From: Rubrivivax sp.
GTDB lineage: Bacteria; Pseudomonadota; Gammaproteobacteria; Burkholderiales; Burkholderiaceae_C
Assembly (NCBI GenBank): GCA_016789955.1
Contig: JAEUPB010000069.1
Location: forward strand, 1 to 55,395
Direction of reading: 5' to 3'
Length of the DNA stretch: 55,395 nt
In this document: positions 1 to 55,395 of the stretch, piece after piece
How the letters are laid out: each line of letters begins with the position of its first letter
Position numbering within the stretch: the first letter of the stretch is position 1
The notes under the pieces: generated by a model
What the model was told of the DNA's origin: nothing
Database searches by the model: none
What the model saw: the letters and a program-made list of their open reading frames with translations, nothing else
Program-made: the position numbers and the translations under genes

Positions 1-72
1 AGCGCAGCCGACTTCACGGCCTACATGCGCGCCGAGGCCGCGGGAAACCTCCGCATTCTCGGCAAGCAGTGA
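1..72 (+). CDS. C-terminal end of an upstream phage gene (partial)
   Basis: An open frame enters from the left edge and ends at the TGA at 70-72, leaving 23 residues that end in ILGKQ. The decoration-protein gene follows after 25 bp on the same strand. In phages with a Mu gpT-type capsid this slot usually holds a head maturation protease or scaffold gene, but the visible residues are too few to identify it. Only the existence of a coding end is supported. Confidence 0.55.
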   Translation, partial: SAADFTAYMRAEAAGNLRILGKQ

Positions 73-97
73 GCAACACCAGCACCCGGAGCACGTC

Positions 98-874
98 ATG
101 ACGACCCTCGCCGCCAACAAGCCCCGCGCCTACGAGCTGGGCCGCACCAACAGCCTGCCGGTCATCGCGTCCGACATCATCTACGAGGGCGCCGCCGTCG
201 GCCTCGTGGACGCTACCGGGCACTGCCGGCCGCTCACATCCGTGGATCGCTTCGTCGGCTTTGCCGAGCGCAAGGCCGACAACAGCGCGGGCGCCGCCGC
301 CGCCGTCAACGTGGATCTGATCCAGTCCGGCCAGGTGCAACTGTCCGTGAGCGGCGCAGTCATCACGGACGTGGGGCAGCCCGTCTACGCCAGCGACGAC
401 GACACCTTCACCTTCAACCCGGCCGACGGCCCCTACATCGGTGTCGTGAAGCGCTACGTCAGTGCCGGCGTCGCGGTCGTGGAGTTCGACGCGCAGTCGA
501 ACCGCGACCCCTGGCGGCACAAGACGGTCCGCGAGACGCTGACCGGCACCAAGACCTTCGACGCGCAGGACAGCGGGAAGCTCTTCTGCGTCACCGACGC
601 AGGCGACGCCGATGCGCTGACGCTGCCGGCCATCGCCGACGGCCTGGGCGGCATCACGATCCTGGCGGTCGGCGCGTTCGGCTCCACCGCGGTGACGATC
701 AGCCCGCAAGCCGCCGACATGATCCTCGGCCCCGACATCTCGGGCGCCGACAACAAGGACCTGATTTGCACCAAGGCCACCCAGCGCCGCGGCGACTTCG
801 TGACGCTGGATCTGGGCGACGCCGACGGCTACGTCGTCACCGAGATGCGCGGCACCTGGGCGCGCGAGGCCTGA
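98..874 (+). CDS. Phage capsid decoration protein (DUF2190-like) with an extra C-terminal beta domain
   Basis: Probable head decoration (cement) protein of 258 residues, directly upstream of the major capsid gene. Residues about 5-130 read like DUF2190: an early PVIASDIIYEGAAVGL stretch, then FVGFAERKADN, then repeated short beta-prone segments ending near VVEFDAQSN. Residues about 140-258 form a second beta-rich module (GKLFCVTDAGD, LTLPA, AVTISP, VTLDLGDADGY, RGTW) of the kind attached to phage fibres and decoration proteins. DUF2190 proteins are usually about half this length, so this is a two-domain version. The ATG at 98 is preceded by a GGAG-like Shine-Dalgarno. The family call is from pattern recognition. 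Confidence 0.7.
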   Translation: MTTLAANKPRAYELGRTNSLPVIASDIIYEGAAVGLVDATGHCRPLTSVDRFVGFAERKADNSAGAAAAVNVDLIQSGQVQLSVSGAVITDVGQPVYASDDDTFTFNPADGPYIGVVKRYVSAGVAVVEFDAQSNRDPWRHKTVRETLTGTKTFDAQDSGKLFCVTDAGDADALTLPAIADGLGGITILAVGAFGSTAVTISPQAADMILGPDISGADNKDLICTKATQRRGDFVTLDLGDADGYVVTEMRGTWAREA

Positions 875-914
875 TCCAGACCCCTGACGCCTTCACCCTC
901 CGAGGACCAACACC

Positions 915-1868
915 ATGGACCAGTCGATCCTGAGCAGCCGCGCCGTTCTCGGCATGTACTACGCGCGGCTCGAGAACCCGATGAATGCCGGCTGGATCGC
1001 CGGTGTCTCCAACCTGTTCGGCAGCGACCAGGCCTCGGAGCAATACCCGTTCCTCGGCCAGATGCCGCGCATGCGCGAATGGCTGGGTGGCCGCCAGGCG
1101 AAGGGCCTGCGCAGCAACTCGCTGACCATCGCGAACAAGCACTACGAAGCCACGGTCGAGATCGCTCTGCGCGACCTGCGCCGCGACAAGACGCCGCAGC
1201 TGCAGGCGCGGATGGCCGAGTTCGCCGACGAGGGGGATGCCCACTGGGGCACGCTGCTGTCGGCGCTGATCCTCGCAGGGCCTTCGACTGCCTGCTACGA
1301 CGGGCAGTACTTTTTCGACACCGACCACTCCGAGGGCGACTCGGGGACGCAGGACAACGACATTCAAGTCGACATCTCGGCGGTACCGGGCGCCGGCAGC
1401 GACAACACGCCGAGCTTCCCGAACGCCGCGCAGATGCAGGCGGCCATCGTCAAGGGCGTGGCGCAGATCCTGAGCTTCAAGGATGACCGCGGCCGCCCGA
1501 TGAACAGCAACGCGAAGCGCTTCCTCGTCACGGTGCCGGTCGGCCTCTACATGCCCGCCATCGCGTCGCTGTCGGCGATCAACCTCGCCGCGCTGCAGCA
1601 GAACATCAACCCGGTGCAGGCGGCCGGGCTGTCGATCGACGTGCAGATGATGCCCGAGCTGACGTGGACCGACAGCTTCGCCGTCTGGCGCACCGACAGC
1701 CCCATCAAGGGCCTGATCCGGCAGAACGAGACCAACCCGATGGTCAAGATGAAGGACGAGCGCAGCGAGTTCGCCTTCGACAACGACGCGATCCAGATCG
1801 GCATCGACGCATGGCGCGGCGCCGATTACGGCCTGTGGCAGCGCGCCTGCTACGTGACGATGGTCTGA
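915..1868 (+). CDS. Major capsid protein, Mu gpT family
   Basis: Major head subunit, 317 residues, close to the roughly 305 of Mu gpT. Recognisable family features are the N-terminal segment with WLGGRQAKGL near residues 56-65, the LTIANKHYEATVEI strand, the YFFDTDHSEGD segment in the middle, and the C-terminal AWRGADYGLWQRACY. It assembles the icosahedral shell. It is flanked by the decoration protein 40 bp upstream and connector genes downstream, the normal order for this head type. The start at 915 follows a GAGGA sequence near 900. Because the tail genes downstream are lambda-like rather than Mu-like, the head and tail modules have different ancestries. Confidence 0.9.
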   Translation: MDQSILSSRAVLGMYYARLENPMNAGWIAGVSNLFGSDQASEQYPFLGQMPRMREWLGGRQAKGLRSNSLTIANKHYEATVEIALRDLRRDKTPQLQARMAEFADEGDAHWGTLLSALILAGPSTACYDGQYFFDTDHSEGDSGTQDNDIQVDISAVPGAGSDNTPSFPNAAQMQAAIVKGVAQILSFKDDRGRPMNSNAKRFLVTVPVGLYMPAIASLSAINLAALQQNINPVQAAGLSIDVQMMPELTWTDSFAVWRTDSPIKGLIRQNETNPMVKMKDERSEFAFDNDAIQIGIDAWRGADYGLWQRACYVTMV

Positions 1869-1877
1869 GCGGCGGCC

Positions 1878-2150
1878 ATGCGCTACCTCGCACTCGCCCG
1901 CGTTCGCGTCATGCCTGGCGCGCGCGTGAGGCTGAACAAGGACCAGGCGTTCAACGCTCGTCACCTGGTCGAGCTGCCGGCGGCCGACGGGTTCTGCAAC
2001 GTGCTGCACCCGTTCGACTTCAAGGCGGGCGACCACTTCGAGCTCGACGGCGACCTGCCGAAGAACCTCGCAGAGCCTGCGCCTGAGCCAGCGGCCGAGG
2101 CGAAGGCCCCGAAGAAGCCCGCCGCCAAGGCCGGCCCGGTGGAGGCCTGA
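1878..2150 (+). CDS. Small phage structural protein, unknown function
   Basis: 90 residues, starting 9 bp after the capsid gene stop. The first 60 residues look like a small beta-rich domain (RYLALARVRVMPGARVRL, then HLVELPAADGF and FDFKAGDHFELDGDLP). The last 30 are an unstructured Ala/Pro/Lys tail (EPAAEAKAPKKPAAKAGPVEA). Position between capsid and connector genes suggests a head or neck component or assembly factor. I do not recognise a named family. Confidence 0.6.
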   Translation: MRYLALARVRVMPGARVRLNKDQAFNARHLVELPAADGFCNVLHPFDFKAGDHFELDGDLPKNLAEPAPEPAAEAKAPKKPAAKAGPVEA

Positions 2151-2152
2151 CC

Positions 2153-2431
2153 GTGCCCATGGTCGAGGACCTGTCCGTCTTCTTCGATGCCGCCGAGTTC
2201 GGCACCGAGGCGCAGATCGGCAGCGCCGACGTGCTGGGCCTGCTCGAGGTCGGCTATCACGAGGTGGCCGGCATGGGCACCACAGACCCGACCTTCATCT
2301 GCGCCGCGTCCGACGCCGACAGTGTCGTCGAGGGCACCACGCAGCTGACCGCGGGCTCGGACACCTACACCATCCGCTCGGTGCAGCCTGACGGCACCGG
2401 CCTCGCCGTGCTGCTGCTGGAGGCCGCGTGA
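2153..2431 (+). CDS. Head-tail joining protein, gpFII-like
   Basis: 92 residues, somewhat shorter than lambda gpFII. Key stretches are an N-terminal VEDLSVFFDAAEFG and a C-terminal DTYTIRSVQPDGTGLAVLLLE, the pattern of the phage attachment/Gifsy-2 FII-like family, where the late beta strands pack on the head connector. The start could be GTG 2153 or ATG 2159, three codons apart on the same reading frame. The stop overlaps the next start as GTGA. Gene order (capsid, FII-like, tail terminator, tail tube) supports the call. Confidence 0.6.
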   Translation: MPMVEDLSVFFDAAEFGTEAQIGSADVLGLLEVGYHEVAGMGTTDPTFICAASDADSVVEGTTQLTAGSDTYTIRSVQPDGTGLAVLLLEAA

Positions 2432-2901
2432 GCCACGCTCGCCGCACCATCCGCGAGGCCGTGGTAACGGCCCTGTCCGGTGCCGGCATCGTCGCCGCCG
2501 GCCGGGTGCACGACCACCCATACAACCCGCGGACGGCCTTCCCCTCCCTCGTCATCGAAGACGTGGGGGCGAACTTCAGCGACGGCAACGTCACCGAGGC
2601 GCAATCGGTCATGGCGCTCGGCACGCAGGTCGACATCGAACGCCGCTATCGCTTCGCCGTCATCGTCGAGGTGCAGCAGTCCACCCAGGCGGCGCGCGAG
2701 CGCGATGACCTCTGCGCCGAAGTTGAGGCCGCGCTCGACGCAGCCTTCAACGCCGACGACATCCCCGGCGTCAAGCACGTGCACCCGATCGCCTACCAGG
2801 CGGCCGACGACAACAGCGGCGAGAAGCCCATCCGCCGCGGCCTGCAGGTCTTCGAGGCCCTCTACATCACGCCGCTCGGCGCACCCTCCACCTTCCTCTA
2901 G
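2428..2901 (+). CDS. Tail terminator / tail completion protein (gpU- or gpZ-like)
   Basis: 157 residues beginning at GTG 2428, which overlaps the previous stop by four bases (GTGA). The N-terminal helix (RRTIREAVVTALSGAG), a central strand set (RRYRFAVIVEVQQ) followed by a helical Glu/Ala/Asp-rich segment (ERDDLCAEVEAALDAAF), and a C-terminal edge strand (VFEALYITPLG) are typical of small tail-terminator proteins that cap the tail tube. Its slot just before the tail tube gene matches lambda gpZ/gpU. The exact family is not certain. Confidence 0.6.
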   Translation: MSHARRTIREAVVTALSGAGIVAAGRVHDHPYNPRTAFPSLVIEDVGANFSDGNVTEAQSVMALGTQVDIERRYRFAVIVEVQQSTQAARERDDLCAEVEAALDAAFNADDIPGVKHVHPIAYQAADDNSGEKPIRRGLQVFEALYITPLGAPSTFL

Positions 2902-2912
2902 GAGCGACAGCC

Positions 2913-3554
2913 ATGTCCTACCTCGCACTCGTCGGCTCGGCCTTCGCCATCACCACGGGCCTGGCCAGCGCCAAGGCGATCAGCAACATCACGAACGCCG
3001 ATCCGGGCGTCGTGACGGCAACGGCCCACGGCTACAACAACACCGACGAGGTCCTGCTGGTCACCGACTGGGAGGATTTCAACTACTCGATCTTCCGCGT
3101 CACCAACAAGACGACGGACACCTTCGAGCTCGCCGGCTACGACACGTCGAACACGACGTTCTATCCGGCCGGCAGCGACACCGGCAACGCCTACAAGATC
3201 AGCGGCTGGCAGTCGCTGGGCCAGATCCTCGGCATCACGCCGCAGGGCGGCGATGCGCGCTACGAAGAGCTGGCCCCGTTCGACAAGCGCAACGGCGTTC
3301 GAATCGCGACCGGCTTCAACCCGTCGAGCTTCGAGATGGAGCTCGGCTTCGACGACAGCCGCACCGATCAGACGCTGCTGCTCGCCGCGTCGCGGGCGCA
3401 GGAAAAGCTCGGTTTCCGCTTCACGCTGTCCGGCCCGACCTACGCCTACGCCTACGGCACCGTGTCCTGCTCGGCGCTGCCGATCTTCGATCGCATCCTG
3501 CGGCGCCGCGTCTCGGTGTCCATGGAAGGCATGTTCACCTCGTTCACGAGCTGA
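2913..3554 (+). CDS. Major tail tube protein
   Basis: 213 residues, preceded by a good Shine-Dalgarno (GGAG at 2901-2904) before ATG 2913. The sequence is beta-rich with alternating polar strands, and has a loop region around residues 30-90 (TATAHGYNNTDEV, then TNKTTDTFELAGYDTS) that resembles an Ig-like or ubiquitin/lectin-like insertion. The C-terminal third (LGFRFTLSGPTYAYAYG) carries the tube-type strands. Position between the terminator and the chaperone/tape-measure genes is the expected place of the tail tube gene in siphoviruses. Confidence 0.65.
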   Translation: MSYLALVGSAFAITTGLASAKAISNITNADPGVVTATAHGYNNTDEVLLVTDWEDFNYSIFRVTNKTTDTFELAGYDTSNTTFYPAGSDTGNAYKISGWQSLGQILGITPQGGDARYEELAPFDKRNGVRIATGFNPSSFEMELGFDDSRTDQTLLLAASRAQEKLGFRFTLSGPTYAYAYGTVSCSALPIFDRILRRRVSVSMEGMFTSFTS

Positions 3555-3557
3555 TCG

Positions 3558-3902
3558 ATGGCCTCCTACAAGCTGATCGTCTCCGACGAGGTCGCGTTCG
3601 ATGTCCGCTGGACGCTGAACGACAAGGGGGTCGAGCGCGAGTTCGGCTTCAAAGCCGAGGCGCACCGGGTGAGGGAGCCCGGCGCGGAGAGCGGCACCGT
3701 CGGCGACTACCTGTCGAGGGCGGCGCGCGTGCGCATGGTGGAGTGGATCGGCGACCCGCCAATCGAGGACGAGGAAGGCCGAGCGCCGGCACCCGGGCCC
3801 GCTGCCCTGGCGGGCCTGTACGAGGCGATCGACAAGCTGCCCGGCCTCGTGCTCGCCCGCTATCTGGAAGCGATCGGACCGAAGGCCAAGCTGGGAAACT
3901 GA
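3558..3902 (+). CDS. Tail assembly chaperone, gpG-like (zero-frame product)
   Basis: 114 residues, starting 3 bp after the tube stop. It lies between the tail tube and the tape measure genes, the position of lambda gene G. The gene ends ...KLGN-TGA with the heptamer GGGAAAC (3893-3899) just before the stop, so a fraction of ribosomes should slip back one base and continue to 4333. In lambda, the short and frameshifted products coat the tape measure protein and recruit tube subunits. Function is assigned from position plus the slippery site; the protein sequence itself is not strongly diagnostic. Confidence 0.75.
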   Translation: MASYKLIVSDEVAFDVRWTLNDKGVEREFGFKAEAHRVREPGAESGTVGDYLSRAARVRMVEWIGDPPIEDEEGRAPAPGPAALAGLYEAIDKLPGLVLARYLEAIGPKAKLGN

Positions 3903-3930
3903 CCCGGCTGGCCGAGCTGCTGGCAGCCGG
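3893..3930 (+). promoter_or_regulatory. Programmed -1 frameshift signal: GGGAAAC plus downstream stem-loop
   Basis: The heptamer G-GGA-AAC at 3893-3899 is in the correct phase of the zero frame (codons GGA AAC TGA), so both tRNAs can re-pair on GGG and AAA. Lambda uses GGGAAAG for the same purpose. Four bases after it begins a perfect 7-bp stem, CCGGCTG (3904-3910) with CAGCCGG (3924-3930) around a 13-base loop. The zero-frame stop at 3900-3902 lies in the spacer. The spacer is a little shorter than the common 5-9 bases. Confidence 0.85.
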
Positions 3931-4333
3931 CGCGTTCGTCAACGGAGAGAAGACCGATGCGCAGCGCAGCCGACAGCCGCCGGAAGACCCGCCCGATCCT
4001 CGCGACCCGCGAGCGGTCAACCGCGCCGCGGGCCTCGCGCGACTCGCCGCAGTTGTTCCGCCTCCCGAGGCCGTCGAGGAGTTCCGCCTCTGGTCCGAGC
4101 ACCTCCCGGCGTTCCGGCTCTTTGAGGCGGTGCAGACCCAACTTCGATGGAGCGACAACCGGCCGACAGGCCTCGACTGGGTGGGCGTGCGCGCGCATCC
4201 GGCGTGCTGGGCGCTGCCTGAAGACCAGCGCGAGCGTGTGCTTGGCGACGTGGCTGTCATCGAGCACCCATGGCTGGCGGAACGTAACCGCCGCATCACG
4301 GAAGCCCTGAACCAGGCCCCCCGGCAGCGATGA
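3899..4333 (+). CDS. gpT-like extension of the tail chaperone, read by -1 frameshift (DUF1799-like)
   Basis: After slippage at 3893-3899 the -1 frame stays open for 144 codons to the TGA at 4331-4333, giving a 258-residue fusion with the 114-residue upstream part. The extension contains VEEFRLWSEHLPAFRLFEAV followed by QTQLRWSDNRPTGLDW, the pattern of DUF1799 phage proteins that sit just before tape measures. In this frame there is no ATG, GTG or TTG until GTG 4130, which is past the start of that conserved block, so independent initiation cannot make the domain. The stop overlaps the tape measure start (ATGA). Confidence 0.8.
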   Translation: MTRLAELLAAGAFVNGEKTDAQRSRQPPEDPPDPRDPRAVNRAAGLARLAAVVPPPEAVEEFRLWSEHLPAFRLFEAVQTQLRWSDNRPTGLDWVGVRAHPACWALPEDQRERVLGDVAVIEHPWLAERNRRITEALNQAPRQR

Positions 4334-7300
4334 CCAGCGACATCCGCATCAAGATCGGCCTCGACGGCGTGCCTCAAGTGCAGGCCGGCGCGGCGCAGGC
4401 TGCGCAGAGCCTCTCGCGCGTCGGCGATGCGGCCGACCTCACGTCGCGCCAGGCGCGGCTGCTCACGCGCAACTTCGGCGACGCGGTGCGGGCTCTCGGA
4501 GGCGGCGACGGTGTGCTCGGGGCCGCGGCGCAGCGCGTCGGGCAACTGGGTATCGCCTTCGGCGGCTTCGAGGGCATCGCGGCGCGCATCACGCCGGCGA
4601 CGGCAGCAATCGGCGGCCTGGCGGCTGCAGCAGGTGCGCTGGCGCTGGCCTACAAGCAAGGCAAGGACGAAAGCGACGCCTACGCGAAGGCGATCATCCT
4701 CTCGGGCAACGCAGCCGGCACCACCATCGGCCAGCTGAACCAACTCGCCAAGGCGCAGGCGGCAGTCGCCGGTTCGCAGGGCAAGGCCGCCGAGGTGTTG
4801 ACGCAACTCGCCGCAAGTGGGCAGGTCGCCAACGGAGAACTCGGCAAGGCTGCGGCCGCCGCGATCCGCTTCGAGCGCGCGGGCGGTGCCGCAGCAGACG
4901 AGACGGCAAAGAAGTTCATCGAGCTGGGCAAGGACCCGCTCAAGGCGCTGATCAAACTCAACGAGGCCGAGAACTTCCTCAGCCTGTCGGTCTACAAGAC
5001 GGTCAAGTCGCTGGAAGAGCAGGGCAAGCGCACCGAGGCTGCGACGGCCGCGCAGACCGCATACTTCGACACCATCGAGGGTCGTTCGGCGCAACTTGAG
5101 CCGCGGCTCGGACTGCTGAAGAAGGCTTGGCAGGGCCTCGGCGACGCCGCGGCGAAGGCGTGGAACTTCATGCTCAACATCGGCCGTGAGTCCACGGTCG
5201 ACGAGCAACTTGAACAGGCCGCGAACGCCGTCGCGGCAGCGCAGGCCAAGGCCGCGACTCGCCGCGGCTCGGCACCGCGCACGGGCCTCGCTGATGTCTA
5301 CGGGCCTCAGAACGCGCTCCAGAACTTCCAAGGGCTCAACGCCGGCGCCGGCTACGAAGCCCTGAGCGCCTACTATCAGAAGACGAACGCAGCGGGCGTC
5401 AAGGCCGCCATCGCCGCCGACCAGGCGCCGAAGGTCAAGGCCACCGCCGACGCGTATGCCGACCTCGTGCGCGAGCTCGGCAAGCTGCGCCAGAGCCAGG
5501 AGGAGGAGCTCGCCAGCGGCGGGAAGGTGAGCGCCGCGCGGGCGCTGCAGATCCGCCTCATCGACCAGCTGGCCGACAAGGCCGGCAAGCTCACCTTTGA
5601 GCAGCGCAAGTCGCTGGCCGCAGAGATCGCGCTCCGCGTGGCCGCGCAGGAGGCCATTGACCTGCAGGCCGCCGAGCTCAAGTCGGCGCAGGAGATCGCC
5701 GCGGCGCGCATCGACGCCCGCAAGAAAGAGCAGCAGGCGATCGACGAGTACGCGCAGAAGCAGCGCGAAGCCACCGCGCAGAGCCTCAAGAGCGTGCGCG
5801 ATAGGGCGCAGAGCCTCGAGGACGAGGAGCAGGCGGCCGCGCTCGCGGCGCGGTCGAACATCAGCCTCGCGGAGGCCATCGAGCAAGTCGCCATCGCGCG
5901 GCTGCAGGAGCGCCGCGGGCGCCTGAACGACAGCGCCGAGGGCCAGGCTGCAGCGGCCGACATCGACCGCGAGATCGCTGCACGGCAGCGGCTGGCGGCG
6001 GCCATCGCCGGCAAGTCGCAGCGCGAGAGCGCCGAGAAGTCCGCGCAGGAGCTGCAGCAGGCCTACGTGCGCGCATACGATGAGATCAGCAGCGGCCTGA
6101 CCGACGCAATCATCCAGGGCGGCAAGAGCGCGGCCGACTACATCAAGGGCCTGTTCCGCACGCTCGTCCTGCGTCCGCTGCTCGAGCCATTCGTGCGGCC
6201 TGTGGCGGGCGTGCTGGCCGGCTCCACCGGGGCGGCGAGTGCGTTTGCCGGAACGGGTGCGGGCGGCGGGTCTGCGCTCGATATCTTCAGCGCCGGGAAG
6301 ACGCTGTATGAAGGCTTCTCCAGCGGGTTCGCCAGCGCCGGATCGCAGGCCGGGTCGCTCTACGCACGCGTTGCCGAGTCGCAGCTCGGCTCGCGCATCG
6401 GGCTGTCGACGCTCACCGAGGACGCGGCCGGGAACATCTTCCTGCAGCAGACCGGCGGCAGCCAGGCCGCGGGCTCGGCATTTGGCACGGTGGCCAGCAC
6501 GGCAGCCGGCGCCGCGGTCGGCATCTACGGCGGCCGGGCCATCAGCGGCGGCTACGCGGCCTTCGGCGGCAGCGGCAACGGCACCGTGAACGCCGGCACG
6601 GCCATCGGCGCCGTGGTCGGCAGCATCGTCCCGGTGATCGGCACCGCCGTCGGCGCTGCTGTCGGCGGGCTGATCGGCGGCGTGGTGAATCGGCTGTTCG
6701 GACGCCGCGCGCCGGAGGTCGAGGGCCGCAGCATCACCGGCACCATCACCGGTTCCGACTTCAGCGGCTCGACGGTCGCCGACATCGTCGAACGAGGCGG
6801 CGTGTTCCGCTCCGACCGCCGATCGCAGCAGACCGAGGCCATCACCGGCGACCTCGACAAGGCGCTCGACGAGGGCGCGAAGTCGCTCTCGGACCTGGCC
6901 GCGAAGTACGGCGCCGCGCTGGGCCTGCCCGCCGAGCGGCTCGCCGGCGTCACGGCAGACATCAAGGTCGCCATCACCGACAGCGCCGACGACAACGCGA
7001 AGGCCATCGCCGATGCGCTGCAGCAGTACGCCGACGCGCTGCTCGGCACCTTCGCCGCCGACATCGAGCCGTTCCGCAAGAGCGGCGAGACGGTGGCGCA
7101 GACCATCGAGCGCGTGGGCGGTGCGCTGCTGACGATCAACGACAGCCTCGACATGCTGGGGCTGCAGGCGCTCTCCACGAGCGTAGAGGGCGGGCGCGCG
7201 GCGGTTGCGCTGGCGGAGCTGTTCGGCGACGCGGGCACGTTCGCGCAGGCCTCGGCCTCCTACTACGCGGCATTCTTCACCGAGGCCGAGCGCGCCGACC

Positions 7301-8955
7301 GTGCGACGCAGCAGATCACCGAGACGCTCGGCGAATTCGGCCTCAGCGTGCCAGCCTCGCGCGATGCCTTCCGCGATCTGGTCGAGGCGCAGGACCTCAC
7401 CACGCAGTCCGGGCGCGAGGCCTTCGCTGCGCTGCTCGGCGTCTCCAGTGCGTTCGACGCGCTGCAGACCGCGGCCGGTGACAGCGCGCAGGCGCTGGCC
7501 GAGGTGGTCGCGCAGCGCAAGCAACTGGAGGCGCAACTCTTCGAGCTGCAGGGCAACACCGCCGCGCTACGCGAGCGCGAGCGGGCTGCGCTGGACGAAA
7601 GCAACCGAGCGCTGTTCGACCAGATCAAGGCGCTCGAGGACCAGGCCGACGCAGCCAAGCTCGCCGCCGATGCTGCCGAGGAGGCCGCCCGCGCGGCCGA
7701 GGACCTGGCGAACCGGCAGCGCTCGATCGCCGGCGGCGTCGACAGCGTCATCGGCGACTTCCTGCAGGGCCCGCAGCTCGCGCAGTACTTCGCCACGCGC
7801 ATCCAGGAGACGCTCGCCGAGGGCGGCATCGAGTCCTCGATCCCAGGCATCCTGGGCAGCACCCGCGACGACATCCTGCAGCTGTGGAACGCGGTCGGCG
7901 TGGACGGCCGCGAGGCGATCCTCGCCGCGTATGGCGCATGGCTGGATCTCGACGAGGTGCTGCGCGGCACCGCTCGCTCGGTGGCCACGTTCCGCAGCGG
8001 CACGCTCGCCGACCGAATCGAGGAGGCCCGCCTCGGCTCGCTGAGTCCGGCCGACCGCATCGCTCGGCTGCGCAGCACCGAGGCGACGCTCTTCGGGCAG
8101 CTGGGCACGTCCGACGATCCGGTGGCCGTCGCCGAGCGGCTGACCGGCGTCATCACGCAGCGCCTGGGCGAGGAGGCCCGTCTGCGCGACGACCTGCACC
8201 GCTCGACGATCGACAGCCTGGAAGAGCAGCTGGATGCAGCGCGCAGCGTGCGCGACGCAGTCGCCGCGATCCCGCAGTTCACGTCGGAGCTGCGCCTCGG
8301 CGCATCGTCGCCGCTCAGTGCGCAGCAGCAGGTCGCCGAGGCCGAGCGCCTGTTCAACTCGACGATCGTGCGTGCCCGGGGTGGCGACCGCACCGCGGTC
8401 GACTCGCTGCAGCGCAATGCGCAGCTCTTCATCGACGAGGCGCTGGCTGCCTTCGGCTCCGGGCCGCAGGGCGCGCGCATCTTCGGTGACGTGACCGCGG
8501 CGCTCGAGGAGTTCGCCGCGCAGATCGGCCCGACGATCGACCCGCAAATCGCCGCGCTGGAGGCGCAGGTATCGGCGGCCGAATCGACCGCCGACAACAC
8601 CGGCGAGGCGTTGACGCTGCTGCAGTCCATCGACGCGGCGCTCGGCGGGCGCTACACCAGCAGCAGCGCCTCCGTGCTGGCTCCTCCGCAGCCTCAGCCG
8701 ATCGACATCACACCCACCGATCTGCCGGTGGTCGACGCCATCACCAACGGCGCCGCGGCGTCTGCGCAGGCGAGCGCCGAGCTTCGCGACATGGTCGAGC
8801 AGCTGCGCAGCATCGCCGCGAACACCCAGATCACCACCTCGCTGCCGCCGATCAACCAAGCGGGCTTCACGGCCCTGATCGAGCGCGTGCGGGCCCTCGA
8901 AACGATCCAGACCCAGCTACTGACCGCCGTGCGGCCGTCGCTGGTCACTACCTGA
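4330..8955 (+). CDS. Tail tape measure protein, lambda gpH family (TMP_2-like)
   Basis: 1541 residues, the longest gene of the prophage. It sets tail length and is ejected with the DNA. Residues about 1-330 match the prophage tail length tape measure domain (small Ala-rich helices, LAKAQAAVAGSQGKAAEVLTQL). Residues about 450-580 and 1050-1135 are charged coiled coils. Residues about 620-790 are Gly/Ala-rich and hydrophobic, ending in VGAAVGGLIGGVVNRLFG, the likely membrane-inserting segment. At about 1.5 angstrom per residue, a rule of thumb for such proteins, the tail would be near 230 nm. The ATG overlaps the chaperone extension stop (ATGA). Confidence 0.9.
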   Translation: MTSDIRIKIGLDGVPQVQAGAAQAAQSLSRVGDAADLTSRQARLLTRNFGDAVRALGGGDGVLGAAAQRVGQLGIAFGGFEGIAARITPATAAIGGLAAAAGALALAYKQGKDESDAYAKAIILSGNAAGTTIGQLNQLAKAQAAVAGSQGKAAEVLTQLAASGQVANGELGKAAAAAIRFERAGGAAADETAKKFIELGKDPLKALIKLNEAENFLSLSVYKTVKSLEEQGKRTEAATAAQTAYFDTIEGRSAQLEPRLGLLKKAWQGLGDAAAKAWNFMLNIGRESTVDEQLEQAANAVAAAQAKAATRRGSAPRTGLADVYGPQNALQNFQGLNAGAGYEALSAYYQKTNAAGVKAAIAADQAPKVKATADAYADLVRELGKLRQSQEEELASGGKVSAARALQIRLIDQLADKAGKLTFEQRKSLAAEIALRVAAQEAIDLQAAELKSAQEIAAARIDARKKEQQAIDEYAQKQREATAQSLKSVRDRAQSLEDEEQAAALAARSNISLAEAIEQVAIARLQERRGRLNDSAEGQAAAADIDREIAARQRLAAAIAGKSQRESAEKSAQELQQAYVRAYDEISSGLTDAIIQGGKSAADYIKGLFRTLVLRPLLEPFVRPVAGVLAGSTGAASAFAGTGAGGGSALDIFSAGKTLYEGFSSGFASAGSQAGSLYARVAESQLGSRIGLSTLTEDAAGNIFLQQTGGSQAAGSAFGTVASTAAGAAVGIYGGRAISGGYAAFGGSGNGTVNAGTAIGAVVGSIVPVIGTAVGAAVGGLIGGVVNRLFGRRAPEVEGRSITGTITGSDFSGSTVADIVERGGVFRSDRRSQQTEAITGDLDKALDEGAKSLSDLAAKYGAALGLPAERLAGVTADIKVAITDSADDNAKAIADALQQYADALLGTFAADIEPFRKSGETVAQTIERVGGALLTINDSLDMLGLQALSTSVEGGRAAVALAELFGDAGTFAQASASYYAAFFTEAERADRATQQITETLGEFGLSVPASRDAFRDLVEAQDLTTQSGREAFAALLGVSSAFDALQTAAGDSAQALAEVVAQRKQLEAQLFELQGNTAALRERERAALDESNRALFDQIKALEDQADAAKLAADAAEEAARAAEDLANRQRSIAGGVDSVIGDFLQGPQLAQYFATRIQETLAEGGIESSIPGILGSTRDDILQLWNAVGVDGREAILAAYGAWLDLDEVLRGTARSVATFRSGTLADRIEEARLGSLSPADRIARLRSTEATLFGQLGTSDDPVAVAERLTGVITQRLGEEARLRDDLHRSTIDSLEEQLDAARSVRDAVAAIPQFTSELRLGASSPLSAQQQVAEAERLFNSTIVRARGGDRTAVDSLQRNAQLFIDEALAAFGSGPQGARIFGDVTAALEEFAAQIGPTIDPQIAALEAQVSAAESTADNTGEALTLLQSIDAALGGRYTSSSASVLAPPQPQPIDITPTDLPVVDAITNGAAASAQASAELRDMVEQLRSIAANTQITTSLPPINQAGFTALIERVRALETIQTQLLTAVRPSLVTT

Positions 8956-8972
8956 CATCAGGAGCACACATC

Positions 8973-9443
8973 ATGATCGGTCGCGTCTACGCCGTAACTG
9001 GCTCCGCGGTGGTCATCACGGCCGCGCAAGACCTCGTCGAGAATTCGCCTGCCGACGATAAGCCGGTCGAGCTGATCGGCTGGCACATCGGACAGAACAG
9101 CGACGCGGGAGACGCGCAGGAGGAACTGCTGCAGATCACCGTCATCCGCGGGCACACCAGCAGCGGCAGCGGCGGCAGCAGCGTCACTCCGGCGCCGCTC
9201 AACCCGAACGACGCAGCGGCAGGATTCGCCGCCGAGATCAACAACACGACAATCGCATCGGCCGGCACGACCGCGACGCTGTTCGCGTCCGCGTGGAACG
9301 TCCGCGCCGGCTCCGACGTGTGGTTGCCGGAGGACGTGAGGCCGCGCGCCAGCCAGGCGAACACGACGCTCGTCGTGCGCATGTCCGCACCGGCTGACTC
9401 GATCACCGTCAACTTCGTATTCTGGTTCCGTGAGCTGAACTGA
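8973..9443 (+). CDS. Phage virion protein, unknown (post-tape-measure)
   Basis: 156 residues, ATG 8973 preceded by CAGGAGC. The N-terminus (MIGRVYAVTGSAVVIT) and the C-terminal strand (DSITVNFVFWFRELN) suggest an all-beta fold. A flexible Gly/Ser segment (TSSGSGGSSVTP) lies near residues 65-80. The middle (NTTIASAGTTATLFASAWNVRAG) resembles small virion beta-barrels seen in other siphoviruses. Probably a distal tail or tail-surface protein. Not assigned to a named family. Its stop overlaps the next start as TGATG. Confidence 0.55.
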   Translation: MIGRVYAVTGSAVVITAAQDLVENSPADDKPVELIGWHIGQNSDAGDAQEELLQITVIRGHTSSGSGGSSVTPAPLNPNDAAAGFAAEINNTTIASAGTTATLFASAWNVRAGSDVWLPEDVRPRASQANTTLVVRMSAPADSITVNFVFWFRELN

Positions 9444-11620
9444 TGCGCCTGCGCCTCGCGTCCATCCGCAGGCTGCCGCCACCGCGGCCGCCGGCCAATC
9501 TGCGCCGGAAGCGATGGCTGCCGCCGACGCTGACGGTCGCGGAGATCGACGCCGGGCCGGGCTCCGAGTGGATGGTGGTCTACCGCATCGAGACCACCGA
9601 CGGCAACGGCGACCCGGTCACGCTGTGGCCGGCGACGCGCACGATGATCACAAGCGAGAGCGACACGCCGGCCGACCAGACCTTTGAGCCGGTGCTCGCG
9701 AAGGGCGCGGCGGGCTCCTACCGCATGCAGCTGTTCTCAGGCACGGCGCGCGAAGCCGGCGTCGTCGCTGCCAGCGGCGGGCAGTTCGCGCTGATGAACG
9801 CCGACGGCGAGTATGACGAATGGGTGCAGTACCTGACCGACGGCAGCCGGGTCACGTGCTACCTCGGCAAACACGGCGATCCGTTCCCGGCAGCCTGGCG
9901 AAAGGTCTTCGTCAGCTACATCGACGGCTTTCCGATCATCGACCGCGAGCGCATGACGCTGCGGCTGCGCGGGCGCGAGCGACTGTTCGAGCGCGACTGC
10001 CAGCCGCTCGGCTACACCGGCAGCACCGGCAGCGTGGGCAGCATCACGCTGGAGGAAACAGGCATCGCAGGCAACGCGCGCCGGCCTCTCGTGATGGGCA
10101 CGCCGCCGAGCTGGAAGCCGGTCCTCATCAACGCGACCGAGAAAATCTGGGACATCTGCGGCATGGCGGTCTTCGGAACGCCGTCGCTCTATGACGGCGG
10201 CGTCGCGCTGCAGGTCTCGGTGTCGGCCTTCGGCAGCGATCAGCCCGGCACGTACCAGATCCTCGAGAACGGTGCCGGCGTCTTCGCGCACCTGACCTCG
10301 CAGATCCGATACGAGCTGCGCGCCGAGGGCACCGGGCGCTATGCCACGCCGACCGCGTCAGAACGCGCGTGGACCGTCTGCGACGTGGCGATGCAGGCCG
10401 GTGTCGCGGCCGATCCGACATCGCTGCCGACGGGCAGCGAGAACTTCTCGGCCGGGAATCGCGTCGTGCAGACCGAGAAGGTGCGCGACGTGCTGGCCGA
10501 CGTGGCGCGGTACGAGTGCGCGGCGATCGGCCTCGACCGCCTTGACCGATTCTTCGCGCGGCGCCTCGTGCCGAGCTTCGACGGGTCCGCGGTGCACACC
10601 TTCCGCGACGCGGGCAGCTACAGCGACGGCAACATCGACGGGCTTCGCTTCTCGCGGCTGCGCGGTGCCGAGCGCCGAGTGCATCGAGTGACCGTGCATG
10701 CCGGTCGGTCGCAACGCTCGGCGCTGGCCGGCGTGGTCGACGACGCCGTGCGCGACCGACTCTCGCGCGACCCGTATCAGGTCAACTTCACCGCGGAGTG
10801 CCTCTACACCTCGCTGTTCGGGCAGCGCCGCATCCTGGACGTTGACCCGACCGCCGAGGCCGTCGAGGTGCAGATCGTCGGGCACCAGTTCGCCAGCGAG
10901 GCGGACATGATTGCCTACGCGCTGCGCTACCTGCGGCTGTACGGCAGCCGGTCGGTCGCGGCCGAGTTCGAGACCGAGCTCGATCACGACACGCTGGCGA
11001 TCGAGGTCTGCGACATCGTCGACATCGAGTCGGCGCGCTTCGGCGGCGACCGCTCGGCCGTCGTCATCGGCTATGACGTGGACCTCAACACGCGCCGCGT
11101 GCGCTTCGAGGTGTGGAGCCATGACGAGCTTGGCACCGTGCTCGGCACTGCGGCGCCGACGGAGACCGAGATCGTCATCACGCAGGAGGACACCGCCGAG
11201 GGCGCTGGAGGCGGTGGCGCAGGGTCCGGTGTCGCCGGGCGCGGCGATGCGGCGCTGCAGCTGCTGCATGAGTTCGTCCTGCTCGGCGACAAGACGACGG
11301 CGCTCGCGGTCGGCGAGTCGACGGTCGACTTCCTGTTCCCGTTCGCCGGCGAGCTCGTCGCGGTCTACGGTGGCGCCACGACCGCGCAGACCTCCGGCTC
11401 GATCCTGACGCTCGATATGCGGATCAACACCGTGTCGGTGTTCTCCACGCTCATCACGGTCGACAACAACGAGCGCAGCAGCCACACAGCCGCAACGCCT
11501 CCCGTGCTGAGTGCGCCGAGCTTCGAGCAGGGAGACCGCGCGACCTTCCACATCACGCAGGTCGGCACCGGCGGGAAGGGCGCATGGGTCGACTTCGTCT
11601 ACGTGCCGAGGTCGGTGTGA
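9443..11620 (+). CDS. Large phage tail-tip/structural protein
   Basis: 725 residues, translationally coupled to the upstream gene by TGATG. The main body (about 25-580) carries many short beta strands and ends in a stretch typical of tail-hub proteins that alternate strands and loops (SAVVIGYDVDLNTRRVRFEVW). A Gly-rich linker (EGAGGGGAGSGVAGRGD, about residues 585-602) joins a C-terminal domain of about 115 residues with the pattern FAGELVAVYGGATTAQ, a polar middle and FEQGDRATFHITQVG, a small beta-sandwich that recurs at the ends of phage virion proteins. Probably part of the tail tip or baseplate; no lambda-type J, K, L or I gene is visible. Confidence 0.6.
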   Translation: MRLRLASIRRLPPPRPPANLRRKRWLPPTLTVAEIDAGPGSEWMVVYRIETTDGNGDPVTLWPATRTMITSESDTPADQTFEPVLAKGAAGSYRMQLFSGTAREAGVVAASGGQFALMNADGEYDEWVQYLTDGSRVTCYLGKHGDPFPAAWRKVFVSYIDGFPIIDRERMTLRLRGRERLFERDCQPLGYTGSTGSVGSITLEETGIAGNARRPLVMGTPPSWKPVLINATEKIWDICGMAVFGTPSLYDGGVALQVSVSAFGSDQPGTYQILENGAGVFAHLTSQIRYELRAEGTGRYATPTASERAWTVCDVAMQAGVAADPTSLPTGSENFSAGNRVVQTEKVRDVLADVARYECAAIGLDRLDRFFARRLVPSFDGSAVHTFRDAGSYSDGNIDGLRFSRLRGAERRVHRVTVHAGRSQRSALAGVVDDAVRDRLSRDPYQVNFTAECLYTSLFGQRRILDVDPTAEAVEVQIVGHQFASEADMIAYALRYLRLYGSRSVAAEFETELDHDTLAIEVCDIVDIESARFGGDRSAVVIGYDVDLNTRRVRFEVWSHDELGTVLGTAAPTETEIVITQEDTAEGAGGGGAGSGVAGRGDAALQLLHEFVLLGDKTTALAVGESTVDFLFPFAGELVAVYGGATTAQTSGSILTLDMRINTVSVFSTLITVDNNERSSHTAATPPVLSAPSFEQGDRATFHITQVGTGGKGAWVDFVYVPRSV

Positions 11621-12852
11621 GCGTCATCAACTTCATCGCGGCGGCTGGTGGCGGTGGTGGTGGCACTCCGGGCGCCGGCGACTACGATCTGATCGACACC
11701 ATCAGCGCGACCGCGAAGCCGTTCATCGACGCCGGGCCGATCGTCGTGAGCCGCGACGGGCTGACGGTCTTCGCTGTCGGCCAGGATGGCAGCGCGCTTG
11801 GGGTGTGGGTCTGGCGCTGGAACGGCAGCAGCTTTCCCAACGTGCAGATCATCGCGCTGGGCACCCCGGGCGACTTCACCGCAGCCACGCAGATGCCGCA
11901 GATGTCGCTGGCGTGCAGCGAAGACGGCACGCGTGTCGTGCTCGGCATGCGCAGCGCGGTAAGCAACGACGGCCGCGTCTACGTCTTCGACGAGACCAGC
12001 ACCGACACCTGGACGCAGTACCAGCGCATCGCGCCGCCGAGCGCCGGCGCCGCGGGCCTCTTCGGTGCTGATGTCGACATCACGAACGACGGCAGCCGCA
12101 TCGTGGTCGGCGAGGCTGCTTACTTCGACGGCGTGCAGGGCATCGGCCGCGGGCACATCTACCTCGACGGTGGGTCGAGCTTCGCGCTCGAGCAGACCCT
12201 TGCCGACACATCCGAGAACGGCTTCGGCGGTCTCGGGTTCGGCGTGGCCATCTCCGGCACCGGCGCCGTCGTCGCGCTCGGCAATCCGTCCGTCTTCTCG
12301 CCCAGCTTCGCCGGCCTCGGGGCGATCGAGAGCTACACGCGATCGGGCACGACGTGGACCTTCGAGGCCCGCAGCTACCCGACCGAGGACGACCCGCTCT
12401 TCGGCTTTGCCCGCGCCGGCGCGCTGATGGGCATGGACGAGGACGGCACGCACATCCTGTCGGCCGACTATGCCGGTGTCACGCTCGACAGCGTGCACTA
12501 CAAGCGGGTCGGCGGCGCGCTGGCGTTTCAGTCCATCGTCTACGGCCTCGGCATCTCCGGCACGCCGTCGCAGATCTACGCCGGTGGCATGGCGATGGCC
12601 GGCGATGCGTCGAGCGTTGTGCTGGGCGACTACCTCTACAGCACGTCGCGCGGCCGTCTGCGCCGCTGGACCGGCCCGACCTCGTGGGCGTCCGACGTGG
12701 ACATCGACAGCGCCTCACCGACGAACAACCAACAGCACAGCCGGGGCGTCAGCACCACGCGCGACGGCGGTGCGGTGGTGTGGAGCGAGTGCCCCACCGC
12801 GGCGAACGCGTCAACATCTCTGGGCGATCGCGCTTACATGAGGGTCTTCTGA
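11617..12852 (+). CDS. Phage beta-propeller (FG-GAP-like) protein
   Basis: 411 residues if started at GTG 11617, which overlaps the previous stop (GTGA); an in-frame ATG at 11584 lies inside the upstream gene and is less likely. After a poly-Gly stretch (AAAGGGGGGTPGAG), the chain repeats a blade motif: S-x-DGT-x-VVxG, then GxVYVF, then W-x-x-x-Q-x-I, at least five times (for example SEDGTRVVLG, TNDGSRIVVG, DEDGTHILSA). This is the layout of integrin-type FG-GAP propellers. Position in the tail module suggests receptor or surface-glycan contact, which is an inference. Confidence 0.65.
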   Translation: MSVINFIAAAGGGGGGTPGAGDYDLIDTISATAKPFIDAGPIVVSRDGLTVFAVGQDGSALGVWVWRWNGSSFPNVQIIALGTPGDFTAATQMPQMSLACSEDGTRVVLGMRSAVSNDGRVYVFDETSTDTWTQYQRIAPPSAGAAGLFGADVDITNDGSRIVVGEAAYFDGVQGIGRGHIYLDGGSSFALEQTLADTSENGFGGLGFGVAISGTGAVVALGNPSVFSPSFAGLGAIESYTRSGTTWTFEARSYPTEDDPLFGFARAGALMGMDEDGTHILSADYAGVTLDSVHYKRVGGALAFQSIVYGLGISGTPSQIYAGGMAMAGDASSVVLGDYLYSTSRGRLRRWTGPTSWASDVDIDSASPTNNQQHSRGVSTTRDGGAVVWSECPTAANASTSLGDRAYMRVF

Positions 12853-13652
12853 TGGGCAGCATCGTCGCGATGGGCTACCGCAACCTGATCGACGCTGCCA
12901 CGCTGAGCGGCAGCGGATGGCACGCCTCCTACCCGCTGACGAACCTCCAGGACCGCCGCCTCTGGACGTACGCACGCACCAGCGGCACGAGCGCCGACAT
13001 CATCATCGACCACGGGTCGGCCAAGCCGATGGGCGTCTTCGCGCTCTTCGGCACGAACATCGGATCGGCGGACACGATGACCGTCACGGTCGGCACCACA
13101 TCTACCGGGACCGATGTCTACGCCGCCGGGTCGGCCGTCGCGTGCTGGCCCTTCGCGCCGCTCGACGGCGTCTATGACGGCGGGCACTTCGGCTGCTGGG
13201 TCGTGCTGCCGGCCGATGTCACCGCGCGGTACGCGCGCATTCAGGTCTCCGGCAGTGCGGTGATCCGCATCGCGCGCCCCTTCGTGGGGCCCGTGTGGCG
13301 GCCGACCTATTCGCCGTCCTACAGCGGCTTCGCCGAGGGCTGGGGCGAGCCGAACAGCACGGTCATGACCGGCGACAGCGGCGCCGATACGGTCTGGCAG
13401 CGGCGCGAGCAGCGCGAGGTCGCCTATGACCTGTCGGTGCTGACGCCGGAGTCGGCGAGCGAGCTCGACGAGATCGTGCGCACGCACTCGATCACCGAGG
13501 AGGTAGCGCACGTGCGCCATGTGCACGACCGCGAGGTGCAACAGCAGTACGGCTTCCTCGGCCGGCTGCGTCGGCTATCCGCCCTTGAGCATCCGTTCTA
13601 TGGCCCCCGCTCCGCGTCGGTGGCCATCACTGGCCGCGGCGGCGCGGCGTAG
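12852..13652 (+). CDS. Phage tail structural protein, unknown
   Basis: 266 residues. ATG 12852 overlaps the propeller stop (TGATG), fixing the start; a longer open frame upstream is antisense-like noise inside the propeller gene. The central part reads like a galactose-binding or discoidin-type jelly roll (IIIDHGSAKPMGVFALFGTN, then ARYARIQVSGSAVIRIARPF), followed by a helical C-terminal third (LTPESASELDEIVRTHS). Probably a tail-tip or fibre-associated protein. Function unknown. Confidence 0.55.
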   Translation: MGSIVAMGYRNLIDAATLSGSGWHASYPLTNLQDRRLWTYARTSGTSADIIIDHGSAKPMGVFALFGTNIGSADTMTVTVGTTSTGTDVYAAGSAVACWPFAPLDGVYDGGHFGCWVVLPADVTARYARIQVSGSAVIRIARPFVGPVWRPTYSPSYSGFAEGWGEPNSTVMTGDSGADTVWQRREQREVAYDLSVLTPESASELDEIVRTHSITEEVAHVRHVHDREVQQQYGFLGRLRRLSALEHPFYGPRSASVAITGRGGAA

Positions 13653-13677
13653 CGGCAACCCGAAAGGAGTCCAGACC

Positions 13678-14121
13678 ATGACCATGATTCGCTTGATCCT
13701 GCTGGCACTGCTCTGGCCGGCGCTCTCCGGCGCCCAGGTGCTCGAGCTGACTCCCGACACGGCTTGCGGCGCCCCCGGCGTCGGAACCGTGCGCGTGATC
13801 CGCGACGGCGCCGAGCGCTGGGTGGCAGAGGCCCGCCCCGGCACGCCGGGGCAGCGCGTCGGGCGCGATGGGCGCTGGCACACCGGCTGCCAGATGCCGC
13901 CGGCTTGTGCGACGCGGCGCACGTACCAGTGGGCCGATCAGCAGACCGGCGCGCTGTGCACGCCATCCACGCCCGAGCTGCGCGCTGTGCCCGAGGTCGG
14001 CCGCATCCGCCAGGTGCACGCCATCGGCCGCGGCGGGGCGATCGTCGGCCGCGCGACCTACGAGTGCACGGCCGAAGGCTGGCGGCTGGTGCCGGCCGAT
14101 ACCTACTGCCGGGGCAGGTGA
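13678..14121 (+). CDS. Small secreted Cys-containing phage protein
   Basis: 147 residues. A clear Shine-Dalgarno (AAAGGAG near 13662-13668) precedes ATG 13678. Residues 1-19 are a signal peptide (MTMIRLILLALLWPALSGAQ). The mature part has six cysteines (in DTACGAP, TGCQMPPACA, GALCTP, YECTA and TYCRG), suggesting disulphides in the periplasm. The gene sits between the tail and lysis genes. It could be a lysis accessory, superinfection-exclusion or envelope protein. No family recognised. Confidence 0.6.
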   Translation: MTMIRLILLALLWPALSGAQVLELTPDTACGAPGVGTVRVIRDGAERWVAEARPGTPGQRVGRDGRWHTGCQMPPACATRRTYQWADQQTGALCTPSTPELRAVPEVGRIRQVHAIGRGGAIVGRATYECTAEGWRLVPADTYCRGR

Positions 14122-14124
14122 GTG

Positions 14125-14577
14125 ATGGCTGAGCTGCCCATTCCGAGCGACGAGCAGCTCAGCAGCTGGGCGCGCTTCATGCGCGCGCTGTCTCCGCAGG
14201 GCGTCATGCTCCTGCTGTGCCTGGGCGTCGGCCTGGTGGCCGTCTATGGCCTGTACGAGACCCGCACCGAGTGGGTGCCGCTGCTGTGGCGCAGCCAGCC
14301 GATGCAGATCGCCACCATGCTGGCGTTGGCGGCGCTGGCCGTGGGCGCTGCGATGCACTCGCTGCACCGGCGCCTGTCGGTGAAGCTCGAACGCACCGAG
14401 CACATGCTGCGCGACCAGAGCGAGCGCGAGATCGCACTGCTGCGCACCCAGGTGCAGGCATGCGACGCCGAGCGCGACAAGCTGCGCGTCGAGATCGCCT
14501 CGGTGAGGGCGAGCAGCGACGCGAAGATCGAGATGCTGCAGCGCGAGGTCGACTCGCTTCGGCAGCGGGCAGGGTAA
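14125..14577 (+). CDS. Two-TM coiled-coil membrane protein, putative holin or spanin-like
   Basis: 150 residues from ATG 14125 (GTG 14122 is one codon upstream). Two hydrophobic helices, residues about 27-45 (VMLLLCLGVGLVAVYGLY) and 58-78 (IATMLALAALAVGAAMHSL), are followed by a charged coiled coil from about 80 to the end (REIALLRTQVQA, VDSLRQRAG). It lies three genes before the endolysin. A two-TM protein here is commonly a holin, while the long cytoplasmic or periplasmic coil is reminiscent of i-spanins (Rz). The sequence cannot distinguish the two. Confidence 0.55.
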   Translation: MAELPIPSDEQLSSWARFMRALSPQGVMLLLCLGVGLVAVYGLYETRTEWVPLLWRSQPMQIATMLALAALAVGAAMHSLHRRLSVKLERTEHMLRDQSEREIALLRTQVQACDAERDKLRVEIASVRASSDAKIEMLQREVDSLRQRAG

Positions 14578-14580
14578 GCC

Positions 14581-15069
14581 GTGCGGCACGCGCTCGGAGT
14601 CGTCGAAGGCATCAGCGCGACGCTGGTGGGCATCGGCGTGATGCTCGTGGTCGGCCTGGTGCTCGTGGTGCGCGCGCCGGCGATCGAGGCTCGGCTGCTG
14701 CCGGTGTGGTCGCAGATGTCGATCGAGTGGGAGCCTGCAGATGGCGACGACCTGCTCGGCGCGCTGTACGGCTACAAGGACCGCGGCGAGTGCCGCCTCG
14801 TGGAGATCGTGGCCGAGGTGGCGTCGCGCGGCTACTGGCTGCCGGCCGAGATCACGATCGCCGGCCGCCCGCCCGGCAAGACCACTCGCGCGACGGGATG
14901 GCAGTCGCTCGGGCTGTGGCGCTTCCACCTGCGCGAGCAGGACCGGCGCACGCCGCAGGTGCTAGAGCGGCTGCGCCTGTCCGCGCACTACCAGTGTCAC
15001 GACTGGTGGCTGACGCCGGCGCGTCTCGGCGAGTGGCCGACGCCGACGCTGCTCGTATCCGAGGGGTGA
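14581..15069 (+). CDS. Single-TM phage protein in the lysis cassette, unknown
   Basis: 162 residues from GTG 14581, 3 bp after the upstream stop. Residues about 10-35 form one strong membrane helix (ATLVGIGVMLVVGLVLVV), followed by a soluble domain with two cysteines (RGECRLVE and HYQCHDWW) and several Trp. The C-terminal domain would face the periplasm if the N-terminus stays inside. It lies immediately before the endolysin. No family recognised; a lysis-timing or envelope role is possible from position only. Confidence 0.55.
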   Translation: MRHALGVVEGISATLVGIGVMLVVGLVLVVRAPAIEARLLPVWSQMSIEWEPADGDDLLGALYGYKDRGECRLVEIVAEVASRGYWLPAEITIAGRPPGKTTRATGWQSLGLWRFHLREQDRRTPQVLERLRLSAHYQCHDWWLTPARLGEWPTPTLLVSEG

Positions 15070-15070
15070 C

Positions 15071-15589
15071 ATGGACTTCGACACCGCTTTCGAGCGCCTG
15101 ATCGGCCACGAGGGCGGCTTCCAGGCCAGCCCGAGGGACAAGGGCAATTGGACCGGCGGGCAGATCGGATCCGGGCGCCTCGTCGGCACGAAGTACGGCA
15201 TCTCGGCCGCGAGCTACCCGGGCGAGGACATCGAGCATCTGACGCCGGAGCGTGCGCGCGAGCTCTACCGCCGCGACTTCTGGGGGCCTGCCGGATGCGA
15301 CATCGTGCCCGACGTGCTGCGCTTCCCGCTGTTCAGCGTGGCCGTGCACACCTCCGCGCCGCGTCGGCCGGTGACGGCAATCAAGATGCTGCAGCGCGCG
15401 GCCGGCGTGAAGGACGACGGCGTGATCGGCCGCGACACGATCATGGCGGTGCAGGCGATGGACCGCTGGCGGCTGCGTGGCCGCTTCTGCGGGCACTGGC
15501 TCGACTACCTCAACGATGGCGGCGCTTGGGTGGACTTCGGGCGCGGCTGGGCTCAACGGATCGCCGAGATCCTGCAGGAGAAAGCATGA
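15071..15589 (+). CDS. Endolysin, glycoside hydrolase family 108 (N-acetylmuramidase)
   Basis: 172 residues, the usual size for GH108 enzymes. The N-terminal FERLIGHEGGF carries the expected catalytic glutamate at residue 14. GTKYGISAASYP follows near residues 42-53, and the C-terminal half (AIKMLQRAAGVKDDGVIG) is the peptidoglycan-binding type 3 domain that normally completes this architecture. It cleaves the glycan backbone of peptidoglycan for phage release. No signal peptide is visible, so export would need a holin. ATG 15071 is one base after the upstream stop. Confidence 0.9.
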   Translation: MDFDTAFERLIGHEGGFQASPRDKGNWTGGQIGSGRLVGTKYGISAASYPGEDIEHLTPERARELYRRDFWGPAGCDIVPDVLRFPLFSVAVHTSAPRRPVTAIKMLQRAAGVKDDGVIGRDTIMAVQAMDRWRLRGRFCGHWLDYLNDGGAWVDFGRGWAQRIAEILQEKA

Positions 15590-15819
15590 CCCGCCTCCTC
15601 ATCCTCGCCGCCGCTGCGGCCCTTGCTGGCTGCAGCACGCTCGATCGCGTGATGGAGAACCGCGTCGCCTGCAGCCTCGATCGCACGCAGGGGGCCTTCA
15701 TCTCGTGGTACGGTCCGCTGGGCATCAGCGCCAAGATCGCCGAGGCCGACGCCAAGGTGATGTGCGAAGCGGTGCCGGTGATCCTGCAGGTCGCGCCGCG
15801 CACGGGGACGGGCACGTGA
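15586..15819 (+). CDS. Small phage lipoprotein, possible o-spanin-like
   Basis: 77 residues; ATG 15586 overlaps the endolysin stop (ATGA). Residues 1-15 are a lipoprotein signal peptide with lipobox LAGCS, the cysteine being acylated after cleavage. The short mature chain (about 62 residues) has two further cysteines. Small lipoproteins after an endolysin are often outer-membrane spanin subunits (Rz1), but those are usually Pro-rich and this one is not, so the role is open. Confidence 0.6.
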   Translation: MTRLLILAAAAALAGCSTLDRVMENRVACSLDRTQGAFISWYGPLGISAKIAEADAKVMCEAVPVILQVAPRTGTGT

Positions 15820-16298
15820 GCCCGCGGGCTAGGATGTGACGGGTAACTTCCTGCCCACCTGGGCGCCAATCCCGCCGCCAGCGCCAGGGGCGCACGAGAG
15901 GCGGCGCGGGTTGTCCAATACTCAGCGCCGATACTGGGCGCAAACCCGCCGAGAACCACGGCAATCCAGCCCAAGAGAATTGGACGTGCGCATCCGATAC
16001 TGCGCAGTGAATCAACAGCTTAGCGCGATTCCTCGCTGTACTGCTGCATCATGGGCGTGTGGCGCGAGAGGTCGGCGTCGAGCGTTCCGGCAGTGGGGAG
16101 CGGGGCGGTCATGTCGGCCGACATGGTAGGGGACGAGGGCCGGGTCGACGGGGTGCCGTGCATGGTCAGTCGGGCCTCCCGAAGGCCCATGGAGGTTTCT
16201 ATGTGCGCGTCCCGTGGGTCGTATCATGGCCGGCCGGTCGCGAGCGGCAGCGCGGGCAGCATCCCGAATGGCCGCATCCCGGCTGCGGGGAGATCGCA
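15820..16298. other. 479-bp gene-poor stretch at the prophage right border
   Basis: No open frame here has a plausible protein or a convincing start signal. It contains a 9-bp direct repeat CCGATACTG (15928-15936 and 15994-16002, 66 bp apart), a 7-bp inverted repeat GTCCAAT/ATTGGAC (15913-15919 and 15979-15985), and a possible small hairpin GCGCC...GGCGC near 15925-15941. I see no tRNA gene or obvious att core. It probably holds the promoter of the downstream orphan gene and perhaps phage late-end regulatory sequence. Confidence 0.4.
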
Positions 16299-17117
16299 AT
16301 GGCAGACAAGTTCGGCTTTGAGAAGCTGTCGAAGGATTACTTCGACACGGTGATCAAGAAGCTCGACCCGAAGATGACGATGGGCGATGCGAAGCCCTAC
16401 TCCGAGCTCCTGAACCTGTTCGATGCGATCCAGGACATCGAGGAGCCGCAGTACGAGGCGATGCGGCTGAAGCTGGACCTGGCCGCGAGGGCGATCAGCC
16501 AGCTCCAGTCCCAGAAGTCCGTCAAGGGCACGCCGATCGAGAAGGCCTTGAAGTCGCTCGCGGCCGGGGTGCAGAAGGCCAAGGCGACTGTCGCCAAGGA
16601 AGAGAAGCTGTACGAGAAGCAGGGGGCGACCTCCGGTCTGATCGAGGTCGACGTCAGCGTCAGCGTGCGCGACTTCTACAACTCGGAGGTCGGTGGTGCG
16701 AAGCTCGAACTGGTGATCGACTCGAATCCGTCGCCCGTCAAGGTGAGCGACATGACCTCCAGGGGCAGCGCGCGATTTCGCGGCGTCATGATCGAGCCCT
16801 CGGGGAACGTCAACGTCTCGCTCGTGTTGAAGCGCGAAGTCCACCCGAAGCTCTCCCAGAACATGAGCTACAAGAACGTCGGCAAGACGCTCCTCATCGA
16901 GGCCGCCGAAGATGCCGTGAGCGTGGAAATGAGTGAGCAGAGTGCGCGCAAGGTGCTTGACAGCAAGGGTGTCAAGGGCTCGGTCGGCGTCGACTTCAAG
17001 GTCTTCAACGGCAGCACCGAGTTGACGAGCGAGAGGTCGATCGAGCAATCGACGGAGCAAGCGGTGAAATACACCGTCTACTATCCCAAAGGCACCTTGA
17101 CGCTGAAGCAGGGCTGA
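16299..17117 (+). CDS. Unknown protein at the prophage border, possible cargo gene
   Basis: 272 residues from ATG 16299, preceded by GGGGAGAT. The N-terminal 110 residues are helical and charged (FEKLSKDYFDTVIKKLDPK, then LKSLAAGVQKAKATVAKEEK). The rest is beta-rich (LIEVDVSVSVRDFYNSEVGG, VEMSEQSARKVLDSKGVKG), like an Ig- or C2-type sandwich, and there is no signal peptide or membrane helix. Its codons look less GC-rich than its neighbours, it stands alone between the phage lysis genes and housekeeping genes, and no family is recognised. It may be a lysogenic-conversion (moron) gene, which is an inference. Confidence 0.6.
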   Translation: MADKFGFEKLSKDYFDTVIKKLDPKMTMGDAKPYSELLNLFDAIQDIEEPQYEAMRLKLDLAARAISQLQSQKSVKGTPIEKALKSLAAGVQKAKATVAKEEKLYEKQGATSGLIEVDVSVSVRDFYNSEVGGAKLELVIDSNPSPVKVSDMTSRGSARFRGVMIEPSGNVNVSLVLKREVHPKLSQNMSYKNVGKTLLIEAAEDAVSVEMSEQSARKVLDSKGVKGSVGVDFKVFNGSTELTSERSIEQSTEQAVKYTVYYPKGTLTLKQG

Positions 17118-17340
17118 GAGGGTGAAGTGCGGGCCACGGCACGCGCTGCCTGGCGGTGATCCGCATCGCGCGCCGGCAGGCGTCGACGCGTGCGCGAGGA
17201 CGTGCAGGTGCGGCACGAGCCTGCCGCAGCCTGATGCAGCCCACCGCATGAATCCCGCACGTGGGCCCCGCTGAGCAGCATTCGTTTGCGGCTCCCCGCT
17301 GAACCGGCGAGCATGGCTCCCGCCCGCACGAGGAGCCCCG

Positions 17341-18486
17341 ATGCGCCTGACCGACTGCCACGACCACCACGACTTCCGCCGCCTCGCGCGGCGCCGGCTG
17401 CCCGGCCCGATCTTCGACTACATCGACGGCGGCGCCGACGACGAGACGACGCTGCGCCGCAACACCGCGGCCTTCGAAGCCTGCGACCTGGTGCCCAGCG
17501 TGCTGCGCGGCGCGCAGGACGTGGACCTCTCGGTCACGGTGATGGGTCAGAAGGTGGCGGTGCCGTTCTACTGTTCGCCCACCGCGCTGCAGCGGCTATT
17601 CCACCACCGCGGCGAGCACGCGGTGGCCGCGGCGGCGGCGCGCCACGGCACGCTGTTCGGGGTGTCGTCGCTGGGCACCGTCAGCCTGGAGGAACTGCGG
17701 CGCAGACACAGCTCGCCGCAGGTCTACCAGTTCTACTTCCACAAGGACCGCGGGCTGAACCGCGCCATGATGCAGCGCGCCAAGGAGGCCGGTGTGGAGG
17801 TGATGATGCTGACGGTGGACAGCATCACCGGCGGCAACCGCGAGCGCGACAAGCGCACCGGCTTCTCGATCCCGTTCCGCCTCACGCTGGCCGGCATGGC
17901 GCAGTTCGCGATCAAGCCGATGTGGGGCCTGAACTACGTGACGCACGAGCGCTTCCGGCTGCCGCAGCTCGACGAGCACATCGACATGGGCGGGGGCACG
18001 ATGTCCATCGGCCGCTACTTCACCGAGATGCTCGACCCGTCGATGAACTGGGACGACGTGGCGCAGATGGTGCAGGCATGGGGCGGGCCGTTCTGCCTGA
18101 AAGGCGTGATGTCGGCCGCCGACGCGCAGCGCGCCGCCGACATCGGCTGCCGCGGCGTGATCCTCTCCAACCACGGCGGGCGCCAGCTCGACGGCAGCCG
18201 CTCGGCCTTCGACCAGCTGGCCGAGGTGGTCGACGCCGCGGGCGACCGGCTCGACGTGATGATGGACGGCGGCGTGCAGCGCGGCACGCACGTGCTGAAG
18301 GCGCTGTCGCTGGGTGCCAAGGCCGTGGGCCTGGGCCGCTACTACCTGTTCCCGCTGGCGGCAGCCGGCCAGCCCGGCGTGGACCGCGCGCTCGACCTGA
18401 TGCGCGACGAGGTGGTGCGCGGCATGAAGCTGATGGGCTGCACGTCGATCGACCAGCTCACGCGCGCCAATCTGCGCTTCCGGTAG
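17341..18486 (+). CDS. FMN-dependent alpha-hydroxyacid oxidase / L-lactate dehydrogenase family
   Basis: 381 residues, standard length for LldD/glycolate oxidase-type enzymes. It would oxidise a 2-hydroxyacid to a 2-oxoacid with FMN. The N-terminal GPIFDYIDGGADDE holds the substrate-side Tyr/Asp; SPTALQRLFHHRGEHAVA is the FMN-contact region; LSNHGGRQLDGS (about residue 280) contains the catalytic His and Arg; DGGVQRGTHVLKALSLGAKAVGLGR is the phosphate-binding end. The substrate cannot be read; lactate or mandelate are options. It is convergent with the LysR gene. Confidence 0.88.
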   Translation: MRLTDCHDHHDFRRLARRRLPGPIFDYIDGGADDETTLRRNTAAFEACDLVPSVLRGAQDVDLSVTVMGQKVAVPFYCSPTALQRLFHHRGEHAVAAAAARHGTLFGVSSLGTVSLEELRRRHSSPQVYQFYFHKDRGLNRAMMQRAKEAGVEVMMLTVDSITGGNRERDKRTGFSIPFRLTLAGMAQFAIKPMWGLNYVTHERFRLPQLDEHIDMGGGTMSIGRYFTEMLDPSMNWDDVAQMVQAWGGPFCLKGVMSAADAQRAADIGCRGVILSNHGGRQLDGSRSAFDQLAEVVDAAGDRLDVMMDGGVQRGTHVLKALSLGAKAVGLGRYYLFPLAAAGQPGVDRALDLMRDEVVRGMKLMGCTSIDQLTRANLRFR

Positions 18487-18504
18487 CGGCCGTGCGGCGC
18501 TGCG

Positions 18505-19377
18505 TCACGCGAACGTCGCGCCCAACCACTCGAGGAACGCGGCCACCTCCGGGCGCTGCGCGTGGTCACGCTGCACCAGCGTGTGGTAGGTGCTGCTGGC
18601 GGGCACGGCCAGGCCGAACAGCGTGAGCAGCTGCCCGCCGTCGACCCAGCGCCCGGCGATGCGGCGGTTGCACACCGCAACGCCCAGCCCGCTGGCGGCC
18701 GCCTCGAGCAGGATGCCCAGGTCGGTGAAGCTCTGGCCGCGCGCCGGCTCGGGCCAGTCCAGCGCGGCCGCGGCGAACCACGGCCGCCAGGGCACCAGCG
18801 GGCTGCGCAGCAGTTCGGCGCGCGCCAGGTCGCCCGGCCCGCGCAGGCTGCGCTCCTCGGCATAGCCGGGTGCCGCGAGCGCCACCGTCACGTCGTCGAA
18901 GAGCCGGGTCGTCACGCGCTCGTCGAAGCGCCCGTGGCCGAAGCGGATGTCGATGTCGTGGCGCTCGGGCTTGTCGTGCATGGGCGCTTCCACCGCGACC
19001 TCGATCTCGATGTCGGGGCACTGCCGGTAGAAGTCGGGCAGGCGGGGGATGAGCAGGTTGCGGGCGAAGGTCGGCGGTGCGCCCACGCGCAGCCGCACGA
19101 CGGCCGGCTCCGCATCACGCGTGAGCTGGCCGAGCTTGTCGAAGGCCTCCTGCACGGCGCCGAGGTAGCGCCGCCCGGCGGGGCTCAGGCGCACGCCGGT
19201 GGGCGAGCGGTCGAACAGGCTCTCGCCGAGCTGAGACTCGAGCTGGCGGATGCGGTGGCTCACGGCGCTGGGCGTGATGCACAGCTCGGCCGCGGCCTGC
19301 GCGAAGCCGCCCAGGCGCGCCGCGCTCTCGAAGGCGGCCAGCGCGTGGATCGGAGGCAGGCGGTTCGCTCGGGCCAT
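18505..19377 (-). CDS. LysR-family regulator, GcvA-like
   Basis: 290 residues. The N-terminal winged helix-turn-helix (PIHALAAFESAARLGGFAQA, then ITPSAVSHRIRQLESQLG) covers residues about 8-65, and a LysR substrate domain follows from about 90. The wording LPPIHALAAFESAARLG is typical of the GcvA subgroup. It is divergent from the phosphatase gene (137 bp between starts) and convergent with the oxidase gene, so either may be its target. No clear T-N11-A box was found. Confidence 0.88.
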   Translation of the reverse strand: MARANRLPPIHALAAFESAARLGGFAQAAAELCITPSAVSHRIRQLESQLGESLFDRSPTGVRLSPAGRRYLGAVQEAFDKLGQLTRDAEPAVVRLRVGAPPTFARNLLIPRLPDFYRQCPDIEIEVAVEAPMHDKPERHDIDIRFGHGRFDERVTTRLFDDVTVALAAPGYAEERSLRGPGDLARAELLRSPLVPWRPWFAAAALDWPEPARGQSFTDLGILLEAAASGLGVAVCNRRIAGRWVDGGQLLTLFGLAVPASSTYHTLVQRDHAQRPEVAAFLEWLGATFA

Positions 19378-19514
19378 GGTCGCCGCGCATTGTCTGCCGT
19401 CGGCACAGCGCGGTGCCGGTGGCGGATCGGCGCGGGGCGCGCACCGGGGTAGCCCCGCTTGTGCGCGCAGGCCTCGCTGCTACCGTGCGGCGATCGCTGT
19501 TCGAGGAGATTTCG

Positions 19515-21194
19515 ATGGACCGCCACAGCCTTCGCCTGCGCGCCGCTGCAGCCTTGATCCTGGCCGCGCTGGCCGCTTCCTGCGCCGGGCCGGGAAGCCC
19601 GCCCGCGGCGACGGGCACGGCGGCCACCGCCGCCGCGCCGGCCCGCCCGAAGCTGGTGGTCTTCCTCGTCGTCGACGGCCTTCCGATGAGGCAGGTGACG
19701 GCCTACCGCGAGCAGCTGCAGCCCGACGGCTTCGCGCGCTTCCTCGACCGCGGCACCTGGTTCGCCGATGCGCACTACGGCTATGCCTACACCGTCACCG
19801 CGGCCGGCCACGCCACCATGTTGAGCGGCGCCTATCCGCACCGCAGCGGCATCATCGGCAACGAGTGGCGCGATGTCGCCACCGGCGAGCCGCGCTACTG
19901 CACCGACGACACGCGCTACACCTACATCGGCAACGCCACCAACAAGCTCGACGGCACCAGCCCTGCCCGGTTGCGCGCCGAGACCGTGGGCGACGTGCTG
20001 CGCCGCGCGACGCCGCAAGCGAAGGTGATCGCCATCTCCGGCAAGGACCGGGGCGCGATCCTGCCGGCCGGTCACGCCGGCACGGCCTACATGTACATGT
20101 CGGGCACCGGCGAGTTCGCCTCCACCACCTACTACATGAAGGAGCACCCGGCCTGGGTGAATGCGTTCAATGCCGCCAGGCCGGCCGACCGCTACTTCAA
20201 GGCCGAGTGGAAGCCCGCGCTGGCCGAGGCCGCGTACGCGCAGTCGCTTTCCGACAACCAGCCGTGGTTCGGCACGCGCGCCGGCAAGCTGCCGATGACG
20301 ATGGGCGGCGCGCTCGACAAGCCGGCGCCAGCCTACTACGCGAGCCTGCTGCGCAGCCCCTTCGTCGACGAGATGTCGCTGGGCCTGGCGCGTGCGGCCA
20401 TCGCGGGCGAGCAGCTGGGCGGCGACGACGCGCCCGACATCCTCGCCGTGAGCCTCTCAGGCCACGACTACGTGAACCACTACTGGAGCGCCGAGTCGCG
20501 GCTGTCGCACGACCACTTCCTGCACCTCGACCGCATGCTGCAGGACTTCTTCCGCCATCTCGACGCGACGGTGGGCAAGGACAGCTACGTCGCGATGCTG
20601 ACCGCCGACCACGGCTTCATGGCGGCCCCGGAGGTCAGCCGCATGCGGGGGCTCGATGCCGGCCGCGTGGCCAGCGGCGAGCTCCTGGGGCGCATCAACG
20701 CCGAGCTGGAGAAGCGCTTCGGCGTGCCCAAGCTCGGGCGCTTCTTCTCCGCCTCGGCGCTGGTCATCGACCGGCCGCTGCTGGCGCAGATGAACCTCGA
20801 CCTGGCCGCCGTCACCGAGGCGGCGCGCGCCGCGCTGCTCGGCGAGCCCGCGGTGGCGGCGGCCTACACGCGCCGCGAGATGGCCGCGCGCAGCCGGGCC
20901 GGCGCGCCGCACTTCGACGCGATGGTGAAGTCGTGGCACGCCGAGATCTCGGGCGACGTGCAGATCGCGCTGAAGCCGAACTGGATGTTCGTCTCGTCCA
21001 CCGCCAACGCCACGCACGGCTCGCCGTACCCGTACGACACCCACGTGCCGATCCTGATGTACGGCCCGAGGTGGCTGAAGCCGGCGCGCGTCGACCAGCG
21101 CGTGGAAGTGGCCGACATCGCGCCGACGCTCTCGAGGATGCTGGGCGTGCCGGTGCCCTCGATGTCCGAAGGGCGGCCGCTGCCGCTGCCCTGA
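19515..21194 (+). CDS. Secreted alkaline phosphatase, PhoK/PafA-type, lipoprotein
   Basis: 559 residues from ATG 19515, preceded by GAGGAG at 19503-19508. The signal peptide ends in AALAASCAGPG, a plausible lipobox. The alkaline phosphatase superfamily core follows: VVDGLPMRQ (metal Asp), TAAGHATMLSG with the likely nucleophile Thr95, SLSGHDYVNHYW and TADHGFM (metal ligands), and YDTHVPILMYG near the end. PhoK/PafA enzymes hydrolyse phosphate monoesters in the periplasm or at the outer membrane and do not need the Ser nucleophile of PhoA. The receptor gene is convergent with it. Confidence 0.88.
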   Translation: MDRHSLRLRAAAALILAALAASCAGPGSPPAATGTAATAAAPARPKLVVFLVVDGLPMRQVTAYREQLQPDGFARFLDRGTWFADAHYGYAYTVTAAGHATMLSGAYPHRSGIIGNEWRDVATGEPRYCTDDTRYTYIGNATNKLDGTSPARLRAETVGDVLRRATPQAKVIAISGKDRGAILPAGHAGTAYMYMSGTGEFASTTYYMKEHPAWVNAFNAARPADRYFKAEWKPALAEAAYAQSLSDNQPWFGTRAGKLPMTMGGALDKPAPAYYASLLRSPFVDEMSLGLARAAIAGEQLGGDDAPDILAVSLSGHDYVNHYWSAESRLSHDHFLHLDRMLQDFFRHLDATVGKDSYVAMLTADHGFMAAPEVSRMRGLDAGRVASGELLGRINAELEKRFGVPKLGRFFSASALVIDRPLLAQMNLDLAAVTEAARAALLGEPAVAAAYTRREMAARSRAGAPHFDAMVKSWHAEISGDVQIALKPNWMFVSSTANATHGSPYPYDTHVPILMYGPRWLKPARVDQRVEVADIAPTLSRMLGVPVPSMSEGRPLPLP

Positions 21195-21209
21195 GGCGGT
21201 CGAGGCACC

Positions 21210-21225
21210 CGCCGCGGCCGCGGCG
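21210..21225. terminator. 16-bp perfect palindrome between convergent genes
   Basis: CGCCGCGGCCGCGGCG is its own reverse complement and fills most of the 31-bp gap between the phosphatase stop (21194) and the receptor stop (21226). It could fold in both transcripts as a bidirectional terminator, but it has no loop and no T-tract, so folding would need to open the centre. Confidence 0.4.
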
Positions 21226-23466
21226 TCACAGCCGCAGGTCCAGCGTCAGGTTGAACTGCGGCCCGGTGCGGCGCTCCAGCCGCGTGTAGTCGCCGCTGGC
21301 CAGCAGCGTGGTGGTGCTGCCGTTCGGCGGGCCGAAGGGCAGGGTGCCCGCGCTCGCCGCCAGCCGCACCGAGAGCCCGGGCCGGAAGGTCCACAGCCCG
21401 TAGAGGTCCACGGCGCGGGTGCGCGAGCGCTGCTGCACCTGGTCGAGCGCGAGCTGCGTGTCGTAGGGCGGGTTCAGCCCCAGGCTGCCGCCCACGGTCA
21501 ATGGCAGGCCCGTGACGCGCTGGTCGAAGCCGAGGTTGGCCGACCAGGGCTGCTGGCCGTCGAGCCGGTTGTCGGGGCCGGGCAGCGCGGCGACGTTCGA
21601 CCGGTACACGTTCAGCGACGCGCGCAGGTTCAGCGTCTTCCAGTCGGCCAGCAGCACCGGCATCAGCTCGATGGCGCGGCCCTTCACCTCGAACTCCAGC
21701 CCGCTCGTGGTGGCCGACGAGAAGTTCACCGGTTGCGCGACGAAGCGCGGCACGGTGGCCCACGGCACCACCTGCGGCGTGGTGACGGTGCGCACCAGGT
21801 TCGTGATGCGGCGATGGAACACGCCCACGCTCCACATGCCGCCGGCCGGCAGGTAGGTCTCGAAGGCCACGTCCAGCCCGGTGGCCAGTTCGGGGGCCAG
21901 CCGGGGATTGCCGATGCGGTCGGGCGCCAGCTCGGTGTTGGTGACGCGGGTGTCGGTGTACTGCGCGTTGATCGTCGGTCGCGCCAGCAGCTGGCCCAGC
22001 GGCGCCGCCTTGTAGCTGCGCGTCAGGCTCGCGCGCACCATGTCGCGGCCCTTGGGGTCGAACTTCCACGTGAGGTGGGCCAGCGGCGAGAGCACGCGGC
22101 TGTCGTTGACCACCGCGTCGGTGGTGCCGCGGCTCTCGGTGTGGATGCGCTCGCCACGCAGGCCCAGGTACAGCTGCAGCCGCGGCGAGAACTCCCATTC
22201 GTCCTGCACGTACCAGGCGGTGCGCCGCACGCGCGCGTCGAAGGGTTGGCCCTCGAACTCCGGCAGCACGGGCACGCCCTGCTGCGTGACGGTGCGCTCC
22301 TCGCGCCGCGTGCGGGCCTCGAGGTCCCAGCCGGCGGTGAGGCTGTGCGCTTCGCCCAGCAGCAGGCTGTACTTGCCGGCCTGCGTCAAGCCCCGGTCGG
22401 TGCCGCCGCCCACCGAGTGCAGCCGCTCCAGGCCTTCGCGCAGGTTCAGCACGTCGAAGGTCCACTTCGAGCGCTGCAGGCCCAGGCGCAGTTCCAACCG
22501 CTGGTCGTCGCGGAAGCGGTTGATCCACACCGTGTTGCCGCGCAGGTTGTTCCAGGTGCCGTGCTGCGCGCTGTCGTCGTCGAGCACCGGCGCGCCGGCG
22601 AGCAACGTGTTGCGGTACTCGGTGCGGTTGTTCCACCAGCCCTTCTGCGCGAAGCCCTGCAGCGACAGCGACTGCTCGTCGCTGGGCTTCCAGTTCAGCC
22701 GCGGGCCGAGGTTGTAGCCCCAGCCCCAGTCTTCCGGGTGGGCAGACTGAAGCGCACGCGCCGGCCGGCCGTCGGTGCCGGGCGACTGGCGCTCGATCGT
22801 GCGCGTGCCCTCGCGGTGCCACTCGAACAGCGACACCGGCAGCGACAGGCCCAGCCCGCCGCGGCTCTCGCCCAGCGTGAGGTTGGCGTTGCCCATCGGC
22901 CGCTGCAGGCCGTCGGACAGGCCCAGCCGCAGGTCGCGCTGCGTGCGGCGCGGCGCGTCCTTCAGGATGATGTTGATGGTGCCGGCGATGGCCTGCGCGC
23001 TCTGGTCGGCGGTGGGCGCGCGCAGCACCTCGATGCGCTCGATCTGCGCGGGGCTCAGCTGGTCGAGCGCGAAGCCCTGCGGCGCCGGGTCGCCGTTGAT
23101 CAGGATCTGCGTGTAGCCGGCGCCCAGGCCGCGCATGCGCGGCCCGCCGGCATCGACGTTCACGCCGGGCAGGCGGCGCAGCACGTCCAGCGCGTTGGTG
23201 TCGCCGTAGCGGTCGAGTTCGTCGCGGCCGTAGATCTGCTTGGCCACGCTGGCGGCGCGGCGCAGGTCGGTGGCGCCTTGGCGCGCGGTGATCTCCACGC
23301 GCTGCAGGCTGCTGGGCTGGGTGGAGGGCGCGTCGCCTTGGCCGGGGCCGGCCTCCTGCGCGCGGACGCCGGTCGACAGGGCCGCTGCCAGCACGGTGGC
23401 CGCTGCGCCGCAGGCCTGTCGGCGGCGGGCGGGCCGCGCGGGGGCGGCAGGTCGGGCAGCGGGCAC
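21226..23466 (-). CDS. TonB-dependent outer membrane receptor
   Basis: 746 residues if started at GTG 23466, which has an AGGAG Shine-Dalgarno with 5-bp spacing; the frame stays open to 23721 but that part is Arg-rich noise. A signal peptide (ACGAAATVLAAALSTGVRAQ) is followed by the plug domain: YGRDELDRYGDTNALDVLRR, then LPGVNVDAG, MRGLGAGYTQILINGD, IERIEVLRAPTADQS and AGTINIILKDAP. The remaining 550 residues alternate as barrel strands and end in FNLTLDLRL. Ligand unknown. It faces the PhoK-type phosphatase gene tail to tail. Confidence 0.9.
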   Translation of the reverse strand: MPAARPAAPARPARRRQACGAAATVLAAALSTGVRAQEAGPGQGDAPSTQPSSLQRVEITARQGATDLRRAASVAKQIYGRDELDRYGDTNALDVLRRLPGVNVDAGGPRMRGLGAGYTQILINGDPAPQGFALDQLSPAQIERIEVLRAPTADQSAQAIAGTINIILKDAPRRTQRDLRLGLSDGLQRPMGNANLTLGESRGGLGLSLPVSLFEWHREGTRTIERQSPGTDGRPARALQSAHPEDWGWGYNLGPRLNWKPSDEQSLSLQGFAQKGWWNNRTEYRNTLLAGAPVLDDDSAQHGTWNNLRGNTVWINRFRDDQRLELRLGLQRSKWTFDVLNLREGLERLHSVGGGTDRGLTQAGKYSLLLGEAHSLTAGWDLEARTRREERTVTQQGVPVLPEFEGQPFDARVRRTAWYVQDEWEFSPRLQLYLGLRGERIHTESRGTTDAVVNDSRVLSPLAHLTWKFDPKGRDMVRASLTRSYKAAPLGQLLARPTINAQYTDTRVTNTELAPDRIGNPRLAPELATGLDVAFETYLPAGGMWSVGVFHRRITNLVRTVTTPQVVPWATVPRFVAQPVNFSSATTSGLEFEVKGRAIELMPVLLADWKTLNLRASLNVYRSNVAALPGPDNRLDGQQPWSANLGFDQRVTGLPLTVGGSLGLNPPYDTQLALDQVQQRSRTRAVDLYGLWTFRPGLSVRLAASAGTLPFGPPNGSTTTLLASGDYTRLERRTGPQFNLTLDLRL

Positions 23467-23623
23467 GGGCACTCCTGGTTCGGGCCCACGCGGTCGGCAG
23501 GCGAGGCGCGGATGCTGCCATGCCCCGGCGCGCCCGTCGGGAGCGCGCTCTAGAGCGGCCTGGCGCGGCATGCGACCATGCCAAGTCCGCCGCACGACCC
23601 GCGCGGCCCGTGGAGCCTTGCCG

Positions 23624-25081
23624 ATGTCTGCCGTCCTCGCCCCTGTCGACCACGCCGCCCCGCCCGCGGTCGAGCATCCCGCCGCCGCGGCCTTGCGCGC
23701 GGCGCTGCAGCGCCAGCGCACCGCCTACCTCGCCGACCCCGTGCCCACGCTGGCCCAGCGCCGCGCCGACCTGCGCACGCTCGAACGCTATGTGCACGAG
23801 CAGCAGGAGGCGCTCATCGAGGCCGTGCGCGTCGACTACGGCCATCGCTCGCGCCACGAGACGCTGATGACCGAGATCGGCCCGCTGCTGGCATCGATCC
23901 GCCATGCGCGCCGCCACCTGCGCGGCTGGATGAAGCCGCAGCGGCGCCACGTCGACCGGCTCACCTACGGCCTGGGCCGCAACACCGTGATCCCGCAGCC
24001 GCTGGGCGTGGTGGGCGTCATCGTGCCGTGGAACTTCCCGATCAACCTGAGCCTGATCCCGCTGGTCTACATCTACGCCGCCGGCAACCGCGCGATGGTG
24101 AAGATGAGCGAGAACTCGCGCCACTTGGCGCGGCTGCTGATCGACACGCTGCCGGCCTACTTCCCGCCCGAGAAGCTGCAGGTCTTCGACGAGACCGGCG
24201 GCGTGGGCATCGAGTTCTCGAAGCTGCCGTTCGACCACCTCTTGTTCACCGGCTCGGGCACCACCGGGCGCGCCGTGATGGCCGCCGCGGCGCAGAACCT
24301 GTGCCCGGTGACGCTGGAACTCGGAGGCAAGGCGCCCGCGATCGTGTGCGACGACGTCGACATCGCGCTGGCCGCGGAGCGCATCTCGTTCATCAAGTGC
24401 CTGAACGCCGGGCAGATCTGCACGACGGTGGACCACGCCTACGTGCCCGAGGCGAAGGTGGAGGCCTTCGTCGAGGCCGCGAAGCGCGCCGTGCCGCAGC
24501 GCTACGCCGACCTCGACAGCAGCGACTACACGAGCATCATCGACCGACGCGCCTACGAGCGGCTGCTGCGCGCGCTCGACGAGGCGCAGTCGCGCGGTGC
24601 CACGCTGATCCCGCTGCTGCCGGGCCGCACGCGCGACGACGAGCGCCGCCGCCTCGTGCCGCACCTCGTGCTCGGCGCGCCGGCCGACTGCGCGCTGATG
24701 CAGCGCGAGATCTTCGGACCCGTCCTGCCGATCGTGCCGTACCGCGATCTCGATGACGTGATCGCGCGCGTCAACGCCGGCCCGCGGCCGCTGGCCATCT
24801 ATCCGTTCAGCGACCGGCGCGACCGCATCGATCGGCTGATCGAACGCGTGATGTCCGGCGGCGTGACGGTGAACGACGCGCTGCTGCACGTGGGCCAGGA
24901 CGACCTGCCGTTCGGCGGCGTCGGCGAATCGGGCATGGGCCACTACCACGGCCGCGAAGGCTTCCTCACGTTCTCGAAGCTGCGCCCGGTGTTCCGCCAG
25001 GCGCGCTGGTCGAGCCTGAAGCTGCTCGAGCCGCCCTATGGCAGGTTCGCCGACGCGGTGCTGAAATTCCTCACGCGGTGA
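23624..25081 (+). CDS. calB: Aldehyde dehydrogenase, coniferyl aldehyde dehydrogenase type
   Basis: 485 residues, matching CalB-type enzymes (about 480). It would oxidise coniferyl or related aldehydes to the acid with NAD. Seen are VVGVIVPWNFPIN (cofactor site), FTGSGTTGRAVM, the general base in LELGGKAPAIV, the nucleophile Cys in NAGQICTTVDH, and EIFGPVLPIVPY with SGGVTVNDALLHV. ATG 23624 has TGGAG upstream. It is divergent from the receptor. The product (ferulate-like acid) would feed the hydroxycinnamate operon at 37-50 kb. The symbol is by family resemblance. Confidence 0.8.
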   Translation: MSAVLAPVDHAAPPAVEHPAAAALRAALQRQRTAYLADPVPTLAQRRADLRTLERYVHEQQEALIEAVRVDYGHRSRHETLMTEIGPLLASIRHARRHLRGWMKPQRRHVDRLTYGLGRNTVIPQPLGVVGVIVPWNFPINLSLIPLVYIYAAGNRAMVKMSENSRHLARLLIDTLPAYFPPEKLQVFDETGGVGIEFSKLPFDHLLFTGSGTTGRAVMAAAAQNLCPVTLELGGKAPAIVCDDVDIALAAERISFIKCLNAGQICTTVDHAYVPEAKVEAFVEAAKRAVPQRYADLDSSDYTSIIDRRAYERLLRALDEAQSRGATLIPLLPGRTRDDERRRLVPHLVLGAPADCALMQREIFGPVLPIVPYRDLDDVIARVNAGPRPLAIYPFSDRRDRIDRLIERVMSGGVTVNDALLHVGQDDLPFGGVGESGMGHYHGREGFLTFSKLRPVFRQARWSSLKLLEPPYGRFADAVLKFLTR

Positions 25082-25168
25082 CCGCAACCAACGAAACACC
25101 GCCGACGTCAGGCTGCAACCGCAGCCGTCGACACTGCCGGCATCGCCTGGATGCGGGAGTGCTGTGAC

Positions 25169-25495
25169 ATGGTTGCCTTGTTGGCCCGGTGGGCCGCCCT
25201 CGTGTCGGTGCTCTCACGCGCAGCGCGGATCGAGGTATCGCAGGACGGCTGCAGCGGCCACGTGACCTACGTCGAAGGGGCGTTGCGGGCCAGCTTCCAC
25301 TTCGAGTTCGGCGGCGGCGACTGCATCGCCTGGCTCTCGGTGCCGACCGTGAACGACTGGACCCGCGAGACCGGCCTGCCGGCCGACCGTCGCGACGAGG
25401 TGCTGCGCTTCGTCGCCGAGCGCGTGCACCGCGACCACGCCGGCAGCGCGCGCTACACGATCGACGCCGACAGCATCTCGTTCTGGTCGCGGTGA
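25169..25495 (+). CDS. Small unknown protein
   Basis: 108 residues from ATG 25169, which has GGGAG at 25154-25158; ATG 25151 would add six residues. A short hydrophobic start (MVALLARWAALVSVLSR) is followed by a compact alpha/beta sequence (RASFHFEFGGGDCIAWL, then RRDEVLRFVAERVHRDH) ending at ISFWSR. Many Burkholderiales carry small proteins of this style. No family or function recognised; convergent with the DUF1579-like gene. Confidence 0.55.
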   Translation: MVALLARWAALVSVLSRAARIEVSQDGCSGHVTYVEGALRASFHFEFGGGDCIAWLSVPTVNDWTRETGLPADRRDEVLRFVAERVHRDHAGSARYTIDADSISFWSR

Positions 25496-25511
25496 TGCGC
25501 GGGGCGGCGGC

Positions 25512-26114
25512 TCAGGCCACCCGCGTCCAATCCATCGACCACGTCACGTCCCAGCTCTTCCCGCCGTCGCGCGAGACGCCCTGCTGCCAGCGGCACGAGC
25601 GCGGCGTGATCAGGTCCCACACGCCGCGCACCTTGATCGGCCGGCCGTCGTCCTCGTCGTCGGATTCGAACAGGCCGGCGCCGTCTTCGAACGAGCCGTT
25701 CATGCCCGGCGGCACCAGCACGCCCGAGGCGGCGTTGACCCAGTGGTCGCTCCACAGCCGCTGCTTCACGTCGAGCAGCCGCAGGCCCATGCCGCTGAAG
25801 TTGCGTGCCGGGATGCGCAGCTCTTCCACGTGGCACACGCCGCCGAGGATGCTGAAGCAGGTGGCTTCGCCCTCGAATCGGTCCCAGTCGCCGGGCTTGC
25901 GCTGCCGCTGGTGGCGGATGGTCCAGCGGCCGGTCAGGAAGTCGAAGTCGCCGGGCTTGCCGGGCGTGCGGGCGGCGGGGGAGGGGGCGAGCATCGCGCG
26001 GCCGGGCTGCGGGGTGTCGTCGGCCGCCGGTGCATCGACGGCGGTGCCAGCGACGGCCAGCGTGGCAAGCGCCTGCAGCGCCTGGCGGCGGTCGGCGGGG
26101 AGCGGATCGGTCAT
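25512..26114 (-). CDS. DUF1579-like secreted protein, divergent from a WYL regulator
   Basis: 200 residues from ATG 26114. The start is followed by DRRQALQALATLAVAGTAVDA, a twin-arginine-like or general export signal. The body has the DUF1579/lipocalin-like pattern: FDFLTGRWTIRHQ, FEGEATCFSILGGVCHVEEL, then FSGMGLRLLD and WDLITPRSCRWQQGVSRDGGK spread over several strands. Such proteins often bind small hydrophobic ligands; catalysis is not established. It is divergent from the WYL regulator with a dyad between, so it is a likely regulated target. Confidence 0.65.
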   Translation of the reverse strand: MTDPLPADRRQALQALATLAVAGTAVDAPAADDTPQPGRAMLAPSPAARTPGKPGDFDFLTGRWTIRHQRQRKPGDWDRFEGEATCFSILGGVCHVEELRIPARNFSGMGLRLLDVKQRLWSDHWVNAASGVLVPPGMNGSFEDGAGLFESDDEDDGRPIKVRGVWDLITPRSCRWQQGVSRDGGKSWDVTWSMDWTRVA

Positions 26115-26174
26115 GGTGTGGGGCAGGATGGACGCGCCACGTCGGCGCATGCCGGCATCCTCGCGCGGGCCACG

Positions 26175-26189
26175 TGACAACCGATGTCA
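26175..26189. promoter_or_regulatory. TGACA-N5-TGTCA dyad, candidate WYL-regulator operator
   Basis: Perfect 5-bp arms at 26175-26179 and 26185-26189 lie in the 102-bp gap between the divergent starts (26114 and 26217). Inverted TGACA/TGTCA pairs near divergent YafY-type regulator genes fit autoregulation plus control of the neighbour; assignment to this regulator is inference. Confidence 0.5.
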
Positions 26190-26216
26190 TGATTCGGGCG
26201 ACATCCTCGATCGACC

Positions 26217-27188
26217 ATGCGTGCCAGCCGCCTGCTCTCCGTGCTGATCCTGCTGCAGCTGCGCGGCCGCGTGACGGCCACCGCGCTGGCCGAGGAGTTC
26301 GAGGTGTCGGTGCGCACCATCCACCGCGACATCGACGAGCTCTCGGCCGCCGGCGTGCCGGTGATCGGTGATCGCGGCCCCGGTGGCGGGTTCCGGCTGC
26401 GCGAGGGTTTCCGCACGCAGCTCACCGGGCTGCTCACCGACGAAGCGCAGGCGCTGCCGCTGCTGGGGCTGCCGGGTGCCGCGCACCAGCTCGGCTGGGG
26501 CGACGCGCCGCGGCGGCTGCGCGGCAAGCTGCTGGCCTCGCTGCCCGGCGAGGCCGCGGCTTTGGCCGGGCGGCTGCAGGCCTGCCTGCACATCGACCCG
26601 CTCGGTTGGTACCACGACAGCCTGCCCGCGCCGCACCTGCCCGACTTGGCGCGCGCCACGCTCGACGGCCGCCGCGTGGCGCTGGACTACGAAAGCTGGA
26701 ACGGCCTGCGGCACTGGCGCGTCGATCCGCTGGGGCTGGTGCTGAAGGCCGGGGCCTGGTACGCCGTGGTGCGCAGCGGCTCGCGCACGATGACGCTGAA
26801 GGTCGGCGCCGTGCGCGCGCTGCAGGTGCTGGAGGAACCCTTCGAGCGGCCCGCGGGCTTCGAGCTGCCGGCGTGGTGGCAGGCGTCGCTGCAGCGCTTC
26901 GAGCGCGAGCTGCGGCCCGCGCGCGCGGTGCTGCGCGCATCGGCCTGGGCCTGCCGCAAGCTGGCCGAGCAGGGCAGCTATGCGGCGAACGCGGTGGCCG
27001 CCGCCACGCCCGAGGCCGACGGGCACGCCCGCGTGGAGCTGCCGATCGAGGACGACGAGCAGGCCGCGCGGCTCGTGCTGTCGCTGGCGCCCGAGGCGGA
27101 GGTGCTGGAGCCGCCCGCGTTGCGGCAGCTCGTCGCGACCTGGGCGGCGCGGGTGGCGGGGCAGCACCGGCGCCGGCGCGGCGCTTGA
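26217..27188 (+). CDS. YafY-type transcription regulator (HTH_11 plus WYL domain)
   Basis: 323 residues. Residues about 1-60 are a winged helix: LLSVLILLQLRGRVTATALA, EEFEVSVRTIHRDIDEL and GVPVIGDRGPGGGFRL, typical of DeoR/YafY HTH_11 proteins. From about 135 on, the WYL-type sensor follows (RRVALDYESWNGLRHWRVDPL, then GLVLKAGAWYAVVRSGS with the conserved W-Y-x-V pattern) and a C-terminal WCX-like extension (EDDEQAARLVLSLAPEAEVL). WYL domains sense small ligands or nucleic acid. It is divergent from the DUF1579-like gene. Confidence 0.88.
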   Translation: MRASRLLSVLILLQLRGRVTATALAEEFEVSVRTIHRDIDELSAAGVPVIGDRGPGGGFRLREGFRTQLTGLLTDEAQALPLLGLPGAAHQLGWGDAPRRLRGKLLASLPGEAAALAGRLQACLHIDPLGWYHDSLPAPHLPDLARATLDGRRVALDYESWNGLRHWRVDPLGLVLKAGAWYAVVRSGSRTMTLKVGAVRALQVLEEPFERPAGFELPAWWQASLQRFERELRPARAVLRASAWACRKLAEQGSYAANAVAAATPEADGHARVELPIEDDEQAARLVLSLAPEAEVLEPPALRQLVATWAARVAGQHRRRRGA

Positions 27189-27247
27189 CTTCAGGTGCGC
27201 TTGAACTTCTACCGTCGCGCCCGTCGACCACTGCCCCGCCACACTCG

Positions 27248-28651
27248 ATGGACACCGCGATCCCGATGAACGCCCCGCCGACCGGCACCTTGTGGACCCA
27301 CGGGCGCGCCGCGGCCTCGACCGGCGCCGTCGCGCTGGTGTCGCTGCTGGCCTTCGAGGCGATGGCGGTGGCTGCCGCGATGCCGGCGATCGCCACCGCG
27401 CTCGACGGGCTGGCGCTGTACGCGCTGGCCTTCGGCGGCGCGTTGGCGGCCACCGTGGTGGGCCTGGTGGCCGCCGGCGGGTGGATCGACCGCCGCGGGC
27501 CGCTGCCGGCCACCGTCACGGGCCTGGCCTTGTTCACCGCCGGCTTGCTGGTGGCCGGCTGCGCACCCGACATGCGCGTGCTGGTCGGCGGGCGCGTGCT
27601 GCAGGGCCTGGGCTCGGGGCTGCTGGGCGTGGCGCTGTACGCCGGCATGGGCCGCGTCGTGCCCCGTGAACTGCACCCGCGGCTCTTCGCGCTGCTGGCC
27701 GCGGCCTGGGTGGTGCCGGCGCTGGTGGGGCCGGCACTGGCCGCGGCGCTGGTCGACTGGCTGGGCTGGCGCGCCGTGTTCCTCGTGGCAGCCGGCGCCG
27801 CGCCGCTCACGGCCTTGCTGCTGCTGCCGGCCTATGGCCGCCTGGGGCCGGCCGACGCGGGAGCGGTGCCGGCCGGGCCGGCGCTGCCTACGTCGGCGCG
27901 GGTCGGATGGGCCGCGCTGGCCGCGGCCGGTGCGCTGCTGCTGCACGTGGGCAGCGCGGCGGCGCGGCCGGCCTGGGGATGGGGGCTGGTGGCGATCGGT
28001 CTCGCCGCTGCGGTGATCGCCGCGGCGCGGCTGCTGCCGCGGGGCAGCCTGGTGGCGGCGCCGGGGTTGCCGGCGGTGATCGCGCTGCGCGGGCTGCTGG
28101 CGTCGGCGTTCGCGAGTGCCGAGGTGTTCGTGCCGCTGGCGCTCACGCGCGAGGCCGGCTGGTCGATCGCGCAGGCCGGCCTGGTGCTCAGCGGCGGCGC
28201 CGTGATGTGGACCGTGGGCAGCCAGGTGCAGGCACGGCTCCAGGGCGCGGCGCATCGGCGCACCGGGCTCAACGCGGGTTTCGGGATCGTGACGGGCGGC
28301 ATCGCGGCCATCGCGGCGGTCTTCGCCGTCGGCGCGCCGGTGGGGTGGGTGGCTGCCGCCTGGGTCGTCACGGGCCTGGGCATCGGCCTGTCGTTCCCGA
28401 TGCTGTCGGTGCTCACGCTGGCACTGTCGGCCGCCGATGCGCAGGGCCGCAACGCGTCGGCGCTGCAGCTCAGCGACGCGCTGGCCAGCAGCGCAGTGCT
28501 GGCCGTGTCGGGCGTGCTCTACGCCGGCGCGAGCGGCGCGGGGCTGCCCGGCCCGGCCGCCGTGTTCGCGCTGGCCGCCGGCGTCGGGCTCGTCGGGCTG
28601 CTGGTGGCCGGCCGCGCGTTCGCGGCGGCCGCCGAGCCTCGCGCCGGCTGA
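27248..28651 (+). CDS. MFS transporter, drug/multidrug type
   Basis: 467 residues from ATG 27248, 59 bp after the WYL gene. About 14 hydrophobic helices are visible, fitting the DHA2-type 14-TM class or a close relative. GWIDRRGPLPATVTG lies after TM2 in the position of the MFS A motif (G-x-x-x-D-R-x-G-R), and VLVGGRVLQGLGSGLLGVAL matches the R-x-x-Q-G-x-G-x-x motif of TM4. The substrate is unknown. It could be co-transcribed with the regulator upstream. Confidence 0.82.
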   Translation: MDTAIPMNAPPTGTLWTHGRAAASTGAVALVSLLAFEAMAVAAAMPAIATALDGLALYALAFGGALAATVVGLVAAGGWIDRRGPLPATVTGLALFTAGLLVAGCAPDMRVLVGGRVLQGLGSGLLGVALYAGMGRVVPRELHPRLFALLAAAWVVPALVGPALAAALVDWLGWRAVFLVAAGAAPLTALLLLPAYGRLGPADAGAVPAGPALPTSARVGWAALAAAGALLLHVGSAAARPAWGWGLVAIGLAAAVIAAARLLPRGSLVAAPGLPAVIALRGLLASAFASAEVFVPLALTREAGWSIAQAGLVLSGGAVMWTVGSQVQARLQGAAHRRTGLNAGFGIVTGGIAAIAAVFAVGAPVGWVAAAWVVTGLGIGLSFPMLSVLTLALSAADAQGRNASALQLSDALASSAVLAVSGVLYAGASGAGLPGPAAVFALAAGVGLVGLLVAGRAFAAAAEPRAG

Positions 28652-28664
28652 GGTCGCGGCCGGG

Positions 28665-29870
28665 TCAGGCCGGGCCCGCGGTGAGCGGCCCGCGCAGCGC
28701 GTCGTAGGGGTAGAGCCACTCGTTGCGCGAGCGGGCGATGTTGCGTTCGTCGAAGGCGCGCTGCATGGCCTGCGCATCGCCGATGTGATAGAGCTCGCCC
28801 ATCTCGGTGGACTCGCGCACCACGCGGGCGGTGCGCGGCGCGCGGTGGTCCTGGTAGGTGCGCAGCCGTTCGGGCAGCGGCTGCGGCAGCGCGAGGCAGC
28901 GCGCGAGCACTGCGGCGTCCTCGATGGCCATCGCCGCGCCCTGCGCGAGATAGGGCAGCGTGGCGTGCACGGCGTCGCCGAGCAGCGTGACGCGCTCGGT
29001 GCCCCACACGGGGCTGGGCACGCGGTTGTTCAGCGCCCAGCGGAAGCAGGCGCCGCGGTCGACGCGCTCGACGACGGCGCGCACCATCGGGTGCCAGCCG
29101 CGGTAGTCGGCGTCGAGTTCCTCCCACGGCGCCACCGCGGTCCACGACTCCTCTTCCCACGGCCGCTCGACGCAGCCGACGAAGTTCAGCAGCTCGCCGC
29201 CGCGCAGGTAGTAGGTGACGGCGTGGTTCTGCGGGCCGCACCAGATGGTGGAGACCACGTCGGTGCGCAGCTCGGGCGGGATGGCCGCGGTGGGCACCGT
29301 GCAGCGCCACGCCACCTGCCCGGTGAACACCGGCCGGTCGTCGCCGAGCACGTGGCGGCGCACCACCGACTTGATGCCGTCGGCACCGACCACCAGTTCC
29401 GCATCCAGCGCGCTGCCGTCGTCCAGCCGCAGCGCCGCGGCATCAGAGCGTTCTTCGACGCCCTGCACGCGCCGGCCGAGGTGCAGCGCATCCGGCGCCA
29501 GCGCCTGCACGGCGGCCAGCAGCGCACCGTGCAGGTCGGCGCGGTGCAGCTGGAAGTAGGGCGCGCCGTGCCGCTGCTCGTGGGCTGCGCCCAGCGGCAG
29601 CCGGTGCAGCATCGCGCCGCTGTCCCAGCGCCGGAACTCGAAGGCCAGCGGCCGCACGGCGTGCGGCTCCAGCGCGCCGCGCAGGCCCAGGTGCTCGAGC
29701 ACCTTCATCGCGTTTGCGCTCATCTGCACGCCGGCGCCCAGTTCGCCGGGCCGCGCCGACTGCTCGACCACGCGCACGCGGTGGCCGTCGCGCAGCAGGC
29801 AGGCTGCGGCGCAGAGGCCGCCGATGCCGGCGCCGACGACGACGATGTCCATGCCGGCGCCCGTCGTCAT
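28665..29870 (-). CDS. FAD-dependent aromatic monooxygenase (salicylate / 6-hydroxynicotinate type)
   Basis: 401 residues from ATG 29870, whose ATGA overlaps the stop of the TctC gene; an internal ATG at 29852 (MDIVVVGAG) is an alternative. The Rossmann motif GAGIGGL, the mid-chain VVGADGIKSVVRRHV (D-G segment) and the second FAD motif GDAVHATLPYLAQGAAMAIEDA are complete, as in class A flavoprotein hydroxylases. The C-terminal SRNEWLYPYDAL is seen in salicylate and 6-hydroxynicotinate 3-monooxygenases. Likely ring hydroxylation, or decarboxylative hydroxylation, of an aromatic acid taken up with help of the preceding binding protein. Confidence 0.78.
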   Translation of the reverse strand: MTTGAGMDIVVVGAGIGGLCAAACLLRDGHRVRVVEQSARPGELGAGVQMSANAMKVLEHLGLRGALEPHAVRPLAFEFRRWDSGAMLHRLPLGAAHEQRHGAPYFQLHRADLHGALLAAVQALAPDALHLGRRVQGVEERSDAAALRLDDGSALDAELVVGADGIKSVVRRHVLGDDRPVFTGQVAWRCTVPTAAIPPELRTDVVSTIWCGPQNHAVTYYLRGGELLNFVGCVERPWEEESWTAVAPWEELDADYRGWHPMVRAVVERVDRGACFRWALNNRVPSPVWGTERVTLLGDAVHATLPYLAQGAAMAIEDAAVLARCLALPQPLPERLRTYQDHRAPRTARVVRESTEMGELYHIGDAQAMQRAFDERNIARSRNEWLYPYDALRGPLTAGPA

Positions 29871-30832
29871 TCGGCCTGGATGCCCTGCGCCTTGATGAGC
29901 TGCGCCCAGCGCTCGGCGTCGCGCTGCACCAGCGCGCCGAAGGCCTCGGGCGTGCTGTGCGCGGGCACCATGCCCTGCGTCTCGAACGCGGCGCGGACCT
30001 CCGGCCGCTCGAGGATGCCCTTCAGTTCGGCGTTGAGCCGCTGCACCAGCGGCCGCGGCGTGCCCTTGGGCGCCATCACGCCGAACCACATCTCGACGTC
30101 GAGGTCACCCAGCCCCAACTGACGCAGCGGCGGCACGTCGGGCTGCAGCGGGTGCGGCTTGTCGGCGCTGATGGCGAGTGCTCTCAGCGACCCGGCGCGC
30201 ACGTGCTGCAGCGCCACGTGGATGGGCAGGAACATCACGTCCACCGTGCCGGCGAGCAGGTCGGTGACGGCCGGCGCCGTGCCGCGGTAAGGCACGTGGG
30301 TGATGAACACGCGGGCCTGGCTCTTCACCAGTTCCATCGCCAGGTGGTGCGGCGTGCCGGCGCCGGGCGACGCGTAGTTCAGCCGGCCCGGCTGCGCCTT
30401 GGCGCGCGCGATCAGCTCGGCGGCGGTCTGCAGGCCGCTGGCCTTGCCGGCCACCAGCAGCAACTGGCCCCAGCTCGTCAGCGACACCGGTTCCAGGTCG
30501 GTGAGCGGGTCGAAACCGGCCTTGGGGTACAGCGCGCGGTTCATCACCAGCGTGTTGACCGTGACGAGCAGCGTGCTGCCGTCGGGTGCGGAGCGCACCA
30601 CGTCCTGCGTGCCGATGTTGCCCGACGCGCCGGCCTTGTTCTCCACCACCACCGGGCGGCCGAGCTTCTCGGCCAGCGGCGGGCCGATCTGGCGGGCGAT
30701 CAGGTCGATGCCGGTGCCGGGCGTGAACGGCACGACGAGGCGGATGGGTGCAGGCGCCTGGGCTCGCGCGGTACCGAGACCGGCGGCCAGCGCAGCGGCG
30801 AGCGCCGTGCGGCGCGTGAGGGCATGGGTCAT
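29867..30832 (-). CDS. Bug/TctC-family solute-binding protein
   Basis: 321 residues from ATG 30832, overlapping the stop of the receiver-Hpt gene (ATGA). The N-terminus THALTRRTALAAALAAGLGT with cleavage after ARAQA is a Tat-like export signal. PIRLVVPFTPGTGIDLIARQ, VENKAGASGNIGT and NYASPGAGTPHHLAMEL are the standard Bug-fold signatures. It would bind a carboxylate in the periplasm. No TctA/TctB membrane partners are adjacent, so it may work with distant ones or act as an extracytoplasmic sensor input, as BctC does for BctDE. Confidence 0.88.
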   Translation of the reverse strand: MTHALTRRTALAAALAAGLGTARAQAPAPIRLVVPFTPGTGIDLIARQIGPPLAEKLGRPVVVENKAGASGNIGTQDVVRSAPDGSTLLVTVNTLVMNRALYPKAGFDPLTDLEPVSLTSWGQLLLVAGKASGLQTAAELIARAKAQPGRLNYASPGAGTPHHLAMELVKSQARVFITHVPYRGTAPAVTDLLAGTVDVMFLPIHVALQHVRAGSLRALAISADKPHPLQPDVPPLRQLGLGDLDVEMWFGVMAPKGTPRPLVQRLNAELKGILERPEVRAAFETQGMVPAHSTPEAFGALVQRDAERWAQLIKAQGIQAE

Positions 30833-31563
30833 GGGGCGCGATGATGCCCGGGCGCACCGCCCCCGGGCTGCAGGTGGGGTCGCAGCGCCTGCCACGCGGC
30901 CGTGGCGGCAGCGGCCTCATCCTTCGCCGAGAGGTCTTCCAACTCGCGCGCACGCTCGCTGCCGCGCGCATCGCCCAGCATCCGCAGCACGCTCTTCAGG
31001 CTGTGCGCAAGGCGCCGCAGCTCGGCCCAGCGGCCGGCCGCGGCACTGGCGTCGCCGCTGGCCAGGTCGGCCGCGAACTGCGCGTGGCACTGTTCGCGAT
31101 AGGCGGCGTGGAGCGTGTGGTCGCCACCGAAGTAGGCCTGCACGGGGTCGGCGGCGGGCGTGGGGGTTGCGGGTGCGGGCGGCGCAGAGCCGGGCGCGGG
31201 TGGCTGCAGCAGGGCGCGCCGCAGGTCGTCCATCGCCACCGGCTTCGAGAGCACCTCGTCCACGCCCAGCCGCGCCAGCTCGGCGCGCTGCGGGCCGTGC
31301 AGCGAGGCGCTGAAGGCCACGCGGCGCAGGCCGGCCTGCGTGCCCAGCTCGCGCAGCAGGTCCAGGCCGCTGCCGTCGGTGAGCATCAGGTCGCACAGCA
31401 GCACGTCGTAGCGGTGGCGCTGCAGCAGCGCGCGCGCCGCGCGCAGGGTCGGTGCGGTGGTGAGGCGCACCGGGTCCTCCTCCAGCGCCATGGCCACGAA
31501 GCGCGTGATGGAGGCGTCGTCCTCCACCAGCAGCACGCTGCGCAGCGGCTCAGCCATGCGCAT
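30829..31563 (-). CDS. Response regulator with receiver and Hpt domains
   Basis: 244 residues from ATG 31563 (ATG 31557 also possible), overlapping the end of the upstream HTH-receiver gene. The receiver (residues about 5-120) has VLLVEDDAS, phospho-Asp in LLCDLMLTDG, Ser in AFSASL and Lys in LSKPV. A Pro/Ala linker (PPAPGSAPPAPATPTPA) leads to a histidine phosphotransfer domain with the expected AHSLKSVLRMLG motif. There is no output domain, so it should pass phosphate between a kinase/receiver and another receiver. Translationally coupled to the TctC gene. Confidence 0.85.
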   Translation of the reverse strand: MRMAEPLRSVLLVEDDASITRFVAMALEEDPVRLTTAPTLRAARALLQRHRYDVLLCDLMLTDGSGLDLLRELGTQAGLRRVAFSASLHGPQRAELARLGVDEVLSKPVAMDDLRRALLQPPAPGSAPPAPATPTPAADPVQAYFGGDHTLHAAYREQCHAQFAADLASGDASAAAGRWAELRRLAHSLKSVLRMLGDARGSERARELEDLSAKDEAAAATAAWQALRPHLQPGGGAPGHHRAP

Positions 31564-32212
31564 GCCGTGCCGGCAGCGCCCGCCGCAGCAGCGCCGGCAG
31601 CTGCGCCACCACGTCGGGCTTGTGCACCACCGGCACGTCGCGCAGCGCGTAGGCGTAGGCCTCGCGTTGGTCGGCATCCAGCGAGGTCACCACCACCAGC
31701 CGCATGCCCTGGAACTGCGGGTGCTGGCTGAGGCTGCCGATCAGCGTGGCGCCGTCGATGCCCGGCAGCAGCAGGTCCACCAGCAGCACGTCCGGGCGCA
31801 GGCGCCCGGCCATCGCGAGACCCGCGAAGCCGTCGTCGGCCAGGTGCAGCTCGGCGTCGGGGAAGTGCTGCCGCACCAGCAGGCTGATGAGGTTCTGGAA
31901 GTGGCGCGAGTCCTCGATCAGCAGGATGCGCGGCGGTTCCGCACTGCCGGAGGCGATCCGCGCGGTTCCACCCGACCTGGCCGGCCGGCCGCGCCCCGTG
32001 GATGCGCCCGCCGGGGCCGGGTCGGCCAGCGGCTGCGGTTCGGTCAGCCCGCGCTGGGCCAGCCACTGGTCGACCGACTCGCGCAGGATGCGGCGGTGGC
32101 CGCCCGGGGTCTTCCACGCGGTGAGCTCGCCGCGGTCGACCATCAGCTGCACCGAGCGCACCGACAGGTCGAGCATGCGGGCGACCTCGATCGTCGAATG
32201 GGAGTCGGGCAT
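31550..32212 (-). CDS. Excisionase-type HTH fused to a receiver domain
   Basis: 220 residues from ATG 32212. Residues about 3-50 are a MerR/excisionase-type DNA-binding domain (IEVARMLDLSVRSVQLMVDR, then LTAWKTPGGHRRI), followed by an Arg/Gly/Pro linker and a C-terminal receiver with ILLIEDSRH, phospho-Asp in LLVDLLLPG, Thr in VVVTSLD and Lys in VVHKP. The DNA-binding domain is N-terminal, the reverse of the usual response regulator order. It is the first gene of a - strand overlapping set and divergent from HD-GYP; the dyad at 32289-32316 is its likely site. Confidence 0.82.
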   Translation of the reverse strand: MPDSHSTIEVARMLDLSVRSVQLMVDRGELTAWKTPGGHRRILRESVDQWLAQRGLTEPQPLADPAPAGASTGRGRPARSGGTARIASGSAEPPRILLIEDSRHFQNLISLLVRQHFPDAELHLADDGFAGLAMAGRLRPDVLLVDLLLPGIDGATLIGSLSQHPQFQGMRLVVVTSLDADQREAYAYALRDVPVVHKPDVVAQLPALLRRALPARHAHG

Positions 32213-32288
32213 GGCGTATCGGGGCGGTGTGAGGTCTGCAATTGTGAGCACTTTTGCCGGTCCTGGGTCCGGCGATGCGTAAGTGGCA

Positions 32289-32316
32289 GTATCAATGAAA
32301 TCGATATATTTGATAC
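32289..32316. promoter_or_regulatory. 28-bp AT-rich dyad in the HTH-receiver / HD-GYP divergent promoter
   Basis: Outer arms GTATCAA (32289-32295) and TTGATAC (32310-32316) share one centre (32302.5) with the inner palindrome ATCGAT (32300-32305). A TATATT hexamer (32305-32310) could be a -10 element for the + strand gene starting at 32324, so a bound protein would sit on the promoter. It stands out as AT-rich in very GC-rich surroundings. Confidence 0.6.
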
Positions 32317-32323
32317 TTCATCC

Positions 32324-33109
32324 ATGGACTCCATGGACATGACCCTGGCCCCCTGCACCGCCTCCCACGTCGGTGCCCCGAACAGCTACGACCCGATCGC
32401 GTTCTCGCAGATGTCGCGCCTGGTGGCCGACATGCGCCACCTGTACGCCGAGCGCAAGCAGGCCGCGCGCGAACTGGCGCGCGCCCACCACGAGGCGCTG
32501 GTGCGCCTGGCCATGGCCGCCGAGATGCGCGACGACGACACCGGCGCGCACATCGTGCGCATGGGCTACCTGGCCGAGGCATTGGCACAGGAGATCGGCC
32601 TGCCGAGCCAGGAAGCGGCGATGCTGCGCCGGGCCGCACCGCTGCACGACGTGGGCAAGATCGGCATCCCCGACCGCGTGCTGAAGAAGGCCGGCCCGCT
32701 CACCGGCGACGAGCGCGAGGTGATGAAGCGCCACCCCGAGCTGGGCGCCGGCATCTTCGGCCGCTCGCGCGTGCCGCTGCTGCAGATGGCCGCCGAGGTG
32801 GCGCTGACGCACCACGAGCGCTGGGACGGCACCGGCTATCCGAACGGCCTCGCCGGAGAGCAGATCCCGGTGCATGGGCGCGTGGCCGCGGTGGCCGACT
32901 TCTTCGACGCGCTGACGATGGACCGCTGCTACCGGGACGCCTACGACGACGACACCGCGCTGGCCATGCTGCGCGAGCAGCGCGGCACCGCCTTTGACCC
33001 CGACCTCGTGGACGCCTTCGTCGATGCGGCGCCGCGCATGGTGGCGCTGCGCGACCGCATCAACGCCGGCGCTCCGAGCGTCGGTGCGCTGATGGAAGCG
33101 CTGCTGTAG
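32324..33109 (+). CDS. HD-GYP domain c-di-GMP phosphodiesterase
   Basis: 261 residues from ATG 32324; ATG codons at 32333 and 32339 are alternatives. The start lies 8 bp after the AT-rich dyad. The HD-GYP core is complete: HIVRMGYLAEALA, PLHDVGKIGIPD, MKRHPELGAGI, THHERWDGTGYPNGL and VAAVADFFDALTMDRCYRDAY. This type hydrolyses cyclic di-GMP. No receiver or sensor domain is attached; the N-terminal 60 residues are a short helical lead. It probably receives input through partners encoded nearby. Confidence 0.9.
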   Translation: MDSMDMTLAPCTASHVGAPNSYDPIAFSQMSRLVADMRHLYAERKQAARELARAHHEALVRLAMAAEMRDDDTGAHIVRMGYLAEALAQEIGLPSQEAAMLRRAAPLHDVGKIGIPDRVLKKAGPLTGDEREVMKRHPELGAGIFGRSRVPLLQMAAEVALTHHERWDGTGYPNGLAGEQIPVHGRVAAVADFFDALTMDRCYRDAYDDDTALAMLREQRGTAFDPDLVDAFVDAAPRMVALRDRINAGAPSVGALMEALL

Positions 33110-33168
33110 ACCCTGGATGTGCCCCTCGAAGTGATAGAGATGTCACGCCACACCGAAAGGACCACCCC

Positions 33169-34308
33169 ATGCATGCCTCGCTGGCCGAACTGCTCGAGAA
33201 CCTGCGCACCGGTCTTCTGTGGGTCACGCGCGACGGCATCGTGCGCTACGCCAACGGCGACGGCGCGGCGCGCACCGGGCTGGCCCCGGGCCGCAAGGTG
33301 TACGACCCCGACCTGGCCCGTGCGGTGAGCCAGTCGGTGGCGGCGCGCGTGCCGCGCCAGGTCACGGCCGTGGGTGTGGGCATGGCCGCCGGCGGCGAAC
33401 TGCAGTGCCGCGTGATCCCCGGCCTCGCGCAGGACGACGCCTTCGTGCTGATCGGCCAGCCTTTGGGCCAGGACGACGGCAGCGGCTACGACAACCTGAT
33501 GCAGGCGATCCGCTCGGACCTGCGCGACCCGCTGCGCAGTTCGCACGCGGCGCTGCAGCTGCTGCAGTTCCAGGGCCGCAGCGAGTCCGAGGTGCAGGCC
33601 GTGGCCGACGGCGTGGGGCAGCTGCTCGAGGTGGTGGACAAGCTCGTCGACCTGGCCTCGCTGTGGAGCAGCGGCACGCTGATGGCCACCGACCGCATCG
33701 AGCTGTGGCCGCTGCTGCAGCGGGCTTGGGGCGACGTCGAGCCGCTGGCGCTGGACCGCGCCGTGAAGGTGCGCTTCCACGCGCTCGGCGGCACCGAAAA
33801 CCTGGCCACGCTGTACGGCAGCGAACACTGGCTGCGGCGCGTCTTCTCCGAATGCCTGGAAGCGGCCGTGCGCGCCACGCAGCGCGGCAGCCTGCTCGAG
33901 ATCGAGCACCGCCAGATGGGCCCGCGCGCGCTGATCGTGTTCCGCGACTGCGGCGTGTTCGCCGCGCGCAACCCGGCGGCTGCCGGCGTGCCGATGAAGG
34001 CGCATGAGCGCGGCGCCGACGCAGCGCCGAAGGACGCCGTGCCCGGCGCGCGCGAGCAGATCGGGCTCAAGCTGTGCCAGCACATCGTCTCGCTGCACGG
34101 CGGCCACCTGCGCGAAGAGCACGACGACGGCCAGCGCAACTTCCTGATCGACCTGCCCACCGGCGCGCCGCACCAGGACGCGAATCCGCAGATGGACATG
34201 GCGCAGGCGCAGCGCTATGCCAGCGACCTGGCCGCGCTGATGACGCGCGCACGCCAACGCCGCCCCGGGCCCGCACCCTCCACCGAACTCCTCCGGAGCG
34301 CACCATGA
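33169..34308 (+). CDS. Histidine-kinase-like protein lacking the phospho-accepting His
   Basis: 379 residues with a Shine-Dalgarno (GAAAGGA) before ATG 33169. Residues about 1-90 look like a small PAS-type domain (LRTGLLWVTRDGIVRYANGD). The dimerisation helix then reads AIRSDLRDPLRSSHAALQ: aligned with the usual S-H-E-L-R-T-P-L, the His position is Ser116. The ATP-binding half is weak, with only IGLKLCQHIVSLHGGHL recognisable late. It is therefore probably a pseudokinase that scaffolds or tunes partners. It ends in the ATGA overlap with a lone receiver gene. Confidence 0.75.
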   Translation: MHASLAELLENLRTGLLWVTRDGIVRYANGDGAARTGLAPGRKVYDPDLARAVSQSVAARVPRQVTAVGVGMAAGGELQCRVIPGLAQDDAFVLIGQPLGQDDGSGYDNLMQAIRSDLRDPLRSSHAALQLLQFQGRSESEVQAVADGVGQLLEVVDKLVDLASLWSSGTLMATDRIELWPLLQRAWGDVEPLALDRAVKVRFHALGGTENLATLYGSEHWLRRVFSECLEAAVRATQRGSLLEIEHRQMGPRALIVFRDCGVFAARNPAAAGVPMKAHERGADAAPKDAVPGAREQIGLKLCQHIVSLHGGHLREEHDDGQRNFLIDLPTGAPHQDANPQMDMAQAQRYASDLAALMTRARQRRPGPAPSTELLRSAP

Positions 34309-34676
34309 ACCGCGTCCTCATCGTCGAAGACCAGGCCGACATCCGCAAGCTGATCCGCATGACGCTGGAGTTCGAGGCCTACGAGATCCACGAGGCCGGC
34401 GACGGCGCGTCGGGCCTGCGCCTGGCGCGGGCGGTACGGCCCGACCTCGTGCTGCTGGACGTGATGATGCCCGGCGAGATGGACGGCCTGCAGGTCTGCC
34501 AGGCGCTGAAGACCGACCCCGAGCTGAAGGGCATCAAGGTCGTGCTGCTGACCGCGCGCGGCCAGATCCGCGACCAGGAGGCCGGCCGCACCGCCGGCGC
34601 CGACGAGTACCTCGTGAAGCCGTTCAGCCCGCTGCAGCTCATCGACACGATCGAGCTGCTGCTCGGCGCCACCTGA
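34305..34676 (+). CDS. Single-domain response regulator
   Basis: 123 residues, receiver only. VLIVEDQADIRK supplies the acidic pocket, VLLDVMMPGEMDG the phospho-Asp, VVLLTARGQ the Thr, and YLVKPFSP the Lys. No output domain. The ATG overlaps the pseudokinase stop and the LOV kinase starts 10 bp after its stop, so it should be co-translated with both and is the natural phosphate acceptor or sink for that kinase, or the shuttle to the Hpt protein across the island. Confidence 0.9.
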   Translation: MNRVLIVEDQADIRKLIRMTLEFEAYEIHEAGDGASGLRLARAVRPDLVLLDVMMPGEMDGLQVCQALKTDPELKGIKVVLLTARGQIRDQEAGRTAGADEYLVKPFSPLQLIDTIELLLGAT

Positions 34677-34686
34677 GGCGCACGGC

Positions 34687-37302
34687 GTGACCCCCGACAT
34701 GGAAGGCCCGGCCGGGCCGGGCGCGCCGCCGCATGCGCGGCGGCGGGCGTCGCTGCGCGCCCAGATCCTGATGCTGCTCGCGCTGGTGATCGCGGTGGCG
34801 ATGGGGCTGCTGGCGCACCTGTCGTCGCAGCGGCTGCACGAGCTGGCGCTCGCCGAGCAGCAGCAATGGGTGGCTGCGGTGGCGCGCGCTGCGGCCGGAC
34901 AGGTGGCGCCGTCGCTGAGCCAGGGCGATGCCGATGGCGCGCTGCAGGTGCTGCGCGACGTGGCCGCGATGCCCGCCGTGGGCCGCGTGCAGGTGCGCGA
35001 CGGCAGCGGGCGGACGCTGTTCACCTTGACGCAGAGCGACGACGGCCGCGTGGTGCGGCACGCCGAGGACGCCGGCGCGCCGGCCGACGGCAGCGGCCCT
35101 GTCGCGGAGATGTCCTGGGCCGGCGTGGGGCCGGCCGGTGCGCTGGGCACGGTGGGCATCAGCCACCGCGGGCACGACGACCGGCAGGCGCTGTCGAGCC
35201 TGCACCGCGAGATGCTGGGCGCGGTGGCGCTGGTGGGCCTGGTGATGCTGCTGAGCGTGTCGCTGTTCGTCAATCACGCGATGCAGCCGCTGGTGCGGCT
35301 GGCGCGCTTCTCGCGCGAGCTGAGCAGCGGCGGCGTGCGCCAGGTGCACGTGCAGCCGCGCAGCGCCGAGGTGGCCGAGCTGGCCGACGCGCTGAACCAC
35401 GCGGCGGCCACGATGCACGAGCAGGTCGCCGCGCTGCAGGCCCACGACGCCGAACAGGCCGCGCTGCTGAACGCCGTGCCCGACGCGCTGATCGGCCTGG
35501 ACCGCCGCGGCCGCGTGGCACTGGCCAGCCCCGGCGTGCGCGCGGTGTTCGGCGTCGAGCCCGCCGAGGCGGCCGGCCTGGCGCTGGAGGATCTGCTGCC
35601 CGGCATCACCGCCGGCGAGGCCGAGGCGCGCACGCTGCAGGGCCTGTACATGCGCTCCACGCGTTCGCACGTGGCGCGCTTCGAGATGCAGGCGCGGCGC
35701 ATCGACGGCACGCCGTTCCCGGCCGAGGTGTCGCTGTCGCGCATCGAGACCGCCGAGGGACCGCGCTACGCCGCGCTGGTGCGCGACATGACCGAGGCGC
35801 GCATGGCCAGCGACCTGGCGCACCTCTACGGCCGCGCGCTGGAGTGCACGTCCAACGGCGTCGTGATCTCCGACGTGTCGCTGCCCGGCAGCCCCGTCTT
35901 CTACGCCAATCCGGCCTTCTCCCGCATCACCGGCTACGAGCCTTCCGACGCGGTCGGCCGCAACTGCAGCTTCCTGCAGCTCGGCGACACCGAGCAGCCG
36001 GAGATCGCCGAGCTGGCGCAGGCGGTGGCCGGGCGGCGCAGCGCGCAGGTGGTGCTGCGCAACTACCGCAAGGACGGCACGCTGTTCTTCAACGAGCTGG
36101 CGATCGCGCCGGTGACCGAGACCGACGGCACCGTGCGCCACTACGTGGGCGTGCTCAACGACGTGACCGAGCGCGAGCGCTCGCGCATGGCCATCGCCGA
36201 GCGCGGCGCGCGGCTGAACGCGGTGTTCGAGCTGAGCCCCGACGGCTTCGTCGTGTTCGACGGCGAGGACCGCCTCGTCTACTGCAACGGCGCCTTCATC
36301 GACATGGTGGGCTGGCGCGACACGCCTGATCTCGACGGCCTGCAACTGCAGGAGTTCGACGCGCGGCTGCTGGCGCAGTGCGACCCTGCGCAGCTGCCGC
36401 AGCCGCTGGCCGACGAGCTGGCCGGCGATGGCGAGCCCGCGCCGCGGACGCTGGTGGTGCAACGACCCGAGCGGCGCGTGCTGGCGCGCCTGGTGCGCCG
36501 GCAGCGCGACGGGCACGTGGAGACCATCCTCTTCTTCCGCGACGTGACGCGGGAGACCGAGGTCGACCGCATGAAGAGCGAGTTCCTGACCACCGCCGCA
36601 CACGAGCTGCGCACGCCGATGGTCAGCGTGTTCGGTTTCACCGAGCTGCTGCTGCGCCGCCAGGTGCCCGAGGAGCGCCGCCGCGACATGCTGGAGACCA
36701 TCCACCGCCAGGCCAAGCTGCTGATCCACATGGTCAACGAGCTGCTGGACCTGGCGCGCATCGAGGCGCGGCAGGGCAAGGACATCCGGCTCAGCACCGC
36801 CGTCGTCTCCGAGCTGGTGGAGGCGAGCCTGGAGCCGCTGCGCGTGGGCCCGCGCGCGCACGACCTGGTGGTGGATCTGGCCGATGCCGACGTGACGCTG
36901 TGCGTGGACCGCAGCAAGACCGAGCAGGCGCTGACCAACGTGCTCTCCAACGCGGTGAAGTACTCGCCCGAGGGCGGCCCGATCGTCGTGACGACGCGGC
37001 GCGGCGAGCTGAACGGGTTGCCCGCCATCGGCGTGCGCGTCAGCGACCGCGGCATCGGCATGACGCCCGAGCAGCTCGGCCGCGTGTTCGAGCGCTTCTA
37101 TCGCGCCGATCCGAGCGGCAACATCCCCGGCACCGGCCTGGGGCTGTGCCTGGTGAAGGAGATCGTCGAGATGCACGAGGGCCGCGTGGACATCGCCAGC
37201 GAGCAGGGCAAGGGCACGTCGGTCACGCTGTGGTGGCCGGTGTGGATGGGGGCCGACGAGGCCGGCCTGGCGGTGGCGCCGGCCGCGCAGGGGCTCGGTT
37301 GA
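34687..37302 (+). CDS. Membrane LOV/PAS sensor histidine kinase
   Basis: 871 residues from GTG 34687. One TM near residues 25-45, a periplasmic part, a second TM near 178-197 and HAMP, then PAS (about 265-375), a LOV-type PAS (about 385-500), a third PAS (about 505-620), HisKA with AAHELRTPM (His639) and HATPase (NVLSNAVKYSP, DRGIGM, GTGLGL). The LOV part has GRNCSFLQ with photoactive Cys427, plus NYRKDG and FFNELAIAP. Two normally conserved residues differ: NCR is NCS (Ser428), and the signalling Gln of VGVQ is Leu490 (VGVLNDVT). Confidence 0.85.
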   Translation: MTPDMEGPAGPGAPPHARRRASLRAQILMLLALVIAVAMGLLAHLSSQRLHELALAEQQQWVAAVARAAAGQVAPSLSQGDADGALQVLRDVAAMPAVGRVQVRDGSGRTLFTLTQSDDGRVVRHAEDAGAPADGSGPVAEMSWAGVGPAGALGTVGISHRGHDDRQALSSLHREMLGAVALVGLVMLLSVSLFVNHAMQPLVRLARFSRELSSGGVRQVHVQPRSAEVAELADALNHAAATMHEQVAALQAHDAEQAALLNAVPDALIGLDRRGRVALASPGVRAVFGVEPAEAAGLALEDLLPGITAGEAEARTLQGLYMRSTRSHVARFEMQARRIDGTPFPAEVSLSRIETAEGPRYAALVRDMTEARMASDLAHLYGRALECTSNGVVISDVSLPGSPVFYANPAFSRITGYEPSDAVGRNCSFLQLGDTEQPEIAELAQAVAGRRSAQVVLRNYRKDGTLFFNELAIAPVTETDGTVRHYVGVLNDVTERERSRMAIAERGARLNAVFELSPDGFVVFDGEDRLVYCNGAFIDMVGWRDTPDLDGLQLQEFDARLLAQCDPAQLPQPLADELAGDGEPAPRTLVVQRPERRVLARLVRRQRDGHVETILFFRDVTRETEVDRMKSEFLTTAAHELRTPMVSVFGFTELLLRRQVPEERRRDMLETIHRQAKLLIHMVNELLDLARIEARQGKDIRLSTAVVSELVEASLEPLRVGPRAHDLVVDLADADVTLCVDRSKTEQALTNVLSNAVKYSPEGGPIVVTTRRGELNGLPAIGVRVSDRGIGMTPEQLGRVFERFYRADPSGNIPGTGLGLCLVKEIVEMHEGRVDIASEQGKGTSVTLWWPVWMGADEAGLAVAPAAQGLG

Positions 37303-37320
37303 GCCTGCAGCCGGTTGCGC

Positions 37321-39102
37321 TCAGGCCGGGGCCAGCGGCGACGGCAGCGGCAACGACAGCGTGAACGTCGCGCCGCGGCCGACCTGGCTCGCCAGCGTCA
37401 GCCGCCCGCGCATCAGGTCGGCCAGCGCACGCGACAGCGCCAGGCCCAGGCCCGTGCCGCCGTGCTCGTGGCTGACGCGCGCGTTGCCCTGGCGGAACTT
37501 CTCGAACACCACCTCGTGCAGCTCGGGCGCGATGCCCGGCCCGGTGTCGACGACGTGGAACTGCAGCTCGCCCGCGGAGGCCTCCACGCGCAGCTGCACC
37601 GACCCCGCGGCGGTGAACTTGATCGCGTTGGAGAGCAGGTTGTTCAGGATCTGCTTCAGCCGCAGGCCGTCGCAGTGCACGTGCGTGGGCACCGTGTCGG
37701 CGACCCGCACCGACAGCGCCAGCCCCTTGGCCTCGGCCGTCAGCGCGTAGAAGTCGATCACGCCGGCCACCAGCGGGCGCAGCTCCACCGACTCCGGCGC
37801 CAGCTCGATGGCCCCGGCCTCGGCCTTGGCCAGGTCGAGGATCTCGGTGAGCAGCGTGTTGAGGTACTCCGAGCTCTTGCGGATGAGCCCGGCAGTCTCG
37901 CGGTACTTGGGCTCGCCCAGGCGCCGCTCCATCAGCTCGGCAAAGCCGCGGATGCTCGTCAGCGGCGTGCGCAGCTCGTGCGAGATGGCCGCGAGGAACT
38001 CCGACTTGGCCTGGTTGGCGGCCTGCGCCTGGGCTTCGCTGACGCGCAGCGCCTCGTTCTTGCGCTCCAGCCGCTGCACGCCGATCACCAGGCCGGCGGC
38101 GGCAGCCACCACGGCCAGCGACAGCAGGCCCGTCATCAGCACCAGCGAGTTGCGCGTGCTGCGCCAGCCGGCCATCGCCTCGTCCACGCCCGAGGAGACC
38201 ATCACGTACAGCGGGTAGTCGGCCACGCGGCGATAGGCGAAGTAGCGCTCGACGCCATCGACCCCGCTGCGCCCCTCGTAGCTGCCCTCGGCACCGGCGT
38301 CGCCGCGTGCGACGGGGCTGGTCTCGGCGATGCTGCTGCCCACGCCGGCCGCCTGGCCGCCGATGACGCGGGCGCGCACCGTGCGGTCGCTGCCCACCAG
38401 CGTGACGCCGCCCTGCCGGCCCAGCACCACGCGGCGGTAGACGTCGTCGAAGTAGGTCGGGTCCAGCGAGGCCACCACGACGCCGAGCGAGGTGCCGTCG
38501 GGCGCGGCGATGCGGCGCGAGATCTGGATCGTCCAGCGCTTGGACACCTTGCCCAGCACCGGCTTGCCGATGAACAGGCCGCCCGCGGAGACGAGCGCGC
38601 CCGGCATGCTGGCGGGCTTCAGGTGCACGCGCACGTGCTCGCGCTCGGAGAGGTCGACATGCCCGGAGCCCGAGCCGTCGGGATCGAGGTTGCTGCCGAC
38701 GAAGCGGCCGCTGGCGTCGACCAGCGACAGCTGCGCGAGGATCTTCGGGGCCAGGCCGGTCTCGTTGGCGATGCGCACCAGGTCCGCCGGCGGTACCTGG
38801 CCGTTGGCTGCATAGGCGTCGCGCAGCCGTGTGGTCGCGTGGTCGGTGATGGCCAGCACGCGCAGCGTCTGCTCCTCCAGCGCGCGCGCGACGTTGGTGT
38901 TCTGCGCCACCTCGGCGGCCACCGCATCGCGCCAGCTCAGCTGCAGGTAGCCGACGAGGCCCACCCAGCCGACCAGCAGGCCGACCGCGACGACGAGGCC
39001 GGTCCAGAGGCTGAGGCGCCAGCGGCGGCGCGCCGGGCGCGGCTTGCCGGGGGGGGTATCGGTAGGTGGGGGCATCTGCGCAGTCTCGCTGCTCGAGGTC
39101 AT
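37321..39102 (-). CDS. Cache-domain sensor histidine kinase
   Basis: 593 residues from ATG 39102. A TM helix at about 30-52 (LSLWTGLVVAVGLLVGWVGL), a periplasmic double-Cache region of about 230 residues (RIANETGLAPKILAQLSLVD, then GRFVGSNLDPDGSGSG) and a second TM near 305-330 precede HisKA (ISHELRTPLTSIRGFAEL) and an intact HATPase (ILNNLLSNAIKF, DTGPGI, GGTGLGLALS). There is no receiver. It lies 35 bp after the acyl-CoA dehydrogenase on the same strand and so probably is the last gene of the hydroxycinnamate operon. It is convergent with the LOV kinase. Confidence 0.87.
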   Translation of the reverse strand: MTSSSETAQMPPPTDTPPGKPRPARRRWRLSLWTGLVVAVGLLVGWVGLVGYLQLSWRDAVAAEVAQNTNVARALEEQTLRVLAITDHATTRLRDAYAANGQVPPADLVRIANETGLAPKILAQLSLVDASGRFVGSNLDPDGSGSGHVDLSEREHVRVHLKPASMPGALVSAGGLFIGKPVLGKVSKRWTIQISRRIAAPDGTSLGVVVASLDPTYFDDVYRRVVLGRQGGVTLVGSDRTVRARVIGGQAAGVGSSIAETSPVARGDAGAEGSYEGRSGVDGVERYFAYRRVADYPLYVMVSSGVDEAMAGWRSTRNSLVLMTGLLSLAVVAAAAGLVIGVQRLERKNEALRVSEAQAQAANQAKSEFLAAISHELRTPLTSIRGFAELMERRLGEPKYRETAGLIRKSSEYLNTLLTEILDLAKAEAGAIELAPESVELRPLVAGVIDFYALTAEAKGLALSVRVADTVPTHVHCDGLRLKQILNNLLSNAIKFTAAGSVQLRVEASAGELQFHVVDTGPGIAPELHEVVFEKFRQGNARVSHEHGGTGLGLALSRALADLMRGRLTLASQVGRGATFTLSLPLPSPLAPA

Positions 39103-39137
39103 CGGCCGCCGGCCGCCAACCTTGAGCGCGGAAAGCG

Positions 39138-40838
39138 TCAGTCCGCCGCAGCGGCGGTGGCCTCGACGCGGGCCCAATGCGCCGCCGCCTGCGGCAGCAG
39201 GCCCCGCACGCCGTAGCGCAACCGCTCGCGGGTGGCGGTGCTCCAGGCGTCGGCCGCCAAGTGCTCCAGCGCGCGGGCGCCGGCGCAGCAGGCCCAGGCC
39301 ACCAGCGTGTGGGCCAGGCCGTGCAGCACGTCGTCGGCCACCTCCAGCGCCACGGCTGGCGCGGCCAGCACCGCCTGCGCGGCGTGGCGGGCCGCGGCGA
39401 TCTCGCGGGCCAGCGGCTCGGCGAATTCGGCAGGCGCCCCGTGGGCGGCCTCGGCGCATTCGTCGAGCAAGGCGGCCAGCGCGGCGCCGCCGTCGGCCAG
39501 CAGCTTGCGCTGCACGAGGTCGATCGCCTGCACCTCGTTCGTGCCTTCGTAGACCATCGCGATGCGCGCGTCGCGCACCGTCTGCTCGATGCCGAACTCG
39601 GCCGTGTAGCCGTAGCCGCCGTACACCTGCTGCGCCAGCACCGCCGAGTGGAAGCCGTGGTGCGTGCAGAACGCCTTGACGATCGGCGTCAGCAGCGCGG
39701 CCATCGCGCCGGCGCTGCGGCGCGCGTCGGCGTCGGCATGGTGGTGTGCTTCGTCGATGGCACGCGCGGCGCGGTAGGCGATCACGCGCTGCGCCCACAC
39801 CATCGCCTCGGCCCGCAGCAGCAGGTGCCGCACGGCGGCGTGCTGCTCGATCGGCCGCCCCATCTGCACGCGCTCGGCGGCGTAGCGGCGCGCGTTCTGC
39901 ACCGCGATCTCCTGGTGGCCCAGGCCCTGCAGCCCGACGTGCAGCCGCGCCGAGTTCATCATCAGGAACATCGCGGCCAGGCCCCGGTGCGGCTCGCCGA
40001 CGATCCACCCGGTGGCACCCTCGTAGCGCACCGCGCAGGTGGCGCTGCCGTGGATGCCCATCTTGTGCTCGAGGCTGTCGACCTGCCAGGCGTTGCGCGT
40101 GCCGTCGGGCAGCCACTTGGGCACCAGCGCCAGCGTGATGCCCTTCGTGCCGGGCGGGGCGTCGGACCCCAGCCGGCACAGCACCAGGTGCACCACCTGC
40201 TGCGTGAGGTCGTGGTCGGCGCCGCTGATGAAGATCTTCTGGCCATGGATGCGCAGCGAGCCGTCGGTGGCGGCTTCGGCGCGGGTGCGCAGCACACCGA
40301 GGTCGGTGCCGGCGCCGGGTTCGGTGAGCGCCATCGCGGCCAGCGTGCGGCCGGTGGCGATGTCTTCGAGATGGCGAGCCTTCAGTTCATCGCTGCCGTG
40401 CGCGGCCAGCGTCTCGTAGGCGCCGTGCAGCAGGTCGGGGTACATCACCCAGCCGTGGTTGCAGGCCACGAGCATCTCGCGCACCGCGGCGTCCACCACC
40501 AGCGGCAGGCCCTGGCCGCCCCACTCGGGCGCGCACGGCAGCGCCGGCCAGCCGGCCTCGACGAAGGCGGCGTAGGCCTCGCGGTAGCCGGGCGGCGTGT
40601 GCACGGTGGTGGGGCCGCCGTCGACGGGGCGCTCGAGCCGGCAGCCGGCGCGGTCGCCCGCGGCGTTCAGCGGCAGCAGCGCATCCCGCGCGTGGCGGTC
40701 GGCCTCGCGCAGCACCTGCTCGACCGTGTCGAGGTCGAGGTCGTGCCAGTCGGCGCAGTGCGCCCAGGACTCGGGTGCCTGCAGCACGTGCTCGAGCACG
40801 AAGCGCATGTCGCGCAGCGGGGCCCGGTAGGTCCACAT
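39138..40838 (-). CDS. Acyl-CoA dehydrogenase, three-domain type with C-terminal extension
   Basis: 566 residues from ATG 40838, longer than classical acyl-CoA dehydrogenases (about 390) because of a C-terminal helical extension of the type seen in DmdC-like enzymes. Visible are AALTEPGAG-like AMALTEPGAGTDLG (flavin/substrate loop), IHGQKIFISGADHDLT, MGIHGSATCAVRYEGATGW, QVYGGYGYTAEFGIEQ and the catalytic Glu in MVYEGTNEVQAIDL. In this operon it could desaturate hydroxyphenylpropanoyl-CoA to the cinnamoyl-CoA level. That substrate is inferred. Confidence 0.85.
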   Translation of the reverse strand: MWTYRAPLRDMRFVLEHVLQAPESWAHCADWHDLDLDTVEQVLREADRHARDALLPLNAAGDRAGCRLERPVDGGPTTVHTPPGYREAYAAFVEAGWPALPCAPEWGGQGLPLVVDAAVREMLVACNHGWVMYPDLLHGAYETLAAHGSDELKARHLEDIATGRTLAAMALTEPGAGTDLGVLRTRAEAATDGSLRIHGQKIFISGADHDLTQQVVHLVLCRLGSDAPPGTKGITLALVPKWLPDGTRNAWQVDSLEHKMGIHGSATCAVRYEGATGWIVGEPHRGLAAMFLMMNSARLHVGLQGLGHQEIAVQNARRYAAERVQMGRPIEQHAAVRHLLLRAEAMVWAQRVIAYRAARAIDEAHHHADADARRSAGAMAALLTPIVKAFCTHHGFHSAVLAQQVYGGYGYTAEFGIEQTVRDARIAMVYEGTNEVQAIDLVQRKLLADGGAALAALLDECAEAAHGAPAEFAEPLAREIAAARHAAQAVLAAPAVALEVADDVLHGLAHTLVAWACCAGARALEHLAADAWSTATRERLRYGVRGLLPQAAAHWARVEATAAAAD

Positions 40839-40854
40839 GGCGCGGCCGGCGACT

Positions 40855-41586
40855 TCAGTCCCGGGCCTTCTTCGAGCCGAGGTAGGTCTCGACGACGCGC
40901 GGGTCGCCGGCCAGCTCCGCGGCCGGACCCTCGAGCGCGATGGCACCGGTTTCGAGCACGTAGCCGTGGTCGGCCACCTCGAGCGCCGCGCGCGCGTTCT
41001 GTTCGACGAGCAGGATGCTCGTGCCGGCCTCGCGCAGCGTCTCGATGATGCGGAAGATCTCGCGCACGACCAGCGGCGCCAGGCCGAGGCTGGGCTCGTC
41101 GAGCATCAGCAGCTTGGGGCTCGACATCAGCGCTCGGCCCACGGCCAGCATCTGCCGCTCGCCGCCGGACAGCGTGCCGGCGAGCTGCGTGCGGCGCTCC
41201 TTCAGGCGCGGGAACAGCGTGTAGACGCGCTCGAGGCCGCCCTTCCAGTCGGGCACGCGCTGCTTCATGGCGCGGTAGCCGCCGAGCACAAGGTTGTCCT
41301 CCACCGGCATGGTGCCGAACAGCTCGCGCTTCTCGGGCACCAGCGCCAGGCCCAGCATCACGCGCTCCTCGAGCGTGACGTCGGAGAGGTCGGTGCCGTC
41401 GAAGACGACCTGACCGCGCGACGGCAGCACGGCCATCAGCGCGTTCAGCGTGGTGCTCTTGCCGGCACCGTTCGGGCCGATGATCGTGACCACCTGGCCC
41501 TTCTCGAGCCTGAAGTTCAGGCCGGTGAGCACTTCCGCGCGGCCGTAGCCGGCGTGCAGGTCGGTCACCTGGAGCAGCGCCGCCAT
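40855..41586 (-). CDS. livF: ABC transporter ATPase, LivF type
   Basis: 243 residues. Walker A GPNGAGKST, LSGGERQMLAVGRAL signature, Walker B LLMLDEPSLGLAP and ILLVEQNARAAL are all present, with the LivF-style GYGRAEVLTGLNF start. It is the second ATPase of the branched-chain-type importer; its start is one base from the LivMG stop. Cytoplasmic, paired with LivG in the dimer. The real substrate is likely an aromatic acid judging by the operon. Confidence 0.93.
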   Translation of the reverse strand: MAALLQVTDLHAGYGRAEVLTGLNFRLEKGQVVTIIGPNGAGKSTTLNALMAVLPSRGQVVFDGTDLSDVTLEERVMLGLALVPEKRELFGTMPVEDNLVLGGYRAMKQRVPDWKGGLERVYTLFPRLKERRTQLAGTLSGGERQMLAVGRALMSSPKLLMLDEPSLGLAPLVVREIFRIIETLREAGTSILLVEQNARAALEVADHGYVLETGAIALEGPAAELAGDPRVVETYLGSKKARD

Positions 41587-41587
41587 G

Positions 41588-43348
41588 TCAGTGCTCCGTG
41601 CCGAGGTAGGCGGCGCGCACGACGGGGCTCGCCTGCACCTCCTCGGGCGTGCCTTCGAGCAGGCGGGTGCCGAACTCCATCACGACGATGCGGTCGGTCA
41701 GCCCCATCACGAAGTCCATGTCGTGTTCCACCAGCAGCAGGCTCATGCCCTCGGCGCGCAGCTGCTTCAGCACCGCGCCCAGCGCCTGCTTCTCCTTGTG
41801 GCGCAGGCCGGCGGCCGGCTCGTCCAGCAGCAGCAGTGCGGGGTCGGTGGCCAGCGCGCGCGCGATCTCCATCAGCCGCTGCGGGCCCAGCGCGAGATTG
41901 CCGGCGAGTTCGTGCATCTGCTCGGCCATGCCGATGCGCTGCAGCTGGCGCTCGGCCTCGGCGAACAGGCGGCGCTCCTCGGCGCGGTCCAGCCGCAGCA
42001 TCGCCTGCAGCTCGCCGGCCGAGCTGCGCAGGTAGCCGCCGAGCGCCACGTTCTCCAGCACGGTCATCTCCGGAATCATCTTCACGTGCTGGAAGGTGCG
42101 CGAGACGCCGCGCCGCGCGATCTCGCGCGAGGGCAGGCCGCCGATCGCCTCGCCGCGGAAGCGCACCTCGCCGCGGGTCAGCGGCAGCACGCCGGTGATC
42201 AAATTGAAGGTGGTCGACTTGCCGGCGCCATTGGGCCCGATGAGGCCGACGATGTCGCCGCCGCGGATGTCGAAGCTCACGTCGTTGACGGCCACCAGCC
42301 CGCCGAACTCCTTGCGCACTTCCTTCACCTCGAGCAGCGGCTCGCCGCGGGCCGGCTTGGCGCGTGCGGGCAGCGGCTCGGCGCCTTCCCAGTCGCGCGT
42401 GCGGCGTGGCGTGGGCAGGCGGCGCGCCACGAAGCTCCAAAGGCCGTCGGGCGCGTACTTCAGCACCACCACCAGCACGATGCCGAAGACGATGGTCTCG
42501 AAGTTGCCGCTGGTGCCGATGAGCTTGGGGAGCAGCACCTGCAGCTGGTCCTCCACCAGGCGCACCGCGGCCGAGCCGAGGAAGGCCCCCCAGACCTGGC
42601 CGACGCCGCCGAGCACCGCCATGAACAGGTACTCGATGCCCCGATTGATGCCGAACGGCGACGGGCTCACGCTGCGCTGGAAGTGGGCGAACAGCCAGCC
42701 CGACACGGCCGCCAGGAAGGCGGCGATCACGAACACCGTGAGCTTGTAGCGGAAGGTCGAGATGCCCATCGCCTCGGCCATCGTCGAGCCGCCCTTCAGC
42801 GCGCGGATCGCGCGGCCGGGCCGCGAGTCGAGCAGGTGCACGGCACCCAGCGCCGCCAGCAGTGCCACGCCCCACACCAGCGGATGCAGGCCGCGCCCGG
42901 TGCCCAGGCTCCAGCCGAACAGCGACAGCGGCGGGATGCCCAGGATGCCGTCGTACTTGCCCAGCCACTCCATGTTGGCCATCGTGTAGTTCAGCGCCAG
43001 GCCCCATGCGATGGTGGCCAGCGGCAGGTAGTGGCCGGACATGCGCAGCGTGATCGCCCCCAGCACCAGCGCCGCCGCCACGGCCAGCGCGACGCCCACC
43101 AGCAACGTGAGCCACGGCGAGATGCCCAGCTTCACCGCCAGGAACGCCGCCGTGTAGGCGCCCACGCCGACGAAGGCCGCCTGCCCGAACGACGTCAGGC
43201 CCGACACGCCGGTCAGCAGCACGAGGCCGAGCGCGACGATCGCGTACAGGCCGATGTAGATGCTCTGCGTGATCCAGAAGTCCGGCACCGGCAGCGCGGG
43301 CAGCAGCATCATGACCGCCGCGAAGGCGGGGAAGGCCCACTTCGTCAT
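41588..43348 (-). CDS. livMG: Fused permease-ATPase of a branched-chain-type ABC importer (LivM-LivG)
   Basis: 586 residues. Residues about 1-320 are the LivM permease (VLLTGVSGLTSFGQAAFVGVGAY, then RPGRAIRALKGGSTMAEAMG, the EAA-like loop); a charged linker (PTPRRTRDWEGAEPLPARAK) leads to the LivG ATPase at about 340-586 with GPNGAGKST, NLALGPQRLMEIARAL, LLLLDEPAAGL and LLLVEHDMDFVMG. The fusion is continuous in one frame. LivH start is two bases away. Known fused LivMG proteins occur in Burkholderiales; the substrate is inferred as aromatic. Confidence 0.9.
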   Translation of the reverse strand: MTKWAFPAFAAVMMLLPALPVPDFWITQSIYIGLYAIVALGLVLLTGVSGLTSFGQAAFVGVGAYTAAFLAVKLGISPWLTLLVGVALAVAAALVLGAITLRMSGHYLPLATIAWGLALNYTMANMEWLGKYDGILGIPPLSLFGWSLGTGRGLHPLVWGVALLAALGAVHLLDSRPGRAIRALKGGSTMAEAMGISTFRYKLTVFVIAAFLAAVSGWLFAHFQRSVSPSPFGINRGIEYLFMAVLGGVGQVWGAFLGSAAVRLVEDQLQVLLPKLIGTSGNFETIVFGIVLVVVLKYAPDGLWSFVARRLPTPRRTRDWEGAEPLPARAKPARGEPLLEVKEVRKEFGGLVAVNDVSFDIRGGDIVGLIGPNGAGKSTTFNLITGVLPLTRGEVRFRGEAIGGLPSREIARRGVSRTFQHVKMIPEMTVLENVALGGYLRSSAGELQAMLRLDRAEERRLFAEAERQLQRIGMAEQMHELAGNLALGPQRLMEIARALATDPALLLLDEPAAGLRHKEKQALGAVLKQLRAEGMSLLLVEHDMDFVMGLTDRIVVMEFGTRLLEGTPEEVQASPVVRAAYLGTEH

Positions 43349-43350
43349 GG

Positions 43351-44388
43351 TCAGTGTTCCTCGCCGTGCGGGTCGCGCAGCGAGCGCCACAGCAGCACCG
43401 GCAGGATCGTGGAGAACACGATCACTTCCTTGTAGGCACTGGCCCAGAAGCTGCCGAAGCTCTCCAGCAGCCCGACCGCGAGAGCGCCGACCAGCGCCAG
43501 CGGGTAGCTCGACAGGCCGGCGAACACCGCGGCGACGAAGCCCTTCAGGCCGATCAGGAAGCCGCTGTCGTAGAACACCGTCGTCGTCGGCCCGATCAGC
43601 AGGCCTGACAGCGCTCCGATGAAGGCGGCCATCGTGAACGACAGCCGGCCGGCGCCGTTGCTGGAGATGCCCATCAGCCGCGCGCCCAGCCGGTTCACGG
43701 CCGTCGCGCGCAGTGCCTTGCCGGCGAGCGACTTCTCGAAGAACAGCCACAGCCCGACGATCAGCGCCAGCGACGCCGCGAAGATGATCAGCGCCTGCCC
43801 CTGCAGCGTGACGCCGCCCAGCGAGTAGCGCTGGTCCCAGAAGCTCGGGTTGCGGAACCCTTCGGCGCCGAAGAAGTAGAGGCCGAGGCCGACGAGCGCG
43901 AAGTGCACGCCCACCGAGACGATCAGCAGCACCAGCACGCTGGCATCGGCCAGCGACTCGTAGGCCAGGCGATAGATCAAGCTGCCGAACGGCGTGACCA
44001 GCGCCACCGTGAGCGCGGCCTGTGCCAGCAGCGGCAGGCCGCGCGGCGCGGCCCACACCGTGATCGCCGACACCACCACCGGCCAGGCCAGCGTGCGCAG
44101 CGCCTGGGCCGCCATCCTGCCGGGCCGCTGGCCGTGGCGCAGGCCGTTCACGGCGTCCTGCAGCGTGACGGCCACCGCCAGCACCAGCAGGAACCACACC
44201 GTGCCCGGCACGCGGCCGGCCTGCAGCAGCGCCAGCGTGAGGGCTCCGAACGCGACGAACTCGCCCTGCGGGATGAAGATCACCCGCGTGACGGCGAACA
44301 CCAGCACCGTGGCCAGCGCCAACAGCGCGTAGATCGCGCCGTTGGTCAGGCCGTCGAATGCCAGGATCCCGGCGATCGTCGCGTCCAT
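43351..44388 (-). CDS. livH: ABC importer permease, LivH type
   Basis: 345 residues with about nine hydrophobic helices. [20 protein letters not shown] and the late [21 protein letters not shown] match LivH; the coupling loop [20 protein letters not shown] sits before the final helices. An extra segment of about 50 residues in the N-terminal half is longer than typical LivH proteins (about 300). It starts 11 bp after the binding-protein gene and ends two bases before LivMG. Confidence 0.9.
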
Positions 44389-44399
44389 CGTGCGCTATC

Positions 44400-45542
44400 T
44401 CACTTCTCGACGACGAACTGGCCGTTCACCACCTTCAGCATCACGCCGGTCTCCGTCGTGTAGCCGTTGTGGTCGGTGGGCGTCCAGTTCATCACGCCGT
44501 GCGAGAAGATCGTGCGGCCCATCGTCTCGACGGCATCGCGCAGTGCGGCACGGAACTCCGGCGTGCCCGGCTTGGCCTTCTTCAGCGCCACCGGCAGGAT
44601 CTTCTCGACCACGATCCTCGCGTCGTAGGCGTGGCCGGCGAACTGGTTGCGCGAGCCCTTGCCGTAGGCGGCCTCGTACTTGGTGACGAAGTCGACCGCG
44701 ACGGCCTTCGACGGATGGCTGTCGGGCAGCTGCTCGGCCACCACGGCCGGGCCGCTGACGACATAGGAGCCCTCGACGTCCTTGCCGCCGATGCGCACCA
44801 GGTCGGGCGTGGCCGCCGCATGCGTCTGGTAGACCTTGCCCTTGAAGCCGCGCTCGATCACCGCCTTGTGCGGCATCGCGGCGCCGGAGCCGGAAGCCAC
44901 GACCAGCATCGCGTCGGGATTGGCCGACACCAGCTTCAAGGCCTGCGGCGTGACGCTGGTGTCGCTGCGCGCGAAGCGCTCGGTGGCGACCACCTTGATG
45001 CCGGCCTTCTCGCCCTGCGCGGTGAACTCCTTCAGCCACAGCTCGCCGTAGGCATCGGTGTAGCCGAGGAAGCCGACGGTCTTGACGCCGTTCTTCTTCA
45101 TGTGCTCGATGATCGGGTGCGCCATCACCGCGAAGCCCTGCGGCAGGCGGAACAGCCACTTCTCCTGCTCCGGCGGCACACCCACCGGCGAGATCGCGAT
45201 CTGCGTCGTCCTGGCTTCGGTGGCGATCGGCGCCACCGCGACCGACACCGTGGTGATCGAGCCCCCCATGATCAGGTCGACCTTGTCGTCGGTGACGAAG
45301 CGGCGCGCGTTGCTGGCGCCCTTGCTGGGGTCGGATGCGTCGTCGAGGATGATCAGGTTGACCTTCTCGCCGGCGATCGTCTGCGGCCACAGCTTGAACT
45401 GGTTGCCCACCGGGATGCCGAGGCCCGAGGCGGGGCCGGTGAGCGACAGCGTGACGCCGATGTTGACATCGGCCCAGGCCGCGCCGGTCATCAGCACCGC
45501 CGCGGCGGCAGCGACCAGGGTGCGCAGGGGGGAATGCTTCAT
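44400..45542 (-). CDS. ABC substrate-binding protein, branched-chain/aromatic type
   Basis: 380 residues from ATG 45542. A signal peptide (LRTLVAAAAAVLMTGAAWA) is followed by a type I periplasmic binding fold: VNIGVTLSLTGPASGLGIP, LIILDDASDPSKGASNARRF, VDLIMGGSITTVSVAVAPIA and FRLPQGFAVMAHPI. Proteins of this class in similar operons (for example CouP of Rhodopseudomonas palustris) bind hydroxycinnamates rather than leucine. Sits between the thioesterase and the permease genes with 12-100 bp gaps. Ligand is inferred from context. Confidence 0.88.
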   Translation of the reverse strand: MKHSPLRTLVAAAAAVLMTGAAWADVNIGVTLSLTGPASGLGIPVGNQFKLWPQTIAGEKVNLIILDDASDPSKGASNARRFVTDDKVDLIMGGSITTVSVAVAPIATEARTTQIAISPVGVPPEQEKWLFRLPQGFAVMAHPIIEHMKKNGVKTVGFLGYTDAYGELWLKEFTAQGEKAGIKVVATERFARSDTSVTPQALKLVSANPDAMLVVASGSGAAMPHKAVIERGFKGKVYQTHAAATPDLVRIGGKDVEGSYVVSGPAVVAEQLPDSHPSKAVAVDFVTKYEAAYGKGSRNQFAGHAYDARIVVEKILPVALKKAKPGTPEFRAALRDAVETMGRTIFSHGVMNWTPTDHNGYTTETGVMLKVVNGQFVVEK

Positions 45543-45643
45543 GTGAGTCTCCAGTTCACCGGTCGGGCCGGCGTTGGTTGCAGGGGTGGGTGGAACAACG
45601 CGGGCACGGGCCCCGGCGCGACAGGGAAAACCTGCGGAGCGAT

Positions 45644-46063
45644 CTAGACGCATAGGGCCTTGATGTCCTCGGGAATGGGGATCGAACGAATGCGATCGGG
45701 GTTCTCGGGGTCGCGCATGATGAAGGTGCGCACCTCGGTGCCTTCGCACAGCAGCGTGTCGCCGCGCATCACGCGGTGGCGGTGCTTGAAGGTCTTCGCA
45801 GCCCATTCCTCGATGGTCGTGTGCACCTCGATCGTCTCGCCATAGGTGGCCGCCTTGTAGAACCTGGTGTGGATCTCCAGCAGCGGCGTGCCGTGGATGT
45901 TGCGGGTCTTCGCCAGCACGCGCCACGGGGGGACTCCCTGAGCCATGAAGAATGCGAGCGAGGCCTCGTCCATCCAGCGGCTGAAGTTCGGGAAGAAGAC
46001 GATGCCGGCGGGGTCGCAGTCGCCGAACTGCACGTCGACGCGATAAACGTTGGATTTGCTCAT
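45644..46063 (-). CDS. 4-hydroxybenzoyl-CoA thioesterase (hotdog fold)
   Basis: 139 residues. VQFGDCDPAGIVFFPNFSRW is close to the family signature of the Pseudomonas CBS3 enzyme, with the catalytic Asp at residue 17, the same number. It would release 4-hydroxybenzoate or vanillate from the CoA thioester left by the thiolase. Its ATG overlaps the thiolase stop (ATGA). It may also accept other short aroyl-CoA esters. Confidence 0.88.
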   Translation of the reverse strand: MSKSNVYRVDVQFGDCDPAGIVFFPNFSRWMDEASLAFFMAQGVPPWRVLAKTRNIHGTPLLEIHTRFYKAATYGETIEVHTTIEEWAAKTFKHRHRVMRGDTLLCEGTEVRTFIMRDPENPDRIRSIPIPEDIKALCV

Positions 46064-47325
46064 CGCGACGCCTCCGGGTTCTCCACCAGCAGCGCGATGC
46101 CCTGGCCGCCGCCGATGCAGGCCGAGGCCACGCCCCAGCGGGCGCCGATGGCGCGGAGTTGCCGTGCCACGGTGATCGTCAGCCGCACGCCGGTGGCCGC
46201 CAGCGGGTGGCCCAGCGCGATGGCGCCGCCGTGCACGTTGAGCCGGTCGAGGTCGAGCTTCAGCTCGCGCGCCACGGCCAGCGTCTGCGCGCCCTGCGCC
46301 TCGTTGATCTCGAAGCGGGCCACGTCGTCGAGCTTCAGGCCGGAACGCTCCAGCAGCAGCCGGATCGCCGGCGCCGGGCCGATGCCCATGATCTCCGGCG
46401 GCACGCCCACCACCGAGGCCGCGGCCACGCGCGCCAGCGGCGTGCGGCCCCAGCGCTGCACGGTGGCGTCGTCGGCCACCAGCGCAGCGGCGGCGGCGTC
46501 GGTCAGGGCCGAGCTGTTGCCGCCGGTCTGCACGCCGTCGGGGAACACGGTGCGCAGCTTGGCCAGCACGTCGACCGGCGTCGGGCGGGGATGCGTGTCG
46601 CGGTCGGCCACCGTGGCCTTGCCCGAGAGCTTCAGCGCACGCGGCTTGTAGCCTGGCAGCTCGAAGGTCTCGCTGGCCACCGGCACGATCTCGCCGGCCA
46701 GCCAGCCCGAGGCTTGCGCGTCCACGGCCCGCGCGAACGACAGCGACGCGAACTCGTCCACCGCGCCGCGCGTGATCGCGTACTTGGCGGCGAGGTTCTC
46801 GGCCGTGCGGATCATCGAGATCGCCGCGGCCGGGTCGGTCAGCGCCTCCCACATGTAGTCCTTGAACCCGATCGGCGCGCCCAGGCGGAAGCCGCCGCGG
46901 TGGTCGAAGGCCGCGATCGGGTTGCGCGTCATGCTCTCGGTGCCCACCAGCAGCGCGCAGGTCGCGCCGCCGCAGGCGATCTGCTCGGCGGCCTGGCGGA
47001 ACAGCTCGAAGCCGGTGCCGCAGATGCGCTGCGCGTTCAACGCCGGCACCGCCTGCGGCACGCCGGCGTAGAGGCCGATGTGCCGCGCCACGTAGAACTG
47101 GTCGAAGCCGCCCGGCGCCATGTTGCCGGTGACGACCGAGTCGACCTGCGCGGCGTCGACGCCGGCGCGCTCGAGCACGCTGCGCGCGGCCTTGATGCCC
47201 AGGTCGATCGGGTTGGCGTCGGCGAAGGCGCCCTGGTAGTCGACCATCGGCGTGCGCACGCCGTCGAGGATCCAGGCGCGCTTGGACGCCTGGTCGAACG
47301 ATTGGTAGAGCCCGGCGCTGCTCAT
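46060..47325 (-). CDS. Thiolase, acetyl-CoA acyltransferase
   Basis: 421 residues. The nucleophile Cys is in QRICGTGFELF, the second half has HGGAIALGHPLAATGVR and the third catalytic motif reads ACIGGGQGIALL. It would cleave a 3-oxoacyl-CoA, here probably 3-(4-hydroxyaryl)-3-oxopropanoyl-CoA, to an aroyl-CoA and acetyl-CoA. Start and stop overlap the neighbouring hydratase and thioesterase genes by four bases (ATGA), so the three are translationally coupled. Confidence 0.9.
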   Translation of the reverse strand: MSSAGLYQSFDQASKRAWILDGVRTPMVDYQGAFADANPIDLGIKAARSVLERAGVDAAQVDSVVTGNMAPGGFDQFYVARHIGLYAGVPQAVPALNAQRICGTGFELFRQAAEQIACGGATCALLVGTESMTRNPIAAFDHRGGFRLGAPIGFKDYMWEALTDPAAAISMIRTAENLAAKYAITRGAVDEFASLSFARAVDAQASGWLAGEIVPVASETFELPGYKPRALKLSGKATVADRDTHPRPTPVDVLAKLRTVFPDGVQTGGNSSALTDAAAAALVADDATVQRWGRTPLARVAAASVVGVPPEIMGIGPAPAIRLLLERSGLKLDDVARFEINEAQGAQTLAVARELKLDLDRLNVHGGAIALGHPLAATGVRLTITVARQLRAIGARWGVASACIGGGQGIALLVENPEASR

Positions 47326-48110
47326 GAGGACTTCGCCACCTTGCCGGCGCGCTTCTCGAGGAACGCACGCACGCGCTCCTTGGCCGCCTCGTCGCCCTGC
47401 GCGATGGAGGAGATCAGCGATTCCATGAAGAGGCCGTCGGACGCCGACAGGTCGGCGATGCGCGGCAGCGCCTGCGTGATCGCGTAGTTCGACAGCGGTG
47501 CGTTGCCGGCGATCTTGGTGGCGAGTTCCAGCGCCTTGGCCAGGCCCTGGCCGTCGGCCACGCGGTAGTTGCTGATGGCGCAGGCCTGGCCCTCGTCGGC
47601 GTCGAAGACGCGGCCGGTGAGCATCATGTCGGTCATGCGTGCCACGCCGATCAGCCGGCTGATGCGCACCGAACCGCCGCCGCCGACGAAGATGCCGCGC
47701 GTGCCTTCGGGCAGGCCGTAGAACGCGCTGTCCTCGGCCACGCGCAGGTGCGCCGACGAGGCGAGTTCGAGCCCGCCGCCCACCACCGCGCCGTGCAGCA
47801 CGGCGATCACCGGCACCGGGCCGAACTGGATCGCGTCGAAGCAGGCGTGCCACATGCGCGAGTGCTGCATGCCTTCGGCCACGTTGCGCTCGGTCACCTC
47901 GGAAAGGTCGAGGCCGGCGCAGAAGTGGTCGCCGGCGCCGCTGATCACCGCCGCGCGCACGGTCTTGGGGATGTTCACCCACACCGTGTGCAGCTGAGAG
48001 AGCAGTTCGTCGCTGACCGAGTTGCGCTTGGCCGGGCGGTTCAGCCGCACGTGCAGCACCGGGCCTTCGGTGGTGATCTGCAGCAGGTCGAGAGCGTCGT
48101 AGAGGGACAT
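47322..48110 (-). CDS. Enoyl-CoA hydratase (crotonase family), hydroxycinnamoyl-CoA hydratase candidate
   Basis: 262 residues. LNRPAKRNSVSDELL, FCAGLDLSEV, GAVVGGGLELASSAHLRVAE and LPEGTRGIFVGGGGSVRISR show the oxyanion-hole and the two catalytic Glu regions of the crotonase fold. Located directly after feruloyl-CoA synthase with a 30-bp gap. It may simply hydrate the double bond (beta-oxidation) or hydrate-and-cleave to an aldehyde (Ech type). A thiolase and thioesterase next to it favour simple hydration. Confidence 0.88.
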   Translation of the reverse strand: MSLYDALDLLQITTEGPVLHVRLNRPAKRNSVSDELLSQLHTVWVNIPKTVRAAVISGAGDHFCAGLDLSEVTERNVAEGMQHSRMWHACFDAIQFGPVPVIAVLHGAVVGGGLELASSAHLRVAEDSAFYGLPEGTRGIFVGGGGSVRISRLIGVARMTDMMLTGRVFDADEGQACAISNYRVADGQGLAKALELATKIAGNAPLSNYAITQALPRIADLSASDGLFMESLISSIAQGDEAAKERVRAFLEKRAGKVAKSS

Positions 48111-48140
48111 CGTGGGTCCGGTGGAAGGAAGAGGGTGGGG

Positions 48141-49958
48141 CTACGGCCGGATGACGTCGTCGCCCGGCGGATTCGCGTACAGCGCGTCGACGTCGGCGGC
48201 GCGCCGCTGAAGCGTCAGCCGCTGGTTCAGGTAGCCCTTGTCGGTGAGCTCGCCGGCGGCCATGCTGGGCGCGTCGGGCATCAGCCGGGCGCGCGTGGGC
48301 ACCATCGACGAGCCGCCGCCTTCGGCCTTCAGCTCGCGCAGCACGTTGCGCACCGCGGCGGCCACGTCGGCACGGGGCAGCGCGCGGGCCGCGTCGGTGA
48401 GGAACACCAGCGCGCCGATCTCGCCGCGGTCATGGCCGGTGATGGCCACGTCCTGCACCAGCGGCGCCAGCGCGTTGACGAGCTTCAGCCGCAGCGTGCC
48501 CACCGAGACCCAGGTGCCGCTGGTCAGCTTGAAGTCCTCGGCCACGCGGCCGTTGAAGACGATGCCGGACGATGCATCGTTCTCGTCGAGCAGGTAGCCG
48601 GCGTCGCCGATGCGGTAGTAGCCCTCTTCGTCGAAGGCGTCCTTCGTGGCCTGCGGGTTGTTGCGGTAGCCCGGGAAGATGTTCGGCCCGCGCACCCGCA
48701 TCTCGAGCTTGCCGCCGTTGGGGATGAACTTCACCTCGGCACCCGGCATCGGCAGCCCGATGACGCCGGGCCGCTCGAGGTACCAGTTGGCGAAGGTGAT
48801 GGCCGGCGCGGTCTCGGTGGACCCCCACGACGTGGTGAACCACACCGGCTCGCTGCGCACGGTGGCGGCCACCGCCTCCACGCGGCGCCACGTGGCCTCG
48901 GGCATGCCGGCGCCGGCGTAGAAGACCATGCGCAGCTTCTCGAAGAAGCGCCGGGCCAGCGCGGCATCGCCTTCGAGCGCCGGCAGCAGCATCTCGTAGC
49001 CCTTGGGCACGTTGAAGTAGATCGTCGGCTGCACCGTGCGCAGGTTGACCACCGTGCGGCCGATCGCCTGCGGCAGCGGGCGGCCGTCGTCGATGTACAT
49101 CGTGCCGCCCCAGCGCATCACCATGTGGATGTTGTGATTGCCGCCGAAGGTGTGGCTCCACGGCAGCCAGTCCAGCAGCACCGGCTTCTCGTGCGCCAGG
49201 AAGCGCAGCGTCTGGCCGATCATCTCCTGGTTGGCGGTGAGCATGCGGTGGGTGTTGATCACCACCTTGGGCGTGCCGGTGGAGCCGCTGGTCAGCAGGT
49301 ACTTGGCGTGCGTGTCGGGGGTCACGGCCTCGAAGGCCTGCTGCACCGCGGGCGTCTCGGCCGCCGCTGCGAGCTGCTCGAAGGCCAGCGCACCGGGCAC
49401 CGTCCCGGCGCCGTGCGAGAACACCGCCACCGCCTCGATCGGGGCCTCCTCGAGCGCCGGTGCGTACACCGCCGCGTCGGACGCGTAGACCAGCCCCGGC
49501 TGCAGCGTGTGCAGGATGCCGTGGATGCGCGAGTAGTCGGTGCCGGCGAGGCGGCAGTAGCCGCTGGAGACGGTGCAGCTCGCGCGGCCCACGTGCATGG
49601 CCGCGAGCATCAGCACGAGGTGGTCGAGCGAGTTGTCGGAGAGCACGACGACCGGCTTGTCGGCAGGCAGGTTCAGGTCGAGCAGGCCTTGCGCGATGCG
49701 GCCGACGCGCTCGCGCAGCGCCCGCCACGAGAGCACCGTCCAGGTGGTGCGGCCGGTGCCGTCGGTGCCGGCCGGCTCGGCGAAGGCGGGGGCGTCGGGC
49801 GTCTCGCGGGCCCACTGCTCGAGCCAGTCGCCGATGCGCCGCACGTGCGGCTTCAGCGGCTCGGGCGAGCGCAGCACGAAAGCGCCGCCGGCGAGGTCGG
49901 TGCGCACCGTGCGGCGCGGCGCGAGCCAGTGCGGGTCGTCGAAGAAGCTGCCGGCCAC
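48141..49958 (-). CDS. fcs: Feruloyl-CoA synthase (acyl-activating enzyme)
   Basis: 605 residues from GTG 49958, with a GAGGAG Shine-Dalgarno and 8-bp spacing; longer frames upstream would cross the TetR operators. The ANL motifs are LLTSGSTGTPKVVINTH (ATP loop), TTSWGSTETAP and YYRIGDAGYLLDEN with FNGRVAEDFKL. Activates ferulate, coumarate or caffeate to the CoA thioester. First gene of the operon that continues with hydratase and thiolase. Regulated probably by the divergent TetR. Symbol by resemblance to FCS proteins of this length. Confidence 0.85.
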   Translation of the reverse strand: MAGSFFDDPHWLAPRRTVRTDLAGGAFVLRSPEPLKPHVRRIGDWLEQWARETPDAPAFAEPAGTDGTGRTTWTVLSWRALRERVGRIAQGLLDLNLPADKPVVVLSDNSLDHLVLMLAAMHVGRASCTVSSGYCRLAGTDYSRIHGILHTLQPGLVYASDAAVYAPALEEAPIEAVAVFSHGAGTVPGALAFEQLAAAAETPAVQQAFEAVTPDTHAKYLLTSGSTGTPKVVINTHRMLTANQEMIGQTLRFLAHEKPVLLDWLPWSHTFGGNHNIHMVMRWGGTMYIDDGRPLPQAIGRTVVNLRTVQPTIYFNVPKGYEMLLPALEGDAALARRFFEKLRMVFYAGAGMPEATWRRVEAVAATVRSEPVWFTTSWGSTETAPAITFANWYLERPGVIGLPMPGAEVKFIPNGGKLEMRVRGPNIFPGYRNNPQATKDAFDEEGYYRIGDAGYLLDENDASSGIVFNGRVAEDFKLTSGTWVSVGTLRLKLVNALAPLVQDVAITGHDRGEIGALVFLTDAARALPRADVAAAVRNVLRELKAEGGGSSMVPTRARLMPDAPSMAAGELTDKGYLNQRLTLQRRAADVDALYANPPGDDVIRP

Positions 49959-50002
49959 GGGGTTGTCTCCTCGGGCATGGACGATGCCGGATCGCACCAA
50001 TC

Positions 50003-50018
50003 CATACACATCTGTATG
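50003..50018. promoter_or_regulatory. TetR operator copy 1 (CATACACATCTGTATG)
   Basis: Near-perfect dyad CATACA-CATC-TGTATG. With one more base upstream (50002) the 17-bp string is identical to the copy at 50075-50091. It lies 45 bp upstream of the feruloyl-CoA synthase start, within the likely promoter. Confidence 0.75.
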
Positions 50019-50075
50019 TGAACGGGACTGTAGCGGCCACCTCGTGAAAGGCCTCAGCGGGTAAACCCTGATCGC

Positions 50076-50091
50076 CATACACATCTGTATG
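50076..50091. promoter_or_regulatory. TetR operator copy 2, overlapping the TetR start codon
   Basis: Second identical copy of the dyad, 73 bp from the first. Its last three bases are the ATG at 50089. If the true TetR start is a later ATG (50107 or 50119), the site is in the 5' leader; either way it could block the repressor's own transcription. Confidence 0.75.
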
Positions 50092-50817
50092 GTCATCATC
50101 GCGGGCATGCCCACGTCGATGCCGCTGCGTCCGTCGCGCCCGAAGAAGCGGGCGGCGGCCGACAGCAGCCGCGCGCTGACGCGCGAGAACTGGGTCGAGG
50201 CCGCCACCGAGGTGCTGGTGGACCAGGGCATCGACCACGTGCGCGTCGACGTGCTGGCGCAGCAGCTGAACATCACGCGCGGCAGCTTCTACTGGCACTT
50301 CCGCGATCGCGAGGAACTGCTGCGGGCGGTGCTGCAGGCGTGGCACGACGCGTCGACGGCGCAGCTCACCAAGCGGCTGGTCGACGCGCGCGAAGACCCG
50401 CGCCAGCAGCTGCGCAACGTGATCTCGCTGCCGCACCGCGGCCGCGCCGCGCAGCGGGCGGCTCGCATCGAGCTGGCGATCCGCGCCTGGGCGCGGCGCG
50501 ACGAGATGGCGCGCAAGGCGCTGGACGAGTCCGATGCCAGCCGGCTGCGCTACCACCAGGACATCTTCGAGGCGCTGGGCTATGGCGCGGCCGAAGCCCG
50601 CTTGCGCGCATTCGTGACCTACGGCTGCGAGGTGGCCGAGTCGCTGCTGCACCGCCAGGGCAGCCCTGCCGACCGGCGCGAGCGGCAGCAGTTCCTCGAG
50701 CAGCTCAGTCAGCAGCCGCTGCAACCGAAGGCCCCGGAGCCGCCGGCCGCGGTGCCGGCGGAGCCTGCCGGCGTTGACGCCGGTCAAGCCCGCCGCAGGC
50801 GTCGCGCGACAGCATGA
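50089..50817 (+). CDS. TetR-family repressor of the hydroxycinnamate operon
   Basis: 242 residues from ATG 50089 (ATG 50107 and 50119 possible). The HTH is RENWVEAATEVLVDQGIDHV followed by VDVLAQQLNITRGSFYWHF and RDREELLRAVL at about residues 33-85. The ligand domain is all-helical and the C-terminal 45 residues are Pro/Ala/Arg-rich and probably disordered. Divergent from feruloyl-CoA synthase with two operators between. The inducer is likely a hydroxycinnamoyl-CoA or the free acid, by analogy with other hydroxycinnamate repressors. Confidence 0.85.
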   Translation: MVIIAGMPTSMPLRPSRPKKRAAADSSRALTRENWVEAATEVLVDQGIDHVRVDVLAQQLNITRGSFYWHFRDREELLRAVLQAWHDASTAQLTKRLVDAREDPRQQLRNVISLPHRGRAAQRAARIELAIRAWARRDEMARKALDESDASRLRYHQDIFEALGYGAAEARLRAFVTYGCEVAESLLHRQGSPADRRERQQFLEQLSQQPLQPKAPEPPAAVPAEPAGVDAGQARRRRRATA

Positions 50818-50860
50818 CCGCGGGCGCGGCATGGGGCTGCGCCGATGCTGCAGGACGACC

Positions 50861-52057
50861 ATGGCGCGCTCGACCCCGACGACCCCTTCCGCCCCCGTGA
50901 AACGCCCGCGCACGCGCGCTGCCGCCGGTACGGCGCGGCCGCGTGCCGCCGCGGGGGCCGCCACGCCGCGCGCCGTGGCGCAGGGCGACACGCTCGCACG
51001 CGCCGGTGCCCGTGCCGCCGAGGCCGACCGGGTGGCGCGCCGCACCAGCACCACCGCCACGGTGCAGCAGATGGCTGTGACCGACCTGCTGTCAGGCCGC
51101 GACGCGCAGGCCACCGAGACGCTGCAGCGTCTGCAGGCGCTGGTGGCCGGTGCCTCGCCCGACGAGGCCAAGGCGCTGCGCAAGGCGCTGTTCGCGCGCC
51201 CGGAGCCGCTGGACGACGGCGTCGACCCCGACATCGAGCTGAGTCCCGGCTGGCGCGACGGCGCCTACCCGTACCGCAACCTGCTCTCGCGCAAGCGCTA
51301 CGAGCGCCAGAAGTACCGGCTGCAGGTGGAGCTGCTGAAGCTGCAGGCCTGGGTCAAGGAGACCGGCCAGCGCGTCGTGATCCTGTTCGAGGGCCGCGAC
51401 GCGGCGGGCAAGGGCGGTGCGATCAAGCGCTTCATGGAGCACCTGAACCCGCGCGGCGCGCGCGTGGTGGCGCTGGAGAAGCCCAGCGAGGTCGAGCGCG
51501 GGCAGTGGTACTTCCAGCGCTACATCGAGCACCTGCCCACGCGCGGCGAGATCGTGATGTTCGACCGCAGCTGGTACAACCGGTCGGGCGTCGAGCGCGT
51601 GATGGGCTTCTGCAGCGACGCCGAGTACGACGAGTTCCTGCGCCAGGCGCCGGAGTTCGAACGTCAGCTGGTGCGCTCGGGCGTGCACCTGTTCAAGTTC
51701 TGGTTCTCGGTCAGCCGTGCCGAGCAGCGGCGCCGCTTCAAGGAGCGCGAGGCGCACCCGCTGAAGCAGTGGAAGCTGAGCCCCATCGACACCGCCTCGC
51801 TCGACAAGTGGGACGACTACACCCGCGCCAAGGAAGCGATGTTCCTGCACTGCGACACGTCGGACGCGCCGTGGACGGTGATCAAGTCGGACTGCAAGAA
51901 GCGCGCGCGCCTGAACGCGATGCGCTTCGTGCTGAACCGGCTGGCCTACACGCGGCGCGACCTGTCTCGCATCGGTTCGGTCGACCCGCTGATCGTGGGC
52001 CGGCCGTCGCTGGTGCCCAGCGTCGGCGACGACCAGTTGGCGGCCGGGGCGAACTGA
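50861..52057 (+). CDS. ppk2: Polyphosphate kinase 2
   Basis: 398 residues from ATG 50861, which has an AGGA at 50852-50855. The first 60 residues are an Arg/Ala/Thr-rich low-complexity lead. The catalytic domain has the Walker A GRDAAGKGGAIKRF, VVALEKPSEVERGQWYFQRY, MFDRSWYNRSGVERVMGF and the lid motif region RRRFKEREAHPLKQWKLSP, all standard for PPK2. It transfers phosphate between polyphosphate and nucleotides. It follows the TetR gene by 43 bp on the same strand but a functional link is not evident. Confidence 0.92.
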   Translation: MARSTPTTPSAPVKRPRTRAAAGTARPRAAAGAATPRAVAQGDTLARAGARAAEADRVARRTSTTATVQQMAVTDLLSGRDAQATETLQRLQALVAGASPDEAKALRKALFARPEPLDDGVDPDIELSPGWRDGAYPYRNLLSRKRYERQKYRLQVELLKLQAWVKETGQRVVILFEGRDAAGKGGAIKRFMEHLNPRGARVVALEKPSEVERGQWYFQRYIEHLPTRGEIVMFDRSWYNRSGVERVMGFCSDAEYDEFLRQAPEFERQLVRSGVHLFKFWFSVSRAEQRRRFKEREAHPLKQWKLSPIDTASLDKWDDYTRAKEAMFLHCDTSDAPWTVIKSDCKKRARLNAMRFVLNRLAYTRRDLSRIGSVDPLIVGRPSLVPSVGDDQLAAGAN

Positions 52058-52103
52058 GCCTGCCCCGGTACGCCGAAGCGGCGGCGTCGCGGCCCGCGCG
52101 GCG

Positions 52104-52961
52104 CTACTTCTTCGGCAGCGTCCGCAGGTAGGCCACCATGGCGTCGAGGTCGGCCGCGGTCATCTTCGCGTAGTACGGGATGCCCATCGGCGGCTTGAGC
52201 TTCGATCCGTCGGGGCGCACGCCGGTGGTGATGATCTTCTTCAGCTCGGCATCGCTGTAGCGAGCCAGGTTCGACGGCGTGATGTTCGAGGCGACGCTCT
52301 CGCCCCACGGCCCGGGGAACTTCATGCCACCGGCGCCGAGGCCGTTCTGCAGGTCCGGCCCCTGCGGCGTGGGCGCCGAGTGGCACTCGACGCAGTGCGC
52401 CAGCGGGCCGGCGAGGTAGCGGCCCCAGGCCAGCTTGTCGCTGCGCGGCACGTCGGCCACCTTGCCCACCGGTGGACCCCAGGCCGGCGGCAGCGGGAAC
52501 TTCGAGTAGTCGGACTTCGGCACCTTGTTGGCGACGGGCTTCACGGTGCGCAGGTAGGCGACGATGGCCGCGACGTCGGTGTCGGAGATCTGCCGGTACA
52601 GCATGAAGGGCATCGGCGGGCCGATCGTGGAGCCGTCGGGGCGCTTGCCCTCGCGGATGGCGCGGATGAGTTGCGCGTCGGTCCACTTGCCGATGCCGGT
52701 CTCCCGGTCGGGCGTGATGTTGGAGGCGTAGGCCCTGAACACCGGTTCGGCGAATTCCAGGCCGCCGGCGAGCGTCATGCCCGCCACGGGGCCGTCGGGC
52801 CCCTGCGGCGTGTGGCAGTTGCCGCAGCCCACCGGGCCTTCGACCAGGTAGCGGCCGCGTTCGAGCGCCGTCTGGGCGCCCGCGCTGCCGGCCAGGCATG
52901 CCAGCAGCAGCACGGGCACGGCGATGCCGCCGCGGGCGCGGCGGGGGGTGGGGTTCGGCAT
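52104..52961 (-). CDS. Dihaem cytochrome c
   Basis: 285 residues from ATG 52961. A signal peptide (IAVPVLLLACLAGSAGA) is followed by two cytochrome c domains, each with a haem site: CGNCH near residue 47 and CVECH near 190. The axial Met candidates are in PPMPFMLYRQ and PPMGIPYYAK. Similar to alcohol- or aldose-dehydrogenase-associated cytochrome subunits in the periplasm. It ends the - strand TRAP/racemase cluster, 29 bp after the enzyme gene. Its dehydrogenase partner is not in the window. Confidence 0.87.
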   Translation of the reverse strand: MPNPTPRRARGGIAVPVLLLACLAGSAGAQTALERGRYLVEGPVGCGNCHTPQGPDGPVAGMTLAGGLEFAEPVFRAYASNITPDRETGIGKWTDAQLIRAIREGKRPDGSTIGPPMPFMLYRQISDTDVAAIVAYLRTVKPVANKVPKSDYSKFPLPPAWGPPVGKVADVPRSDKLAWGRYLAGPLAHCVECHSAPTPQGPDLQNGLGAGGMKFPGPWGESVASNITPSNLARYSDAELKKIITTGVRPDGSKLKPPMGIPYYAKMTAADLDAMVAYLRTLPKK

Positions 52962-52990
52962 GTCGCTCTCCGTCGCCCTGGTCGCAGGGA

Positions 52991-54097
52991 TCAGCGTGCG
53001 AGGCGGGCGCGGGCCATCGCACGTCGTTCGATGTCGTCCCAGATCCAGGCGATGCCCAGCCCCGGCGCCTGCGGCACGAGGGCATGACCGTGCTCGATGG
53101 CCAGGCGGCTGGTGGCCACCGCGTCGAGCTGCGGGATGTACTCGACCCAGCGCGCGGCCGGGGTGGCACCGCACAGCGACACGTGCAGCTCCATCAGGAA
53201 GTGCGGGGCCACCGCGAGGTTGCAGGCCTCGGCCAGGTGCGCCACCTTCAGCCAGGGCGTGATGCCGCCGACCCGCGCCACGTCGACCTGCACGATGTGC
53301 GTGGCGCCGGCGCGCACGTAGTCGGCGAACGAGCCCGGCGAGTACAGCGATTCGCCCACGGCGATCGGCACCTCGCTGTTCGCGGCCAGCCGCACGTGGC
53401 CCTGCAGGTCGTCGGCCGGCAGCGGTTCCTCGAACCACGCGATGCCGAGCTTCGCGTAGTGCGGCACGCGGCGCAGCGCCTCGGCGAGCGTGAAGCACTG
53501 GTTGGCGTCGACCATGATCTCGAAGCCGGGGCCGACCGCCTCGCGCACTGCGGACAGGCGCGCCACGTCTTCGGAGACGTGCGGCTTGCCGACCTTGATC
53601 TTCGCGCCCTTGAAGCCCGCGGCCTGCGCCGCCAGCGTCTCGCGCACCAGCGTCTCTGGGTCCAGGTGCAGCCAGCCGCCTTCGGTGGTGTAGACGGGGA
53701 TGCGCGCCTGCGCACCGCCGGCGACCTTCCACAGCGGCAGGCCCTGCACGCGGCAGCGGCGGTCCCACAGCGCGGTGTCGATGGCGGCCAGCGCCAGGCT
53801 CGTGATGGCGCCCACGCTGGTGGCGTGCGTGGCGAACAGCAGGTCGCGCCAGATCGCCTCGATCTGGGCGGCATCCCGGCCCAGCAGCCGCGGGCCGAGG
53901 TGATCGCGCAGCAGCGCGAACACCGACGAGCCGCCGGTGCCGATGGTGTAGCTGTAGCCGGTGCCCTCGCTGCCGTCGGCGCAGCGGATGCGCACCATCG
54001 GCGTCTCCTGCACGACGAAGCTCTGGATCGCGTCGCTGCGGGGCACCGGCGGGGGCAGGTCCACCTGCAGCAGCTCGATCTCCGTGATGAGACTCAT
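52991..54097 (-). CDS. Mandelate racemase / sugar-acid dehydratase family enzyme (enolase superfamily)
   Basis: 368 residues. The Lys pair KIKVGK (about 164-169), Asp in IMVDANQCF, Glu in WFEEPL, Glu in AVGESLY and His in VAPHFLMELH place it in the mandelate racemase subgroup of the enolase superfamily, with the three metal ligands and base pair complete. The substrate is not readable; sugar acid dehydration is common next to TRAP transporters. It starts 10 bp after the TRAP permease stop. Confidence 0.87.
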   Translation of the reverse strand: MSLITEIELLQVDLPPPVPRSDAIQSFVVQETPMVRIRCADGSEGTGYSYTIGTGGSSVFALLRDHLGPRLLGRDAAQIEAIWRDLLFATHATSVGAITSLALAAIDTALWDRRCRVQGLPLWKVAGGAQARIPVYTTEGGWLHLDPETLVRETLAAQAAGFKGAKIKVGKPHVSEDVARLSAVREAVGPGFEIMVDANQCFTLAEALRRVPHYAKLGIAWFEEPLPADDLQGHVRLAANSEVPIAVGESLYSPGSFADYVRAGATHIVQVDVARVGGITPWLKVAHLAEACNLAVAPHFLMELHVSLCGATPAARWVEYIPQLDAVATSRLAIEHGHALVPQAPGLGIAWIWDDIERRAMARARLAR

Positions 54098-54107
54098 TGC
54101 AGCGACC

Positions 54108-55395
54108 TCACATGCCCATCGTGCGGGGCAGCCACAGCGAGATCGAGGGGATGTACGTCAGGACGATCAGCGCCAGCAGCAGCGGCGCCAGCCACGGCAG
54201 GATGGCCACCGTGGTGCGCTCCACGCTCAGCTTGGCCACCCGCGCCAGCACGAACAGCACCATGCCCATCGGCGGGTGCAGCAGGCCGATCATCAGGTTC
54301 AGCACCATCACCAGGCCGAAGTGCACCGGGTCCACGCCGAGCTGGCGCGCGATCGGCAGCAGGATGGGCACGAGGATCGTGATCGCCGCGGTCGGCTCGA
54401 GGAAGCAGCCGACGAACAGCATCAGCAGGTTGGCCATCAGCAGGAACAGCCACGGCTGCTTGGTCACCGCCAGCACCCACTCGGCGATGGCGGTGGTGAC
54501 GCCGGTGGCGGTGAGCATCCAGCCGAAGATCGACGCGGCCGCGACGATGAACATCACCGTGGCGGTGGTCTCCACGGTGTCGAGGCAGACCTTGACGAAG
54601 AGCTTCCAGCTCAGCGTGCGGTACCACACCAGGCCCAGCACCATCGCCCACACGCAGGCGGCGATGGCTCCTTCGGTGGGCGTGAAGATGCCGGTGCTCA
54701 TGCCGCCGATCAGCAGCACCGGCGTCATGATCGGCAGCACGGCCTGCCACTTCAGCAGCTTGTCGCCGGCGAACAGCAGGACGATGCCGGCGATGACCGT
54801 GGGTTGCGCCGGTGCGCCGGCCTGCACGGCGTAGTACAGCGCCAGCGGCCACAGGATCACCACCGCGGTCTCGACCAGCGCCTTGCCCAGGCGCTTCCAG
54901 TCGAATCGGATGTCGCCGCCCCAGTTGTTCTTGTGCGCGAAGTAGGCGACGGTGGCCATCATCAGCAGCGCCATCAGGATGCCGGGCAGGATGCCGGCGA
55001 GGAACAGCGCCCCCACCGACACGTTGGCCATCATCGCGTAGATCACGAACGGCAGGCTCGGCGGGATGATCGGCCCGAGCGTGGCCGAGGCCGCGGTGAC
55101 GCCCACCGCGAACTCGGTCTCGTAGCCGTGGTCCTTCATCGCCTTGATCTCGATCGTGCCGAGGCCGGCCGCGTCTGCGATGGCCGTGCCGCTCATGCCC
55201 GCGAAGATCACCGAGCCCAGCACGTTGACGTGGCCGAGACCGCCCTTGAGCCACCCCACCAGCGCCAGCGCGAAGTTGTAGATGCGGTTGGTGATGCCGG
55301 CGTTGTTCATCAGGTTGCCGGCCAGGATGAAGAAAGGCACCGCCAGCAGCGGAAAGCTGTCGATGCCGCCGATCATGCGGTGCACCACCGCGAAG
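54108..55395 (-). CDS. TRAP transporter large permease, DctM type (N-terminus outside window)
   Basis: About 429 residues are visible and the frame runs off the right edge, so only a short N-terminal piece is missing. GGIDSFPLLAVPFFILAGNLM, then INVLGSVIFAGMSGTAIADA-type MSGTAIADAAGLGTIEIKAM, LGPIIPPSLPFVIYAM and LLHPPMGMVLFVLARVAKL are the DctM signatures of about twelve membrane helices. It takes up an organic acid with the sodium gradient; DctP and DctQ should lie beyond the edge. Confidence 0.92.
   Translation of the reverse strand, partial: FAVVHRMIGGIDSFPLLAVPFFILAGNLMNNAGITNRIYNFALALVGWLKGGLGHVNVLGSVIFAGMSGTAIADAAGLGTIEIKAMKDHGYETEFAVGVTAASATLGPIIPPSLPFVIYAMMANVSVGALFLAGILPGILMALLMMATVAYFAHKNNWGGDIRFDWKRLGKALVETAVVILWPLALYYAVQAGAPAQPTVIAGIVLLFAGDKLLKWQAVLPIMTPVLLIGGMSTGIFTPTEGAIAACVWAMVLGLVWYRTLSWKLFVKVCLDTVETTATVMFIVAAASIFGWMLTATGVTTAIAEWVLAVTKQPWLFLLMANLLMLFVGCFLEPTAAITILVPILLPIARQLGVDPVHFGLVMVLNLMIGLLHPPMGMVLFVLARVAKLSVERTTVAILPWLAPLLLALIVLTYIPSISLWLPRTMGM

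Follow-up and report, generated by a model that had tools for sequence, protein, structure and literature searches.

Main finding and layout of the tail region

A tail gene in a prophage of Rubrivivax sp. is very probably decoded, judging from its sequence, by −1 programmed ribosomal frameshifting of the phage lambda G/GT kind, which would yield a 114-residue chaperone and a 258-residue fusion from one start. The gene lies in a window of 55,395 nucleotides (the whole stretch of DNA that was analysed), which has a GC content of 71% and is a single contig of a draft genome that comprises 116 contigs and is 79.59% complete. Two overlapping frames, the second at −1, stand between the major tail protein and tape measure genes:

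2913..3554, + strand: major tail protein gene, the upstream neighbour (PF08813, 65.5 bits; phrog_584)
3558..3902, + strand: zero-frame ORF of 114 aa, a putative tail assembly chaperone by position (relatives L002, L003 and L004)
3882..3937, + strand: 56-nt block over the frame junction, the same in the window, L002 and L004 by alignment
3893..3899, + strand: slippery heptamer G GGA AAC, read directly, in phase and conserved in relatives
3900..3902, + strand: zero-frame stop TGA abutting the heptamer, read directly
3904..3910, + strand: 5' arm of the candidate stem, CCGGCTG
3924..3930, + strand: 3' arm of the candidate stem, CAGCCGG
3899..4333, + strand: −1 frame extension of 144 codons plus stop (4331-4333), kept in L002 (96%) and L004 (73%)
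4076..4270, + strand: DUF1799 domain in the −1 frame (PF08809, 37.8 bits; phrog_680)
4330..8955, + strand: tape measure protein gene, its start overlapping the −1 frame stop (PF06791, 139.1 bits; phrog_24)

The stretch at 98-15589 resembles a prophage piece truncated at the contig start, with head, tail and endolysin genes, while the genes scanned at 17341-55388 (FMN-dependent dehydrogenase, LysR regulator, ABC transporter, enolase-like, DctM) look bacterial. No tRNA genes were found within the window.

A sequence-only reading of this DNA had proposed the frameshift, and the elements it named are all present: the heptamer in zero-frame phase with the stop directly 3' of it, a −1 frame that is stop-free for 144 codons from 3899 and holds no ATG, GTG or TTG before GTG 4130, and an exact 7-bp stem with a spacer of 4 and a loop of 13. 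The two product lengths that it judged likely are those predicted from the frames. These elements differ in weight. An open −1 frame is by itself weak evidence, since this frame stays open for 617 codons from 2480 in a window so rich in GC, and the same holds for the stem, because a perfect stem of at least 7 bp (spacer 3-9, loop 3-20) begins after 2.6% of + strand positions in the window. GGGAAAC occurs twice on the + strand (at 42 and 3893) and was not found on the − strand of the window. As a control for the heptamer, open frames running from stop to stop over 100 codons or more were collected on either strand, from the window and from most of the fetched loci. An in-phase XXXYYYZ stood directly before the stop in 61 of these 1,415 frames, and 56 of the 61 were GGGAAAC or AAAAAAC at tail chaperone junctions; outside such junctions the count was 5 of 1,359. 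A heptamer abutting the stop thus weighs more than the open frame or the stem. The decisive evidence is the DUF1799 match together with conservation of the site in relatives, and both support the earlier proposal of programmed −1 frameshifting.

Conservation of the junction in close relatives

A protein search of viral contigs returned three loci for the 114-residue part (L002, L003 and L004); the single locus for the −1 part is on the contig carrying L002. Identities over the 114-residue and −1 parts are 84% and 96% in L002 and 72% and 73% in L004, while L003, which ends early, equals L004 where compared. The sequence GGGAAACTGACC is kept in the same frames in all three, and window positions 3882-3937 (56 nt) are without any difference in L002 and L004. 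Synonymous changes are rarer at the junction than elsewhere in L002 (0/22 versus 30/201, Fisher p 0.035), L004 (2/22 versus 50/154, p 0.017) and L021 (3/19 versus 44/93, p 0.009), three comparisons that all share the window sequence and are therefore not independent. Reading and comparing the sequences shows the two frames, the heptamer in phase, the absence of a start and the conservation of the junction.

The exact 17-mer AAGCTGGGAAACTGACC was found in 15 viral-contig stretches, 13 of which carry a chaperone-sized ORF ending KLGN followed by a −1 extension beginning LT. Of these 13, three are contigs that the protein search had already returned, and there are near-identical pairs among the others; the set was selected by DNA and was left out of the counts of motif use. 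The remaining two stretches (L016 and L025) lack that layout and were dismissed as chance occurrences. Five zero-frame proteins from this set were scanned, and Phage_TAC_4 was recognised in L015, L017 and L028 but not in L021 and L027.

Kinship of the two protein parts

DUF1799 (PF08809) covers residues 60-124 of the 144-residue −1 part, at 37.8 bits against a curated cut-off of 26. The −1 frame holds GTG codons at 4130, 4181, 4187, 4238 and 4250; the earliest start codon, GTG 4130, falls within DUF1799, and none lies near the beginning of the frame.

In Pfam and PHROG, searched at E up to 1, nothing matched the 114-residue part, Phage_TAC_4 (PF08748) included, and profile comparison with six TAC_4-type members gave a probability of 3.6%, over the last 35 columns only. 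Structure models of the chaperone and DUF1799 parts reached mean pLDDT values of 78.2 and 86.4. At E 0.001 or better the former had no match in PDB and BFVD and the latter none in PDB; one tail assembly chaperone in BFVD was hit by the chaperone model at E 0.73. In the phage collection, neither the DNA of 3558-4333 by similarity nor the 114-residue part by tblastn found a match. Among 61 relatives the 114-residue part matches only the window's own genome, and among 398 phylum genomes it matches itself and one weak, unrelated-looking locus (L029), where no overlapping frame pair was found. That this part is without a recognised family counts against the frameshift reading.

A survey of DUF1799 loci

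PF08809 was searched in 274 class genomes (7 with a match) and 398 phylum genomes (30 with a match), two draws that partly overlap. Together with eight further fetched regions, the matches gave 43 loci including the window; among the 39 match rows, one, a second stretch at G525:C26, is adjacent to another and was not treated as separate. Four of the loci (L057 and L063-L065) fall under Pfam's cut-off, and there are near-duplicates such as L054/L055 and L060/L061. Where an overlap holds several heptamers, the one nearest to the stop was used.

An in-phase heptamer lies within the overlap in 42 of the 43 loci, and in 31 of the 43 it abuts the stop, which may be TAA or TAG as well as TGA. It is one codon away in three loci (L007, L013 and L058) and 9, 18, 27, 54 or 105 nt away in eight (L056, L048, L009, L031 and L057/L063/L064/L065), where chance heptamers are harder to exclude. 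The heptamer is GGGAAAC or AAAAAAC in 41 of the 42 loci and AAAAAAG in one (L048). At L010, no chaperone ORF overlaps the DUF1799 match (531-911) and an ATG is present at 573; its DUF1799 is possibly separately started or out of context.

In 17 named phage loci, hand-picked from tblastn lists, the heptamer abuts the stop in 14 (the counts of 43 and 17 include the repeats L063 and L079, both of which the pooled control counter excludes). Two of the 17, the Drexlerviridae phages Rogue1 (L071 1190-1204) and NJS2 (L073 1190-1204), have no XXXYYYZ heptamer at the junction. Junction and stop position are kept there, with an A_AAG or A_AAA tetramer, one more codon and then TAA, and a single-tRNA slip may be used. 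In Enterobacter phage N5822 (L080 950-1210) small differences in length seem to disrupt both the chaperone and the DUF1799 frame, perhaps through sequencing error or decay.

Candidate stimulators around the heptamer

Downstream stimulatory structures are frequent in G/GT-type frameshifts without being essential. To compare hairpins, 68 sites were reduced to 62 unique ones, clustered at 75% identity to 50, and, after removal of the motif-found sites and that of Burkholderia phage KL1, to 44 distinct sites. The 45 nt starting 3 nt past the heptamer have a mean z of −1.28 versus shuffles, with 16 of the 44 below −2, as compared with a mean z of −0.16 and 24 of 396 below −2 in control stretches of the same loci (Mann-Whitney p 9e-6), a pooled control that retains the offset +300, itself raised (mean z −0.68, 24% below −2).

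The window's own stem is plausible, not outstanding: over 29 nt it folds at −16.7 kcal/mol (z −1.57), over 45 nt z is −0.64, and over 46 nt, where a different fold wins, z is −0.13; in a 101-nt stretch the stem gives way to upstream pairing. Among the closest relatives there is no covariation, because the stem is identical in them. Farther out, the third stem pair is G-C in L017 and A-T in L024, so that pairing is kept, while it is broken in L018 and L020; L021 keeps the stem only partly or shifted. An upstream Shine-Dalgarno-like stimulator was also considered and rejected: site energies are −3.80 versus −2.21 in control stretches, which reflects composition only, since the mean z against same-letter shuffles is −0.11 (51 sites). 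The window's own site is weak (−2.6).

Proposed decoding and alternative readings

By the −1 frameshift that we favour, most ribosomes would translate 3558-3902 and end at TGA, giving the 114-residue chaperone, while a minority would move one base back at GGGAAAC, the GGA and AAC tRNAs re-pairing with GGG and AAA. Reading would then resume at CTG 3899 and produce the 258-residue fusion with its C-terminal DUF1799 domain, the hairpin perhaps assisting slippage on G GGA AAC. We infer the slippage itself, its low rate and the help of the hairpin. By analogy with lambda, the short form would coat the tape measure protein and the fusion would bring in the tail tube protein. A point against the frameshift reading is that G_GGA_AAC had low efficiency in E. 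coli reporters (PMC4066793).

The same fusion could arise by a −1 'shifty stop', in which translocation precedes the slip: UGA would then occupy the A site while the Gly and Asn tRNAs sit in E and P, and competition from release factor would tune the ratio of products. We regard this sub-variant as rather unlikely. The abutment of heptamer and stop in 31 of the 43 protein-found loci would fit a release-factor-tuned shift, two other sets having mean heptamer-stop distances of 26 and 36 nt (PMC10885494), and bacterial frameshifting reportedly became RF2-sensitive when a stop directly followed the HIV slippery site (PMC4373837). However, the added stop lowered frameshifting in that same work (PMC4373837), 11 of the 42 heptamer-bearing loci have the stop 3-105 nt downstream, and TAA and TAG occur beside TGA; moreover, abutment is explicable by trimming of the short product or by the constant Leu codon. 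Extended to the DUF1799-type tail genes of these phages, the idea would be that the heptamer is usually joined to the stop as (GGG or AAA)AAAC-stop and that slippage occurs while the stop occupies the A site. The ratio of chaperone to fusion would then be adjusted by the supply of release factor and the context of the stop, and C would be retained at Z because any other base before TGA would create an ATG, GTG or TTG start for the second frame. We put this forward tentatively, as an improbable generalisation.

Separate translation of the second frame, whether through re-initiation or by use of an internal start codon (GTG 4130, for example), is highly improbable. Five GTG codons do exist in the −1 frame (4130-4250), and some phage records annotate the second frame as its own CDS, yet a start at GTG 4130 would cut DUF1799 (4076-4270) and would account neither for the conserved LTRLAEL with which the extension begins nor for the constraint on synonymous change near the junction. 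Entries of this kind, with an internal start, are found in records L068, L067, L073, L081 and L083, under names such as 'FAD-dependent oxidoreductase' (Acidovorax phage Aval) and 'tail length tape measure protein'. Least credible of all, to the point of being negligible, is that assembly error or gene decay split one ORF in two: the window is one contig of an incomplete draft, but the frame relation recurs in independent contigs and in 42 of the 43 protein-found loci.

Relation to known frameshift systems

The lambda G/GT heptamer is GGGAAAG, as against GGGAAAC in the window. Pfam and PHROG searches found no sequence kinship between the two systems; the likeness lies in gene position, −1 direction and a short plus a fused product (PMC5009743). 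The molar ratio reported for lambda is 30:1; the tape measure protein is bound there by gpG and by the G part of gpGT, and the tail tube subunit by the T part (PMC5009743). In the available sections of two sources, G_GGA_AAG is listed only as shift-prone (PMC4066793, PMC5009743).

The heptamer of the window recurs in Burkholderia phage KL1 gp18/gp19, for which a −1 frameshift was predicted at a GGGAAAC adjoining TGA in the tail chaperone position (PMC3483164). The KL1 record JF939047 joins both frames and we confirmed the site in its DNA; the frameshift there is a prediction only and, unlike the window, KL1 has an extra gene between the pair and the tape measure gene (PMC3483164). Escherichia phage Tls (tfmA/tfmS) and Stenotrophomonas phage Silvanus (tape measure chaperone) have records with two products, the longer joined from two pieces. 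Both share with the window a heptamer abutting the stop and a DUF1799-type extension (tblastn), but their heptamer is AAAAAAC, and the Tls zero-frame protein is a Phage_TAC_4 member whereas that of the window is without a recognised family. The g-t site of halovirus HCTV-1 has G_GGA_AAC in the same kind of gene (PMC5009743), although its host is archaeal. With KL1, HCTV-1, Tls and Silvanus as precedents, the window site is a fresh example of a known frameshift type that many phages use. In the literature searched, which holds few subscription papers, we found no published description of such a heptamer-stop rule for genes with DUF1799.

On the favoured −1 frameshift, the annotation of the tail operon is settled as one chaperone gene with two products, rather than two genes or an error. 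In the loci examined, DUF1799 partners as a rule carry a heptamer ending in C, a kind that performs poorly in E. coli reporters. The many loci in which heptamer and stop are fused offer natural material on the question of competition between release factors and −1 slippage in bacteria and, if the shifty-stop reading were true, they would represent a widespread natural bacterial −1 'shifty stop'.
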